Shown piece by piece: positions 1 to 40,503 of a DNA stretch of 40,503 nucleotides; position 1 is the first letter of the stretch; each line of letters begins with the position of its first letter. The notes beneath the pieces are model-generated. The model searched no databases. It saw only the letters and a list, made by a program, of their open reading frames with translations, and was not told the DNA's origin. The stretch is taken from the NCBI GenBank assembly GCA_027487835.1, contig JAIYCU010000015.1:1-40503 (forward strand). The letters run 5' to 3'. This DNA is from Bacteroidota bacterium. Lineage in GTDB: Bacteria; Bacteroidota; Bacteroidia; UKL13-3. The position numbers were made by a program, and so were the translations under genes.

Positions 1-42
1 CAGGAAAGTTATGGTAAGGTAATTTTCCCGCAAGGCAAATGA
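1..42 (+). CDS. C-terminal tail of an unidentified upstream gene (partial)
   Basis: Reading frame 1 is open from the window edge and ends in TGA at 40-42. It would give a 13-residue tail reading QESYGKVIFPQGK. Only this tail is visible, so no family can be named. The stop overlaps an ATG (39-41) in the classic ATGA arrangement, which suggests but does not prove that a second small gene follows. Frames 2 and 3 both hit stops early, so frame 1 is the best candidate for an upstream coding sequence. Confidence 0.35.
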   Translation, partial: QESYGKVIFPQGK

Positions 43-179
43 AATTAGGCATGCGCCAAATAGCGGCGAAAAAAATACAAGCTACAAAAAACCATTATTC
101 AACAGTATCAGCAGTTTTATCAGAACAAATTTGCTCAAAAATCATATTCGACCCCGGCTCTGGGTACGATAAGACCTAA
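39..179 (+). CDS. possible 46-aa small protein, unrecognised
   Basis: ATG at 39-41 overlaps the upstream TGA (ATGA), and the frame is open to TAA at 177-179. The predicted peptide is basic at its N-terminus (MKLGMRQIAAKKIQATKNHY) and ends in FDPGSGYDKT. I recognise no family. It lies immediately before an intrinsic terminator whose left arm begins at 173, so the stop codon falls inside the terminator stem, which fits the end of a transcription unit. It could equally be a chance ORF or a frameshifted end of the upstream gene. Confidence 0.3.
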   Translation: MKLGMRQIAAKKIQATKNHYSTVSAVLSEQICSKIIFDPGSGYDKT

Positions 180-210
180 GTAACTAATGTTACTTGGGTC
201 TTTGTTTTTT
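173..210 (+). terminator. intrinsic terminator of the upstream unit
   Basis: A 12-bp stem pairs 173-184 with 189-200 around a TAAT loop; all pairs are Watson-Crick except one G-T. It is followed by the T-rich run TTTGTTTTTT at 201-210. It separates the upstream material from the YeiH-family gene at 239. Confidence 0.8.
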
Positions 211-238
211 ATATGAATATTGCAATAATATTTAGGGA

Positions 239-1210
239 ATGAATCAGTTTCAAAAAGAATTTAAAGGAATATCTATTTCATTGGGCATTGGATTGCTGGC
301 TTATTTTTTAGCACCCTTTATGCCTAGTTTTTTTGGTAGCATTTTATTGGCTTTGTTAGGTGGAATTGTTGTAGGCAATCTATTTCCATTACCCGCAAGC
401 TATCAGTCGGGTATAGGTTTTACCAGCAGTAAGCTATTAGAAATTTCAATTATGTTTTTAGCATTTAGCATAAACTATACAAATATTGCCCACTTAGGGG
501 GATTAAGCTTTAGCTTAATTGCATTGGTTTTATTTAGTGTTTTATTGATTACCTACTTTATGGCCATTCAATTTAAGTGTCCAGGTTCTTCTGGGTGGTT
601 AATAGGCTTTGGTACTGCTATTTGTGGCAGTTCTGCCATTGCGGCATTAGCCCCTTCTACCACAGAAAACCAAGATGATATTGCCATTTCTATGGCAGTG
701 GTAAACTTATTTGGAAGCCTTGGAATGATTCTGTTGCCATTAGTTCTTGGAGGTTTCGGCTTGAACCAAACGCAGTTAGGGTTTTTAATTGGAGGTTCAT
801 TACATTCTGTAGGAAATGTAGCGGGCGCAGGATATGCCATGGGCAATGAAGTAGGGCAGGCAGCTATAACTATTAAACTGGCCAGAGTCGCCTTATTATC
901 GCCTGCACTAATCTTTTTCAATTTTCTAAGCAATAAGGGAAATCCAAAAGTGAGTAGATTTAATTTACCTTGGTACTTGTGGAGTTTTATTGCCATTACA
1001 ATTATAAGTTCTGTAATAACAATACCTGCCGCTTACTTGGTGTTTTTTGAAACCGCTGGCAAGATTGTTTTAACCATAGCTATGGCTGCTATTGGGTTAA
1101 AAGTTAGTTTTAAGAAGTTGTTTTACTCAGGTAAAAAAGGCCTTGCCTTTGGCTTATTTATCTTTATTATTCAATTGATGTTTTTAGCAGGATTAGTGTT
1201 ATTTATTTAA
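239..1210 (+). CDS. YeiH/UPF0324-family putative sulfate exporter, integral membrane protein
   Basis: This 323-aa protein is made almost wholly of hydrophobic helices, about ten membrane segments by eye. It carries the family hallmark GTAICGSSAIAALAP at about residues 123-137, where YeiH relatives have a G-[ST]-x-I-C-G-x-S-A-I-A-A motif, and later GGSLHSVGNVAGAG. The family sits in the inner membrane and is usually annotated as a putative sulfate exporter. The substrate is inferred from the family, not from this sequence. The ATG at 239 follows a terminator and begins with a short polar stretch before the first helix. It appears to be transcribed alone, with a 70-base gap to the helicase gene. 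A one-mismatch copy of the iterated word lies inside it at 758-767. Confidence 0.85.
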   Translation: MNQFQKEFKGISISLGIGLLAYFLAPFMPSFFGSILLALLGGIVVGNLFPLPASYQSGIGFTSSKLLEISIMFLAFSINYTNIAHLGGLSFSLIALVLFSVLLITYFMAIQFKCPGSSGWLIGFGTAICGSSAIAALAPSTTENQDDIAISMAVVNLFGSLGMILLPLVLGGFGLNQTQLGFLIGGSLHSVGNVAGAGYAMGNEVGQAAITIKLARVALLSPALIFFNFLSNKGNPKVSRFNLPWYLWSFIAITIISSVITIPAAYLVFFETAGKIVLTIAMAAIGLKVSFKKLFYSGKKGLAFGLFIFIIQLMFLAGLVLFI

Positions 1211-1280
1211 ATAATAAATGATAGCATATTTTGTAGTTGGGGTTAACTGAATTACCTTCACACACTAAAATACTTTTTCT

Positions 1281-2618
1281 ATGACGCCGCAACAGCAAAC
1301 GCTTCTCAAAAACTTTGGAATTACAGAATTAAATGAGATGCAAGTTACCATGCAGCAAGCTTTTGAGGCTGATTCTGATATTATTCTAATCTCTCCAACC
1401 GGTTCGGGTAAAACCTTGGCATTTTTATTACCCATTGTAACAAGTTTAGAAAAGGAGCTTAAAGAATCCATCCAAACCGTAATAGTAGTTCCTACCAGAG
1501 AATTAGCACTTCAAATAGAAATGGTTTTCAAACAAATGTCGAGTGGATTTAAAATTTCTTGCGTGTATGGTGGTCATAATACGCGAATAGAAGAAAGCAG
1601 CCTAAGCGTTCCACCTACTGTATTGGTTGGCACACCCGGAAGAATTTCTTATCATATTAGAAATGAAAATATAGCCATTGATAAAGCAAAGTATTTGGTA
1701 TTGGATGAGTTTGATAAATCCCTTGAATCTGGCTTTAAAGATGAAATGGAGTACATTGTTAATAATTGCAAATCGCTTAAAAAACGATTATTTACATCCG
1801 CTACCCCCCTTGAGAAAATACCAAGTTTCATTGGAAAGAGAAGAATATTTGAACTCAATTTTACACAGGGACTTCAACAACCTATTCAAAATTTGAGTTT
1901 AAAGTATGTAAATGTAAAAGGGGATGATAAATTAGAAGCATTGCTACTTTTGATGGGTGCTTTAAGTGACAAATCTATGATCGTTTTTTGTAACCATAGA
2001 GACGCTGTTAATAGGATTTCTACCCAACTCACCAAAATGAATTTCTTGCATGGTTTTTACCATGGTGGCTTAGAACAAATTGATAGAGAGAAAACGCTTA
2101 TTCTTTTTAGAAATGGCAGTGTAAGGGTATTAATCTCAACAGACTTAGGTTCGAGAGGATTGGACATCCCCGAAATTGATGTAATTATACATTATCAATT
2201 GCCTTTAAAAGAAGATGCCATGATTCATAGAAATGGCCGAACTGCAAGGATGAACGCAAGTGGTGAAGCCTATTTCTTATTGGATGTAGAAGACAAGTTG
2301 CCCCATTTTTTAAAGGATAAACCTAAAGAGGTATTTCTACCTATTAAGCAGGAGAACTTGCGCATGCCTGCCTTCCGAACTCTATACATCAGTGCTGGAA
2401 AGAAGGATAAAATTAGCAAGGTAGACATTGCTGGTTGGTTGCACCAAAAAGGCATGCTGCAAAAAGATGAATTAGGCAGAATTGATATTTTAGATAAAGT
2501 AGCCTATGCAGCCATTGCAGCACCTATGTTTAAGACAGCATTAGCTCGCATTAAAGAGGAAAAATTAAAAGGGAAAAAGGTAAAAGTAGAAGAAGCCTAT
2601 CTTGTAAATAAGATTTAG
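1281..2618 (+). CDS. dbpA: DEAD-box RNA helicase, DbpA-like
   Basis: This is a 445-aa ATP-dependent RNA helicase. The helicase motifs appear in order: Walker A SPTGSGKT (38-45), PTREL (71-75), TPGR (118-121), motif II DEFD instead of DEAD (142-145), SAT (173-175), STDLGSRGLD (286-295) and motif VI HRNGRTAR (316-323). Residues about 366-440 (RTLYISAGKKDKISKVDI and onward through GRIDILDK and KKVKVE) match the DbpA RNA-binding fold. In studied DbpA this fold recognises hairpin 92 of 23S rRNA during large-subunit assembly. That domain, rather than a basic RhlE/SrmB-type tail, drives the DbpA assignment. The fourth motif II residue (Asp) is kept, so ATPase activity is expected. The start is the first ATG after the intergenic gap. 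Confidence 0.85.
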   Translation: MTPQQQTLLKNFGITELNEMQVTMQQAFEADSDIILISPTGSGKTLAFLLPIVTSLEKELKESIQTVIVVPTRELALQIEMVFKQMSSGFKISCVYGGHNTRIEESSLSVPPTVLVGTPGRISYHIRNENIAIDKAKYLVLDEFDKSLESGFKDEMEYIVNNCKSLKKRLFTSATPLEKIPSFIGKRRIFELNFTQGLQQPIQNLSLKYVNVKGDDKLEALLLLMGALSDKSMIVFCNHRDAVNRISTQLTKMNFLHGFYHGGLEQIDREKTLILFRNGSVRVLISTDLGSRGLDIPEIDVIIHYQLPLKEDAMIHRNGRTARMNASGEAYFLLDVEDKLPHFLKDKPKEVFLPIKQENLRMPAFRTLYISAGKKDKISKVDIAGWLHQKGMLQKDELGRIDILDKVAYAAIAAPMFKTALARIKEEKLKGKKVKVEEAYLVNKI

Positions 2619-2640
2619 TTTCATACTGTATTTGCTTTTT

Positions 2641-2650
2641 GGTTCAAACC
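2641..2650 (+). repeat. iterated word GGTTCAAACC, exact copy (intergenic)
   Basis: Exact copy followed by GAA. It lies between the helicase stop and the phospholipase start, 16 bases upstream of the chosen ATG. Confidence 0.8.
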
Positions 2651-2665
2651 GAAACTATTTGCAAC

Positions 2666-3631
2666 ATGAAATTTATTGGCAAATATTTGGGTATATTCTT
2701 GCTTTTTTCTGGCCTTTGGATAGAAGATGCAAAATCATGGGGCTTTTTTGCGCACCAACAAATTAATAAAATGGCAGTTTTTTGCTTGCCTGTTGAGATG
2801 TTTGGATTCTATAAAACAAACATTGAATACCTTTCTACACATGCGGTTGACCCAGACAAGCGACGCTATTTGGTGCCAGGGGAAGATATAAAACATTATA
2901 TTGATATTGATCATTATGAGCGGGCATTGCCCTTTGATACTTTGCCAAGCCAGTACCAAGAAGCCATTGCCAAATTTAGCAAGGACACATTGTTAAGCTA
3001 TGGAATTGTGCCTTGGAATATTCAATGGGTCTTAAGAAAACTAAGCGATGCTTTTGCAAGGCATGAAGTAGATAAAGTGCTAAAATTATCTGCCGAACTT
3101 GGCCATTACGTTGGCGATGCCCATGTACCCTTGCATAGCACAGAAAATTACAATGGACAATTAACAGGCCAACACGGCATTCATGGATTTTTTGAAAGCA
3201 GGTTGCCAGAATTATTTTTTGACAGTTATACCTTTTTTGTAGGCAAAGCAATTTATTTAAACAACCCTTTACAAAGCGCTTGGTCTGCTGTATCGGGTAG
3301 TTATTATTATGTGCCTTTAGTGTTTGCCGCTGAAAAAATGGTTCAAAAAGCAACACCAGAAAACCAGAAGTATGCCTATGAACAAAAAAATAATATGCCC
3401 ATAAAGGTTTATTCTCGAAAAATTTCTAACGATTACCATGCACAATTAAACGGATTAGTAGAGCAAAGAATGCAGGCATCCGTTTTGGCCGTAGCCTCCT
3501 TTTGGTACACGGCATGGGTAGATGCTGGGCAACCCGATATTTCTAATTGGCAGGTAAATATTACCCCCGTTTTTATGGAAGATTCATTGCAAAATTCTAC
3601 CGAAAAAAAGGGATTGGGAAGAGAAGAATGA
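2666..3631 (+). CDS. secreted zinc-dependent phospholipase C / S1-P1 nuclease-type hydrolase
   Basis: The ATG at 2666 gives 321 aa with a clean signal peptide (residues 1-24). The frame extends upstream to a TTG at 2639, but that would add nine polar residues and a copy of the iterated word. Predicted cleavage after AKS leaves Trp25 as the mature N-terminus. This is the zinc-ligand arrangement of phospholipase C and S1/P1 nucleases, where the terminal Trp and a following His (His30, in WGFFAHQQ) bind metal. Further ligand motifs are HYIDIDHYE (77-85), ELGHYVGDAHVPLH (144-157) and GIHGFFE (171-177). The protein is probably periplasmic or secreted. Sequence alone does not separate phospholipid from nucleic-acid substrates, though the spacing resembles the Zn_dep_PLPC family of Bacteroidota. 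Confidence 0.8.
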   Translation: MKFIGKYLGIFLLFSGLWIEDAKSWGFFAHQQINKMAVFCLPVEMFGFYKTNIEYLSTHAVDPDKRRYLVPGEDIKHYIDIDHYERALPFDTLPSQYQEAIAKFSKDTLLSYGIVPWNIQWVLRKLSDAFARHEVDKVLKLSAELGHYVGDAHVPLHSTENYNGQLTGQHGIHGFFESRLPELFFDSYTFFVGKAIYLNNPLQSAWSAVSGSYYYVPLVFAAEKMVQKATPENQKYAYEQKNNMPIKVYSRKISNDYHAQLNGLVEQRMQASVLAVASFWYTAWVDAGQPDISNWQVNITPVFMEDSLQNSTEKKGLGREE

Positions 3632-3660
3632 ACATTCGGCAAAAGGTGTGCATAACTTGT

Positions 3661-3692
3661 TTTGTGGCCTATCGAATGCACCTCTATTTTTG
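3661..3692 (+). promoter_or_regulatory. Bacteroidota-type promoter of dnaN
   Basis: A -33 element TTTG at 3661-3664 and a -7 element TATTTTTG (TAnnTTTG) at 3685-3692 are separated by 20 bases, which matches the described Bacteroidota sigma consensus. It would start transcription near 3699, about 45-50 bases before the dnaN start. Confidence 0.65.
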
Positions 3693-3745
3693 TTTTGAAA
3701 GAAGGAACTGATAATTCAAATCCATTTTAAAGATTTAAACGAAAT

Positions 3746-4873
3746 ATGTCAATGAAGTTTATTGTAAATAGCAGTGTATTGCTGCGTCAGCTTAGCTATA
3801 TTGATGGGGTAGTGGTTTCTAAACCAATCATTCCTATCCTCAACAATTTTCTATTTACTATTAATGATGGAATGCTTTCTATATTCTCAACAGATTTAGA
3901 AACTACCATGAGCACCAGCATTAAGGTAGACGCAAAAGAAAATGTATCTATTGCCATTCCTTCAAAAACTACCATGGAATTGTTAAAAACATTGGCCGAT
4001 CAGCCTTTGGCTTTTTCAATCAATGATGAAAAAGGAACGGTTGAAATTAAATATGAAAGTGGTAGGTTCAAATTAACTGCCCAACGCAGTGATGAATTCC
4101 CAAAGGCACCTCAATTAGAAGATGTTAATTCATTTGAAATTCCTGCAAAGGTATTGCAAAAGGCAGTTGCTAAATCTGTATTTGCCACCAGTTCTGATGA
4201 AATAAGATTAAATTTAACAGGCGTTTATCTTCAGTTGTTTAAGAACAATATAACCTTTGTGGCTACAGATGCAAACCGTTTGGTTAGGTTTACCAGAAAT
4301 GATGTTAAACCAGGTGCCGAAGATTCTTTGATTTTGCCTAAAAAAGCCCTTAATTTATTAAAGGCCTCTTTACCTTCTGATGATACGATGGTTAAGGTTT
4401 CCTTTAATAAGCAAAATGCCCAATTTCAGTTTGGCGAGCAAAGCTTAACATGTAGATTAATTGACGAAAAATATCCTGATTACAGAGCCGTTATTCCTAC
4501 TGAGAATCCAAATAGATTAACAGTAGATAGAGGTGATTTTTTAATGGCGGTAAAGCGTGTTTCGATTACCTCAAATAAATCTACACACCAAATTCGCTTG
4601 AAAATGACGGGCAGCGAATTAACCATAAGTGCAGAAGACATCGATTTTGAAAATGAGTCGGTAGAGAAAATGACATGTACCTATGAAGGTGAAGATATGG
4701 AAATAGGTTTTAACTCTAAATACTTGCTTGAAATGTTAAACAACATGGATGCAGCAACTATTAATATAGAATTATCTCAGCCCAATAGAGCAGGTGTTAT
4801 TTTACCAGCAGAGCAGGAAGCAGATGAAGACATTCTAATGTTAATTATGCCGATGATGCTTAACAGCTATTAA
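3746..4873 (+). CDS. dnaN: DNA polymerase III beta sliding clamp
   Basis: This 375-aa protein is the normal length for the processivity clamp, which forms a ring on DNA and tethers polymerase III and other replication and repair partners. The N-terminus MSMKFIVNSSVLLRQL, the DLETTM segment, LTGVYLQ...ATDANRLVRF, the RLIDEKYPDYRAVIP stretch and the C-terminal LMLIMPMM are all characteristic of DnaN. Met3 (ATG at 3752) would give the usual MKF start and is an equally good choice. The gene has its own promoter and is not next to dnaA or recF here. It converges with the gene that ends at 4879 with only five bases between, and no terminator hairpin is visible there. Confidence 0.97.
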   Translation: MSMKFIVNSSVLLRQLSYIDGVVVSKPIIPILNNFLFTINDGMLSIFSTDLETTMSTSIKVDAKENVSIAIPSKTTMELLKTLADQPLAFSINDEKGTVEIKYESGRFKLTAQRSDEFPKAPQLEDVNSFEIPAKVLQKAVAKSVFATSSDEIRLNLTGVYLQLFKNNITFVATDANRLVRFTRNDVKPGAEDSLILPKKALNLLKASLPSDDTMVKVSFNKQNAQFQFGEQSLTCRLIDEKYPDYRAVIPTENPNRLTVDRGDFLMAVKRVSITSNKSTHQIRLKMTGSELTISAEDIDFENESVEKMTCTYEGEDMEIGFNSKYLLEMLNNMDAATINIELSQPNRAGVILPAEQEADEDILMLIMPMMLNSY

Positions 4874-4878
4874 TTAGC

Positions 4879-6105
4879 TTAGTTAACTGGAATTTTTCCT
4901 ACTTGTAATCTACTATTAAAACGACTGATGATTTTTCTAAATTCATCGGGAGTATATGTCATAGCTTTTACCCTTCTAAAATAATTCATTGGGTCGCCAC
5001 CAACAAATAAACCCATTGCATTTTGGTTCACATTATACGGTTTTCCTAATTGCACAAAGTCTTTATTGTACACAAACAATCCATAATTAGGTTTCTTGGT
5101 TATTTCTGATATATCTTCAATAAATGAGGCAATTATATAGGCAGAATCTGGCTTATAATCTGTCGTTTTGGCTAAAAAATCATCTACAAATACGTTGGCG
5201 AAATCACCTTTTGAGACCTTTTGTGCATCTGTATTCATAAAGAAGGCTAGCTTACAAAAGTTAAAATTGTTTCTAAATTCTCTGATGATAACCTTGTTGG
5301 TTTCTTCTTGCATTTTGTAAACTTGGTCGGCTTCATCTAAAAGCCCTTTTAGTTTTAATTCATTGATTAATTTCTCATCAGGGGCTTCAAGCATTACCAA
5401 TAAAGTTCCTTTGCTTAATTGCGTAAGTTCTTTTACCAAGGTTTGTTCATTTTCTACAATTTTATCCCTAATCCTAATGCCACTTAATTTAAGTGCGACT
5501 TCTAGCGTGCTAGGTCGGCCTAAGTATTTAAGCGTACTAATTTGATTGCTTGCACTGTAAACATATTTAAGTTCTAGGCTAGCCACACTTCCCATGCTCA
5601 CATTAACACCTGCAAATATGCCAAAGTCTAAGTCTTTGGCCTGATTTAAATTGTAAGCATCACCATTAATTAAGCGGTAGCTTCCATCTTCTAGAATTTG
5701 AGTTTCGGCATAAAGTAAATAAGATGGTCTAATGCCAAAAAAGAGGCGCAAATCATCAGACATTCTATCTGGTATAAAATTCAGATAAAGGTTTAAATCG
5801 GCATAATTCCCTCTAAATCTTTTGTCGATATTTTCATCTCTAGCACCAATACTGCTAAAGCCTGCTTCAATAGTATAATCAAAGCTATTAAAGAATCTAT
5901 TGGTATGATAGGGCGAAATAGGTCTTTGGTAAAATACACCAAACCCACCAAGTGTTCTGCTAATTAAATCTGGATTTCTGGCATTAATAAAGGGGAAGTT
6001 TGTATGCAGTGTAATTCCAAAATTGGGTTCAAATCCTTTTCCTCCTTGGGCCATTAATATGCTAGAAAAAAGCAATAGAGTTAAATAGGTTGCAAGCTTT
6101 TTCAT
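4879..6105 (-). CDS. predicted outer-membrane protein with an uncharacterised C-terminal domain
   Basis: This is a 408-aa protein with an N-terminal signal peptide ([20 protein letters not shown]). About 200 residues follow of alternating aromatic/polar strands ([64 protein letters not shown]), which look like a small eight-strand PorT-like beta-barrel. The C-terminal half (about 225-408) is not barrel-like. It is mixed alpha/beta, with charged helices ([17 protein letters not shown]) and [12 protein letters not shown] recognise no family for that half. The start codon overlaps the queG stop by four bases (ATGA), so the pair is probably translationally coupled; no functional link to queuosine is apparent. 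Confidence 0.7.
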
Positions 6106-7040
6106 AATATAGGGTTTATAAGGAAGTCAATATTTTTTTTAAGTCCGTTGTATTTAGCACGAGAAACTGCAGATTTTTTAAAGAGTTTTCCAAAAGTTTC
6201 CTCTGTAATTTCTAGCCAATCTTCTTTTTGCATGTTTAAAAGTTCTGGTTTCGGTTTGAACCTAGGCTCCTGATTTGGTTTAGCAAATCGATTCCAGGGG
6301 CAAACATCCATGCAAACATCGCATCCAAAAATCCAATTTTGGTAGGTGTTTTTAAAGGCAGGTGGAATATTTTCTTTTAACTCAATGGTGAGGTAGCTAA
6401 TACATTTGGATCCATCTACTTTTTGGGGTTCATAAATAGCTTGTGTAGGGCAAGCATCAAGGCAGGCGGTACAAGTGCCACAATGGTCGGTAGTTGGACC
6501 ATCTGCTTCTAGTTTTAAATCGATGATAAGTTCGCTTAAAAAGAAATAGCTGCCTGCATTTTTGGTAATTAAATTTCCATTTTTTCCTAGCCAGCCTAAG
6601 CCAGCTTTCTGGGCCCAAGCCTTTTCTAATACTGGAGCAGAATCTACAAAAGCACGGCCTTCTACCTTTCCAATTTTATTTTCGATAAGAGCTAATAATT
6701 CAAATAGCTTATCTTTAACTACCTGATGATAATCTTCGCCATAGGCATAGGTAGAAAGTTTAAATTCATCTTGTGGTAATTTTTCAGCTGCTTTGTAATT
6801 GTATAAGAGAGAAACCACAGATTTTGCACCAGGAACCAATAAGGTTGGGTCTAGTCTTTTGTCAAAATGGTTTTCCATGTAATGCATTTTGCCATTTCTA
6901 TTTTCGCTAAGCCATTGCGAAAGTCGAGGGGCTTCCTCTTCTAAGAATCCTGCTTTTGAGATACCACAGGCGGAAAAGCCTAATTCAAGCGCGGTAGATT
7001 TAATAAAATTTGTTTGTTGGGCAATGTTCACAAAATGCAA
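6102..7040 (-). CDS. queG: epoxyqueuosine reductase
   Basis: This is a 312-aa cobalamin- and [4Fe-4S]-dependent enzyme that reduces epoxyqueuosine to queuosine in tRNA, the last step of queuosine synthesis. Two ferredoxin-type clusters are visible: C187xxC190xxC193xxxC197 and C240xxC243xxxC247, with a further Cys213. The [23 protein letters not shown] block (about 132-154) and the [14 protein letters not shown] segment are QueG signatures. The length is slightly shorter than E. coli QueG (about 380 aa) because the C-terminal HEAT-like extension is missing, as in many Bacteroidota relatives. It lies downstream of a strong terminator and leads a two-gene unit with the barrel protein. Confidence 0.93.
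6253..6262 (-). repeat. iterated word, exact copy inside queG
   Basis: Plus strand reads GGTTTGAACC, preceded by TTTC. In queG it encodes part of RFKPK, a different frame from the FGLN copies. Confidence 0.8.
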
Positions 7041-7058
7041 CTAAACCCGCAATATAAC

Positions 7059-7087
7059 AAAATAGGTGGCCTTCGGCCACCTATTTT
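7059..7087 (-). terminator. intrinsic terminator downstream of the Spy-like gene
   Basis: A perfect 13-bp stem pairs AAAATAGGTGGCC (7059-7071) with 7075-7087 around a TTC triloop. It lies 18 bases beyond the Spy-like stop and has an AT-rich tail on the minus strand. The GGCC-TTC-GGCC core is shared with the hairpin at 23178-23196. Confidence 0.8.
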
Positions 7088-7104
7088 AAAATTTGAATTA
7101 TGAA

Positions 7105-7509
7105 TTACAAGGGTTTTCCAGCCCTTTTAGCTTTAGCTTTTTCTTTTCTTTCTTGCCTCATTTTTTCTTTTTCTTCTTTAAATATTTTTTGCTGTTCAAC
7201 ATTTAAGATAGCTATAATTTCTGCGTCGGCTTTTTCCATGGAAGCTTTCATAATGTCTTTCTTTTCTTTTTGGCTGGCACTTTCAGGCAATCCTTTTGCT
7301 TTTTGCCTAGCTTCCTCTCTGTTTCGCTTGGTAATTTCGTCAAACTGTTCTGTCTGCTTAGGTGTAAGGTTTAGTTTGGCCTTAAGTTCATTCCTTTTTG
7401 CTTCCATTTGAGCATTTTGTGGGCCTTGTGCATAGACTTGGTTCCCAAGGCTTAATACCATCATTACGATTAATACTAGGCTGCTTTTAATTACATTTAA
7501 GTTTTTCAT
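7105..7509 (-). CDS. Spy/CpxP-like small periplasmic protein
   Basis: This 134-aa protein has a signal peptide ending at about residue 27 (GNQVYAQ) and an otherwise all-helical, highly charged body. The sequence contains two LTxxQ-like elements, KLNLTPKQTEQFDEI and ILNVEQQKIF, spaced as in Spy/CpxP/Zra-type proteins that act as periplasmic chaperones or envelope-stress sensors. The tail is very rich in Lys, Glu and Arg (KMRQERKEKAKAKRAGKPL). It is monocistronic: a terminator follows it, and a 163-base divergent region lies upstream towards the polysaccharide genes. The chaperone role is inferred from the fold pattern only. Confidence 0.65.
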   Translation of the reverse strand: MKNLNVIKSSLVLIVMMVLSLGNQVYAQGPQNAQMEAKRNELKAKLNLTPKQTEQFDEITKRNREEARQKAKGLPESASQKEKKDIMKASMEKADAEIIAILNVEQQKIFKEEKEKMRQERKEKAKAKRAGKPL

Positions 7510-7619
7510 AATAATTGATTTATACCGATTAGAGCTTTAAAATTGGGAAAGGTTTAACGCGTAGGCCAATAATTGTATAATTTCTGCTACAATTACAAAG
7601 TGTATATGTTAGTTAAAAG

Positions 7620-7652
7620 TTAGTAGCGTGTAAAAATATAGGAATATATTTG
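7620..7652 (+). promoter_or_regulatory. candidate promoter of the exopolysaccharide genes
   Basis: An exact -7 element TATATTTG lies at 7645-7652. The -33 position is weak (TTAG at 7620-7623, 21 bases upstream). It would start transcription near 7659, shortly before the TolC-like gene. The rest of the 163-base region from 7510 to 7672 shows no other convincing site. Confidence 0.4.
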
Positions 7653-7672
7653 ATACCTTAATTAGCCTAGAA

Positions 7673-8476
7673 GTGTCAATTTTTTTAAAAGGAGTGATAA
7701 TGGTCTTTGCATTTTTTATATGCAGTGAATCAGTATTGGGTCAAACCGAAAAAAAAGACTCATTGGTTTGGAATGGCTCAAAGTATGTGCCTTTTTCTTC
7801 TATTCCAGTAGATACAATTTTGTTCGACTTTGATAAAGATTTGAGTTTGCAGATTTATCCATTAGACTCAATTATAAAGGCTGCTGTGCTGTATTCACCC
7901 TCTTTAAAGTTTGAAGATGCCTCAATAGAAAAGGCAATGTATAACTTAAAGTATACGCGTTATTTATGGATGAATGGCATTACAGGATTTTACAATTATA
8001 GCTTTGGAAATCAAACCAATTTAAATTCAATTGACAATAATTCTGCGATATTAAATAACAGTCTAGGATTGGGTTATAGATATGGGTTTAATGTAGTTTT
8101 TCCTTTAACAGAATTATTTGGCAGGCCTAATCGGATGAAGCAATTGCGATCTGAACATGAAATGGCCATTTATAAAAAGGAAGAACGTCAAATAGAATTA
8201 GAGCAAAGGGTAATTACAGCTTATTTTAATTTGTTAAATGCCCAAAAGCAAATGAAGATTAGGGTTCAGGATACAGAAAGTGCAAAATTAACCGTTGAGA
8301 TTGCTATGGTGGAAATGAGAAGAGGGAAGATTCATCCTTCTGAATTATCTAGGTTGAAGAATATTCATGCGTTGTCTGAGTCTAATCTTGAAATGTCTAG
8401 AAGAGATTTTATGATATATTATTATCAATTAGAGTCCTTGGTAGGTAAAAAGTTAAGTAAATTTAAAAAATTGTAG
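7673..8476 (+). CDS. half-length TolC-family outer-membrane factor
   Basis: This is a 267-aa exported protein. The GTG at 7673 gives a signal peptide with a lysine-containing n-region (MSIFLKGVIMVFAFF...VLGQ). ATG at 7700 is an alternative that still leaves a short signal peptide. The body has the OEP/TolC layout in a single copy: SLKFEDASIEKAMYNLKYTR, a barrel-like FYNYSFGN segment, then long helices ELEQRVITAYFNLLNAQKQM and AMVEMRRGKIHPSELSRLKN. TolC proteins usually have two such repeats and about 430-480 residues, so this is about half size with no frameshift scar visible. It sits 11 bases before the Wzz-like gene and so probably serves polysaccharide export. A one-mismatch copy of the iterated word (7738-7747) sits at the end of the signal peptide. 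Confidence 0.65.
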   Translation: MSIFLKGVIMVFAFFICSESVLGQTEKKDSLVWNGSKYVPFSSIPVDTILFDFDKDLSLQIYPLDSIIKAAVLYSPSLKFEDASIEKAMYNLKYTRYLWMNGITGFYNYSFGNQTNLNSIDNNSAILNNSLGLGYRYGFNVVFPLTELFGRPNRMKQLRSEHEMAIYKKEERQIELEQRVITAYFNLLNAQKQMKIRVQDTESAKLTVEIAMVEMRRGKIHPSELSRLKNIHALSESNLEMSRRDFMIYYYQLESLVGKKLSKFKKL

Positions 8477-8487
8477 AAATATAAGAG

Positions 8488-10698
8488 ATGACTTTAATAG
8501 GCTTTTTTAGGATTATCATTAATAAACTCAAGTGGTTGGTATTGTTTCCATCCATGTTGGCTATAATGGTAATGTACCTAACACGCAACATGCCTAAAGA
8601 GTATCAATCTTCAGCTACAGTTTATACTGGTTTAGCCTCTGGATACAGCATTACCGATGATGGCAATGAAAAGGTCGATTATTTTGCGGTTAATAATGCT
8701 TTTGATAACTTAATTACCACCGTAAAATCAAGAGAAACTTTAGAAGAGGTTTCTATCAAATTAATTGCACAGCATTTATTGCTAAGAGAACCTAATAAGG
8801 ATATACTAGGTGAAAAAGGATTTGAAGAAATTCATCGTATTCTTGACATGAATGAAATTGCTAAGTTAATTGTGCCAGGAAATTTTGAAAAAACAGTTGC
8901 TAAACTATATTCTATAAAAGATAGTAGTAATAGAAACATTGTGCAGTATTTGCTTACGGATGCAGCAAGTCCTTATGCAATTAATAAGATTTCTGGTAAT
9001 GTTACAGTAGCAAGAAAGAGTAATTCTGACATGTTGGAGATAGGGTATAAAACCAATGATCCTGCGGTTTGTGTGCATACACTTAAGTTTTTAATTGACG
9101 CATTTTCTTACCGGTATAAGAACATTAAAGGTTCAGAAACTGTAAACGTTGTGAAGTATTTTGAAGAGCAAATGAAAGCGGCCTTTGAGAGTTTACAAGG
9201 CTCTGAAAATAAGTTAAGAGATTTTGGAGTAAATAATAAAATCATCAATTACAATGAGCAATCTAAGTTTGTGGCAGAATCAAAAGAAGATTTATCTACC
9301 GACTTTTACAAGGAAAAGATGAAGCTTGAAGCGGCTGTAAAGGCCATTAAGCGCATTGAAGAAAAGATGAATAATTACAGTGATTTTGTTTCTGCCAATG
9401 ATGATTTAATGAATTTGAGGCAAGAATTATCAACCCTTAATTATAAAATTACCAATGCCCAAATTTTTAAATATGACGCAGAAAGCATTGGTTCCTTACA
9501 AGATAATGCCGATAAAGTAAAACTCGAGCTGAAAGAAAAAGCGCGGGATTATTATGAATTTAACAACTCAATTGAATGGGTGCCACAAGAAGCAATTTTA
9601 AATGAATGGTTAGTAAAAGTGGTCGAGCTTGAAGAGAGCAAAGGAAGATTGCAGGTATATGAAGACCGAATAAAACAATATGATGGTATTTATAAGGAGT
9701 TTGCACCTTTAGGTTCAACTCTTAACAGATTAGAGCGTGAGGTTGGTGTACAAGAAAAACAATATTTATCTGTTTTGCACGGTTTGAACCTAGCCAGGTT
9801 GCGTCAACAAAGTTTGGAGATGAGCAACCAGTTAAAAATAGTTGATAATCCCTTTTTTCCACTTAATCCTAATCCTTCTAAGAGGGGATTGTTAATTGTG
9901 GTTTCCTTTCTTGCTGGGTTTATTATTTTATTAGGCTACCATGTTGGGGGAGCCATTTTGGATAATACCATTAAATCACCGGATAGGGTGGCAAAAATGA
10001 TCGACTTGCCTTTATTAAGTGCATTCCCAGAGCATGATGCAAGCAATGTAAAAGGGGTAAAAGTGGATGAAATGCGAAATAGTTTATTGCAACAAGTAAT
10101 CAATACCTTGTTTATTGACTTGAAGAAAATAGATCCGCAGGCAAAACGTTACACTATCATCATTTTTAGTACGCAAGGGCAAGTTGGTAAGAGTTATGTT
10201 GCTGCAAGTATTGTTAATAAACTGAGTAGGATTCGCAAAAAAGTAATTTACCTGCACCCAGATGTAAGCAATAAATCGGGTAAGTACCTCGATTCAAATA
10301 ATCCTAAATTATTGAGCTATAAATACAAGGTGAATGATGGTATTATTGACTACAATAGTGTGCTAGATTTTATTACTACAGCAGAAAATTCTTCTCCCGA
10401 CCTAAACGATGTCTCTTACAATGTAATAGAAATTCCGCGTTTAAGTAAATACCCTATACCTGCTAATTTAGTAGAGCAAGCACATTATTCTATCTTGGTA
10501 GCAGATGCCAGCAGATCTTGGACAAGTGCGGATAATTTTCTAATGAATACATATTTGAAACTAGCCCAAGGGAAGGTGAGCGTTTTGTTAAATCATGTTG
10601 CCCCAGATTTGCTTGAACCAATTTATGGAGAAATTCCAAAGCGTAGGTCTTTATTAAGAAGAAGATTCAAAGCTTTGTTGGGTGGCGATAAATATTAA
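8488..10698 (+). CDS. Wzz/GumC-type polysaccharide co-polymerase with a degenerate BY-kinase domain
   Basis: This 736-aa inner-membrane protein has a first helix at about residues 13-33, a long periplasmic coiled-coil region (about 220-440) and a second helix at about 467-491 preceded by the proline-rich NPFFPLNPNPSKRG. This is the Wzz topology that sets polysaccharide chain length. The cytoplasmic domain resembles bacterial tyrosine kinases: a P-loop at STQGQVGKS (561-569), a Walker A' equivalent VIYLHPD (586-592) and a Walker B equivalent VIEIPRL (646-652). In active BY-kinases the last two normally read like VIDxD and VIIDTPP, so the expected first Walker A' and Walker B aspartates are not conserved. 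No C-terminal tyrosine cluster is present. I infer a structural or weakly active ATPase domain. Confidence 0.8.
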   Translation: MTLIGFFRIIINKLKWLVLFPSMLAIMVMYLTRNMPKEYQSSATVYTGLASGYSITDDGNEKVDYFAVNNAFDNLITTVKSRETLEEVSIKLIAQHLLLREPNKDILGEKGFEEIHRILDMNEIAKLIVPGNFEKTVAKLYSIKDSSNRNIVQYLLTDAASPYAINKISGNVTVARKSNSDMLEIGYKTNDPAVCVHTLKFLIDAFSYRYKNIKGSETVNVVKYFEEQMKAAFESLQGSENKLRDFGVNNKIINYNEQSKFVAESKEDLSTDFYKEKMKLEAAVKAIKRIEEKMNNYSDFVSANDDLMNLRQELSTLNYKITNAQIFKYDAESIGSLQDNADKVKLELKEKARDYYEFNNSIEWVPQEAILNEWLVKVVELEESKGRLQVYEDRIKQYDGIYKEFAPLGSTLNRLEREVGVQEKQYLSVLHGLNLARLRQQSLEMSNQLKIVDNPFFPLNPNPSKRGLLIVVSFLAGFIILLGYHVGGAILDNTIKSPDRVAKMIDLPLLSAFPEHDASNVKGVKVDEMRNSLLQQVINTLFIDLKKIDPQAKRYTIIIFSTQGQVGKSYVAASIVNKLSRIRKKVIYLHPDVSNKSGKYLDSNNPKLLSYKYKVNDGIIDYNSVLDFITTAENSSPDLNDVSYNVIEIPRLSKYPIPANLVEQAHYSILVADASRSWTSADNFLMNTYLKLAQGKVSVLLNHVAPDLLEPIYGEIPKRRSLLRRRFKALLGGDKY
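9781..9790 (+). repeat. iterated word, exact copy inside the co-polymerase gene
   Basis: Reads GGTTTGAACC and encodes Gly-Leu-Asn within LHGLNLARL, in a cytosolic or coiled-coil context rather than a signal peptide. Confidence 0.8.
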
Positions 10699-10709
10699 TT
10701 TCTATTCAT

Positions 10710-12260
10710 TTGCTTTCTCTTAACCAAAATAAGTATACCAAAGAGATTGTCCCATTGATTGGGTTCATATTATTAGCGGCCATAATGGGCTATATCATAA
10801 ACAAAGGTCAAATTGTAGGTGCTGGTTTTTTTATTGCATTACCTTTTATCTTAGCCTTTTTAATTTGGGTATTTAGAGACCCTAAAATTGGGGTGCTCTC
10901 AATTTTACATTTTTCCTTTTTAGCCAATGGTTTAGGGCGTTTTCTGCCTGGTGGAATTCCCTTTGGATTGTTTGTAGATGGCCTGCTTATACTCACCATA
11001 GTATCTACTATTTTTAAGATCAATAAAAAGCAAGCAAAGCTGATGTTTAATCCACTGTTTTACATCTTATTTGTATGGTTTTTATATACCTTGTTTGAAT
11101 TGGTTAATCCAGAGGCAAAGAGCAAAGAAGCCTGGTTTTATGCGGTAAGGGGTGTTTCACTTTATCAAATACAGCTCATTCCTTTGATATTAATTTTGAT
11201 GAATAAAAAGGAAGACATGGATCAAGTGATTCGAATTTGGTTTATTTGGTCATTGGTTGCTGCCTTTTATGGTTTTAAGATGAACTTGATAGGCGTAACT
11301 GGCGGAGAACGCAAGTGGTTAGATGAGGGAGGAAAGATTACCCATGAAATTCACGGACGCCTTCGTATTTTTTCTTTCTATAGCGATGCAGGTCAGTTTG
11401 GAGCGGCCATGGCGCATACCACCTTAAGCGCAATGCTTATGGCCATTGGGCCTTATCCTAACAAGCAGAAATATTTTTATTGGTTTGTGACAGCAGTTTG
11501 TTTCTGGGGTTATGCACTATCTGGCTCGCGCGGACCATTATTTGTGCTGGCAGCGGGTGGTTTTCTTTATTTATTTATGATTGGTAATTTTAGAATTGTA
11601 TTGCTTGGAGCGGCCATAGGTGGATTACTTTTTGGAATATTAAAGTTTACCTCAATTGGGAGTTCTAATTATCAAATTCAACGCATGCGAACGGCGCTCG
11701 ATCCTAATGATGCTTCTTTGCAAGTGCGAATAGAAAATCAAAAAAAGCTAGCAGTTTATTTGGCTTCACGACCCATGGGCGGAGGAATTGGCTCGGGTGG
11801 AAATTGGGGTGCTAGGTTTTCGCCTGGTTCGTTTTTATCTCAAGTAGCCTTGGATAGTTGGTATGTTAAAATTTGGGTAGAGACAGGAATAATTGGACTA
11901 ATCTTGCATATCATCACCTTAGTGTTAATTTTAATCATTGGAATTATTAAGGTTTATCGACTTCATGATCCAGATATCCGGCAGCGCTTAATTGCCCTAA
12001 TTTGCGGGTATTTTGGAATAGTTATGGCTAGTTACGGGAATCAAATTTTAGGGCAAATGCCAACTGGTATTGTCATTTACTTTTCTATGGTATATATGTT
12101 TTTATGTACAGAATGGGATAAGGAGTTATTGGCCAAAAAGCAACTTGGTTCAAACCAAAACTTAGCCTTAGCAAAACAAAATAATACTTCCTTATTAGTT
12201 GCGGAACCGTTTGAAGTAGGAAATAGGTTAGGTAAAAAAGTACGAGTTAAAATTGCGTAA
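10710..12260 (+). CDS. O-antigen ligase/polymerase (Wzy_C family)
   Basis: This is a 516-aa protein with about ten to twelve membrane helices. The segment GYALSGSRGPLFVLAAGG (near residues 267-284) is the SGSRG hallmark of O-antigen ligase/Wzy_C proteins, and a periplasmic loop with repeated Gly/Arg follows (RPMGGGIGSGGNWG). Such proteins polymerise or ligate lipid-linked sugar repeats at the periplasmic face. It is the third gene of the exopolysaccharide unit, 11 bases after the co-polymerase. The start is probably TTG at 10710, since no ATG exists in frame before residue 25 and the first helix begins at about residue 13. No glycosyltransferase or flippase is nearby, so the unit is a partial export/polymerisation module. 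Confidence 0.8.
   Translation: MLSLNQNKYTKEIVPLIGFILLAAIMGYIINKGQIVGAGFFIALPFILAFLIWVFRDPKIGVLSILHFSFLANGLGRFLPGGIPFGLFVDGLLILTIVSTIFKINKKQAKLMFNPLFYILFVWFLYTLFELVNPEAKSKEAWFYAVRGVSLYQIQLIPLILILMNKKEDMDQVIRIWFIWSLVAAFYGFKMNLIGVTGGERKWLDEGGKITHEIHGRLRIFSFYSDAGQFGAAMAHTTLSAMLMAIGPYPNKQKYFYWFVTAVCFWGYALSGSRGPLFVLAAGGFLYLFMIGNFRIVLLGAAIGGLLFGILKFTSIGSSNYQIQRMRTALDPNDASLQVRIENQKKLAVYLASRPMGGGIGSGGNWGARFSPGSFLSQVALDSWYVKIWVETGIIGLILHIITLVLILIIGIIKVYRLHDPDIRQRLIALICGYFGIVMASYGNQILGQMPTGIVIYFSMVYMFLCTEWDKELLAKKQLGSNQNLALAKQNNTSLLVAEPFEVGNRLGKKVRVKIA
12147..12156 (+). repeat. iterated word, exact copy inside the O-antigen ligase gene
   Basis: Reads GGTTCAAACC and encodes part of LGSNQN in the hydrophilic C-terminal tail. 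Confidence 0.8.
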
Positions 12261-12266
12261 GGCAAC

Positions 12267-12683
12267 TTAATACTGAATAGGTAAGTTAGCTTCTTTCCAT
12301 TTTTTTATTCCGCCATCAAGGTCAACTACATGCATAAATCCATTTTTTAGCATAAGCTCCGAAGCCTCACTGCTTCTGCCTCCAGAGGCACAATAGATAT
12401 AATAGGTTTTGGTTTTATCCATTTTATTAATGGCTGTTTCAAAGTTATCTGAGAAAAAATCCATTAACAAGGCTCCAGGTATGATGCCTTTTTTTTGTTC
12501 AGAGCTTGTTCTGATATCAATTAATACGCCCAAATTGTTTTTCATTTTTATATTAAATTCAGTAGGGCCTACTAATTCTAAAAGTGGCTTTACTTCTGAG
12601 GTTTGAGCAGGATTATTAGCTTGAGAACATGCATTTAATAACCATGAACTAAAGAAAATTAGGAGGTAGATTTTGATGCGCAT
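12267..12683 (-). CDS. rhodanese-domain lipoprotein
   Basis: The start is placed at the ATG giving MRIKIYLLIFFSSWLLNACS, 138 aa. The longer frame to 12710 adds nine residues ahead of a good signal peptide. The lipobox LLNAC puts the lipidated Cys at residue 19, so the protein is anchored in the envelope. The body is a single rhodanese fold: VLIDIRTSSEQKKGIIPGALLMDF, then active-site loop CASGGRS with the nucleophilic Cys98, then DLDGGIKKW. Such domains transfer sulfane sulfur or act as redox modules; the substrate is unknown. It converges with the O-antigen ligase gene (six-base gap) and is divergent from the PhnP-like hydrolase gene. Confidence 0.82.
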   Translation of the reverse strand: MRIKIYLLIFFSSWLLNACSQANNPAQTSEVKPLLELVGPTEFNIKMKNNLGVLIDIRTSSEQKKGIIPGALLMDFFSDNFETAINKMDKTKTYYIYCASGGRSSEASELMLKNGFMHVVDLDGGIKKWKEANLPIQY

Positions 12684-12732
12684 AAAAATATGTTTTAGAA
12701 TAAGACACAAACTTAATAATTTGTGCCCTCAA

Positions 12733-13497
12733 ATGAAAATTACTTTCCTTGGAACAGGCACCTCTCAGGGTGTGCCAATAATTGCCTGTGATTGCTCGGT
12801 TTGTAGCTCAAAAGATGCGAAAGATAATAGGCTGCGCGCTAGTATACTAGTTCAAGTTGAAGGAATGAATATTGTGGTGGATTCAGGCCCAGATTTTAGG
12901 GCACAAATGCTTGCGTGTAAAATTAAGCAATTAGATGCCATATTATTTACGCATGCACATAGAGATCATTTGGCTGGTTTAGATGATATAAGGGGGTTTA
13001 ATTTTAGTATGAAAAGAGCCATTGATGTGTATTGTGAAAAATGGGTTGAATTGGCTATTCGAAAGGAATTTTTTTACGCCTTTGAGGAGCCTAAATATCC
13101 GGGTGTGCCAGAGATGAATTTACACACGATTGAAAATAAGCCCTTTAGTTTTAAAGGCATAGACGTCATACCTATCAAGGTTATGCATCATAAAATGCCT
13201 GTTTTGGGTTTTAGGTTTAAGGATTTTGTGTATATTACAGATGCAAATAGAATTGAACCTGAAGAGTTAGAAAAAGTAAAAGGGTGTGAGGTATTGGTAT
13301 TAAATGCCTTAAGGCGCGAGCCGCACATTTCTCATTTTACCTTAGCTGAGGCCTTAGAAATTGTTGAAATTGTGAAGCCTAAAGCTGCATATTTTACGCA
13401 TATTAGTCACCAACTAGGCTTACATGAAGCAGTAGAATTAGAGTTGCCAGCGAATGTGCACCTGGCTTATGATGGATTGGAATTAAATTTTAAATGA
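12733..13497 (+). CDS. PhnP-like metallo-beta-lactamase-fold hydrolase
   Basis: The ATG at 12733 gives 254 aa beginning MKITFLGTGTSQGVPIIACD, the exact N-terminal pattern of PhnP-type MBL-fold phosphodiesterases. Upstream codons to 12673 would overlap the rhodanese gene and are not supported. Metal-binding HAHRDH is at 74-79, followed by GLDDIRG. Further family blocks are MHHKMPVLGFRF, YITDAN and HISHFTLAEALE. The cysteines at CDCSVCSS (19-26) resemble the structural zinc site of PhnP. It is annotated in Bacteroidota only as an MBL-fold hydrolase, since no phn genes are present. Its stop overlaps the next gene's start by four bases (ATGA). Confidence 0.88.
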   Translation: MKITFLGTGTSQGVPIIACDCSVCSSKDAKDNRLRASILVQVEGMNIVVDSGPDFRAQMLACKIKQLDAILFTHAHRDHLAGLDDIRGFNFSMKRAIDVYCEKWVELAIRKEFFYAFEEPKYPGVPEMNLHTIENKPFSFKGIDVIPIKVMHHKMPVLGFRFKDFVYITDANRIEPEELEKVKGCEVLVLNALRREPHISHFTLAEALEIVEIVKPKAAYFTHISHQLGLHEAVELELPANVHLAYDGLELNFK

Positions 13498-14912
13498 AAT
13501 CACTTCATCAGCATGCTGCGCTATTTCCATGGCTAGCAGAAAGCCTTCACGAAGTGCTTGTAGGTTTTTATTTGCAAGATGCATTTGCGGTAAGTAAAGA
13601 AGAAATTAACCTAATTTTTGTAAAAGAAAAGGAACACCTAAGTATTGCCTTAAATGTTGAGGCTAAAACTGGTTTGTTGTTTTTTTATGAAAGAGAATTA
13701 GACCGAGAAGGTGGTGCAATGCCCTTATTTAAAGCCTTAATTGGGCAATGTATAATAGGAGTTAAGGCGCATGCAAATAATAGATCTTTTGCCATTTTGT
13801 TTGAACCCAATTATCAATTGATTTTTAAACTTTATGGTGGACTTAGTAATGTGCTTTTTACTGATGAAGTAAAAGTCCTTAGCATGTTTAGGAATGCAAT
13901 TCAGAGTGATAGAAATACCCATCCAAATGAACTTGACCAAACTTATCCAATTGAGGCATTAGCAGTTGATACCCCATTATTTATTTGTGCCGCAGAAGAG
14001 GGAAAAAGTAAATCTATATTGTTACTTACAGATGCTATCGGGCAAATTTACTGGCAAGGCACTCATATCTTGGAGGCTTTGCATACATTTTCTGTCCAGT
14101 ACTTACAATTGTATAGATTTAGCAGTTTACGGGCCGAATTGTTACAGAAATTTAGCAGGCAATTAAAAGGGAAAGAAGCTGCCCTGCAAGCAGCCAAAAA
14201 TAGGATATTACAATTAGAAGATGAAATTCCGCCAGAGGAACTAGGTCACTTACTAATGGCAAATTTGCATCATTTTAAAAAGGGTGAGACAGAAGTAAAT
14301 GTATTTGATTTTTACCGCAATCAACCTTTAAGTATTAAATTAAAAAAAGAATTATCTCCTGCTGATAATGCTGCGCACTATTATAAAAAGTCAAAGAATA
14401 GAAGTTTGGAGAAGCTTCAATTTGAAAAGAAAATAGTTCAATTTACAGAGGATGTATTAAAATTAACTGACTTGTTAGCGGCTGTTGAATCTGCCCAAAA
14501 GTTAAGAGAGTTAAAAACATTAGAGCCAACTCCAAAACAGCATAAGCATTTGGTTCAACCCGATAAATTTAAACATTTTACCTTTCAAGAATTTGATATT
14601 TATATTGGTAAAAGTTCTGAAAACAATGATGAGTTAACCCAGCGCTTTGCAAAAAAAGATGATATGTGGCTTCATGCTAGAGGTGTGGCAGGAAGCCATG
14701 TGGTTATTAAGAAAAAGCCAGGTCTTGATTTTCCTAAAGAACTGATTAGTTATGCCGCTTCCTTGGCTGCCTATTATTCAAAAGCAAAAGGTAGCGGACT
14801 TGTACCTGTTATTTATACACCCAAGAAATTTGTGCGTAAACCCAAGGGCGCAAATGTGGGTCAGGTAGTGGTAGAAAAAGAAGAAGTAATTCTGGTTGAA
14901 CCCAAAAAGTAA
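13494..14912 (+). CDS. NFACT-family protein, RqcH/Rqc2-like
   Basis: This is a 472-aa relative of RqcH/Rqc2, which binds stalled large ribosomal subunits and, in studied bacteria, directs C-terminal alanine tailing of stuck nascent chains. The C-terminal NFACT-R domain is clear: FDIYIGKSSENNDELTQ, then DMWLHARGVAGSHVV starting at residue 390, then AASLAAYYSKAKG and VPVIYT. A middle helical/coiled region (about 215-330) precedes it. The N-terminal NFACT-N domain is divergent. At the position where RqcH carries Asp-Arg, needed for tRNA recruitment, I read Asn96-Arg97 in HANNRSFAILFEP. The protein is about 100 residues shorter than B. subtilis RqcH. Activity in alanine tailing is therefore uncertain. 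It is translationally coupled to the PhnP-like gene. Confidence 0.82.
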   Translation: MKSLHQHAALFPWLAESLHEVLVGFYLQDAFAVSKEEINLIFVKEKEHLSIALNVEAKTGLLFFYERELDREGGAMPLFKALIGQCIIGVKAHANNRSFAILFEPNYQLIFKLYGGLSNVLFTDEVKVLSMFRNAIQSDRNTHPNELDQTYPIEALAVDTPLFICAAEEGKSKSILLLTDAIGQIYWQGTHILEALHTFSVQYLQLYRFSSLRAELLQKFSRQLKGKEAALQAAKNRILQLEDEIPPEELGHLLMANLHHFKKGETEVNVFDFYRNQPLSIKLKKELSPADNAAHYYKKSKNRSLEKLQFEKKIVQFTEDVLKLTDLLAAVESAQKLRELKTLEPTPKQHKHLVQPDKFKHFTFQEFDIYIGKSSENNDELTQRFAKKDDMWLHARGVAGSHVVIKKKPGLDFPKELISYAASLAAYYSKAKGSGLVPVIYTPKKFVRKPKGANVGQVVVEKEEVILVEPKK

Positions 14913-14929
14913 ATGAAATAAATGACAAC

Positions 14930-14958
14930 AAAAAACCCGACTCATATTGAATCGGGTT
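14930..14958 (-). terminator. intrinsic terminator of tRNA-His
   Basis: The stem AACCCGA/TCGGGTT pairs 14934-14940 with 14952-14958, with extra inner pairing of TCA and TGA. A run of T follows on the minus strand (A-run at 14930-14935 on the plus strand). It lies just downstream of the tRNA 3' end. Confidence 0.8.
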
Positions 14959-14960
14959 AT

Positions 14961-15037
14961 TGGGGTGGAATACCGGGCTCGAACCGGCGACCTCCTGAAC
15001 CACAATCAGGCGCTCTAACCAACTGAGCTAAAACCAC
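14961..15037 (-). tRNA. tRNA-His (anticodon GTG)
   Basis: The cloverleaf is read on the minus strand: D arm GCTC/GAGC, anticodon stem CCTGA/TCAGG with loop TTGTGGT giving anticodon GTG, and T arm GCCGG/CCGGT with loop TTCGAGC. CCA is encoded at 14961-14963. A G at 15038 can serve as the G-1 that pairs with C73, the His identity element. The acceptor stem GTGGTTT/ATTCCAC contains two adjacent T-T mismatches at pairs 5-68 and 6-67, which is unusual. Everything else is regular, and a terminator follows. Confidence 0.93.
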
Positions 15038-15088
15038 CGTTTGGGGAGTGCAAATTTAGCATCCCGCTATGATTTTCAAAATGTTTTT

Positions 15089-15829
15089 TTAAATAATTCT
15101 ATTTTCAACTACCTCCCAATTAATTACATTCCAAAAACTATTGATGTAATCAACTCTTTTATTCTGATATTTAAGGTAATAAGCATGTTCCCAAACATCA
15201 AGACCAATTACTATTTTAATTTTATCCTTAGCCGCCTTAGGTGCATTCATTAATGGATTTTCTTGATTTGGAGTATTTACAATTTTCAGTTGACCGTTTT
15301 GTAAGATAACCCAACACCATCCAGAACCAAAAATAGAAGAGGCCATTTTAGTAAAGGTATTCCAGAACATTTCTATGCTACCAAAACTTTTAATGGCAAG
15401 TGCTTGGAAATTTGGACCCACAGCAGTTCCAACTTTAAGTTGCTCCCAAAAAAAACTATGATTCCAATGGCCACCGCCATGGTTTCTTAATACAGGTATT
15501 AATTCTTTTGATTGTTTATCTAAATCTAGGAATAAGGACTCTAAACTTTTTTGTATGGCATTTGGATCTTTGCTAAGTCCTTCATTTAATTTTGTGATAT
15601 AGGCTTGATGATGCTTTGTATAGTGAATTTCCATTGTTTGCGCATCTATATATGGTTCCAAAGCATTGTAAGCATAATTCAATTTCGGTAACTCATACTT
15701 GCCATTTATGGGAAGCATTTCATCTGGAACTAAATAATCATTATTACCAAAAGCCTTAAAAGGATTGCTTGTCGCAATAATGCCAAGTCCAAGTCCCAAC
15801 GTTGTTTTGATGAAGTCTTTTCTTTCCAT
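15089..15829 (-). CDS. exported superoxide dismutase, Mn-type residues
   Basis: The ATG at 15829 gives 246 aa starting MERKDFIKTTLGLGLGIIAT, a signal-like N-terminus with a basic n-region. A longer frame to 15868 lacks this. Metal ligands of the Fe/Mn family are present: His69 (EIHYTKHHQAY), His124 (HWNHSFFW), Asp211 and His215 (DVWEHAYYLKY). At the positions that usually discriminate the metals I read Gly120 and the Gln of PNQENPLM, which favours Mn over Fe. It removes superoxide outside the cytoplasm, if the leader works as predicted. It lies 65 bases after the porin gene and may be the last gene of that operon. Confidence 0.88.
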   Translation of the reverse strand: MERKDFIKTTLGLGLGIIATSNPFKAFGNNDYLVPDEMLPINGKYELPKLNYAYNALEPYIDAQTMEIHYTKHHQAYITKLNEGLSKDPNAIQKSLESLFLDLDKQSKELIPVLRNHGGGHWNHSFFWEQLKVGTAVGPNFQALAIKSFGSIEMFWNTFTKMASSIFGSGWCWVILQNGQLKIVNTPNQENPLMNAPKAAKDKIKIVIGLDVWEHAYYLKYQNKRVDYINSFWNVINWEVVENRII

Positions 15830-15894
15830 TAAGCTTATTTTTATTCGAACATAGGGGATTGCAAGCACAACACAAAACCCAAACTTTGCTTAAA

Positions 15895-17784
15895 TCAATT
15901 ATAAATTCTAACCCTAAAACCAAATCTAAATGCCCTGATTGGAAGTGGGTGATTAGGTGTTAAGTAGAAACCTTTATTATTCCAATCCATATTTAAGTGT
16001 TCCATTTTAAAGAAGAATACCATGGTTAATACTTTCACATTAACAAAGGCATCTACCAGCGGGTAATTTCCTACTCTGTATTGGTTTTGTAAATAAAATG
16101 CCCTCGCCGCAGGATTCCAGGCATAGGCTTCCCAAGACGAATTATAATTAATATTTGTACCTAACTCAACATTGAGTGCCTTTTTAAATAATTCTGCATG
16201 GATATAGTATCTAATGTTTCCTCCAAATTCTGGGAGTCTAACATACTCTCTATTTGTGTTTTGAAGGAAGAGATTGTGTTCTAATCTAAGTATTCCCATT
16301 TGAAAGGTTTTACTGGCCTCTAAGTTATTTACTAAAAGTATATCACTGCTTTGTATAGGCTTAACATTATTATCAAAATAGACCCAATTAGCAACTATGT
16401 ATTGGTTAAAGCGAAGGTGAAAATTGTTTCTAAATCCTCTTGTGCTTAAACCTGCTCTCCAATTTAACACAGTTATTTTTGAATAGTTATTAGTCCAATT
16501 AAAACTTGAAGAGTTAAAGTTTGCAAGGGTATAATCAACTGCTCTTAATTGGTTGGTGAGGCCTGCTGTTAAAGAGAATTTCTTACTTCTAAATAAAACA
16601 TCGCCACTCAGTTTTAGATCATTTTGATTATAGCCGATTGGATTATAAGCTGCCAATAGGGCAATCCCAATATTATTATCTGTTTTTGGAATTCTTTCTA
16701 ATCTAAATTCTCCCCATACATTTTGAAGGTTTTCGCCAAAGCCTTGCATTTGGGTTTGAATAAATTGGTGGTGGGCAGAAAATGAAAGTAAGCTTAAGTG
16801 TTTATCATTGCTTCTGCTCCAAAGATTATAAGCTAAACTATTGGTATAGGTTTTGGCAGAAATAGAATCGTAGAAGATACCCGAAGAATCTAAGCCAGCT
16901 GATGGAAATAGAAAAGAGGTATCACCAGCAAGGTTGTCAAAAAAATAGGCTTCTCTATGGAAATTAAATGTATGAGAAAGAAAGCCACTCCTTGTAATTG
17001 AAAAACTTGAATCCTCGTCTTGGTGGGTCCAATACTTTTTACCTAAATAATAGTGTTGCTTTACCTGAAGATAAGTTGATTTGTAGCGGCTTTGTGCACC
17101 TATTAATCTAACATCTGATGATTTATCGGTGCCGACTAAGGTTTCAAAAAGAGAATCACTGCGCAAGCCACCATTTTCATTGTTAATACCTCTGTTTCTT
17201 ATAAAGTTTGTTAACAGGCCATATCTTTGATTTTTGCTAAAATAACTTGCAAATAAAGAAGTATTGTAGGCACTTGTTTTTTGGTTAACATAAAATCCTT
17301 CACTTGTTATTCTATCGTAATGTCCACCAATGTTAAGTCGCGGACTCAAATTAAGGGCAGCTTTGATCCCAAATTGCAAAAATTCCCTTTGACCTTGTGT
17401 ATAGATTATATCGGCATAAGGTTTTTTAGCTAAGAAATATTGTGTATTTGAAGGTTTCTTAAAGTAAGTTTCATAGGGATTAAAGGTAAAGTTAAATCCC
17501 ATGCCACGGTCCCAATTAAAAAAAGCATTTCTGCTGGCTGTGCCAATGTTACCTAGGTCTTGAAATACGATATGTTGTTTGTATAATGGATGGTAAATAT
17601 CATCTTTATTGATGGTGGTATCAACTAATTTGTAAGGAATATTTCTTATTAAGTTATAATCTGAAGTATAAAAGGTAATGTATTTTTCTAAGGCAGATGA
17701 ATCAATTTGTGCTTGCGAACTTTTGGTAAGCAGTAAAATCAAAGCTGTAAACAGCAAGTAGAAAGTGCTAGATTTGATATTCAC
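15895..17784 (-). CDS. Bacteroidota putative porin
   Basis: This is a 629-aa outer-membrane beta-barrel with a signal peptide ending near SSQAQ (about residue 26). The early block YHPLYKQHIVFQDLGNIGTASRNAFFNWDR is the signature of the putative porin family common in Bacteroidota. The rest is a long run of amphipathic strands ending in FRFGFRVRIYN, a C-terminal strand with alternating aromatic residues suited to barrel assembly. Its ATG overlaps the stop of the preceding choice-of-anchor B gene by four bases, so the two are probably translated together. The transported solute is unknown. Confidence 0.82.
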   Translation of the reverse strand: MNIKSSTFYLLFTALILLLTKSSQAQIDSSALEKYITFYTSDYNLIRNIPYKLVDTTINKDDIYHPLYKQHIVFQDLGNIGTASRNAFFNWDRGMGFNFTFNPYETYFKKPSNTQYFLAKKPYADIIYTQGQREFLQFGIKAALNLSPRLNIGGHYDRITSEGFYVNQKTSAYNTSLFASYFSKNQRYGLLTNFIRNRGINNENGGLRSDSLFETLVGTDKSSDVRLIGAQSRYKSTYLQVKQHYYLGKKYWTHQDEDSSFSITRSGFLSHTFNFHREAYFFDNLAGDTSFLFPSAGLDSSGIFYDSISAKTYTNSLAYNLWSRSNDKHLSLLSFSAHHQFIQTQMQGFGENLQNVWGEFRLERIPKTDNNIGIALLAAYNPIGYNQNDLKLSGDVLFRSKKFSLTAGLTNQLRAVDYTLANFNSSSFNWTNNYSKITVLNWRAGLSTRGFRNNFHLRFNQYIVANWVYFDNNVKPIQSSDILLVNNLEASKTFQMGILRLEHNLFLQNTNREYVRLPEFGGNIRYYIHAELFKKALNVELGTNINYNSSWEAYAWNPAARAFYLQNQYRVGNYPLVDAFVNVKVLTMVFFFKMEHLNMDWNNKGFYLTPNHPLPIRAFRFGFRVRIYN

Positions 17785-19178
17785 AGTTTGATGAGCTTCT
17801 GAGTTAAGGTTTGATTTTTATTGTTAATCGTAACTGAATAGACACCTGGTTTCCAGTTATCGACTGAAACTTCAAAGGTAGGTTGGGAGATTGGTTTCTG
17901 CAAAATCAATTCACCCAAACTATTAACGATGCAGATATTGGCATTTTCACTTAGTTCAAGCCCTAATTTTACTTGAAATGTGTGAAGGGTAGGGTTGGGA
18001 AATAATTCAACTTTTCTTTCTAAAGCAAGGCTGGTCAAGTTTGTTATTTCATTGCTAGGCTTAAGGGTAAAGATTCCTTCTTGCATATCAGAAACTGCAA
18101 TGGTGCCAGATGGAAACCATGGGTAAATTCCCCAACAACCATTAAACCCTTCGTAGCTTGCGGGTGGAAAAGGGAAAGTCCTATAATGGCCAACTTGGGT
18201 AGGATTAAATGGATTTTTTAAATCAAAAATTACGAAGCCGTCATGATAATATGAAACATAAGCAAAATCACCCACCCAAAAAGCATTGTGGGCAGTTGCG
18301 GTGGGACTCGATTCAAATTTGCTTACTAATTTAGGGTCGAATAAATTGCTAACATCAAAAATCTTTATGGCTAAACCATTGGGAACTTCATCCGTAAACA
18401 TAATGTATTTTCCATTTGGAGAAAGCCAACTGCTATGGTTATAACCATTTTCTGGGTAATCTGCAATAACAGTAAGTAGGGCCTGTTTGGTTAAATCTCT
18501 CAAATCAAAAACCCATAAACCCGTATACTCTGTAGAGCACCATGCGGTATCATTTCTAACAAAAATTTCATGTACATTTTTAAAAGCAGCAATAGAGCCA
18601 TTAAAACTTGGAACGTTTAAAGTACCTATTTTTATTGGTAATTCAGGGTTTGTGAGGCTTATAATATCTAGGGCATTGGTGATACCAGATTTAGTTCTAT
18701 TGATGCACATGTATAAGCGCTTACTAGCCGCTTCAATAAAAATGCTGTGGGTATTTTGTGCAAGGGTGTCGCTATCATAAACCTTGTGAACAGAATCTGG
18801 GAGATAGCGCAAATCAAACACTTGCAAGCTGCCTAATTCTTTGTTATCACTCACACAATAAACATAATGGCTATAACATTCAAAATCCCGATTTACCATG
18901 CGCTTAGACTTTCCATCTTCAACATCCACCAATACAATGTTTTTAGGATTACTTATGTCAAAAAAATAAATGCTATCGGTACTCCCTGCAATGATGTATT
19001 CTTTTTTGGTAATTGAATCGGTATAGCCTGTGAGGTCGCTCCAAATTTGCGAGCCATTTACTCGAGGTAAATTAGGATTTTGCCAATGGTCAAGTAATTC
19101 TATGTTTCTAGACTTATCTTGCGCAAAGGCTTGGTTCAAACCGAAAAAAAATAAAGCAAAAAAAAGGTATTTTACCAT
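17781..19178 (-). CDS. choice-of-anchor B family protein with T9SS sorting domain (copy 2)
   Basis: This 465-aa protein begins with signal peptide MVKYLFFALFFFGLNQAFAQ. The body follows the choice-of-anchor B pattern, a beta-propeller-like series of FDISNPKN, LQVFDLRYLPDSVHKVY, HNAFWVGDFAYVSYYHDG and FNGCWGIYPW blocks. A Por-secretion tail begins at about residue 388 with LFPNPTLHTFQV and ends TLTQKLIKL, so the protein should be exported through the outer membrane by T9SS and attached or released. It is clearly a paralogue of the neighbouring gene at 19172-20560 (shared TDSIYFFDI, YLPDSVHKVY, GYNHSSWL). Function of the family is unknown. Its start overlaps the upstream paralogue by seven bases. 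Confidence 0.82.
   Translation of the reverse strand: MVKYLFFALFFFGLNQAFAQDKSRNIELLDHWQNPNLPRVNGSQIWSDLTGYTDSITKKEYIIAGSTDSIYFFDISNPKNIVLVDVEDGKSKRMVNRDFECYSHYVYCVSDNKELGSLQVFDLRYLPDSVHKVYDSDTLAQNTHSIFIEAASKRLYMCINRTKSGITNALDIISLTNPELPIKIGTLNVPSFNGSIAAFKNVHEIFVRNDTAWCSTEYTGLWVFDLRDLTKQALLTVIADYPENGYNHSSWLSPNGKYIMFTDEVPNGLAIKIFDVSNLFDPKLVSKFESSPTATAHNAFWVGDFAYVSYYHDGFVIFDLKNPFNPTQVGHYRTFPFPPASYEGFNGCWGIYPWFPSGTIAVSDMQEGIFTLKPSNEITNLTSLALERKVELFPNPTLHTFQVKLGLELSENANICIVNSLGELILQKPISQPTFEVSVDNWKPGVYSVTINNKNQTLTQKLIKL
19133..19142 (-). repeat. iterated word, exact copy in a signal peptide
   Basis: Plus strand reads GGTTCAAACC, followed by GAA. On the coding strand it encodes Gly13-Leu14-Asn15 of the signal peptide. 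Confidence 0.8.
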
Positions 19179-20560
19179 TTCATTATTTTTTTGGTTTGAC
19201 GTCCATTTTCATTCAAAAAAGTAATTAGGTAAATACCTTCTGTTAGGGTTTGTAAATCTATTTGGTTACTGTTTGAACCAATTGTCCCATGCAGGATAAG
19301 GCTGCCAGCTAAGTTGTTAATTTGGTATTGGCAAGTTTCATTTTCTAAGCCAGAAATAGTAGTAAAATCATTGGAAGGGTTAGGGAAAATACCCAAATTA
19401 TTTAAGGGATTATTTTGCTTGGTTTCACCTACTAAACTGCTATCAATTTCGAGCACAAAAATGCCTGCTGTGAGGTCGCTTGCAATAATTCTTTTACTAG
19501 GTAAATAAGGATAAATACCCCAACAGCCTTTAAAGCCGCCATATTGCTCAGGCTCCACAGGATGCGTATCATACCAAGCAACTTGATAAGGTTTTGAAGG
19601 ATCTTTAATATTCCAAACCCTAACGCCATCATGATAGGCAGAAACGTAGGCAAAATCGCCATACCAAAAGGCATTATGGGGCATTGCTGAGGCATTGCTA
19701 TTGAACATGCTTAAAAAGCGCGGTTCTGTAAAGTTTTTAAGGTCATATATTTTGACATCGAGTCCAAGATTTTCATCCGTAAACATGAGATATCTACCTG
19801 TTTTATCTAACCAACTAGAGTGGTTATAACCTCTATCAGGGTATGAATTAATGATGCTTAGAAGACGTTGGTTAGAAAGGTCTTTCAGGTTAAAAATAAA
19901 TAAACCTGCATTTTCGCAACTAAGGTAAACGGTGTCGTTGCGCACAAACATTTCATGAACCGCATTAAACAAATTAAAGTTATTAGGGTCTTTTGGAATT
20001 TGCAATTCAGCCAAAAATTGAGGGTTTTCAGGATTTGAAATGCTTATAACATCTAAGGCAGAAAATCCGCCAGGCTTGGAGTTCATGCTCATATAAAGAC
20101 GAGCTGACAAAGAATCGATAAAAATGGTATGGGTAAAAGTGCCAAGGCTATTACTCTCATAAACTTTATGCACAGAATCTGGTAGGTATTGCAGATCAAA
20201 AATTTGCAAGGCCCCAATGCCAGAAGCTTGATCGGAAACACAATAAGCATAATGCTTGTAGGTTTCATAATCTCTGTTTCTAGCAAAGCGGGAGGCGCCA
20301 TGTTGCCTGGCTACTAGTTTAATTTCATTGGGATCATTTATATCAAAAAAATAAATGCTATCAGTGGTTCCAGCGATGATGTATTCTTTGTTTTTTATTG
20401 GGTCGAACCAACCTGTTAAATCGTTCCAAATATCAGTTACATCAACCTTTGGCAGGAGGGAGTCGTTATAATTTGCAAGCAATTTCATTTTAAAAGCTTG
20501 TTGGCCTGCCACCCAAAAATGGCTAAATAAAATACCGACGATAAGTAATAGTTTTTTCAT
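19172..20560 (-). CDS. choice-of-anchor B family protein with T9SS sorting domain (copy 1)
   Basis: This 462-aa paralogue of the next gene has signal peptide MKKLLLIVGILFSHFWVAGQ. It shows the same ordered blocks: IWNDLTG, TDSIYFFDIND, YCVSDQASGIGALQIFDLQY, LPDSVHKVY, FVRNDTVYLSCENAG, GYNHSSWLDKTGRYLMFTDE, HNAFWYGDFAYVSAYHDG and KGCWGIYPYLPS. A T9SS type A tail starts near residue 388 with LGIFPNPSNDFTTI and ends QTKKIMKW. Tandem placement with overlapping ends indicates local duplication followed by divergence. The signal peptide here lacks the FGLNQ segment found in copy 2, so that segment was gained or lost after duplication. Confidence 0.82.
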   Translation of the reverse strand: MKKLLLIVGILFSHFWVAGQQAFKMKLLANYNDSLLPKVDVTDIWNDLTGWFDPIKNKEYIIAGTTDSIYFFDINDPNEIKLVARQHGASRFARNRDYETYKHYAYCVSDQASGIGALQIFDLQYLPDSVHKVYESNSLGTFTHTIFIDSLSARLYMSMNSKPGGFSALDVISISNPENPQFLAELQIPKDPNNFNLFNAVHEMFVRNDTVYLSCENAGLFIFNLKDLSNQRLLSIINSYPDRGYNHSSWLDKTGRYLMFTDENLGLDVKIYDLKNFTEPRFLSMFNSNASAMPHNAFWYGDFAYVSAYHDGVRVWNIKDPSKPYQVAWYDTHPVEPEQYGGFKGCWGIYPYLPSKRIIASDLTAGIFVLEIDSSLVGETKQNNPLNNLGIFPNPSNDFTTISGLENETCQYQINNLAGSLILHGTIGSNSNQIDLQTLTEGIYLITFLNENGRQTKKIMKW

Positions 20561-20565
20561 GTGGT

Positions 20566-21693
20566 TTAAAGGCTAAACATCTTTCTGTAAGTATAATGAA
20601 TTTTGCTGGTTTTTGCGCCAAGCGCATTGATCATGCTTTGCATTTTCGGATTAAAATCACCAATCCATGCAAGTTCACATTTTCTATAGTATTTAGTTTT
20701 TAGCATGGCTTCATAAAATTTAATGATCAAACCTGTTTCTAAACCAAGGTTTTGATAGGCTGGAACAATCCCAAAAACCAAGCCACGCATGCGTTCTAGT
20801 TTGCCAAAATAACGGTAATAGAGAAATTTAATTTTAGCAATCCAATTTAGGTTTCCATTGGCATGTTTAAACAATTGATTAACCTCTGGGATTGCAACAT
20901 AAAAGCCAACAGGTTGCTTATTGGCATAAGCAAACCAAATACCTTCTTCAATTAAAATGGGTTTTAGTGAATTAAATGTTGCCAAAATTCTATCTAGTGT
21001 TATGGGAACAAAGTCTGAGCGATGTTGCCAAGCTTGGTTATAAATGCTCACAAAATCATTCGCAAATCGATTGATTTGATTGCGTTTTAAATGTTCGAAT
21101 TGATAGGTAGGATTTTGGTAAACCCTTTGGGCCAGTTTTTGGAATCTATCTAGGTTAAAAGTTCCCATTGAAATTTCTGAAGTTAACTGCTGAAAATGCA
21201 GCTGAAATGCATTGGATTCAAAGAGATGTTGGTAATACATTGGGTTGTAATTTTCTTGGTAGGAGGGTAGCACCTCCGGGCTGGTTAATAAGCCCCAATA
21301 CTTATCCCTCTCCCCAAAATTTATTGGACCATCTGCGCCAATAAATCCTTCTTTTTTAAGCCAATTCTCTGCAGTAGAAAACAGCATTTTTGCGGCAGAA
21401 ACATCATTAATGCATTCAAAGAAACCAATGCCACCAATTTTTGATAGACGTTGGTTTGCATCATAGAAGGCTGCTATTCGTCCTATTATGATGGAAGAAT
21501 CATCCAATAAAATCCAAGCGGCAATTTTGCCATCCTTTAATAATGAATTTTTTTGCACATCAAATAAAGCTAAAATATCTTGTTTTAGGTGGGGGATATA
21601 ATTCACATCCTCAGAATAAAAGTTTGAGGCACAAAGCACAAAATCTTTTAACAGTTTTTTAGAAGACACTTCTTTTACATGCATACTGGGCAA
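20566..21693 (-). CDS. GNAT-like acyltransferase-fold protein, function unknown
   Basis: This 375-aa cytosolic protein looks like two divergent GNAT modules. The first half has IGRIAAFYDANQRLSKIGGIGFFECIND and AENWLKKEGFIGADGPINFGERDKYWGLL. The second half has EEGIWFAYANKQPVGFYVAIPEVNQ and MRGLVFGIVPAYQNLGLETGLIIKFYEAM, the latter resembling a GNAT acetyl-CoA loop. It ends HYTYRKMFSL. Relatives are usually left as hypothetical or GNAT family in Bacteroidota. It leads the minus-strand cluster, with only five bases before the first choice-of-anchor B gene. Met4 (ATG at 21684) is an alternative start. No substrate can be inferred. Confidence 0.65.
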   Translation of the reverse strand: MPSMHVKEVSSKKLLKDFVLCASNFYSEDVNYIPHLKQDILALFDVQKNSLLKDGKIAAWILLDDSSIIIGRIAAFYDANQRLSKIGGIGFFECINDVSAAKMLFSTAENWLKKEGFIGADGPINFGERDKYWGLLTSPEVLPSYQENYNPMYYQHLFESNAFQLHFQQLTSEISMGTFNLDRFQKLAQRVYQNPTYQFEHLKRNQINRFANDFVSIYNQAWQHRSDFVPITLDRILATFNSLKPILIEEGIWFAYANKQPVGFYVAIPEVNQLFKHANGNLNWIAKIKFLYYRYFGKLERMRGLVFGIVPAYQNLGLETGLIIKFYEAMLKTKYYRKCELAWIGDFNPKMQSMINALGAKTSKIHYTYRKMFSL

Positions 21694-21776
21694 ATTTCGC
21701 GATATGAATAAGATTTCCCAAATATCTGTTTTGCACTCTTAATGGCAATTGTTTACATTGCTAAAAATTTAAGTTT

Positions 21777-22316
21777 ATGCTAAACATCGGCGACAAGTTA
21801 CCAGACTTTAATCTAAAAGGATTTGATGGTAAAATTTATACCCAATTTGATTATGCAGATAAATACGCTTTGGCGGTAATTTTTACTTGCAATAGTTCTC
21901 CAATTTCAAAAGCTTACGGACAAAGGTTAATTGATTTGTTTGAAAAGTATGAAGAAGATAGCATGGGGATTGTTGGGATTAATTCGAATGATGCCATACA
22001 ATCGCCAGAAGATAGTTTTGAGCAGATGCAATTTGTAGCAGCACGTTTAGGATTAGATGATATGCATTTTTTGTATTTACAAGACGAAACACAAGAAGTG
22101 GCAAAGCGTTTTGGGGCTAAAGTAAATCCTGAGGTATTTTTATTTAACCGTAAAAGGGAATTGGTGTATAAGGGAGCCATTGATGATTGTTGGGAAAACG
22201 AGGCAATGGTAACAGCAGTTTATTTAGAAGATGCCATAGAAGAAGCATTAGACGGAATGGAGATAGATTATCCAGAAATGCCAGCAGTTGGCACACCCAT
22301 CATTTGGAAAAAATAA
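21777..22316 (+). CDS. thioredoxin-fold / peroxiredoxin-like protein with a single active-site Cys
   Basis: This is a 179-aa soluble protein of the AhpC/TSA-thioredoxin superfamily, PRX-like1 subgroup. It starts MLNIGDKLPDFNLKGFDGK, then has FTCNSSPISKAYG (36-48), GINSNDAIQSPEDSFEQM, LYLQDETQEVAKRFGAKVNPEVFLFN and YKGAIDDCW. Relatives normally have CNHCP; here it reads C38-N-S-S-P, so the second cysteine of the CxxC is replaced by Ser41. It therefore cannot act as a CxxC disulfide reductase, though a one-Cys peroxidase mechanism remains possible. Another cysteine in DDCW could substitute as a resolving residue. It is divergent from the GNAT-like gene and 27 bases before the SDR gene. Confidence 0.8.
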   Translation: MLNIGDKLPDFNLKGFDGKIYTQFDYADKYALAVIFTCNSSPISKAYGQRLIDLFEKYEEDSMGIVGINSNDAIQSPEDSFEQMQFVAARLGLDDMHFLYLQDETQEVAKRFGAKVNPEVFLFNRKRELVYKGAIDDCWENEAMVTAVYLEDAIEEALDGMEIDYPEMPAVGTPIIWKK

Positions 22317-22343
22317 TTTTTTTTGTTTAAACCAAGCAAGGTT

Positions 22344-23150
22344 ATGCAAGGTAAAACAGTCATTATAACTGGGGCATCTTCTGGTATTGGCGAAGCATGC
22401 GCTCATGCCTTTGCAAATGAAGGGGCAAAATTGGTATTAGCAGCCCGTAGTGCAGATAAACTTAGAAGTTTAGAGAATGCATTATTAGCGCAAGGTACAG
22501 AGGTATTAACAGTGGTATGTGATGTTCGCAAAGAGGAGGATTGTAAAAATTTAATAAGTTCAGCTTTATCTTATTTTGGTAATATCCATGTTCTAATAAA
22601 CAATGCGGGCATAAGCATGCGTGCTTTATTTAAGGATGCGGATTTAGCTGTGATGGAGGCTTTGATGCAAACCAATTTTTGGGGCGCTGTATATTGTACA
22701 AAGTATGCATTACCACATTTAATTTCAACTAAAGGTTCGGTTATTGGCGTAAATTCATGGGCTGGATTCACAGGTTTACCTGCAAGAACTGGCTATACGG
22801 CATCTAAGTTTGCTTTATTAGGATTTTTAGAAGCGCTGCGTGTAGAAAACTTAAAAACAGGATTACATGTTGGGAGTATCTTTCCAGGCTATACCACTTC
22901 CAATATTCGCAATACTGCATTAAATGCAAAGGGCGAAACACAAAATGAGAGTCCATTAGAAGAAAAGAAACTAATGCCGGCAGCAGAGGTAGCAGCAGAA
23001 ATTTTGGCAATGTGTAAGCATCGGCGCAAGTACCACATTTTAACCTTTACAGGTAAATTAATGTACTGGGTAAACAAGTTGTTTCCAAACTATGTAGACC
23101 GGAAAGTATACGATGTTATAGCTAAGGAGAAGGACTCTCCTTTTCACTAA
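22344..23150 (+). CDS. SDR-family oxidoreductase
   Basis: The ATG at 22344 gives 268 aa starting MQGKTVIITGASSGIGEACA. The frame also reaches a TTG at 22323, which adds seven residues not typical of the family. The Rossmann motif TGASSGIG, the NNAG motif (INNAGISMRALF) and the catalytic Ser plus YTASK motif (VNSWAGF then TGYTASKFAL) are all intact. It is thus a classical NAD(P)-dependent short-chain dehydrogenase/reductase. FPGYTTSNIR and a hydrophobic C-terminal stretch (KLMYWVNKLFPNYVDR) resemble the DltE/YqjQ-type membrane-associated subgroup. The substrate is not predictable. It probably shares a transcript with the preceding peroxiredoxin-like gene. Confidence 0.88.
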   Translation: MQGKTVIITGASSGIGEACAHAFANEGAKLVLAARSADKLRSLENALLAQGTEVLTVVCDVRKEEDCKNLISSALSYFGNIHVLINNAGISMRALFKDADLAVMEALMQTNFWGAVYCTKYALPHLISTKGSVIGVNSWAGFTGLPARTGYTASKFALLGFLEALRVENLKTGLHVGSIFPGYTTSNIRNTALNAKGETQNESPLEEKKLMPAAEVAAEILAMCKHRRKYHILTFTGKLMYWVNKLFPNYVDRKVYDVIAKEKDSPFH

Positions 23151-23177
23151 AGAGCAATTGGCTTAAAAGCAAAGAAA

Positions 23178-23196
23178 GCGCGGCCTTCGGCCGCGC
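23178..23196 (-). terminator. GC-rich hairpin between the SDR gene and gyrB
   Basis: A perfect stem GCGCGGCC/GGCCGCGC (23178-23185 with 23189-23196) closes a TTC triloop. T-rich sequence follows on the minus strand, so it best fits termination of gyrB. It could also act on the converging SDR transcript. Confidence 0.65.
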
Positions 23197-23224
23197 CTCC
23201 CTATATATGAACAGCATTTCTGCC

Positions 23225-23262
23225 ATTCCCAACCCCCACCATATGAGGGGGAACATGGGAAT
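23225..23262 (-). repeat. compound inverted repeat next to the gyrB stop
   Basis: Two nested stems, ATTCCC/GGGAAT (23225-23230 with 23257-23262) and CCCCC/GGGGG (23233-23237 with 23247-23251), enclose ACCATATGA with unequal internal bulges. It begins one base after the gyrB stop codon on the minus strand. It may be an RNA 3'-end stabiliser or a REP-like intergenic element. Confidence 0.55.
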
Positions 23263-23263
23263 A

Positions 23264-25219
<1,956 letters not shown>

Positions 25220-25344
25220 TTAACTCAATATTATCAAAGCGTAAAAGTAAGCTTAACTCCTGTTTGAACCAAATTTTTCAAGGGTTTTAAGCCACTTGTT
25301 ATCCACATTTTATCCTATTCTAAGTTGCTGTAAAAAAGCTTTTT

Positions 25345-25354
25345 GGTTCAAACC
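25345..25354 (-). repeat. iterated word, exact copy spanning the asparaginase stop codon
   Basis: Plus strand reads GGTTCAAACC, followed by GAA. Read on the minus strand, the TGA stop of the asparaginase gene lies inside the word (GGTTTGAACC). Confidence 0.8.
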
Positions 25355-26409
25355 GAAGCTAAATTTTTAAGATAATCCTCCCAGGGCATAAAAACCTCCT
25401 CATTTATCTTCATTTCGCCACTCACTAATTTATTGAAGTTATGAATAGGAAACTGCTCATAATGCGCCAATTTTTGCAAGGCTGCTTCTGAAAATAAGTT
25501 TGACTTTCTAATTAGATGTTGTGCAACATTGTATTGAGGTTGCATTTTCCCATCGTCAATTTTAATACAAATGCCTAGCTTTAATGAATCTATTCCCAAA
25601 CAGAAAACGCCTTCAGCACCTGTTTTGCCAATAATTTCAGGGGCACATACTTCCATCATATCAGTGCAGTATCTTGCAGTACCTGCCACCATAAATGGAT
25701 TTGTACTAATGGCGGCTATTAAATATTTACAGGCATTTTGCCTTTTCTCTTCAAATTTTGTGGGATAAATTATATTCCTAAAACACAAAGCTTGGTTATA
25801 AACAGGAATGCTATAGATAGGTGCTGTGCAGCCATCAAATGCCGTTGTCATTTCTGACCGTGGGTACTCATAAAAGGCTTCCACATATTCTAAAATAAGT
25901 TGTTGAATGGGATGTTGTGGGTTTAAATAATCCTCGGTTTTATGTCCCATTAGCTTGCACAAGGCAAGCATACCGGCATGTTTGCCGCTGCAATTGTTGT
26001 GAATATGATGTGGCTTTTGGTTGTTCTTAATTAAGGCATTGGCATCTTTTTTACTGCTTGGATATTGTGCCCCACAATTTAAATAAGATTCGTCTAAGCC
26101 AATTTTGTTTAGAATGCTTTTCACTTCTGTCAAATGGGCCTCTTCTGCATTGTGTGAACCACACATAACGGCAATTTCTGCAGGTGTAAACCCGAATTTC
26201 TCTACACCTCCCAGTTCTATTAAAGGCAGCGCCTGCACAAATTTCATAGCCGAGCGTGGGTAACACATTTGCATGGGATTTCCTAAGCTAAATACAATGT
26301 CGCCAAATTCGTCAACCACACAAACGGCACCTCTATGAAAACTCTCTAAGATGCCTGCTCTATATACCTCTACCAGTATAGGGTTGCTTTGATTTTCGTC
26401 TGAATACAT
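25348..26409 (-). CDS. L-asparaginase, R. etli (class 3) type
   Basis: This is a 353-aa cytosolic amidohydrolase of the PF06089 family, unrelated to E. coli asparaginases. The catalytic and zinc-site motifs of the Rhizobium enzyme are all present: RSAMK with Ser53 and Lys56, NNCSGKHAGM with Cys140 and Lys143, and FDGCTAP with Cys194. CGSHNAEEAH and the GAEGVFCLG block also match. It hydrolyses asparagine to aspartate and ammonia. The gene ends inside a copy of the iterated word. It lies 131 bases upstream of gyrB in the same direction, so separate transcription is possible. Confidence 0.9.
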   Translation of the reverse strand: MYSDENQSNPILVEVYRAGILESFHRGAVCVVDEFGDIVFSLGNPMQMCYPRSAMKFVQALPLIELGGVEKFGFTPAEIAVMCGSHNAEEAHLTEVKSILNKIGLDESYLNCGAQYPSSKKDANALIKNNQKPHHIHNNCSGKHAGMLALCKLMGHKTEDYLNPQHPIQQLILEYVEAFYEYPRSEMTTAFDGCTAPIYSIPVYNQALCFRNIIYPTKFEEKRQNACKYLIAAISTNPFMVAGTARYCTDMMEVCAPEIIGKTGAEGVFCLGIDSLKLGICIKIDDGKMQPQYNVAQHLIRKSNLFSEAALQKLAHYEQFPIHNFNKLVSGEMKINEEVFMPWEDYLKNLASV

Positions 26410-26477
26410 AAGGCGAAAATAAGAAATCTTAAATTTTAATTGCGTATGTTGCCATACATAATTTTTAAAAAACTAAA

Positions 26478-26924
26478 ATGTTTACAAGCATAAAAAATAA
26501 ATTCATTTGGATGTTATTATGCTTACTCCAAAGCTGCTATTCTGATGATGGCTATTATTATTGGAGGAGCAAACAGGTAGATTATGTGCATACACTTAAG
26601 CCTATAGATTCCCAACAAAAAATAACTTTTATAGCCTATCCAGAAGCCAATAAGAAATTTATAAACGACACCGCAACTGCCGTTCAATTGCTTGTCTCGG
26701 CATACGAAAATTCTTTTGTAGTTATAGGCACCAACACAGATACATTTGAACTTTTGCTAAACCCGCAACTTGGCAACACGTCAGACCCTAAATATATTCT
26801 ATATCAAGGCTATAAAATTCTTCAAAATGATTTTAATTCTTACTATAAAACTTCTACAGTAGAAGGCGGTAAAGATCAATGGAATAATTATACATTTCTT
26901 TTAGATACATTATACTTTAAATGA
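26478..26924 (+). CDS. uncharacterised lipoprotein, first gene of an unassigned envelope operon
   Basis: This 148-aa protein has a short lipoprotein signal (MFTSIKNKFIWMLLCLLQSC) and the putative lipidated Cys20. The mature part is rich in Tyr and Asn and looks beta-rich (KITFIAYPEA, ATAVQLLVSAYENSFVVIGT, YTFLLDTLYFK). I recognise no family. Its stop overlaps the next gene by four bases. The 68-base region before it is divergent from the asparaginase gene and probably holds the operon promoter, though no exact TAnnTTTG element is present there. Confidence 0.6.
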   Translation: MFTSIKNKFIWMLLCLLQSCYSDDGYYYWRSKQVDYVHTLKPIDSQQKITFIAYPEANKKFINDTATAVQLLVSAYENSFVVIGTNTDTFELLLNPQLGNTSDPKYILYQGYKILQNDFNSYYKTSTVEGGKDQWNNYTFLLDTLYFK

Positions 26925-27598
26925 AATACCATTTCATATTTATATTATTGTTGGGTTTCGGGTTGAACCAAGCCTTCGGACAACTTTTTATTCAAAATAA
27001 TACTCGAAATTTTATTGGTGTAGGATTAAATTCAGACCCTGGAAAACCTATTGAGTTGCGTTATGCAAGAATTACTCCCCAACGATTGGGCAACTTACAA
27101 TTGAAGCTCGCTCCTGGTTATAAAATAGTTGAAGCAGTTACCTATCCAGCCTACTATCCTATAAGTGTAAGGGGAACTGGCACACTTTTTACCAACAAAA
27201 TGTTAAAATTTGTTTGCATAGAACCAGGCCTATTATTCCCGCGAAAAAAGCAAAATTTTAGAAGATCTTTTATGGCGTTTAACTTTCCCATGTGTTTTAC
27301 TCAAATAAATACTTATAAAAATTTTTGGTACGACCCTTTGTTTGATAATCAATTAAGAATTAATCGTGATCCCAAATTACATTTTAATATTTCTGCCGAA
27401 ATAGAATTACTTTGGTCATTTAACATCAGTAAGCAATCTTATGTAGAAACAGGTATTTCTCTTACTATTCCTATTATACATCAAGCATTATTTGGCGAAC
27501 CAATTGGTAAATTTAGTGAAACCAATTATGTGCCTGGTGCGGCCTATTTCCCGTTTATTAATTTTAGTTGTTCCTATAATTTTGCAATACCTCAATGA
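26921..27598 (+). CDS. uncharacterised predicted outer-membrane barrel protein, second gene of the operon
   Basis: This is a 225-aa exported protein with signal peptide MKYHFIFILLLGFGLNQAFGQ. Alternating strands such as LGNLQLKLAPGYKIVEAVTY, LHFNISAEIELLWSFNIS and QSYVETGISLTIPI, plus the C-terminal FINFSCSYNF, suggest an eight-strand outer-membrane barrel. No family is recognised. It overlaps both neighbours by four bases. The signal peptide carries the FGLNQ segment also seen in the choice-of-anchor B protein, encoded by a one-mismatch copy of the iterated word at 26960-26969. Confidence 0.6.
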   Translation: MKYHFIFILLLGFGLNQAFGQLFIQNNTRNFIGVGLNSDPGKPIELRYARITPQRLGNLQLKLAPGYKIVEAVTYPAYYPISVRGTGTLFTNKMLKFVCIEPGLLFPRKKQNFRRSFMAFNFPMCFTQINTYKNFWYDPLFDNQLRINRDPKLHFNISAEIELLWSFNISKQSYVETGISLTIPIIHQALFGEPIGKFSETNYVPGAAYFPFINFSCSYNFAIPQ

Positions 27599-28098
27599 AA
27601 CATGTTGCAATCATCCTAATGCTTATAATTAAATGGTCACAATCGCTTTTGGGTCAAACCGAACCTACCTTTGCCAATGATTATAGAAAGGTTTATAAAA
27701 TTAAACAAGGTCGGCGAATATATGTGCAACACATAAGCGATGCCCCTGGAGAGGTAACAAAATGTAGAGTTATAGACCTTAATGATTCACTCATAACCTT
27801 AAAAACTAAAGCCAATTTAGTAATTATTTTTCCAAATAACGAGATAGTAGGTTGTTGGGTTATAGATGCAAAAGCCAAGGCGAAAATGGTGGTTAAAGGT
27901 GCTATTGGCCTCACCTGGTTTTTTGTGGGTGTTGGATTAAGTGCTGCATATTATGGAGAAGAAGCTTGGATTCAAGCAATCAATATTACTGCTATGACGG
28001 GTGGCTTATATGCAATATACCAAGCAAACCCAAAAGCAAATGCTACTAAAGTAAACCTAAGTAAAGACAAAATTTATTTTAAAAGACATGCGTACTAA
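27595..28098 (+). CDS. uncharacterised exported protein with two hydrophobic helices, third gene of the operon
   Basis: This is a 167-aa protein with signal peptide MKHVAIILMLIIKWSQSLLGQ. The mature N-terminal half is beta-rich and charged (KVYKIKQGRRIYVQHI, CRVIDLNDSLITLKTK), like a small SH3- or PilZ-like module. The C-terminal half holds two hydrophobic segments (GAIGLTWFFVGVGLSAAYYG and INITAMTGGLYAIYQ). The same plan recurs in the next gene, so the two look like distant paralogues. No family is recognised. A one-mismatch iterated word (27651-27660) lies at the signal-peptide end. Confidence 0.6.
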   Translation: MKHVAIILMLIIKWSQSLLGQTEPTFANDYRKVYKIKQGRRIYVQHISDAPGEVTKCRVIDLNDSLITLKTKANLVIIFPNNEIVGCWVIDAKAKAKMVVKGAIGLTWFFVGVGLSAAYYGEEAWIQAINITAMTGGLYAIYQANPKANATKVNLSKDKIYFKRHAY

Positions 28099-28621
28099 AC
28101 TGTTAATGGTTTTGGGATTATTTGTTAGCATTCAACTTACGGCCCAAATGGCCAAGAGGCCTCATGTTACCCTATACCATAATATTTCCGGAAAAAACGC
28201 TATTCTGAATTTTAATGAACAATATTGGGTGCAACTTCATGTAACTGCCTTTGAAAAGCTAAATAATTTTACATTACAAGATAGCACTTCAACCTATTTA
28301 ACTTTATTGAATCAAATAGGGGATACCCTTGTTTTTAAGGAAGGTAAGTTATTAGCAACTGATATTGACAAGTTGGTATATACCAATCGGGCTACAGAGT
28401 TTTTTATGGTGATGGCTGCAACTGTTTATATGCCGGTATTTGCCACCTTTACTTATATATATCCAGAAGGGCGATTTTATATGTTACTAGCAGTTCCACC
28501 CACCTTAATACTCACAAATATCTTCCTAAGAGGTTTCGAAAGAAAGCTGATTCCATTCAATCAATATCACCTTATACCTCAAAATATACTAGGAAAACCA
28601 CCACACAGAAAATGGTTTTAG
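28088..28621 (+). CDS. uncharacterised exported protein with two hydrophobic helices, fourth gene of the operon
   Basis: This is a 177-aa protein with signal peptide MRTKLLMVLGLFVSIQLTAQ. It has a beta-rich middle (YWVQLHVTAFEKLN, LTLLNQIGDTLVFKEGK) followed by two hydrophobic segments (EFFMVMAATVYMPVFATFTY and YMLLAVPPTLILTNIF) and a basic tail. This matches the layout of the third gene, suggesting duplication and strong divergence. The ORF overlaps the third gene by 11 bases, and no nearer in-frame start would keep the signal peptide. No family is recognised. Confidence 0.6.
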   Translation: MRTKLLMVLGLFVSIQLTAQMAKRPHVTLYHNISGKNAILNFNEQYWVQLHVTAFEKLNNFTLQDSTSTYLTLLNQIGDTLVFKEGKLLATDIDKLVYTNRATEFFMVMAATVYMPVFATFTYIYPEGRFYMLLAVPPTLILTNIFLRGFERKLIPFNQYHLIPQNILGKPPHRKWF

Positions 28622-28626
28622 TTTAA

Positions 28627-29238
28627 TTAAGGCAAAATCCCTTTACCTTCTCTTATTACTTCAATGTCATCAGAAGTGCAATTTACAATGGTGGAGGGGA
28701 TATTTCCACCCGCACCGCCATCTATAACCATGTCTACTTGGTATTCAAATTTTTCATGAATTTCTTCTGGGTCTGTCATGTATTCAATAATTTCATCTTC
28801 GTGGTGAATGGTTGAAACTACTAAGGGTTGACCCAATTCTTTAATTAAGGTTTGGGCAATTACATTATCAGGAACCCGAATACCAATGGTTTTTTTGTTG
28901 CCACCAAAGAATTTACCTACTTGGTGGTTGGCATTTAAAATAAAAGTAAAGGCTCCTGGAAGACAAGTCTTCAGGAGCCTAAATACATTTTTATCTATGT
29001 GTGATGTGTAATCAGAAATAGAGGATAAATCTGCACACAATAATGAATAATTAACTTTTTCTATTCGCTTTCCCGAAACTTTGCTCATTCGCTCGATGGC
29101 TTTCTTGCTTTCTAACTTGCAAGCCATGGCATAAATGGTATCGGTTGGCAAAATAATCACCCCATCTTTATTCAAAATCTCAATTACTTTTTTAAGGTCG
29201 CGAGGATTTGGATTTGCAGGATGTAGGTGAAGTAACAT
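28627..29238 (-). CDS. YciO-like protein of the Sua5/YrdC (threonylcarbamoyl-AMP synthase) family
   Basis: This is a 203-aa cytosolic protein. The pattern LHPANPNPRDLKKVIEILNKDGVIILPTDTIYAMACKLES, then YSLLCADLSSISDYT, LPGAFTFIL, KTIGIRVPDN, DMVIDGGAGGNIPSTIVN and VIREGKG, follows E. coli YciO more closely than TsaC. Family members make threonylcarbamoyl-AMP for the t6A tRNA modification; YciO itself is a paralogue with weaker or unclear activity. The annotation should therefore be read as Sua5/YciO family. It starts one base after the sucC stop, so the two genes are cotranscribed. Confidence 0.82.
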   Translation of the reverse strand: MLLHLHPANPNPRDLKKVIEILNKDGVIILPTDTIYAMACKLESKKAIERMSKVSGKRIEKVNYSLLCADLSSISDYTSHIDKNVFRLLKTCLPGAFTFILNANHQVGKFFGGNKKTIGIRVPDNVIAQTLIKELGQPLVVSTIHHEDEIIEYMTDPEEIHEKFEYQVDMVIDGGAGGNIPSTIVNCTSDDIEVIREGKGILP

Positions 29239-29239
29239 G

Positions 29240-30463
29240 TTAGTTAAGGGTACCTGCTACCGCTTTCTGAACTAAGTCTGCTGCTTCTTTTAAAATAATT
29301 GCCGAATAAACTTTTAAGCCAGATTCATCAATTAATTTTTTAGCTTCTGTAGCGTTAGTACCTTGTAAACGAACGATAATTGGAACAGGAATATTTCCAA
29401 TGCTATGGTAAGCATCTACAACGCCTTGCGCCACGCGGTCGCAACGTACAATACCACCAAAAATATTAATTAAGATGGCCTTAACATTTGGGTCTTGCAA
29501 GATAATACGGAAACCAGCTTCAACTGTTTTAGCATTGGCAGAACCACCAACATCTAAGAAATTTGCAGGTTCACCACCCGACAATTTGATGATATCCATT
29601 GTAGCCATCGCCAATCCAGCTCCATTTACCATACAACCAACATTTCCATCTAACTTAACAAAGTTAAGATTATAAGCTGCTGCTTCTACTTCTGTTGGAT
29701 CTTCTTCAGCCACATCTCTCATAGCAGCATAATCTGGATGACGATAAAGTGCATTATCATCGATATTAACTTTTCCGTCAACTGCTATAATTTTATTATC
29801 TGAAGTACGTAAAACAGGATTAATTTCAAACATTGCTGCATCCGCCTTATCATAAGCAGTATATAACGCTGTAACAAATTTAACCATTTGTTTAAATGCT
29901 TCCCCTTCGCAGCCTAAGTTAAAGGCAATTTTACGGGCTTGAAAACCTTGAATTCCAACTTTTGGGTCGATAGTTTCTTTATGAATTAAATGAGGAGTGG
30001 TTTCAGCAACATGCTCAATGTCCATTCCGCCTTCAGTAGAATATACAATAATGTTTTTACCTTGTGAACGATCTAACATTACACTCATGTAATATTCTTT
30101 AGGTTCAGCCGGACCAGGATAGTAAACATCTTGTGCCACTAAAACCTTGCTAACCAATTTACCTTTTGGGCCAGTTTGAATGGTAACCAAAGTGCCTCCT
30201 AAAAGATTTCCAGCAATTTCTTTCGCCTTATCTGCATTTTTTGCCACGGCTACACCGCGTTGTTCTTTGCCAATAATGGTACCTTTTCCGCGACCACCTG
30301 CATGGATTTGGGCTTTTACAACAACAAAATCGCTGCCATATTGCTCTTTTAATTTTAATGCGGCTACATGGGCTTCATCGGCAGTCTCGGCAACAATGCC
30401 TTCCTGCACAGCTACGCCAAATGATTTTAAAATCTGTTTGGCTTGGTATTCGTGAATATTCAT
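29240..30463 (-). CDS. sucC: succinyl-CoA synthetase (ADP-forming) beta subunit
   Basis: This is the 407-aa ATP-grasp subunit of the TCA-cycle enzyme that couples succinyl-CoA cleavage to ATP formation. It starts MNIHEYQAKQILKSFGVAVQEG and carries QIHAGGRGKG, TEGGMDIEHVAE, FEINPVLRTSDNKIIAVDGKVNIDDNA, NGAGLAMATMDIIKL, NFLDVGGSAN, INIFGGIVRCDRVAQG and VRLQGTNA. These are the ATP-grasp and CoA-ligase signatures of SucC. The alpha subunit gene sucD is not in the window, as is common in Bacteroidota. It is followed at one base by the YciO-like gene. Confidence 0.96.
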   Translation of the reverse strand: MNIHEYQAKQILKSFGVAVQEGIVAETADEAHVAALKLKEQYGSDFVVVKAQIHAGGRGKGTIIGKEQRGVAVAKNADKAKEIAGNLLGGTLVTIQTGPKGKLVSKVLVAQDVYYPGPAEPKEYYMSVMLDRSQGKNIIVYSTEGGMDIEHVAETTPHLIHKETIDPKVGIQGFQARKIAFNLGCEGEAFKQMVKFVTALYTAYDKADAAMFEINPVLRTSDNKIIAVDGKVNIDDNALYRHPDYAAMRDVAEEDPTEVEAAAYNLNFVKLDGNVGCMVNGAGLAMATMDIIKLSGGEPANFLDVGGSANAKTVEAGFRIILQDPNVKAILINIFGGIVRCDRVAQGVVDAYHSIGNIPVPIIVRLQGTNATEAKKLIDESGLKVYSAIILKEAADLVQKAVAGTLN

Positions 30464-30555
30464 TTCAGAAAATTTTGATGCGAAAATACATTTTAAGGCA
30501 ACAATTGAAAGAAAAAAGAGTAAACCATATTAACACATTTCAAAAATTGCCAATT

Positions 30556-31080
30556 TTAAGCTACAACAGGTGGCTCAGAATCGTTTTTAGATGATGTGCT
30601 TTTACTCGAAGAATGTCTATGTTTTCTGTGCGAACGACTATCAGATGATTTATTTTCTTTGAAGGTAATGCCGCCAGTGTCTTTATCTGTTTCAAAGCCT
30701 TTGAAAAATAATAATAACCATCCGGCTATAAAAGCAAGCCCACCAATAGGGGTGATAGCGCCTAAAAATGATTGTTTAGAACCAGACCAGATAGTACTTG
30801 TAGAGAGAAGCAATAAGCTTCCTGAAAATAAAATTATGCCTAGAATAAAAAGGCGCAAGGACATATTGAGGAATTTCTCGACAAATTTTCTATGGAATAA
30901 ACCCAAAATAATGAGGGCAGAAGCATGAATAACCAAATACCGAACGCCAGTTTCCCAAACGGCTAAATATTTTTCATCAATCAAATCTTCTAAATTATGT
31001 GCGCCAAAAGCACCCAAACCTACTGCTAGGGCCATGAAAAAAAAACCCATTTTAACGTAACCTCTATGTGTATGCTTCAT
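30556..31080 (-). CDS. DUF423 membrane protein with a charged serine-rich tail
   Basis: The start is taken at the ATG giving MKHTHRGYVKMGFFFMALAVGLGAFGAHNLED, 174 aa. The frame runs upstream to 31293, but that would overlap the divergent gene and lacks family similarity. The AFGAHNLED motif and the four hydrophobic segments identify the DUF423/YgdD (TMEM256) family, small inner-membrane proteins of unknown function. Unusually, about 40 residues follow the last helix and are rich in Ser, Lys, His and Arg (RSHRKHRHSSSKSTSSKNDS). The family is normally about 125 residues, so this tail is an extension, probably cytoplasmic. Confidence 0.8.
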   Translation of the reverse strand: MKHTHRGYVKMGFFFMALAVGLGAFGAHNLEDLIDEKYLAVWETGVRYLVIHASALIILGLFHRKFVEKFLNMSLRLFILGIILFSGSLLLLSTSTIWSGSKQSFLGAITPIGGLAFIAGWLLLFFKGFETDKDTGGITFKENKSSDSRSHRKHRHSSSKSTSSKNDSEPPVVA

Positions 31081-31153
31081 CGGAACAATTATTAAACTTG
31101 TTAACAAATTAAATGCAACTAATTGTTTTGGCAAATTAATTTTGACAACATTC

Positions 31154-33673
31154 ATGAACAAGCAACTCACAAGTATAATAAGTATTACATTTTCAGTAGT
31201 TTTGGCTATTGGAGCTTGGTTATATTTTACAAAAATTGACGATAAACGGATTAACCCAATCTTAGCTGTACCAGATAATATGGCCATAGCCATTGAAACC
31301 GAACAGAGTCATCAACGTTTAAAACAGCTCGATAATCCAACTTTTATGGACAGGTTGTTAATGAATGAAAACTTATTAGCTTCCTACAACCAATTGCTAT
31401 TTTTAGATAGCCTACTTCAAGAAAATACAACAATTGCCAATTGGTTTAACAGTGGGAAAGCTGTTTATTCTATTCATACATTTGAGAATGCTAGCAGTGG
31501 TATATTACTTAGCTTGCAAACTTTAGAAGAAGTTGATCCTTCCATGGCACAAGACTTTTTTCAAAAGCACTTTCCAGGTAGGTTCAAGATGAGTAAAAGA
31601 AAATTTGTAAATGAACAGTTATACGATTTTACAGATTTTAAGTCGGATTTTAGTTTTACAATAGGATTTAGAAACAAATTGATGTTTTTTTCACCAAATG
31701 GGAGTTTGGTGGAATCGGCAATTATTAAAATTGGCCAGTTAAGCAGTAATCCCCTATTAGAAGATAAACTTTCTTTTGTTCGTAAAAATGGAAATGGCAT
31801 GCTCTTTCATGTTAATTACCAAAATTTAAGTAAACTATTAAAAAGCCAAACCCAAGCTAGCTTGACCCTTCCATTTGATATTGTTGGAAGTTTTGCGGAA
31901 AGATCTATGTACGAAATAGAGCTAGACGATGAAAATATTTTATTGAAAGGGGCAGTTATAACGCACCAAACTAATTTCCAATTTTTAGATTTATTAAATG
32001 CGCAAGCCCCTATTAAAAATAACCTTCTGGAACAATTACCTGCGGGTTTAAACTTTTCTTTAACCTTGGGATTTAATAATTATAGAAACTGGCATAAAAA
32101 TGTTCAAGAGTATTTGTTAAGCAAAGGCTTATACCGAAAATATAAAGGTTATGCTGATAGTCTTGAAAACACCTTGCAAATCAAATTTGTTGAAAAACTA
32201 CCTTCCTTTTTCAATCAACATGCAGCTCTTTTATCTGCCGATGAGCCTGGCATGTGGAAAGATTCAAGCTATGTATTGGCCATTGAAATAAATGAGCCTT
32301 CTAGTGTTTTAGTTTTATTCAAAGAAATGGCAAATGCCTACAAAGTTAAAATGAGCCAAGATACGTCAAGTATATTAAGAGATAGTAATTTTAGCTATAG
32401 TGACAATGCTTGTTACCTAGGAGACGTATTTAAGTTCTATTTTACCGATGTGTTTGAAGGATTTAATGCCAACTATTACGTGTATCATTCAGGGTATTTA
32501 TATTTTGCTAATAATCCTAAAATTCTACAAAAGTTTCAAGATAAATGGACACAAAAAAAATTATTACAGTTTGAACCAAATTACAAATCCTTTGCTAAAA
32601 AATTAGTTACATCTTCTAATTTAGAGCTACATATATATAACGAACACGCGCCAAAATATGCACTCAATTTTTTGAGTGAAGGATGGATTAATACCATCAA
32701 CCGAAACATGGGCAGCTTTAAACGTGCTCAATACATAGCTTTGCAATTTGCAGGAAGTAATGATAAAGTTTTTGCGACTCAATGCTACATTAGGTTCAAC
32801 CTAAGTAAACCAGAAAAAAACGAAAAAGTTTGGGAAATACCAATTGATACGGGTTTGGCAATTCCTCCAACCGTTGTGCAACACCCAATCTTTTTTATGC
32901 CTGTAATTATCTTGCAAGATTTAAAACATCAGCTTTATATGTTGGATAGGGAAGGGAAACTGCTTTGGAAAAGAACCCTTGAAGGTCCTATCATTTCTGC
33001 AATCCAAGAAGTTGACATCTTTAAAACTGGGCATAAATACTTGGCATTTAATACTTCCAAGCAAATTTATATAATAGATGAAAATGGCAAAGACCTAGCA
33101 GCATGGCCCGTTTGGATTCCAACTGGCACCAAATTTCCAGTTGCAATTATTGATCCTAATCAAGATAAAAATTACATCTTCATAGCCACTGGTCAATTTT
33201 ATAAGGTGAGCGCATTTACCACGCAGGGTCGCTTATTACCTGGCTGGAATCCTAAGGAAGTATGGCCTAATTTGGTTCAAACCATAAGCTATTTAAGTTT
33301 TAACGGACAACAATTGCTAGCCGCTTTAAATGACCAAGGTTATGTGAGCTATTTTACCCTACAAGCCAAAAATTATACAGGTATCGCTAGGGATTCATCA
33401 ATTAGATTTACCCAAGTATCCATTACCCAAAAAGACACGGGAACTATAGCAATCAATGGGCAGGATTCTTTACAAACGTATCAAATTGAAATTAGCAGTT
33501 CAAAACCTAAACAAATTAATATAAGTCCGCTTAAACCTTCAAAGGAGGAAATTCCTAACTACCCAATCCCGGTTTTTGGACCCGTTTTAAAAGGAAATAT
33601 ATTTAATGAGGCGGATGAATGGATGATATTTGCCGACCAAGCACATATGTTAAAACTTTACCATTTGCGCTAA
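31154..33673 (+). CDS. large membrane-anchored protein, DUF3352-like N-terminus with a propeller-like C-terminus
   Basis: The ATG at 31154 gives 839 aa beginning MNKQLTSIISITFSVVLAIGAWLYF, a single N-terminal membrane anchor. A TTG at 31142 is the only longer option. Residues about 35-560 resemble the DUF3352-type extracytoplasmic domain (PDNMAIAIETEQ, LSADEPGMWKDSSYVLAIEI). The C-terminal 250 residues have repeated beta-blade segments (LYMLDREGKLLWKRTLEGPI, YLAFNTSKQIYIIDENGKDLAAW, YKVSAFTTQGRLLPGW), suggesting a partial beta-propeller. I cannot name a function. The next gene starts four bases after the stop, so they are cotranscribed. Confidence 0.6.
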   Translation: MNKQLTSIISITFSVVLAIGAWLYFTKIDDKRINPILAVPDNMAIAIETEQSHQRLKQLDNPTFMDRLLMNENLLASYNQLLFLDSLLQENTTIANWFNSGKAVYSIHTFENASSGILLSLQTLEEVDPSMAQDFFQKHFPGRFKMSKRKFVNEQLYDFTDFKSDFSFTIGFRNKLMFFSPNGSLVESAIIKIGQLSSNPLLEDKLSFVRKNGNGMLFHVNYQNLSKLLKSQTQASLTLPFDIVGSFAERSMYEIELDDENILLKGAVITHQTNFQFLDLLNAQAPIKNNLLEQLPAGLNFSLTLGFNNYRNWHKNVQEYLLSKGLYRKYKGYADSLENTLQIKFVEKLPSFFNQHAALLSADEPGMWKDSSYVLAIEINEPSSVLVLFKEMANAYKVKMSQDTSSILRDSNFSYSDNACYLGDVFKFYFTDVFEGFNANYYVYHSGYLYFANNPKILQKFQDKWTQKKLLQFEPNYKSFAKKLVTSSNLELHIYNEHAPKYALNFLSEGWINTINRNMGSFKRAQYIALQFAGSNDKVFATQCYIRFNLSKPEKNEKVWEIPIDTGLAIPPTVVQHPIFFMPVIILQDLKHQLYMLDREGKLLWKRTLEGPIISAIQEVDIFKTGHKYLAFNTSKQIYIIDENGKDLAAWPVWIPTGTKFPVAIIDPNQDKNYIFIATGQFYKVSAFTTQGRLLPGWNPKEVWPNLVQTISYLSFNGQQLLAALNDQGYVSYFTLQAKNYTGIARDSSIRFTQVSITQKDTGTIAINGQDSLQTYQIEISSSKPKQINISPLKPSKEEIPNYPIPVFGPVLKGNIFNEADEWMIFADQAHMLKLYHLR
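33274..33283 (+). repeat. iterated word, exact copy inside the large anchored protein gene
   Basis: Reads GGTTCAAACC and encodes Val-Gln-Thr in NLVQTISYL, in a different frame from the FGLN copies. Confidence 0.8.
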
Positions 33674-33677
33674 GACT

Positions 33678-34634
33678 TTGAAAAAAACAACTGTACTTGT
33701 AAACTATATTCTAATGCCGGCCTTTGGCTTACTTTTGCTATGGCTGAGCTTTAAAGGAACAAACTTTTCCGAAATCAAACAGGTCTTATCATCTGGTAAT
33801 TATTGGGTAATGATTCCCGTTTTAGGGGTGTCTTTTTTAGTATATTTTTTTAGGATTGCACGTTGGAGAATATTATTCAAAGGCTTACAAATGGAGGCTA
33901 AGCCAAAGGTGCTATTTGCATCCCTTGCGACAGGCTATTTGGTAAATTTTGCCATCCCTCGGCTGGGCGAAATTACCCGTGCACTTATTTTAAAGCAACA
34001 ACAAAATTTCCCTGTAAATAGCAGTTTATCAACTGTTGTTTTTGAGCGCATAATCGACTTACTCTGCTTGGTATGCATAGTTGCCGCAGCTTTTTTAACT
34101 GAACTAGGCAATGACAATTCCATGTTTAATAGCTTTACCGCTGGCATTTCTTTATTAAGTCCTAAAAAAGTCGTTGTTATGGCCATTGTGTTGGGGCTAA
34201 TAGGGCTAATTTATTTTGCCTTGAAAAGGTATAAAACGCAAGTAGGAACTTGGGTTCAAACCATCATAGAAAAAATGTTTGAACTCATTCAAATGAAAAA
34301 TAAAGGAATGTTTTTACTATACACAATCTTTATTTGGATAGGCTTTTATCTAATGACTTACTTGTGGTTTTTTATGTTTGATAGTTCTTCAAAACTAACT
34401 GCTTATGATGCGTTTTTGGTAATGGTACTTGGCGTGGTTGCCAGAACGCTTCCTATACAAGCTGGCTCGGCTGGAGCTTACCATTACGTAGTGAGTAGCG
34501 CACTGGTTTTGTTAGGTTTAAATATTGCTACAGGCAATGCATTGGCAATTGTAATACATGGTTTTCAAACGCTATTCACCCTAGTATTTGGATTTTCTGC
34601 CTACCTTTGGCTTCTTTCTCAAAAAAATGAATAA
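33678..34634 (+). CDS. flippase-like membrane protein (lysylphosphatidylglycerol synthase TM-domain family)
   Basis: This 318-aa protein has about eight membrane segments. The blocks FFRIARWRILFKGL, LATGYLVNFAIPRLGEITRALILKQ, VVFERIIDLLCLV and GVVARTLPIQAGSAGAYHY match the UPF0104/LPG-synthase membrane-domain family, which is related to flippases of aminoacylated or glycosylated lipids. The catalytic LPG synthase domain is absent, so only the transport half is present. TTG at 33678 is the likely start because it follows the previous stop by four bases and leads MKKTTVLVNY. Its stop overlaps the start of the next gene by eight bases. Confidence 0.8.
   Translation: MKKTTVLVNYILMPAFGLLLLWLSFKGTNFSEIKQVLSSGNYWVMIPVLGVSFLVYFFRIARWRILFKGLQMEAKPKVLFASLATGYLVNFAIPRLGEITRALILKQQQNFPVNSSLSTVVFERIIDLLCLVCIVAAAFLTELGNDNSMFNSFTAGISLLSPKKVVVMAIVLGLIGLIYFALKRYKTQVGTWVQTIIEKMFELIQMKNKGMFLLYTIFIWIGFYLMTYLWFFMFDSSSKLTAYDAFLVMVLGVVARTLPIQAGSAGAYHYVVSSALVLLGLNIATGNALAIVIHGFQTLFTLVFGFSAYLWLLSQKNE
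34253..34262 (+). repeat. iterated word, exact copy inside the flippase-like gene
   Basis: Reads GGTTCAAACC and encodes Val-Gln-Thr in TWVQTIIE. Confidence 0.8.
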
Positions 34635-35784
34635 GCTTAATTATATTTTTATTTTGGTTTTCGGTTTGAACCTAAGCACCCTTGCAGCGCAGAATTTTCC
34701 GAAGTTGGGGAATGATAGCTTACTTGATATAGCTTGCTGGAATGTGGAATGGTTTGGCGATACGGGAAATGGACCAAGTGATGAAACGACACAATTTAAC
34801 AATGTTAAGGCCTTATTAGATAAAACAGAGTTAGATGTTTTAGGCTTGTGCGAAATTAGTAATCAAACAAGCTATAATACTTTAAGCACGCAGCTTTCTA
34901 CCAAATACGACACCTATATTTCTACCTTTTCTGCCACTCAAAAAATGGCTTTGTACTGGCGTAAAAATATGTTTGATGTGATTGGGGTTGAAACCCAAAA
35001 TATTCTTTCAGGAGAAAATTTCACTTTTGCCTCGCGGCCGCCATTGCAAGTGTGTCTTAAAACCAAAACTGGTAACAAAGTAGATACTATTTATTTTATT
35101 GTTGTGCATTTAAAGGCCATCTCTGATGTTGACTCATATAACCGCAGGAAGGCTGCTTCAGCACTGCTTAAAACCTACGTAGAAACTAGCCTTAAAGGTA
35201 AAAAGTTTATCATCTTAGGAGATTGGAACGACGATTTAGATGCTTCTACTTATCAATCAGCCGAGACTCCATTTAAGAATTTCTTAGATGCAAAATATAC
35301 TTTCCCTAGCAAGGAATTAACAGATGCAGGTAAATCTAGCTACGCATTTAATGTGAACATGATTGATCATATCATGAACAGCAAAACACTTGATTCTTTT
35401 TACATAAAAGGCACCGCAAGGGTATTTGATAATGCAGCAACTTATGTGAGTAATTTTAGTAATAATACTTCCGACCATTGGCCTGTTTATGCATTTTATG
35501 ATTGGAAAAAATTAACTACGTATGTTGTTCCAACCGCTATAGAAACGTCGGATAAACTTGCCTCTCTTGCCATTTGGCCAAACCCATTTAATACGCAACT
35601 TACCATTCAATTAGCAATACCAAGCTTTGAGCTGCAATTGTTTAATGCCAATGGCGCACTCGTGCTTGAAGCTACTGCCAGGCTAAATGAGCAAATAATA
35701 AATACGGATGAATTAGCACCTGGTGCCTATTTTATCAAGGTAAATCAAGAAGGAAAAACATTTTACCGGAAGTTGGTAAAATAG
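34627..35784 (+). CDS. secreted endonuclease/exonuclease/phosphatase-fold protein with T9SS tail
   Basis: The ATG at 34627 gives 385 aa with signal peptide MNKLNYIFILVFGLNLSTLA; the ATG at 34588 would add thirteen residues ahead of it. The EEP domain has CWNVEWFGD, LDVLGLCEI (metal-binding Glu), FIVVHLKAIS, LGDWNDDLD and SDHWPVYAF (catalytic Asp-His pair). These suggest an Mg-dependent nuclease or phosphoesterase. The C-terminus (from about residue 312) is a T9SS type A sorting domain, LAIWPNPFNTQLTIQ to FYRKLVK, so it should be exported to the cell surface or medium. Extracellular nucleic-acid scavenging is plausible but inferred. Confidence 0.85.
   Translation: MNKLNYIFILVFGLNLSTLAAQNFPKLGNDSLLDIACWNVEWFGDTGNGPSDETTQFNNVKALLDKTELDVLGLCEISNQTSYNTLSTQLSTKYDTYISTFSATQKMALYWRKNMFDVIGVETQNILSGENFTFASRPPLQVCLKTKTGNKVDTIYFIVVHLKAISDVDSYNRRKAASALLKTYVETSLKGKKFIILGDWNDDLDASTYQSAETPFKNFLDAKYTFPSKELTDAGKSSYAFNVNMIDHIMNSKTLDSFYIKGTARVFDNAATYVSNFSNNTSDHWPVYAFYDWKKLTTYVVPTAIETSDKLASLAIWPNPFNTQLTIQLAIPSFELQLFNANGALVLEATARLNEQIINTDELAPGAYFIKVNQEGKTFYRKLVK
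34663..34672 (+). repeat. iterated word, exact copy in a signal peptide
   Basis: Reads GGTTTGAACC and encodes Gly13-Leu14-Asn15 of the EEP protein's signal peptide. This is the same codon position as in the choice-of-anchor B protein. Confidence 0.8.
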
Positions 35785-35806
35785 AAAAGGCAAATTTAAT
35801 TTATTG

Positions 35807-36520
35807 TCATTCCAATGTTTTACTGTGATCCATCACATACTTCCAAATTTCAATTACCTCTTCAATATTTACTTCATAGGGTTTGTAAAGTGGGTTATTA
35901 GAAACGAGTACTAATTTCTTGCTCTTAGCAATTTCATTGTACACGCGCTTAAAAACAATTCCATCTTCTTTGGTTAGTATCACATAGCAAAGGCCGTCTT
36001 TTAGGCTAAACCAATCCTCCACATACTCGCAAGTAACATAGGTTTTATCTTGAATGGGCAACATAGAATCGCCACTAATTTGAAAACTTCTGTATTTTTT
36101 GCGATGGTCTAAAAAGGGTAGGCTAAATTGTGGCAACTCAGAAATAAACTTACTGTCTGAATATCCTGCTGTATAACCGGCTCTGGCCTTTTCAGAAACC
36201 AATTCGATATTGTCTCTATTATCTGGCGAAACAGTGGTGGCAATTACCCTAAGGTATTTTCCTTTGATAAAATCCTCTAAACCCCGCTCAAGTTCGGCCA
36301 CCTTAGATTCTTGCAAGCGTGTAAGGTCTATGCGCAGCAAGGTGTCTAAGCTAATTCTAAAAAAATCTGAAAGCCGCATGGCCATATCCAAAGGCGGAGA
36401 GGCTACATTGTTTTCGTAACTATTGAGCACAGAGCGCTTCGAGTCTAGGGCAACGGCCATTTCTTCCTGACTCATATTTCTGCGTTTCCGTAGAAACTTA
36501 ATATTGCTAGATAAATACAT
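35807..36520 (-). CDS. LexA-like HTH/S24-peptidase transcriptional regulator
   Basis: This is a 237-aa regulator. An N-terminal XRE-type helix-turn-helix (IKFLRKRRNMSQEEMAVALDS, 7-27) is followed by a linker and an S24 autoprotease domain. The catalytic pair is Ser152 in ISGDSMLPI and Lys191 in IVFKRV. A candidate Ala-Gly cleavage site is A114-G115 (KARAGYTAGY), with A118-G119 as an alternative. Such proteins repress target genes until self-cleavage is triggered, as in LexA or CI, so it may couple DNA damage to gene expression. This architecture is common in Bacteroidota. dinB lies nearby at 40454, but the operator and targets are unproven. An inverted repeat lies in the upstream region. Confidence 0.85.
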   Translation of the reverse strand: MYLSSNIKFLRKRRNMSQEEMAVALDSKRSVLNSYENNVASPPLDMAMRLSDFFRISLDTLLRIDLTRLQESKVAELERGLEDFIKGKYLRVIATTVSPDNRDNIELVSEKARAGYTAGYSDSKFISELPQFSLPFLDHRKKYRSFQISGDSMLPIQDKTYVTCEYVEDWFSLKDGLCYVILTKEDGIVFKRVYNEIAKSKKLVLVSNNPLYKPYEVNIEEVIEIWKYVMDHSKTLE

Positions 36521-36562
36521 AACAAACGCAAGGTAGTAATTGATAGATTAAATGTCAATATG

Positions 36563-36581
36563 ATGTTATTTATATTAACAT
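36563..36581. promoter_or_regulatory. candidate operator upstream of the S24 regulator
   Basis: An inverted repeat ATGTTA (36563-36568) and TAACAT (36576-36581) has a 7-base AT-only spacer. Outer GTCA (36554-36557) and TGAC (36583-36586) extend it imperfectly. It is about 43-61 bases upstream of the regulator's start codon. The rest of the gap from 36521 to 36619 is AT-rich without other signals. Confidence 0.4.
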
Positions 36582-36619
36582 TGTGACTCTATATGTTTGA
36601 TATATAGGTATATAATTTT

Positions 36620-39600
36620 TTAGTCTTTTAGCATCAAATGCTTTCTATAGTGCTGCGTATGATTCCCTATTTGCAAAATATATAAACCAGATTGGTAGGT
36701 GTTTTGAAGTGAAAAGGAAGTAGTATAAGTGTTGGTTTGAACCGAACCTTGTTCGAGTATTTTGCCACTAAGATCGATGAGTTGATAGGTAAGAAGCTCT
36801 TGTAAGGGAAGGCCAACCAAGGTAATTTTACCCGAAGAAGGATTTGGATAAATCTGCCACTCATTTGAATTGCGGGTATGGTTAAGCCCAACACTGCCTT
36901 CAATGGTAATGTAATCGGATTTATAAACAGAGTCTTTGCCAAAATTGTTAGCAGCCACTAAAGCCACCGAATACTTACCAGGTTGTAAAAAGGTAAGGTA
37001 TAAATCTCTGCTAAATTCATTGCAATCTATTAGCCAAACATCAAAGGGATTGATGGTCCATTTTTGGTAGGTATAAACGCCCTCCGTAAGATTGTTGAAA
37101 AAGAATGCTTCATCTACTTTGCCTGTTAGCTTATTGCTAGTAAAGTTAACTTTTGGTTTTTGTAGCAGTGTGTCGGCATAGATATAAAATGCGTTATTAA
37201 ATACCTTAAACAAGGTATCACCATTATTAAAATAACAGGTTAATTCAATAGCAAACCAACCTGTATCCATGCCAACAAAGCGACAAGAATCTGCATTTGT
37301 ATTAGTAAAAAGAGATAATTCACGAAGTGTAGCCATTTGAAAAGCATTCCATTTAAAGGTAGCAGGCGAACTCACTTGGGCTTTGGCTTTAATTGATGTC
37401 ACTGCAATCTGGCCCATCGAAGGCGTAACAGAGATTTGAGAAGTATAAACACGTAAGATGTTTTCGGCAGAAACAACTACGCTATCGTTGGCTCCATAAT
37501 AGGCTGTCAAAGAGAATGAATAACTGCCAGTGTCAAGGGTTTTAAATAGAGGAACCACACTCAATTCAGAATACCCAGGTTCAAAGGTAACCTTACGATG
37601 AAACTTCCATTTAAAGCTACTCGGTTGGGGTGTCATTAATCTATTAAGCTGAACTAAATCAATTGGACTTGCAACAGATTTTGAAGTATAAATGTAAATA
37701 GAAACTGCAGTAAGTAAATTAGGCTTAGAAATACTAAAAGGGGCATTAGCTGCTGTATATCCAGTAAGTGTAACCGTTTTTTGCCCAGGGGTGCTGAAGG
37801 TGAAAACAGGATGGAGACTCGTATCATTTGTGCCTAGCAAATAATTGGCGCCAGGAATATCCCACTTAAAACGCACAATTCCTTTGCTACCAAACGCCGT
37901 AAGCGAAAAGGTATCCGTCATAAGTCCTATTCGTTTAGGTCCATTTTCTATAGAAACATATTCGTCTAAAGGCAAATAGTGTTTGCTAAAGATTAAGGTA
38001 TCACCCTTTTCAAAAGAAATTAGAAGATAGGAGGAGTCTATATTTAATTGAGTAAATCTAAAGGTATTACCACTAAAATTAATATTTAATGGAAATTGCA
38101 AATTGCCAAAAGGAACATTGATAAGACCATATTTATCATATTTTTTCATTTGGTAACCAGCGCTATAAACATTTAGGTTGATAAAGCTACTGCCTAAATT
38201 TACCAAGTTTTGCCATCCTGTAAATTTACCATCGGTTCCAAAGTCAGAATCTAATTTGCCACTTGGTGTAAGTACTTTTGCTAAATTCATTTTGTCAGGC
38301 ATACAAAGATTTGATTGGTGAAAATTTGCACCTGAAATTAAAAATGAGCCATCGTTTCGTAGAGAAGGGACATAATATCCCGCATAAAAATATTTGTAAT
38401 ACGGCCCACAGCCTCCAAAGAGGCTATCAGAATGGGTTCCGGCCTTGCCAAAGTCTAGGTCATAGCTGCCATTTGGCATAAGTTTATAAACAGAAGTATC
38501 TGCAGTAATGAGCACAGAGCCATCAGATAAAGGAACAGCATTGGCGCCCGCATTAGAAGTGAAAAATCCTTTTTTAGCAAAGCTTGTATCAGTAATTCCA
38601 AGGGTGTCCATGCGGGTAACAATGGCGCCAGTGAGCAGTATTTTACCATCGGACAACAAATCAATGTCGTTAAATCTTTTATAGTTATAGCGAATAACAC
38701 CAGCAACGCCAAAACTAGCATCTAAACTGCCGTCAGGCTTTAGCTTACAAACACTTGCCCATTCGTTATCGTCAAGTGTGGTATGACCTGCCAGATAAAC
38801 AGCGCCACTTTTTAAAGCAATGCCTTTATACATTTGCCCCACAAAAAGAGGTTGGGTTGATCCAAAAGTATTGTCTGCGGTACCGTTTGGTTCAAACCGA
38901 AACACCCGAACCTGATACTCACCATTGATTAATTGGTTATTGGGCAACAGTATTTTTTTATTGGGAAGTATAATAGGTGTACCAGAAATACTTAGGTTGG
39001 CACCCGCACCCATCGCACCTTTAAAGCTTGGACCAATTTGTAAAAGCTGAAATTTTTGCTGGCTCGAAAAAGGAATGATATTGCCCAAGGTATCTACCCG
39101 CAAGAGGCACATACTGGTATCTCCGTTCTTTACTTTTCTGCCTATAAACAAAAACTGATTCTGGTAAAAATAAGATTGATTCCAAGTGAAATAGTAATTG
39201 TAATTGGTAGCAAAGTAGGTTTGAAAAGTGCCAGCATTGCCAAAATTCGAATGGTTTTGTCCGTTACTGAACATGCAGGTGATGCCACCTGGTGTAAAGT
39301 CAAAGATGCGATTACTACTTGCTTCAGCAACTTTTGAATTATAATAAAAAGGATTTTCAAACTTTCCATTTACACCGAAGCTAGTATCTGGCAAACCATT
39401 GGCTGTAAACCTTAATAAAAAACCAGTGGTATAGGTACTTTCTTGCACCTTGGCAATTCCCGCCGATAACAAGAACTTTGAGTTAGTAGCAGGCACTACC
39501 TTGTACACCTCATCCTTTCCTAAAAAGAAATCGTAGGTACGCACGCCGTTTATGCCAAAGTTGCTATCGTTGCTGCCATCTGGGTTGAGTTGCATAAACG

Positions 39601-40324
39601 AAATATCTTGACTAATACCGTTGAAGGAGTTGCCTGCAATCAGCCATTTTTGATTGGGCATTAACAATATGGAGACAGGAGTACTGCTGGTATTATCGTT
39701 TTTAAAACGTTTGATGAGTAAGTTGCCTCCATTAAAACTTGTATCAATCATTCCTTGTGCGTTCAGTTGGCTCAAACCAATACACATGCGCGATGGATTG
39801 CTTTCAGAAACCCAATACATAAAGGTAAGGGTATTATTGGGCTTTACATACAAGGCAATAAAGTTGGGCAGTAGCGTTGTTTGTCCTTGCGAGCCAAAGG
39901 AGGCATCGAGTTGGCCATTTGGGTTGAACCGAAATAACACATTTCCCAAAACCAATAAAATACGATTGACTGAATCGCATCCTAAAAAATTAGCAACATT
40001 GCTTCTGCTAAACTTAGTATCTTTAAGGTAAACAGTTCCGTTTAAACCAAAGGAGGAGTCTATATTTTTGTTGACAAGTAAAGCGCTTAAGCCATATCTC
40101 ATTACATTGTTGGTGTCTTTATATTCCGAAAGAATAACCAAACGGCCATTGGCATCCATACAGGAGTGTAAAGGGTTGGAGCGGGCAACTACATGCTGTC
40201 CATGCAATTTGTGTGTGCTTCTGCCATTGATACCAAAGCTACTATCAAGGCTTCCTTCTGTTTGGGCAAGTAGGCTGTTAGCGCTTAACAGTAAGTAAGC
40301 AAAGGCTAAAAGTAGCGTTTTCAT
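36620..40324 (-). CDS. giant delta-60 repeat surface protein with PKD-like domains and T9SS tail
   Basis: The ATG at 40324 gives 1234 aa with signal peptide MKTLLLAFAYLLLSANSLLA; the frame open to 40393 adds a non-signal stretch. The N-terminal two-thirds hold about eleven delta-60-type repeats, recognised by LDSSFGINGRS, DSSFGLNGTV, DASFGSQGQT, DTSFGVNGKF, DASFGVAGVI and DSDFGTDGKF. The next part resembles PKD domains (FTFSTPGQKTVTLTGY, LQPGKYSVALVAANNFG). A T9SS type A tail follows (from about residue 1150, WQIYPNPSSGKITLVG, ending HYRKHLMLKD). It is an extracellular, probably surface-attached protein of unknown role, perhaps adhesion. Confidence 0.88.
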   Translation of the reverse strand: MKTLLLAFAYLLLSANSLLAQTEGSLDSSFGINGRSTHKLHGQHVVARSNPLHSCMDANGRLVILSEYKDTNNVMRYGLSALLVNKNIDSSFGLNGTVYLKDTKFSRSNVANFLGCDSVNRILLVLGNVLFRFNPNGQLDASFGSQGQTTLLPNFIALYVKPNNTLTFMYWVSESNPSRMCIGLSQLNAQGMIDTSFNGGNLLIKRFKNDNTSSTPVSILLMPNQKWLIAGNSFNGISQDISFMQLNPDGSNDSNFGINGVRTYDFFLGKDEVYKVVPATNSKFLLSAGIAKVQESTYTTGFLLRFTANGLPDTSFGVNGKFENPFYYNSKVAEASSNRIFDFTPGGITCMFSNGQNHSNFGNAGTFQTYFATNYNYYFTWNQSYFYQNQFLFIGRKVKNGDTSMCLLRVDTLGNIIPFSSQQKFQLLQIGPSFKGAMGAGANLSISGTPIILPNKKILLPNNQLINGEYQVRVFRFEPNGTADNTFGSTQPLFVGQMYKGIALKSGAVYLAGHTTLDDNEWASVCKLKPDGSLDASFGVAGVIRYNYKRFNDIDLLSDGKILLTGAIVTRMDTLGITDTSFAKKGFFTSNAGANAVPLSDGSVLITADTSVYKLMPNGSYDLDFGKAGTHSDSLFGGCGPYYKYFYAGYYVPSLRNDGSFLISGANFHQSNLCMPDKMNLAKVLTPSGKLDSDFGTDGKFTGWQNLVNLGSSFINLNVYSAGYQMKKYDKYGLINVPFGNLQFPLNINFSGNTFRFTQLNIDSSYLLISFEKGDTLIFSKHYLPLDEYVSIENGPKRIGLMTDTFSLTAFGSKGIVRFKWDIPGANYLLGTNDTSLHPVFTFSTPGQKTVTLTGYTAANAPFSISKPNLLTAVSIYIYTSKSVASPIDLVQLNRLMTPQPSSFKWKFHRKVTFEPGYSELSVVPLFKTLDTGSYSFSLTAYYGANDSVVVSAENILRVYTSQISVTPSMGQIAVTSIKAKAQVSSPATFKWNAFQMATLRELSLFTNTNADSCRFVGMDTGWFAIELTCYFNNGDTLFKVFNNAFYIYADTLLQKPKVNFTSNKLTGKVDEAFFFNNLTEGVYTYQKWTINPFDVWLIDCNEFSRDLYLTFLQPGKYSVALVAANNFGKDSVYKSDYITIEGSVGLNHTRNSNEWQIYPNPSSGKITLVGLPLQELLTYQLIDLSGKILEQGSVQTNTYTTSFSLQNTYQSGLYILQIGNHTQHYRKHLMLKD
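36734..36743 (-). repeat. iterated word, exact copy inside the delta-60 gene
   Basis: Plus strand reads GGTTTGAACC, followed by GAA. The gene's coding strand encodes Val-Gln-Thr in GSVQTNTY within the T9SS tail. Confidence 0.8.
38889..38898 (-). repeat. iterated word, exact copy inside the delta-60 gene
   Basis: Plus strand reads GGTTCAAACC, followed by GAA. The coding strand encodes Phe-Glu-Pro in FRFEPNGT, a third reading frame. Confidence 0.8.
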
Positions 40325-40345
40325 TTTGCTAGTGGTAATGGATAA

Positions 40346-40353
40346 CAAAGTTA
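40346..40353 (-). promoter_or_regulatory. possible -7 element of the delta-60 gene
   Basis: On the minus strand the sequence TAACTTTG matches TAnnTTTG and lies about 22 bases before the start codon. No exact TTTG -33 element is seen at the right distance. The rest of the 129-base gap from 40325 to 40453 shows no further clear site. Confidence 0.3.
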
Positions 40354-40453
40354 ACCAATTTGTGCTGATTTTAAAACTACTAGCTGATTTCAACTTGCAT
40401 AATTACTTTTTAAGTGTTAATTTATAAGACTCAAAACTGTTACTTTAATTAAC

Positions 40454-40503
40454 ATGTCTTTAAAGCAAATTGCCCATTTAGATTTGGATACTTTTTTTGT
40501 GTC
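40454..40503 (+). CDS. dinB: DNA polymerase IV, N-terminal start only (truncated by window end)
   Basis: The ATG at 40454 opens MSLKQIAHLDLDTFFV and the frame is still open at the window edge. This matches the start of Y-family polymerase IV (IAHLDMDAFFASVE in E. coli), including the metal-binding first Asp of the HLDxD segment. DinB is an error-prone polymerase for lesion bypass. The gene is divergent from the delta-60 protein. Only 16 residues plus two bases are visible, so full length and activity cannot be judged. Confidence 0.85.
   Translation, partial: MSLKQIAHLDLDTFFV

What the first reader, a model, noticed from the sequence alone, without database searches (positions are those of the whole stretch)
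26478..28621. Unassigned four-gene envelope operon
Four overlapping genes (overlaps of 4, 4 and 11 bases) encode a lipoprotein, a predicted small outer-membrane barrel and two proteins with the same plan: signal peptide, beta-rich module, then two hydrophobic helices. I recognise no family in any of them. The combination of outer-membrane, lipid-anchored and paired inner-membrane-like parts suggests an envelope-spanning assembly. It is the best candidate in the window for an undescribed system.
Basis: partly seen in the sequence, partly recalled or inferred. Interest (0 to 1): 0.55.

Follow-up and report, generated by a model that had tools for sequence, protein, structure and literature searches.

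The report
Surface lipoprotein-barrel pair with two helpers
Four overlapping genes of a Bacteroidota bacterium encode a fast-evolving lipoprotein and a small outer-membrane barrel, a remote version of a widespread but unstudied gene pair, followed by two related small membrane proteins; it is a real, conserved gene set of unknown task rather than a wholly new kind of machine.

Summary
The four genes are real, at the stated coordinates, with the stated overlaps. Lipoprotein (LIP) and barrel (BAR) form a strict pair: in 64 genomes of the family all 33 strong LIP hits lie just before a BAR hit. AlphaFold2 of a homologous pair gives a beta-rich lipoprotein and an eight-stranded OmpA-class barrel. 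Neither protein reaches a Pfam cut-off, but profile comparison without signal peptides links LIP to DUF6452 (E 3.2e-5) and BAR to DUF6048 (E 3.7e-7), which form the same two-gene pair elsewhere in Bacteroidota; no held paper names either. The other two genes are paralogues of a broad unnamed Bacteroidia family (signal peptide, small beta module, hydrophobic hairpin, last strand) and optional companions: two copies after 11 of 35 pairs, one after 4, none after 20. The set occupies one chromosomal slot in 11 of 19 genus genomes (9 seen with both flanks), is tandemly repeated in some, and evolves much faster than its neighbours, yet under constraint. Best reading: a small surface-lipoprotein/barrel complex with two helpers. 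An inner-membrane place for the helpers is not shown, and their hairpin charges argue against it. New variant of a known kind.

The parts
26478..26924 (+). LIP (P1), 148 aa lipoprotein; remote DUF6452 relative; [quoted passage not shown]
26535..26537 (+). codon of the lipid-anchor cysteine (residue 20), followed by YSDDGY
   Evidence: sequence
26921..27598 (+). BAR (P2), 225 aa eight-stranded outer-membrane barrel; remote DUF6048 relative
27332..27343 (+). DPLF, residues 138-141 of BAR, predicted tip of extracellular loop 3 (D138 is invariant in the 34-row alignment)
27595..28098 (+). P3, 167 aa exported small beta module plus hydrophobic hairpin
27889..28017 (+). hydrophobic hairpin of P3 (residues 99-141 by hydropathy)
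28088..28621 (+). P4, 177 aa paralogue of P3
28391..28531 (+). helical hairpin of P4 (residues 102-148)

Best explanation
A diversified form of the DUF6452-DUF6048 gene pair. LIP is exported, lipidated and, by its acidic tail, probably flipped to the cell surface; BAR is an eight-stranded outer-membrane barrel whose extracellular side holds LIP, so that the two make a small surface-lipoprotein/barrel complex that binds something outside or anchors LIP. P3 and P4 are two paralogous helpers (exported small beta module on a membrane hairpin), co-translated by stop-start overlaps, that attach to or stabilise the complex from the envelope side. Shown by computation: the pair, its order, folds, homology, constraint, helper family. 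Inferred: surface exposure, LIP-BAR contact, helper action, ligand.
For: 33 of 33 strong LIP hits lie before a BAR hit in 64 family genomes; 35 of 35 LIP ORFs adjoin BAR, 27 overlapping, 21 by 4 bases. BAR fold: OprF N-domain Z 14.7, rmsd 2.4 over 131 residues; OmpA 14.1. Remote homology without signal peptides: LIP-DUF6452 E 3.2e-5, prob 73; BAR-DUF6048 E 3.7e-7, prob 93. DUF6048 genes have a 150-181 aa ORF directly upstream in 8 of 8 loci; 4 of these ORFs were scanned and all 4 are DUF6452 over cut-off. Acidic tail: window meets the published two-of-six rule; 17 of 33 LIP and 7 of 9 DUF6452 do, against 11% of other 6-mers (rule seen in passages of PMC12578637). Among the most conserved BAR positions are predicted extracellular ones (D273, P274, G277, P180, F324, P339 of the model).
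Against: 16 of 33 LIP rows miss the two-of-six rule. No contact between LIP and BAR was tested (no interface score available). Extracellular loop L2 is the least conserved region, and L4 varies among the closest three genomes. Helpers are absent after 20 of 35 pairs. Neither window protein reaches Pfam cut-offs, and the 'CG' motif of DUF6452 is absent from the window LIP (one Cys only).
Confidence: 0.55

Rival explanations
1. Envelope-spanning sensing or transport device: LIP-BAR at the outer membrane is linked to P3/P4 hairpins in the inner membrane by their periplasmic modules.
For: Conserved four-gene order in 11 of 35 pairs, with the two paralogues kept in the same order; signal peptides and hydrophobic hairpins.
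Against: Small modules (about 70 residues) that could hardly cross the periplasm alone; no enzyme, channel or regulator in the set; hairpin charges oppose an inner-membrane hairpin with a periplasmic module in 37 of 39 (no control set); pairs without helpers are common.
Confidence: 0.15
2. P3/P4 are unrelated passengers: members of an abundant Bacteroidia family that merely landed downstream of LIP-BAR and work alone.
For: Family profile hits 83 of 395 class genomes; lone copies, e.g. beside a DUF2851-like gene; tandem arrays without LIP-BAR.
Against: Same-strand, overlapping placement after BAR in three genera groups of loci, always downstream; retention of P3-type then P4-type order.
Confidence: 0.17
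3. LIP-BAR is mainly a target or decoy in conflict (phage, predator or bacterial toxin receptor) and its divergence is escape.
For: Protein identity to congeners 40-51% where flanking genes are 74-99%; LIP and BAR dS is raised (1.00, 0.60 against 0.18-0.42 in flanks, G007-G009), as if alleles were replaced; tandem copies. Bacteroidales toxins are known to target single outer-membrane proteins (PMC12853789, abstract and passages).
Against: dN/dS stays at 0.21-0.26; several predicted extracellular positions are among the most conserved; no toxin or phage gene seen in the fetched stretches, PADLOC gave only chance-level matches.
Confidence: 0.1

Closest known systems
DUF6452-DUF6048 gene pair (PF20050, PF19515)
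   Same: Lipoprotein gene directly before, usually overlapping, a barrel gene; colinear remote sequence similarity; shared DPxxG, Glu and PG motifs of the barrel.
   Different: Window proteins below Pfam cut-offs; here tandem copies, companion helper genes and faster divergence; window LIP lacks the Cys-Gly motif.
Surface-lipoprotein/barrel (SLP-barrel) complexes of Bacteroidota, including the putative eight-stranded anchor Bt1926 of the S-layer lipoprotein Bt1927 (PMC12578637, passages)
   Same: Lipoprotein with acidic tail next to an outer-membrane barrel; Bt1926 is also predicted eight-stranded.
   Different: No contact shown here; LIP is about 130 residues, not a 100 kDa S-layer protein; no homology tested between Bt1926 and BAR.
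SlyB, outer-membrane lipoprotein that forms rings round outer-membrane proteins (PMC13067283 one passage; PMC13082787 passages; its hairpin and SH3-like domain are recalled)
   Same: P3/P4 combine a small beta domain with a hydrophobic hairpin and are encoded beside an outer-membrane barrel.
   Different: No lipobox, no Pfam glycine-zipper match, location unknown.
DUF3575 barrels (PF12099)
   Same: The optional ~310 aa barrels beside the set in some relatives resemble DUF3575 (L120 copy E 4.1e-5 over cut-off; others below).
   Different: Not present in the window's set; BAR itself does not match.

Membership tests
DUF6452 (PF20050) | Score over Pfam's gathering cut-off | tested here: not met
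   P0001 none at E<=10; none of 16 relatives at E<=0.05
DUF6452 (PF20050) | Profile-profile homology of the mature domain | tested here: met
   prob 72.7, E 3.2e-5, 93 columns; unrelated pairs prob 0-0.5; 67.2, 5.1e-5
DUF6452 (PF20050) | Internal Cys-Gly motif (invariant in 9 DUF6452 rows) | tested here: not met
   Window LIP has no Cys after the anchor; many relatives keep one
DUF6048 (PF19515) | Score over Pfam's gathering cut-off | tested here: not met
   P0002 none; 0 of 62 genomes of the family over cut-off
DUF6048 (PF19515) | Profile-profile homology | tested here: met
   prob 92.9, E 3.7e-7, 115 columns without signal peptides of BAR; control DUF3575-like barrels 13; 96.3, E 1.7e-9
DUF6452-DUF6048 pair | Lipoprotein gene directly before the barrel gene | tested here: met
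   35 of 35 LIP; 8 of 8 DUF6048 loci
Eight-stranded OmpA-class barrel | Eight antiparallel strands, long alternate loops | tested here: met
   Model of the homologue in L065 (19% identical to P2); window P2 itself not folded
Bacteroidota surface lipoprotein | Two acidic residues in the six after the anchor Cys | tested here: met
   Window CYSDDGY; 17 of 33 relatives
Bacteroidota surface lipoprotein | Exposure at the cell surface | not testable with these tools
   needs shaving or labelling
SlyB / glycine-zipper lipoproteins | Lipobox | tested here: not met
   P3 ...SLLGQTE, P4 ...QLTAQMA, signal peptidase I type ends
SlyB / glycine-zipper lipoproteins | Family profile match | tested here: not met
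   no such family among 40 P3/P4 relatives in Pfam at E<=0.05
SH3/Sm-like small barrels (P3/P4 module) | Fold similarity to solved members | tested here: inconclusive
   Foldseek none at E<=0.001; VIA Z 3.6-4.2 to SP14.3 (1ib8), a NatC chain, MscS, weak
Known secretion, T9SS or Sus systems | Pfam or NCBIfam match of any of the four | tested here: not met

The most novel reading that the evidence does not exclude
P3 and P4 sit in the outer membrane, not the inner one: their hairpins line up round the BAR barrel as a dedicated SlyB-like collar, the first such collar encoded with its own client, giving a tiny self-contained outer-membrane unit of surface lipoprotein, barrel and collar.
Probability: 0.1. 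Interest if true: 0.75.

Novelty: new variant of a known kind. Interest (0 to 1): 0.42.

Why it matters
It ties an unnamed, fast-evolving locus to the DUF6452-DUF6048 pair, two Pfam families with no described function, and shows that lipoprotein and barrel travel together even where sequence similarity has nearly gone. That makes a direct lipoprotein-barrel contact a clear, cheap test. It also outlines a broad Bacteroidia family of exported hairpin proteins that Pfam and NCBIfam do not name, with a charge pattern that raises the question in which membrane they sit.

Tried and rejected
Direct family searches: Pfam, NCBIfam and PADLOC for the four proteins gave nothing above chance; Pfam for 40, 17 and 16 relatives likewise; PDB sequence profiles gave nothing for BAR and LIP and one chance-level match for P3/P4; profiles of DUF6048 and DUF6452 gave none and two chance-level matches.

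A class-wide search with an early BAR profile seemed to confine BAR to one family; a deeper profile found the DUF6048 pair, so the first impression was wrong. The LIP profile found only the own genome in 395 phylum genomes. These searches scored only 7-10 candidates per genome, so absence is weak.

The idea that the N-terminal module of the ~310 aa barrels equals the P3/P4 module was dropped: without signal peptides hhalign gave probability 0.5, although an iterated HMM with signal peptides had joined some. One iterated hit (L069 4751-5182) was dropped by eye as a false member before counting. L166 looked like a bridge between BAR and DUF6048, but only its barrel shows a sub-cut-off Pfam match (E 1.2e-4; DUF3575 also 0.0026); my own profiles did not confirm it, so it is not used as evidence. 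In one search, 10 of 26 DUF6048-set hits and 8 of 19 DUF6452-set hits at E<=1 are outside the families, so those single-protein searches are only supportive.

Promoter and terminator scan: fewer promoter-like sites than in shuffles (6 against 11.5); three terminator-like sites, all on the - strand. Foldseek gave nothing for P4. The LIP fold could not be compared separately, as barrel matches filled the list.

Full report
Observation. The four + strand ORFs and their 4, 4 and 11 base overlaps are as described. The set lies between a divergent asparaginase-like gene and a convergent Sua5/YwlC gene (names by eye from the translations). Pfam and NCBIfam have no family for the proteins above cut-off.

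Recurrence. BAR in 60 relatives gave 17 genomes at E<=1, many weak. Stretches fetched and annotated with iterated profiles (39 loci including the window) contain 35 LIP and 36 BAR ORFs. Every LIP is directly followed by BAR; the one BAR without LIP starts at a contig end. The loci were fetched because of such hits, so the independent test is better: separate LIP and BAR profile searches of the same 64 family genomes gave 33 LIP hits at E<=1e-7, all 33 just upstream of a BAR hit; three of 36 BAR rows had no LIP row (one contig start, one fragment, one whose LIP was found). Four weaker LIP rows (E 8e-4 to 0.007) were not counted; one of them is a true pair (L120).

Units. After 35 LIP-BAR pairs there are two P3/P4-type genes in 11, one in 4, none in 20; three of the 20 end near a contig end (L031, L113, L118), and two of the 11 are near-identical (L026, L028). 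Tandem repetition: two four-gene units in G007, two LIP-BAR in G001, three LIP-BAR-helper triads in G003. Some relatives add ~310 aa barrels upstream, DUF3575-like. The slot between the asparaginase-like gene and Sua5 holds the set in 11 of 19 held genomes of the genus, 9 with both flanks and 2 with the Sua5 side only; others carry it elsewhere. Two congeners have named records, MAGs labelled 'Bacteroidetes bacterium' and 'Chitinophaga pinensis'.

Evolution. Between G007 and G009 dN/dS is 0.21 (LIP), 0.26 (BAR), 0.19 (P3), 0.13 (P4), against 0.008-0.091 for six flanking genes; dS is 1.00, 0.60, 0.37, 0.25 against 0.18-0.42. Against the window, identity is 40-51% for the four and 74-99% for the flanks, but dS is saturated in several of these. 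So the genes are constrained, evolve fast, and LIP-BAR alleles may be exchanged.

Folds. P4 with 40 relatives: mean pLDDT 82.6, split small beta domain with a helical hairpin before its last strand; similarity to SH3/Sm-like barrels is weak. LIP+BAR of L065, read as one chain: mean pLDDT 81.9, LIP with eight strands, BAR an eight-stranded barrel, OmpA class (OprF Z 14.7, OmpA 14.1, OmpW 13.4, OmpX 10.7). The L065 proteins are only 21% and 19% identical to the window's, so the window folds are by homology. No interface score is available. Mapped on the model, the most conserved BAR positions include predicted extracellular ones at the tip of hairpin 5-6 (D273, P274, G277), in L4 (F324, P339) and L1 (P180), and E293 and E295 on strand 6; L2 is the least conserved. 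In the three closest genomes L1 and L3 are kept, L4 is not.

Family. A deeper BAR profile found distant hits in another family of the class. Their proteins are Pfam DUF6048 (E 1.4e-37, 6.3e-32), each preceded by DUF6452 (E 1.4e-7, 2.4e-8). DUF6048 occurs over cut-off in 8 of 90 class genomes and 0 of 62 of the window's family. With signal peptides removed, LIP matches DUF6452 (E 3.2e-5, probability 73) and BAR matches DUF6048 (E 3.7e-7, probability 93), colinearly; crossed pairs stay at or below 0.5, the DUF3575-like barrels reach 13 with BAR and 36 with DUF6048, so part of the barrel signal may be general, but the paired match of both genes in the same order is not. Searches for the two names in the held library returned no paper.

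P3/P4 family. Its profile hits 83 of 395 class genomes at E<=1e-3, many over the signal peptide only; by my reading of the table 43 genomes outside the family have matches over 100 or more of 160 positions. Retested without signal peptides, 13 of 15 loci keep a match, 9 of 11 outside the family. Lone copies sit beside varied genes; four lie directly after a DUF2851-like gene (L072, L139, L142, L145; DUF2851 recalled). In 39 hairpins mean net charge is +1.5 before, -0.4 in the turn and +1.2 after; flank sum exceeds turn in 37 (near-identical rows included, no control set). With an exported beta module this opposes the positive-inside rule.

Context in print. Surface lipoprotein-barrel complexes are described as a hallmark of Bacteroidota, with two acidic residues among the six after the anchor Cys taken as a sign of surface lipoproteins, and an eight-stranded barrel proposed to anchor an S-layer lipoprotein (PMC12578637, passages). 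The lipoprotein export signal was defined in PMC5080379 (passages). SlyB rings round outer-membrane proteins: PMC13067283 (one passage) and PMC13082787 (passages).

Verdict. A conserved, fast-evolving surface-lipoprotein/barrel pair, remote kin of DUF6452-DUF6048, with optional helper paralogues. Function unproven; binding or anchoring at the surface is the most likely.

Noticed in passing
L066 3891-6938; L067, L068, L071: Tandem arrays of six or three P3/P4-type genes with no LIP or BAR in another genus of the family.
   Followed up: partly
L072, L139, L142, L145: A lone P3/P4-type gene directly after a DUF2851-like gene (name recalled) in several genomes of the family: a conserved neighbourhood.
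   Followed up: partly
G000:C1:117066-117518: A further P3/P4 relative in the own genome (E 3.8e-6).
   Followed up: no
L026 3276-6170, L028, L107, L120: One to three ~310 aa barrels with an N-terminal beta module, DUF3575-like, beside LIP-BAR.
   Followed up: partly
LIP of L027, L064, L065, L109-L111, L115-L117: Two cysteines in a row at the lipid anchor in several LIP proteins.
   Followed up: no
window 17781-20560: Two adjacent similar ~460 aa secreted proteins with C-terminal sorting-like ends, apparently a tandem duplication (by eye).
   Followed up: no
window 7673-12260: Outer-membrane-factor-like, chain-length-regulator-like and O-antigen-ligase-like genes in a row (by eye), probably polysaccharide export.
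   Followed up: no
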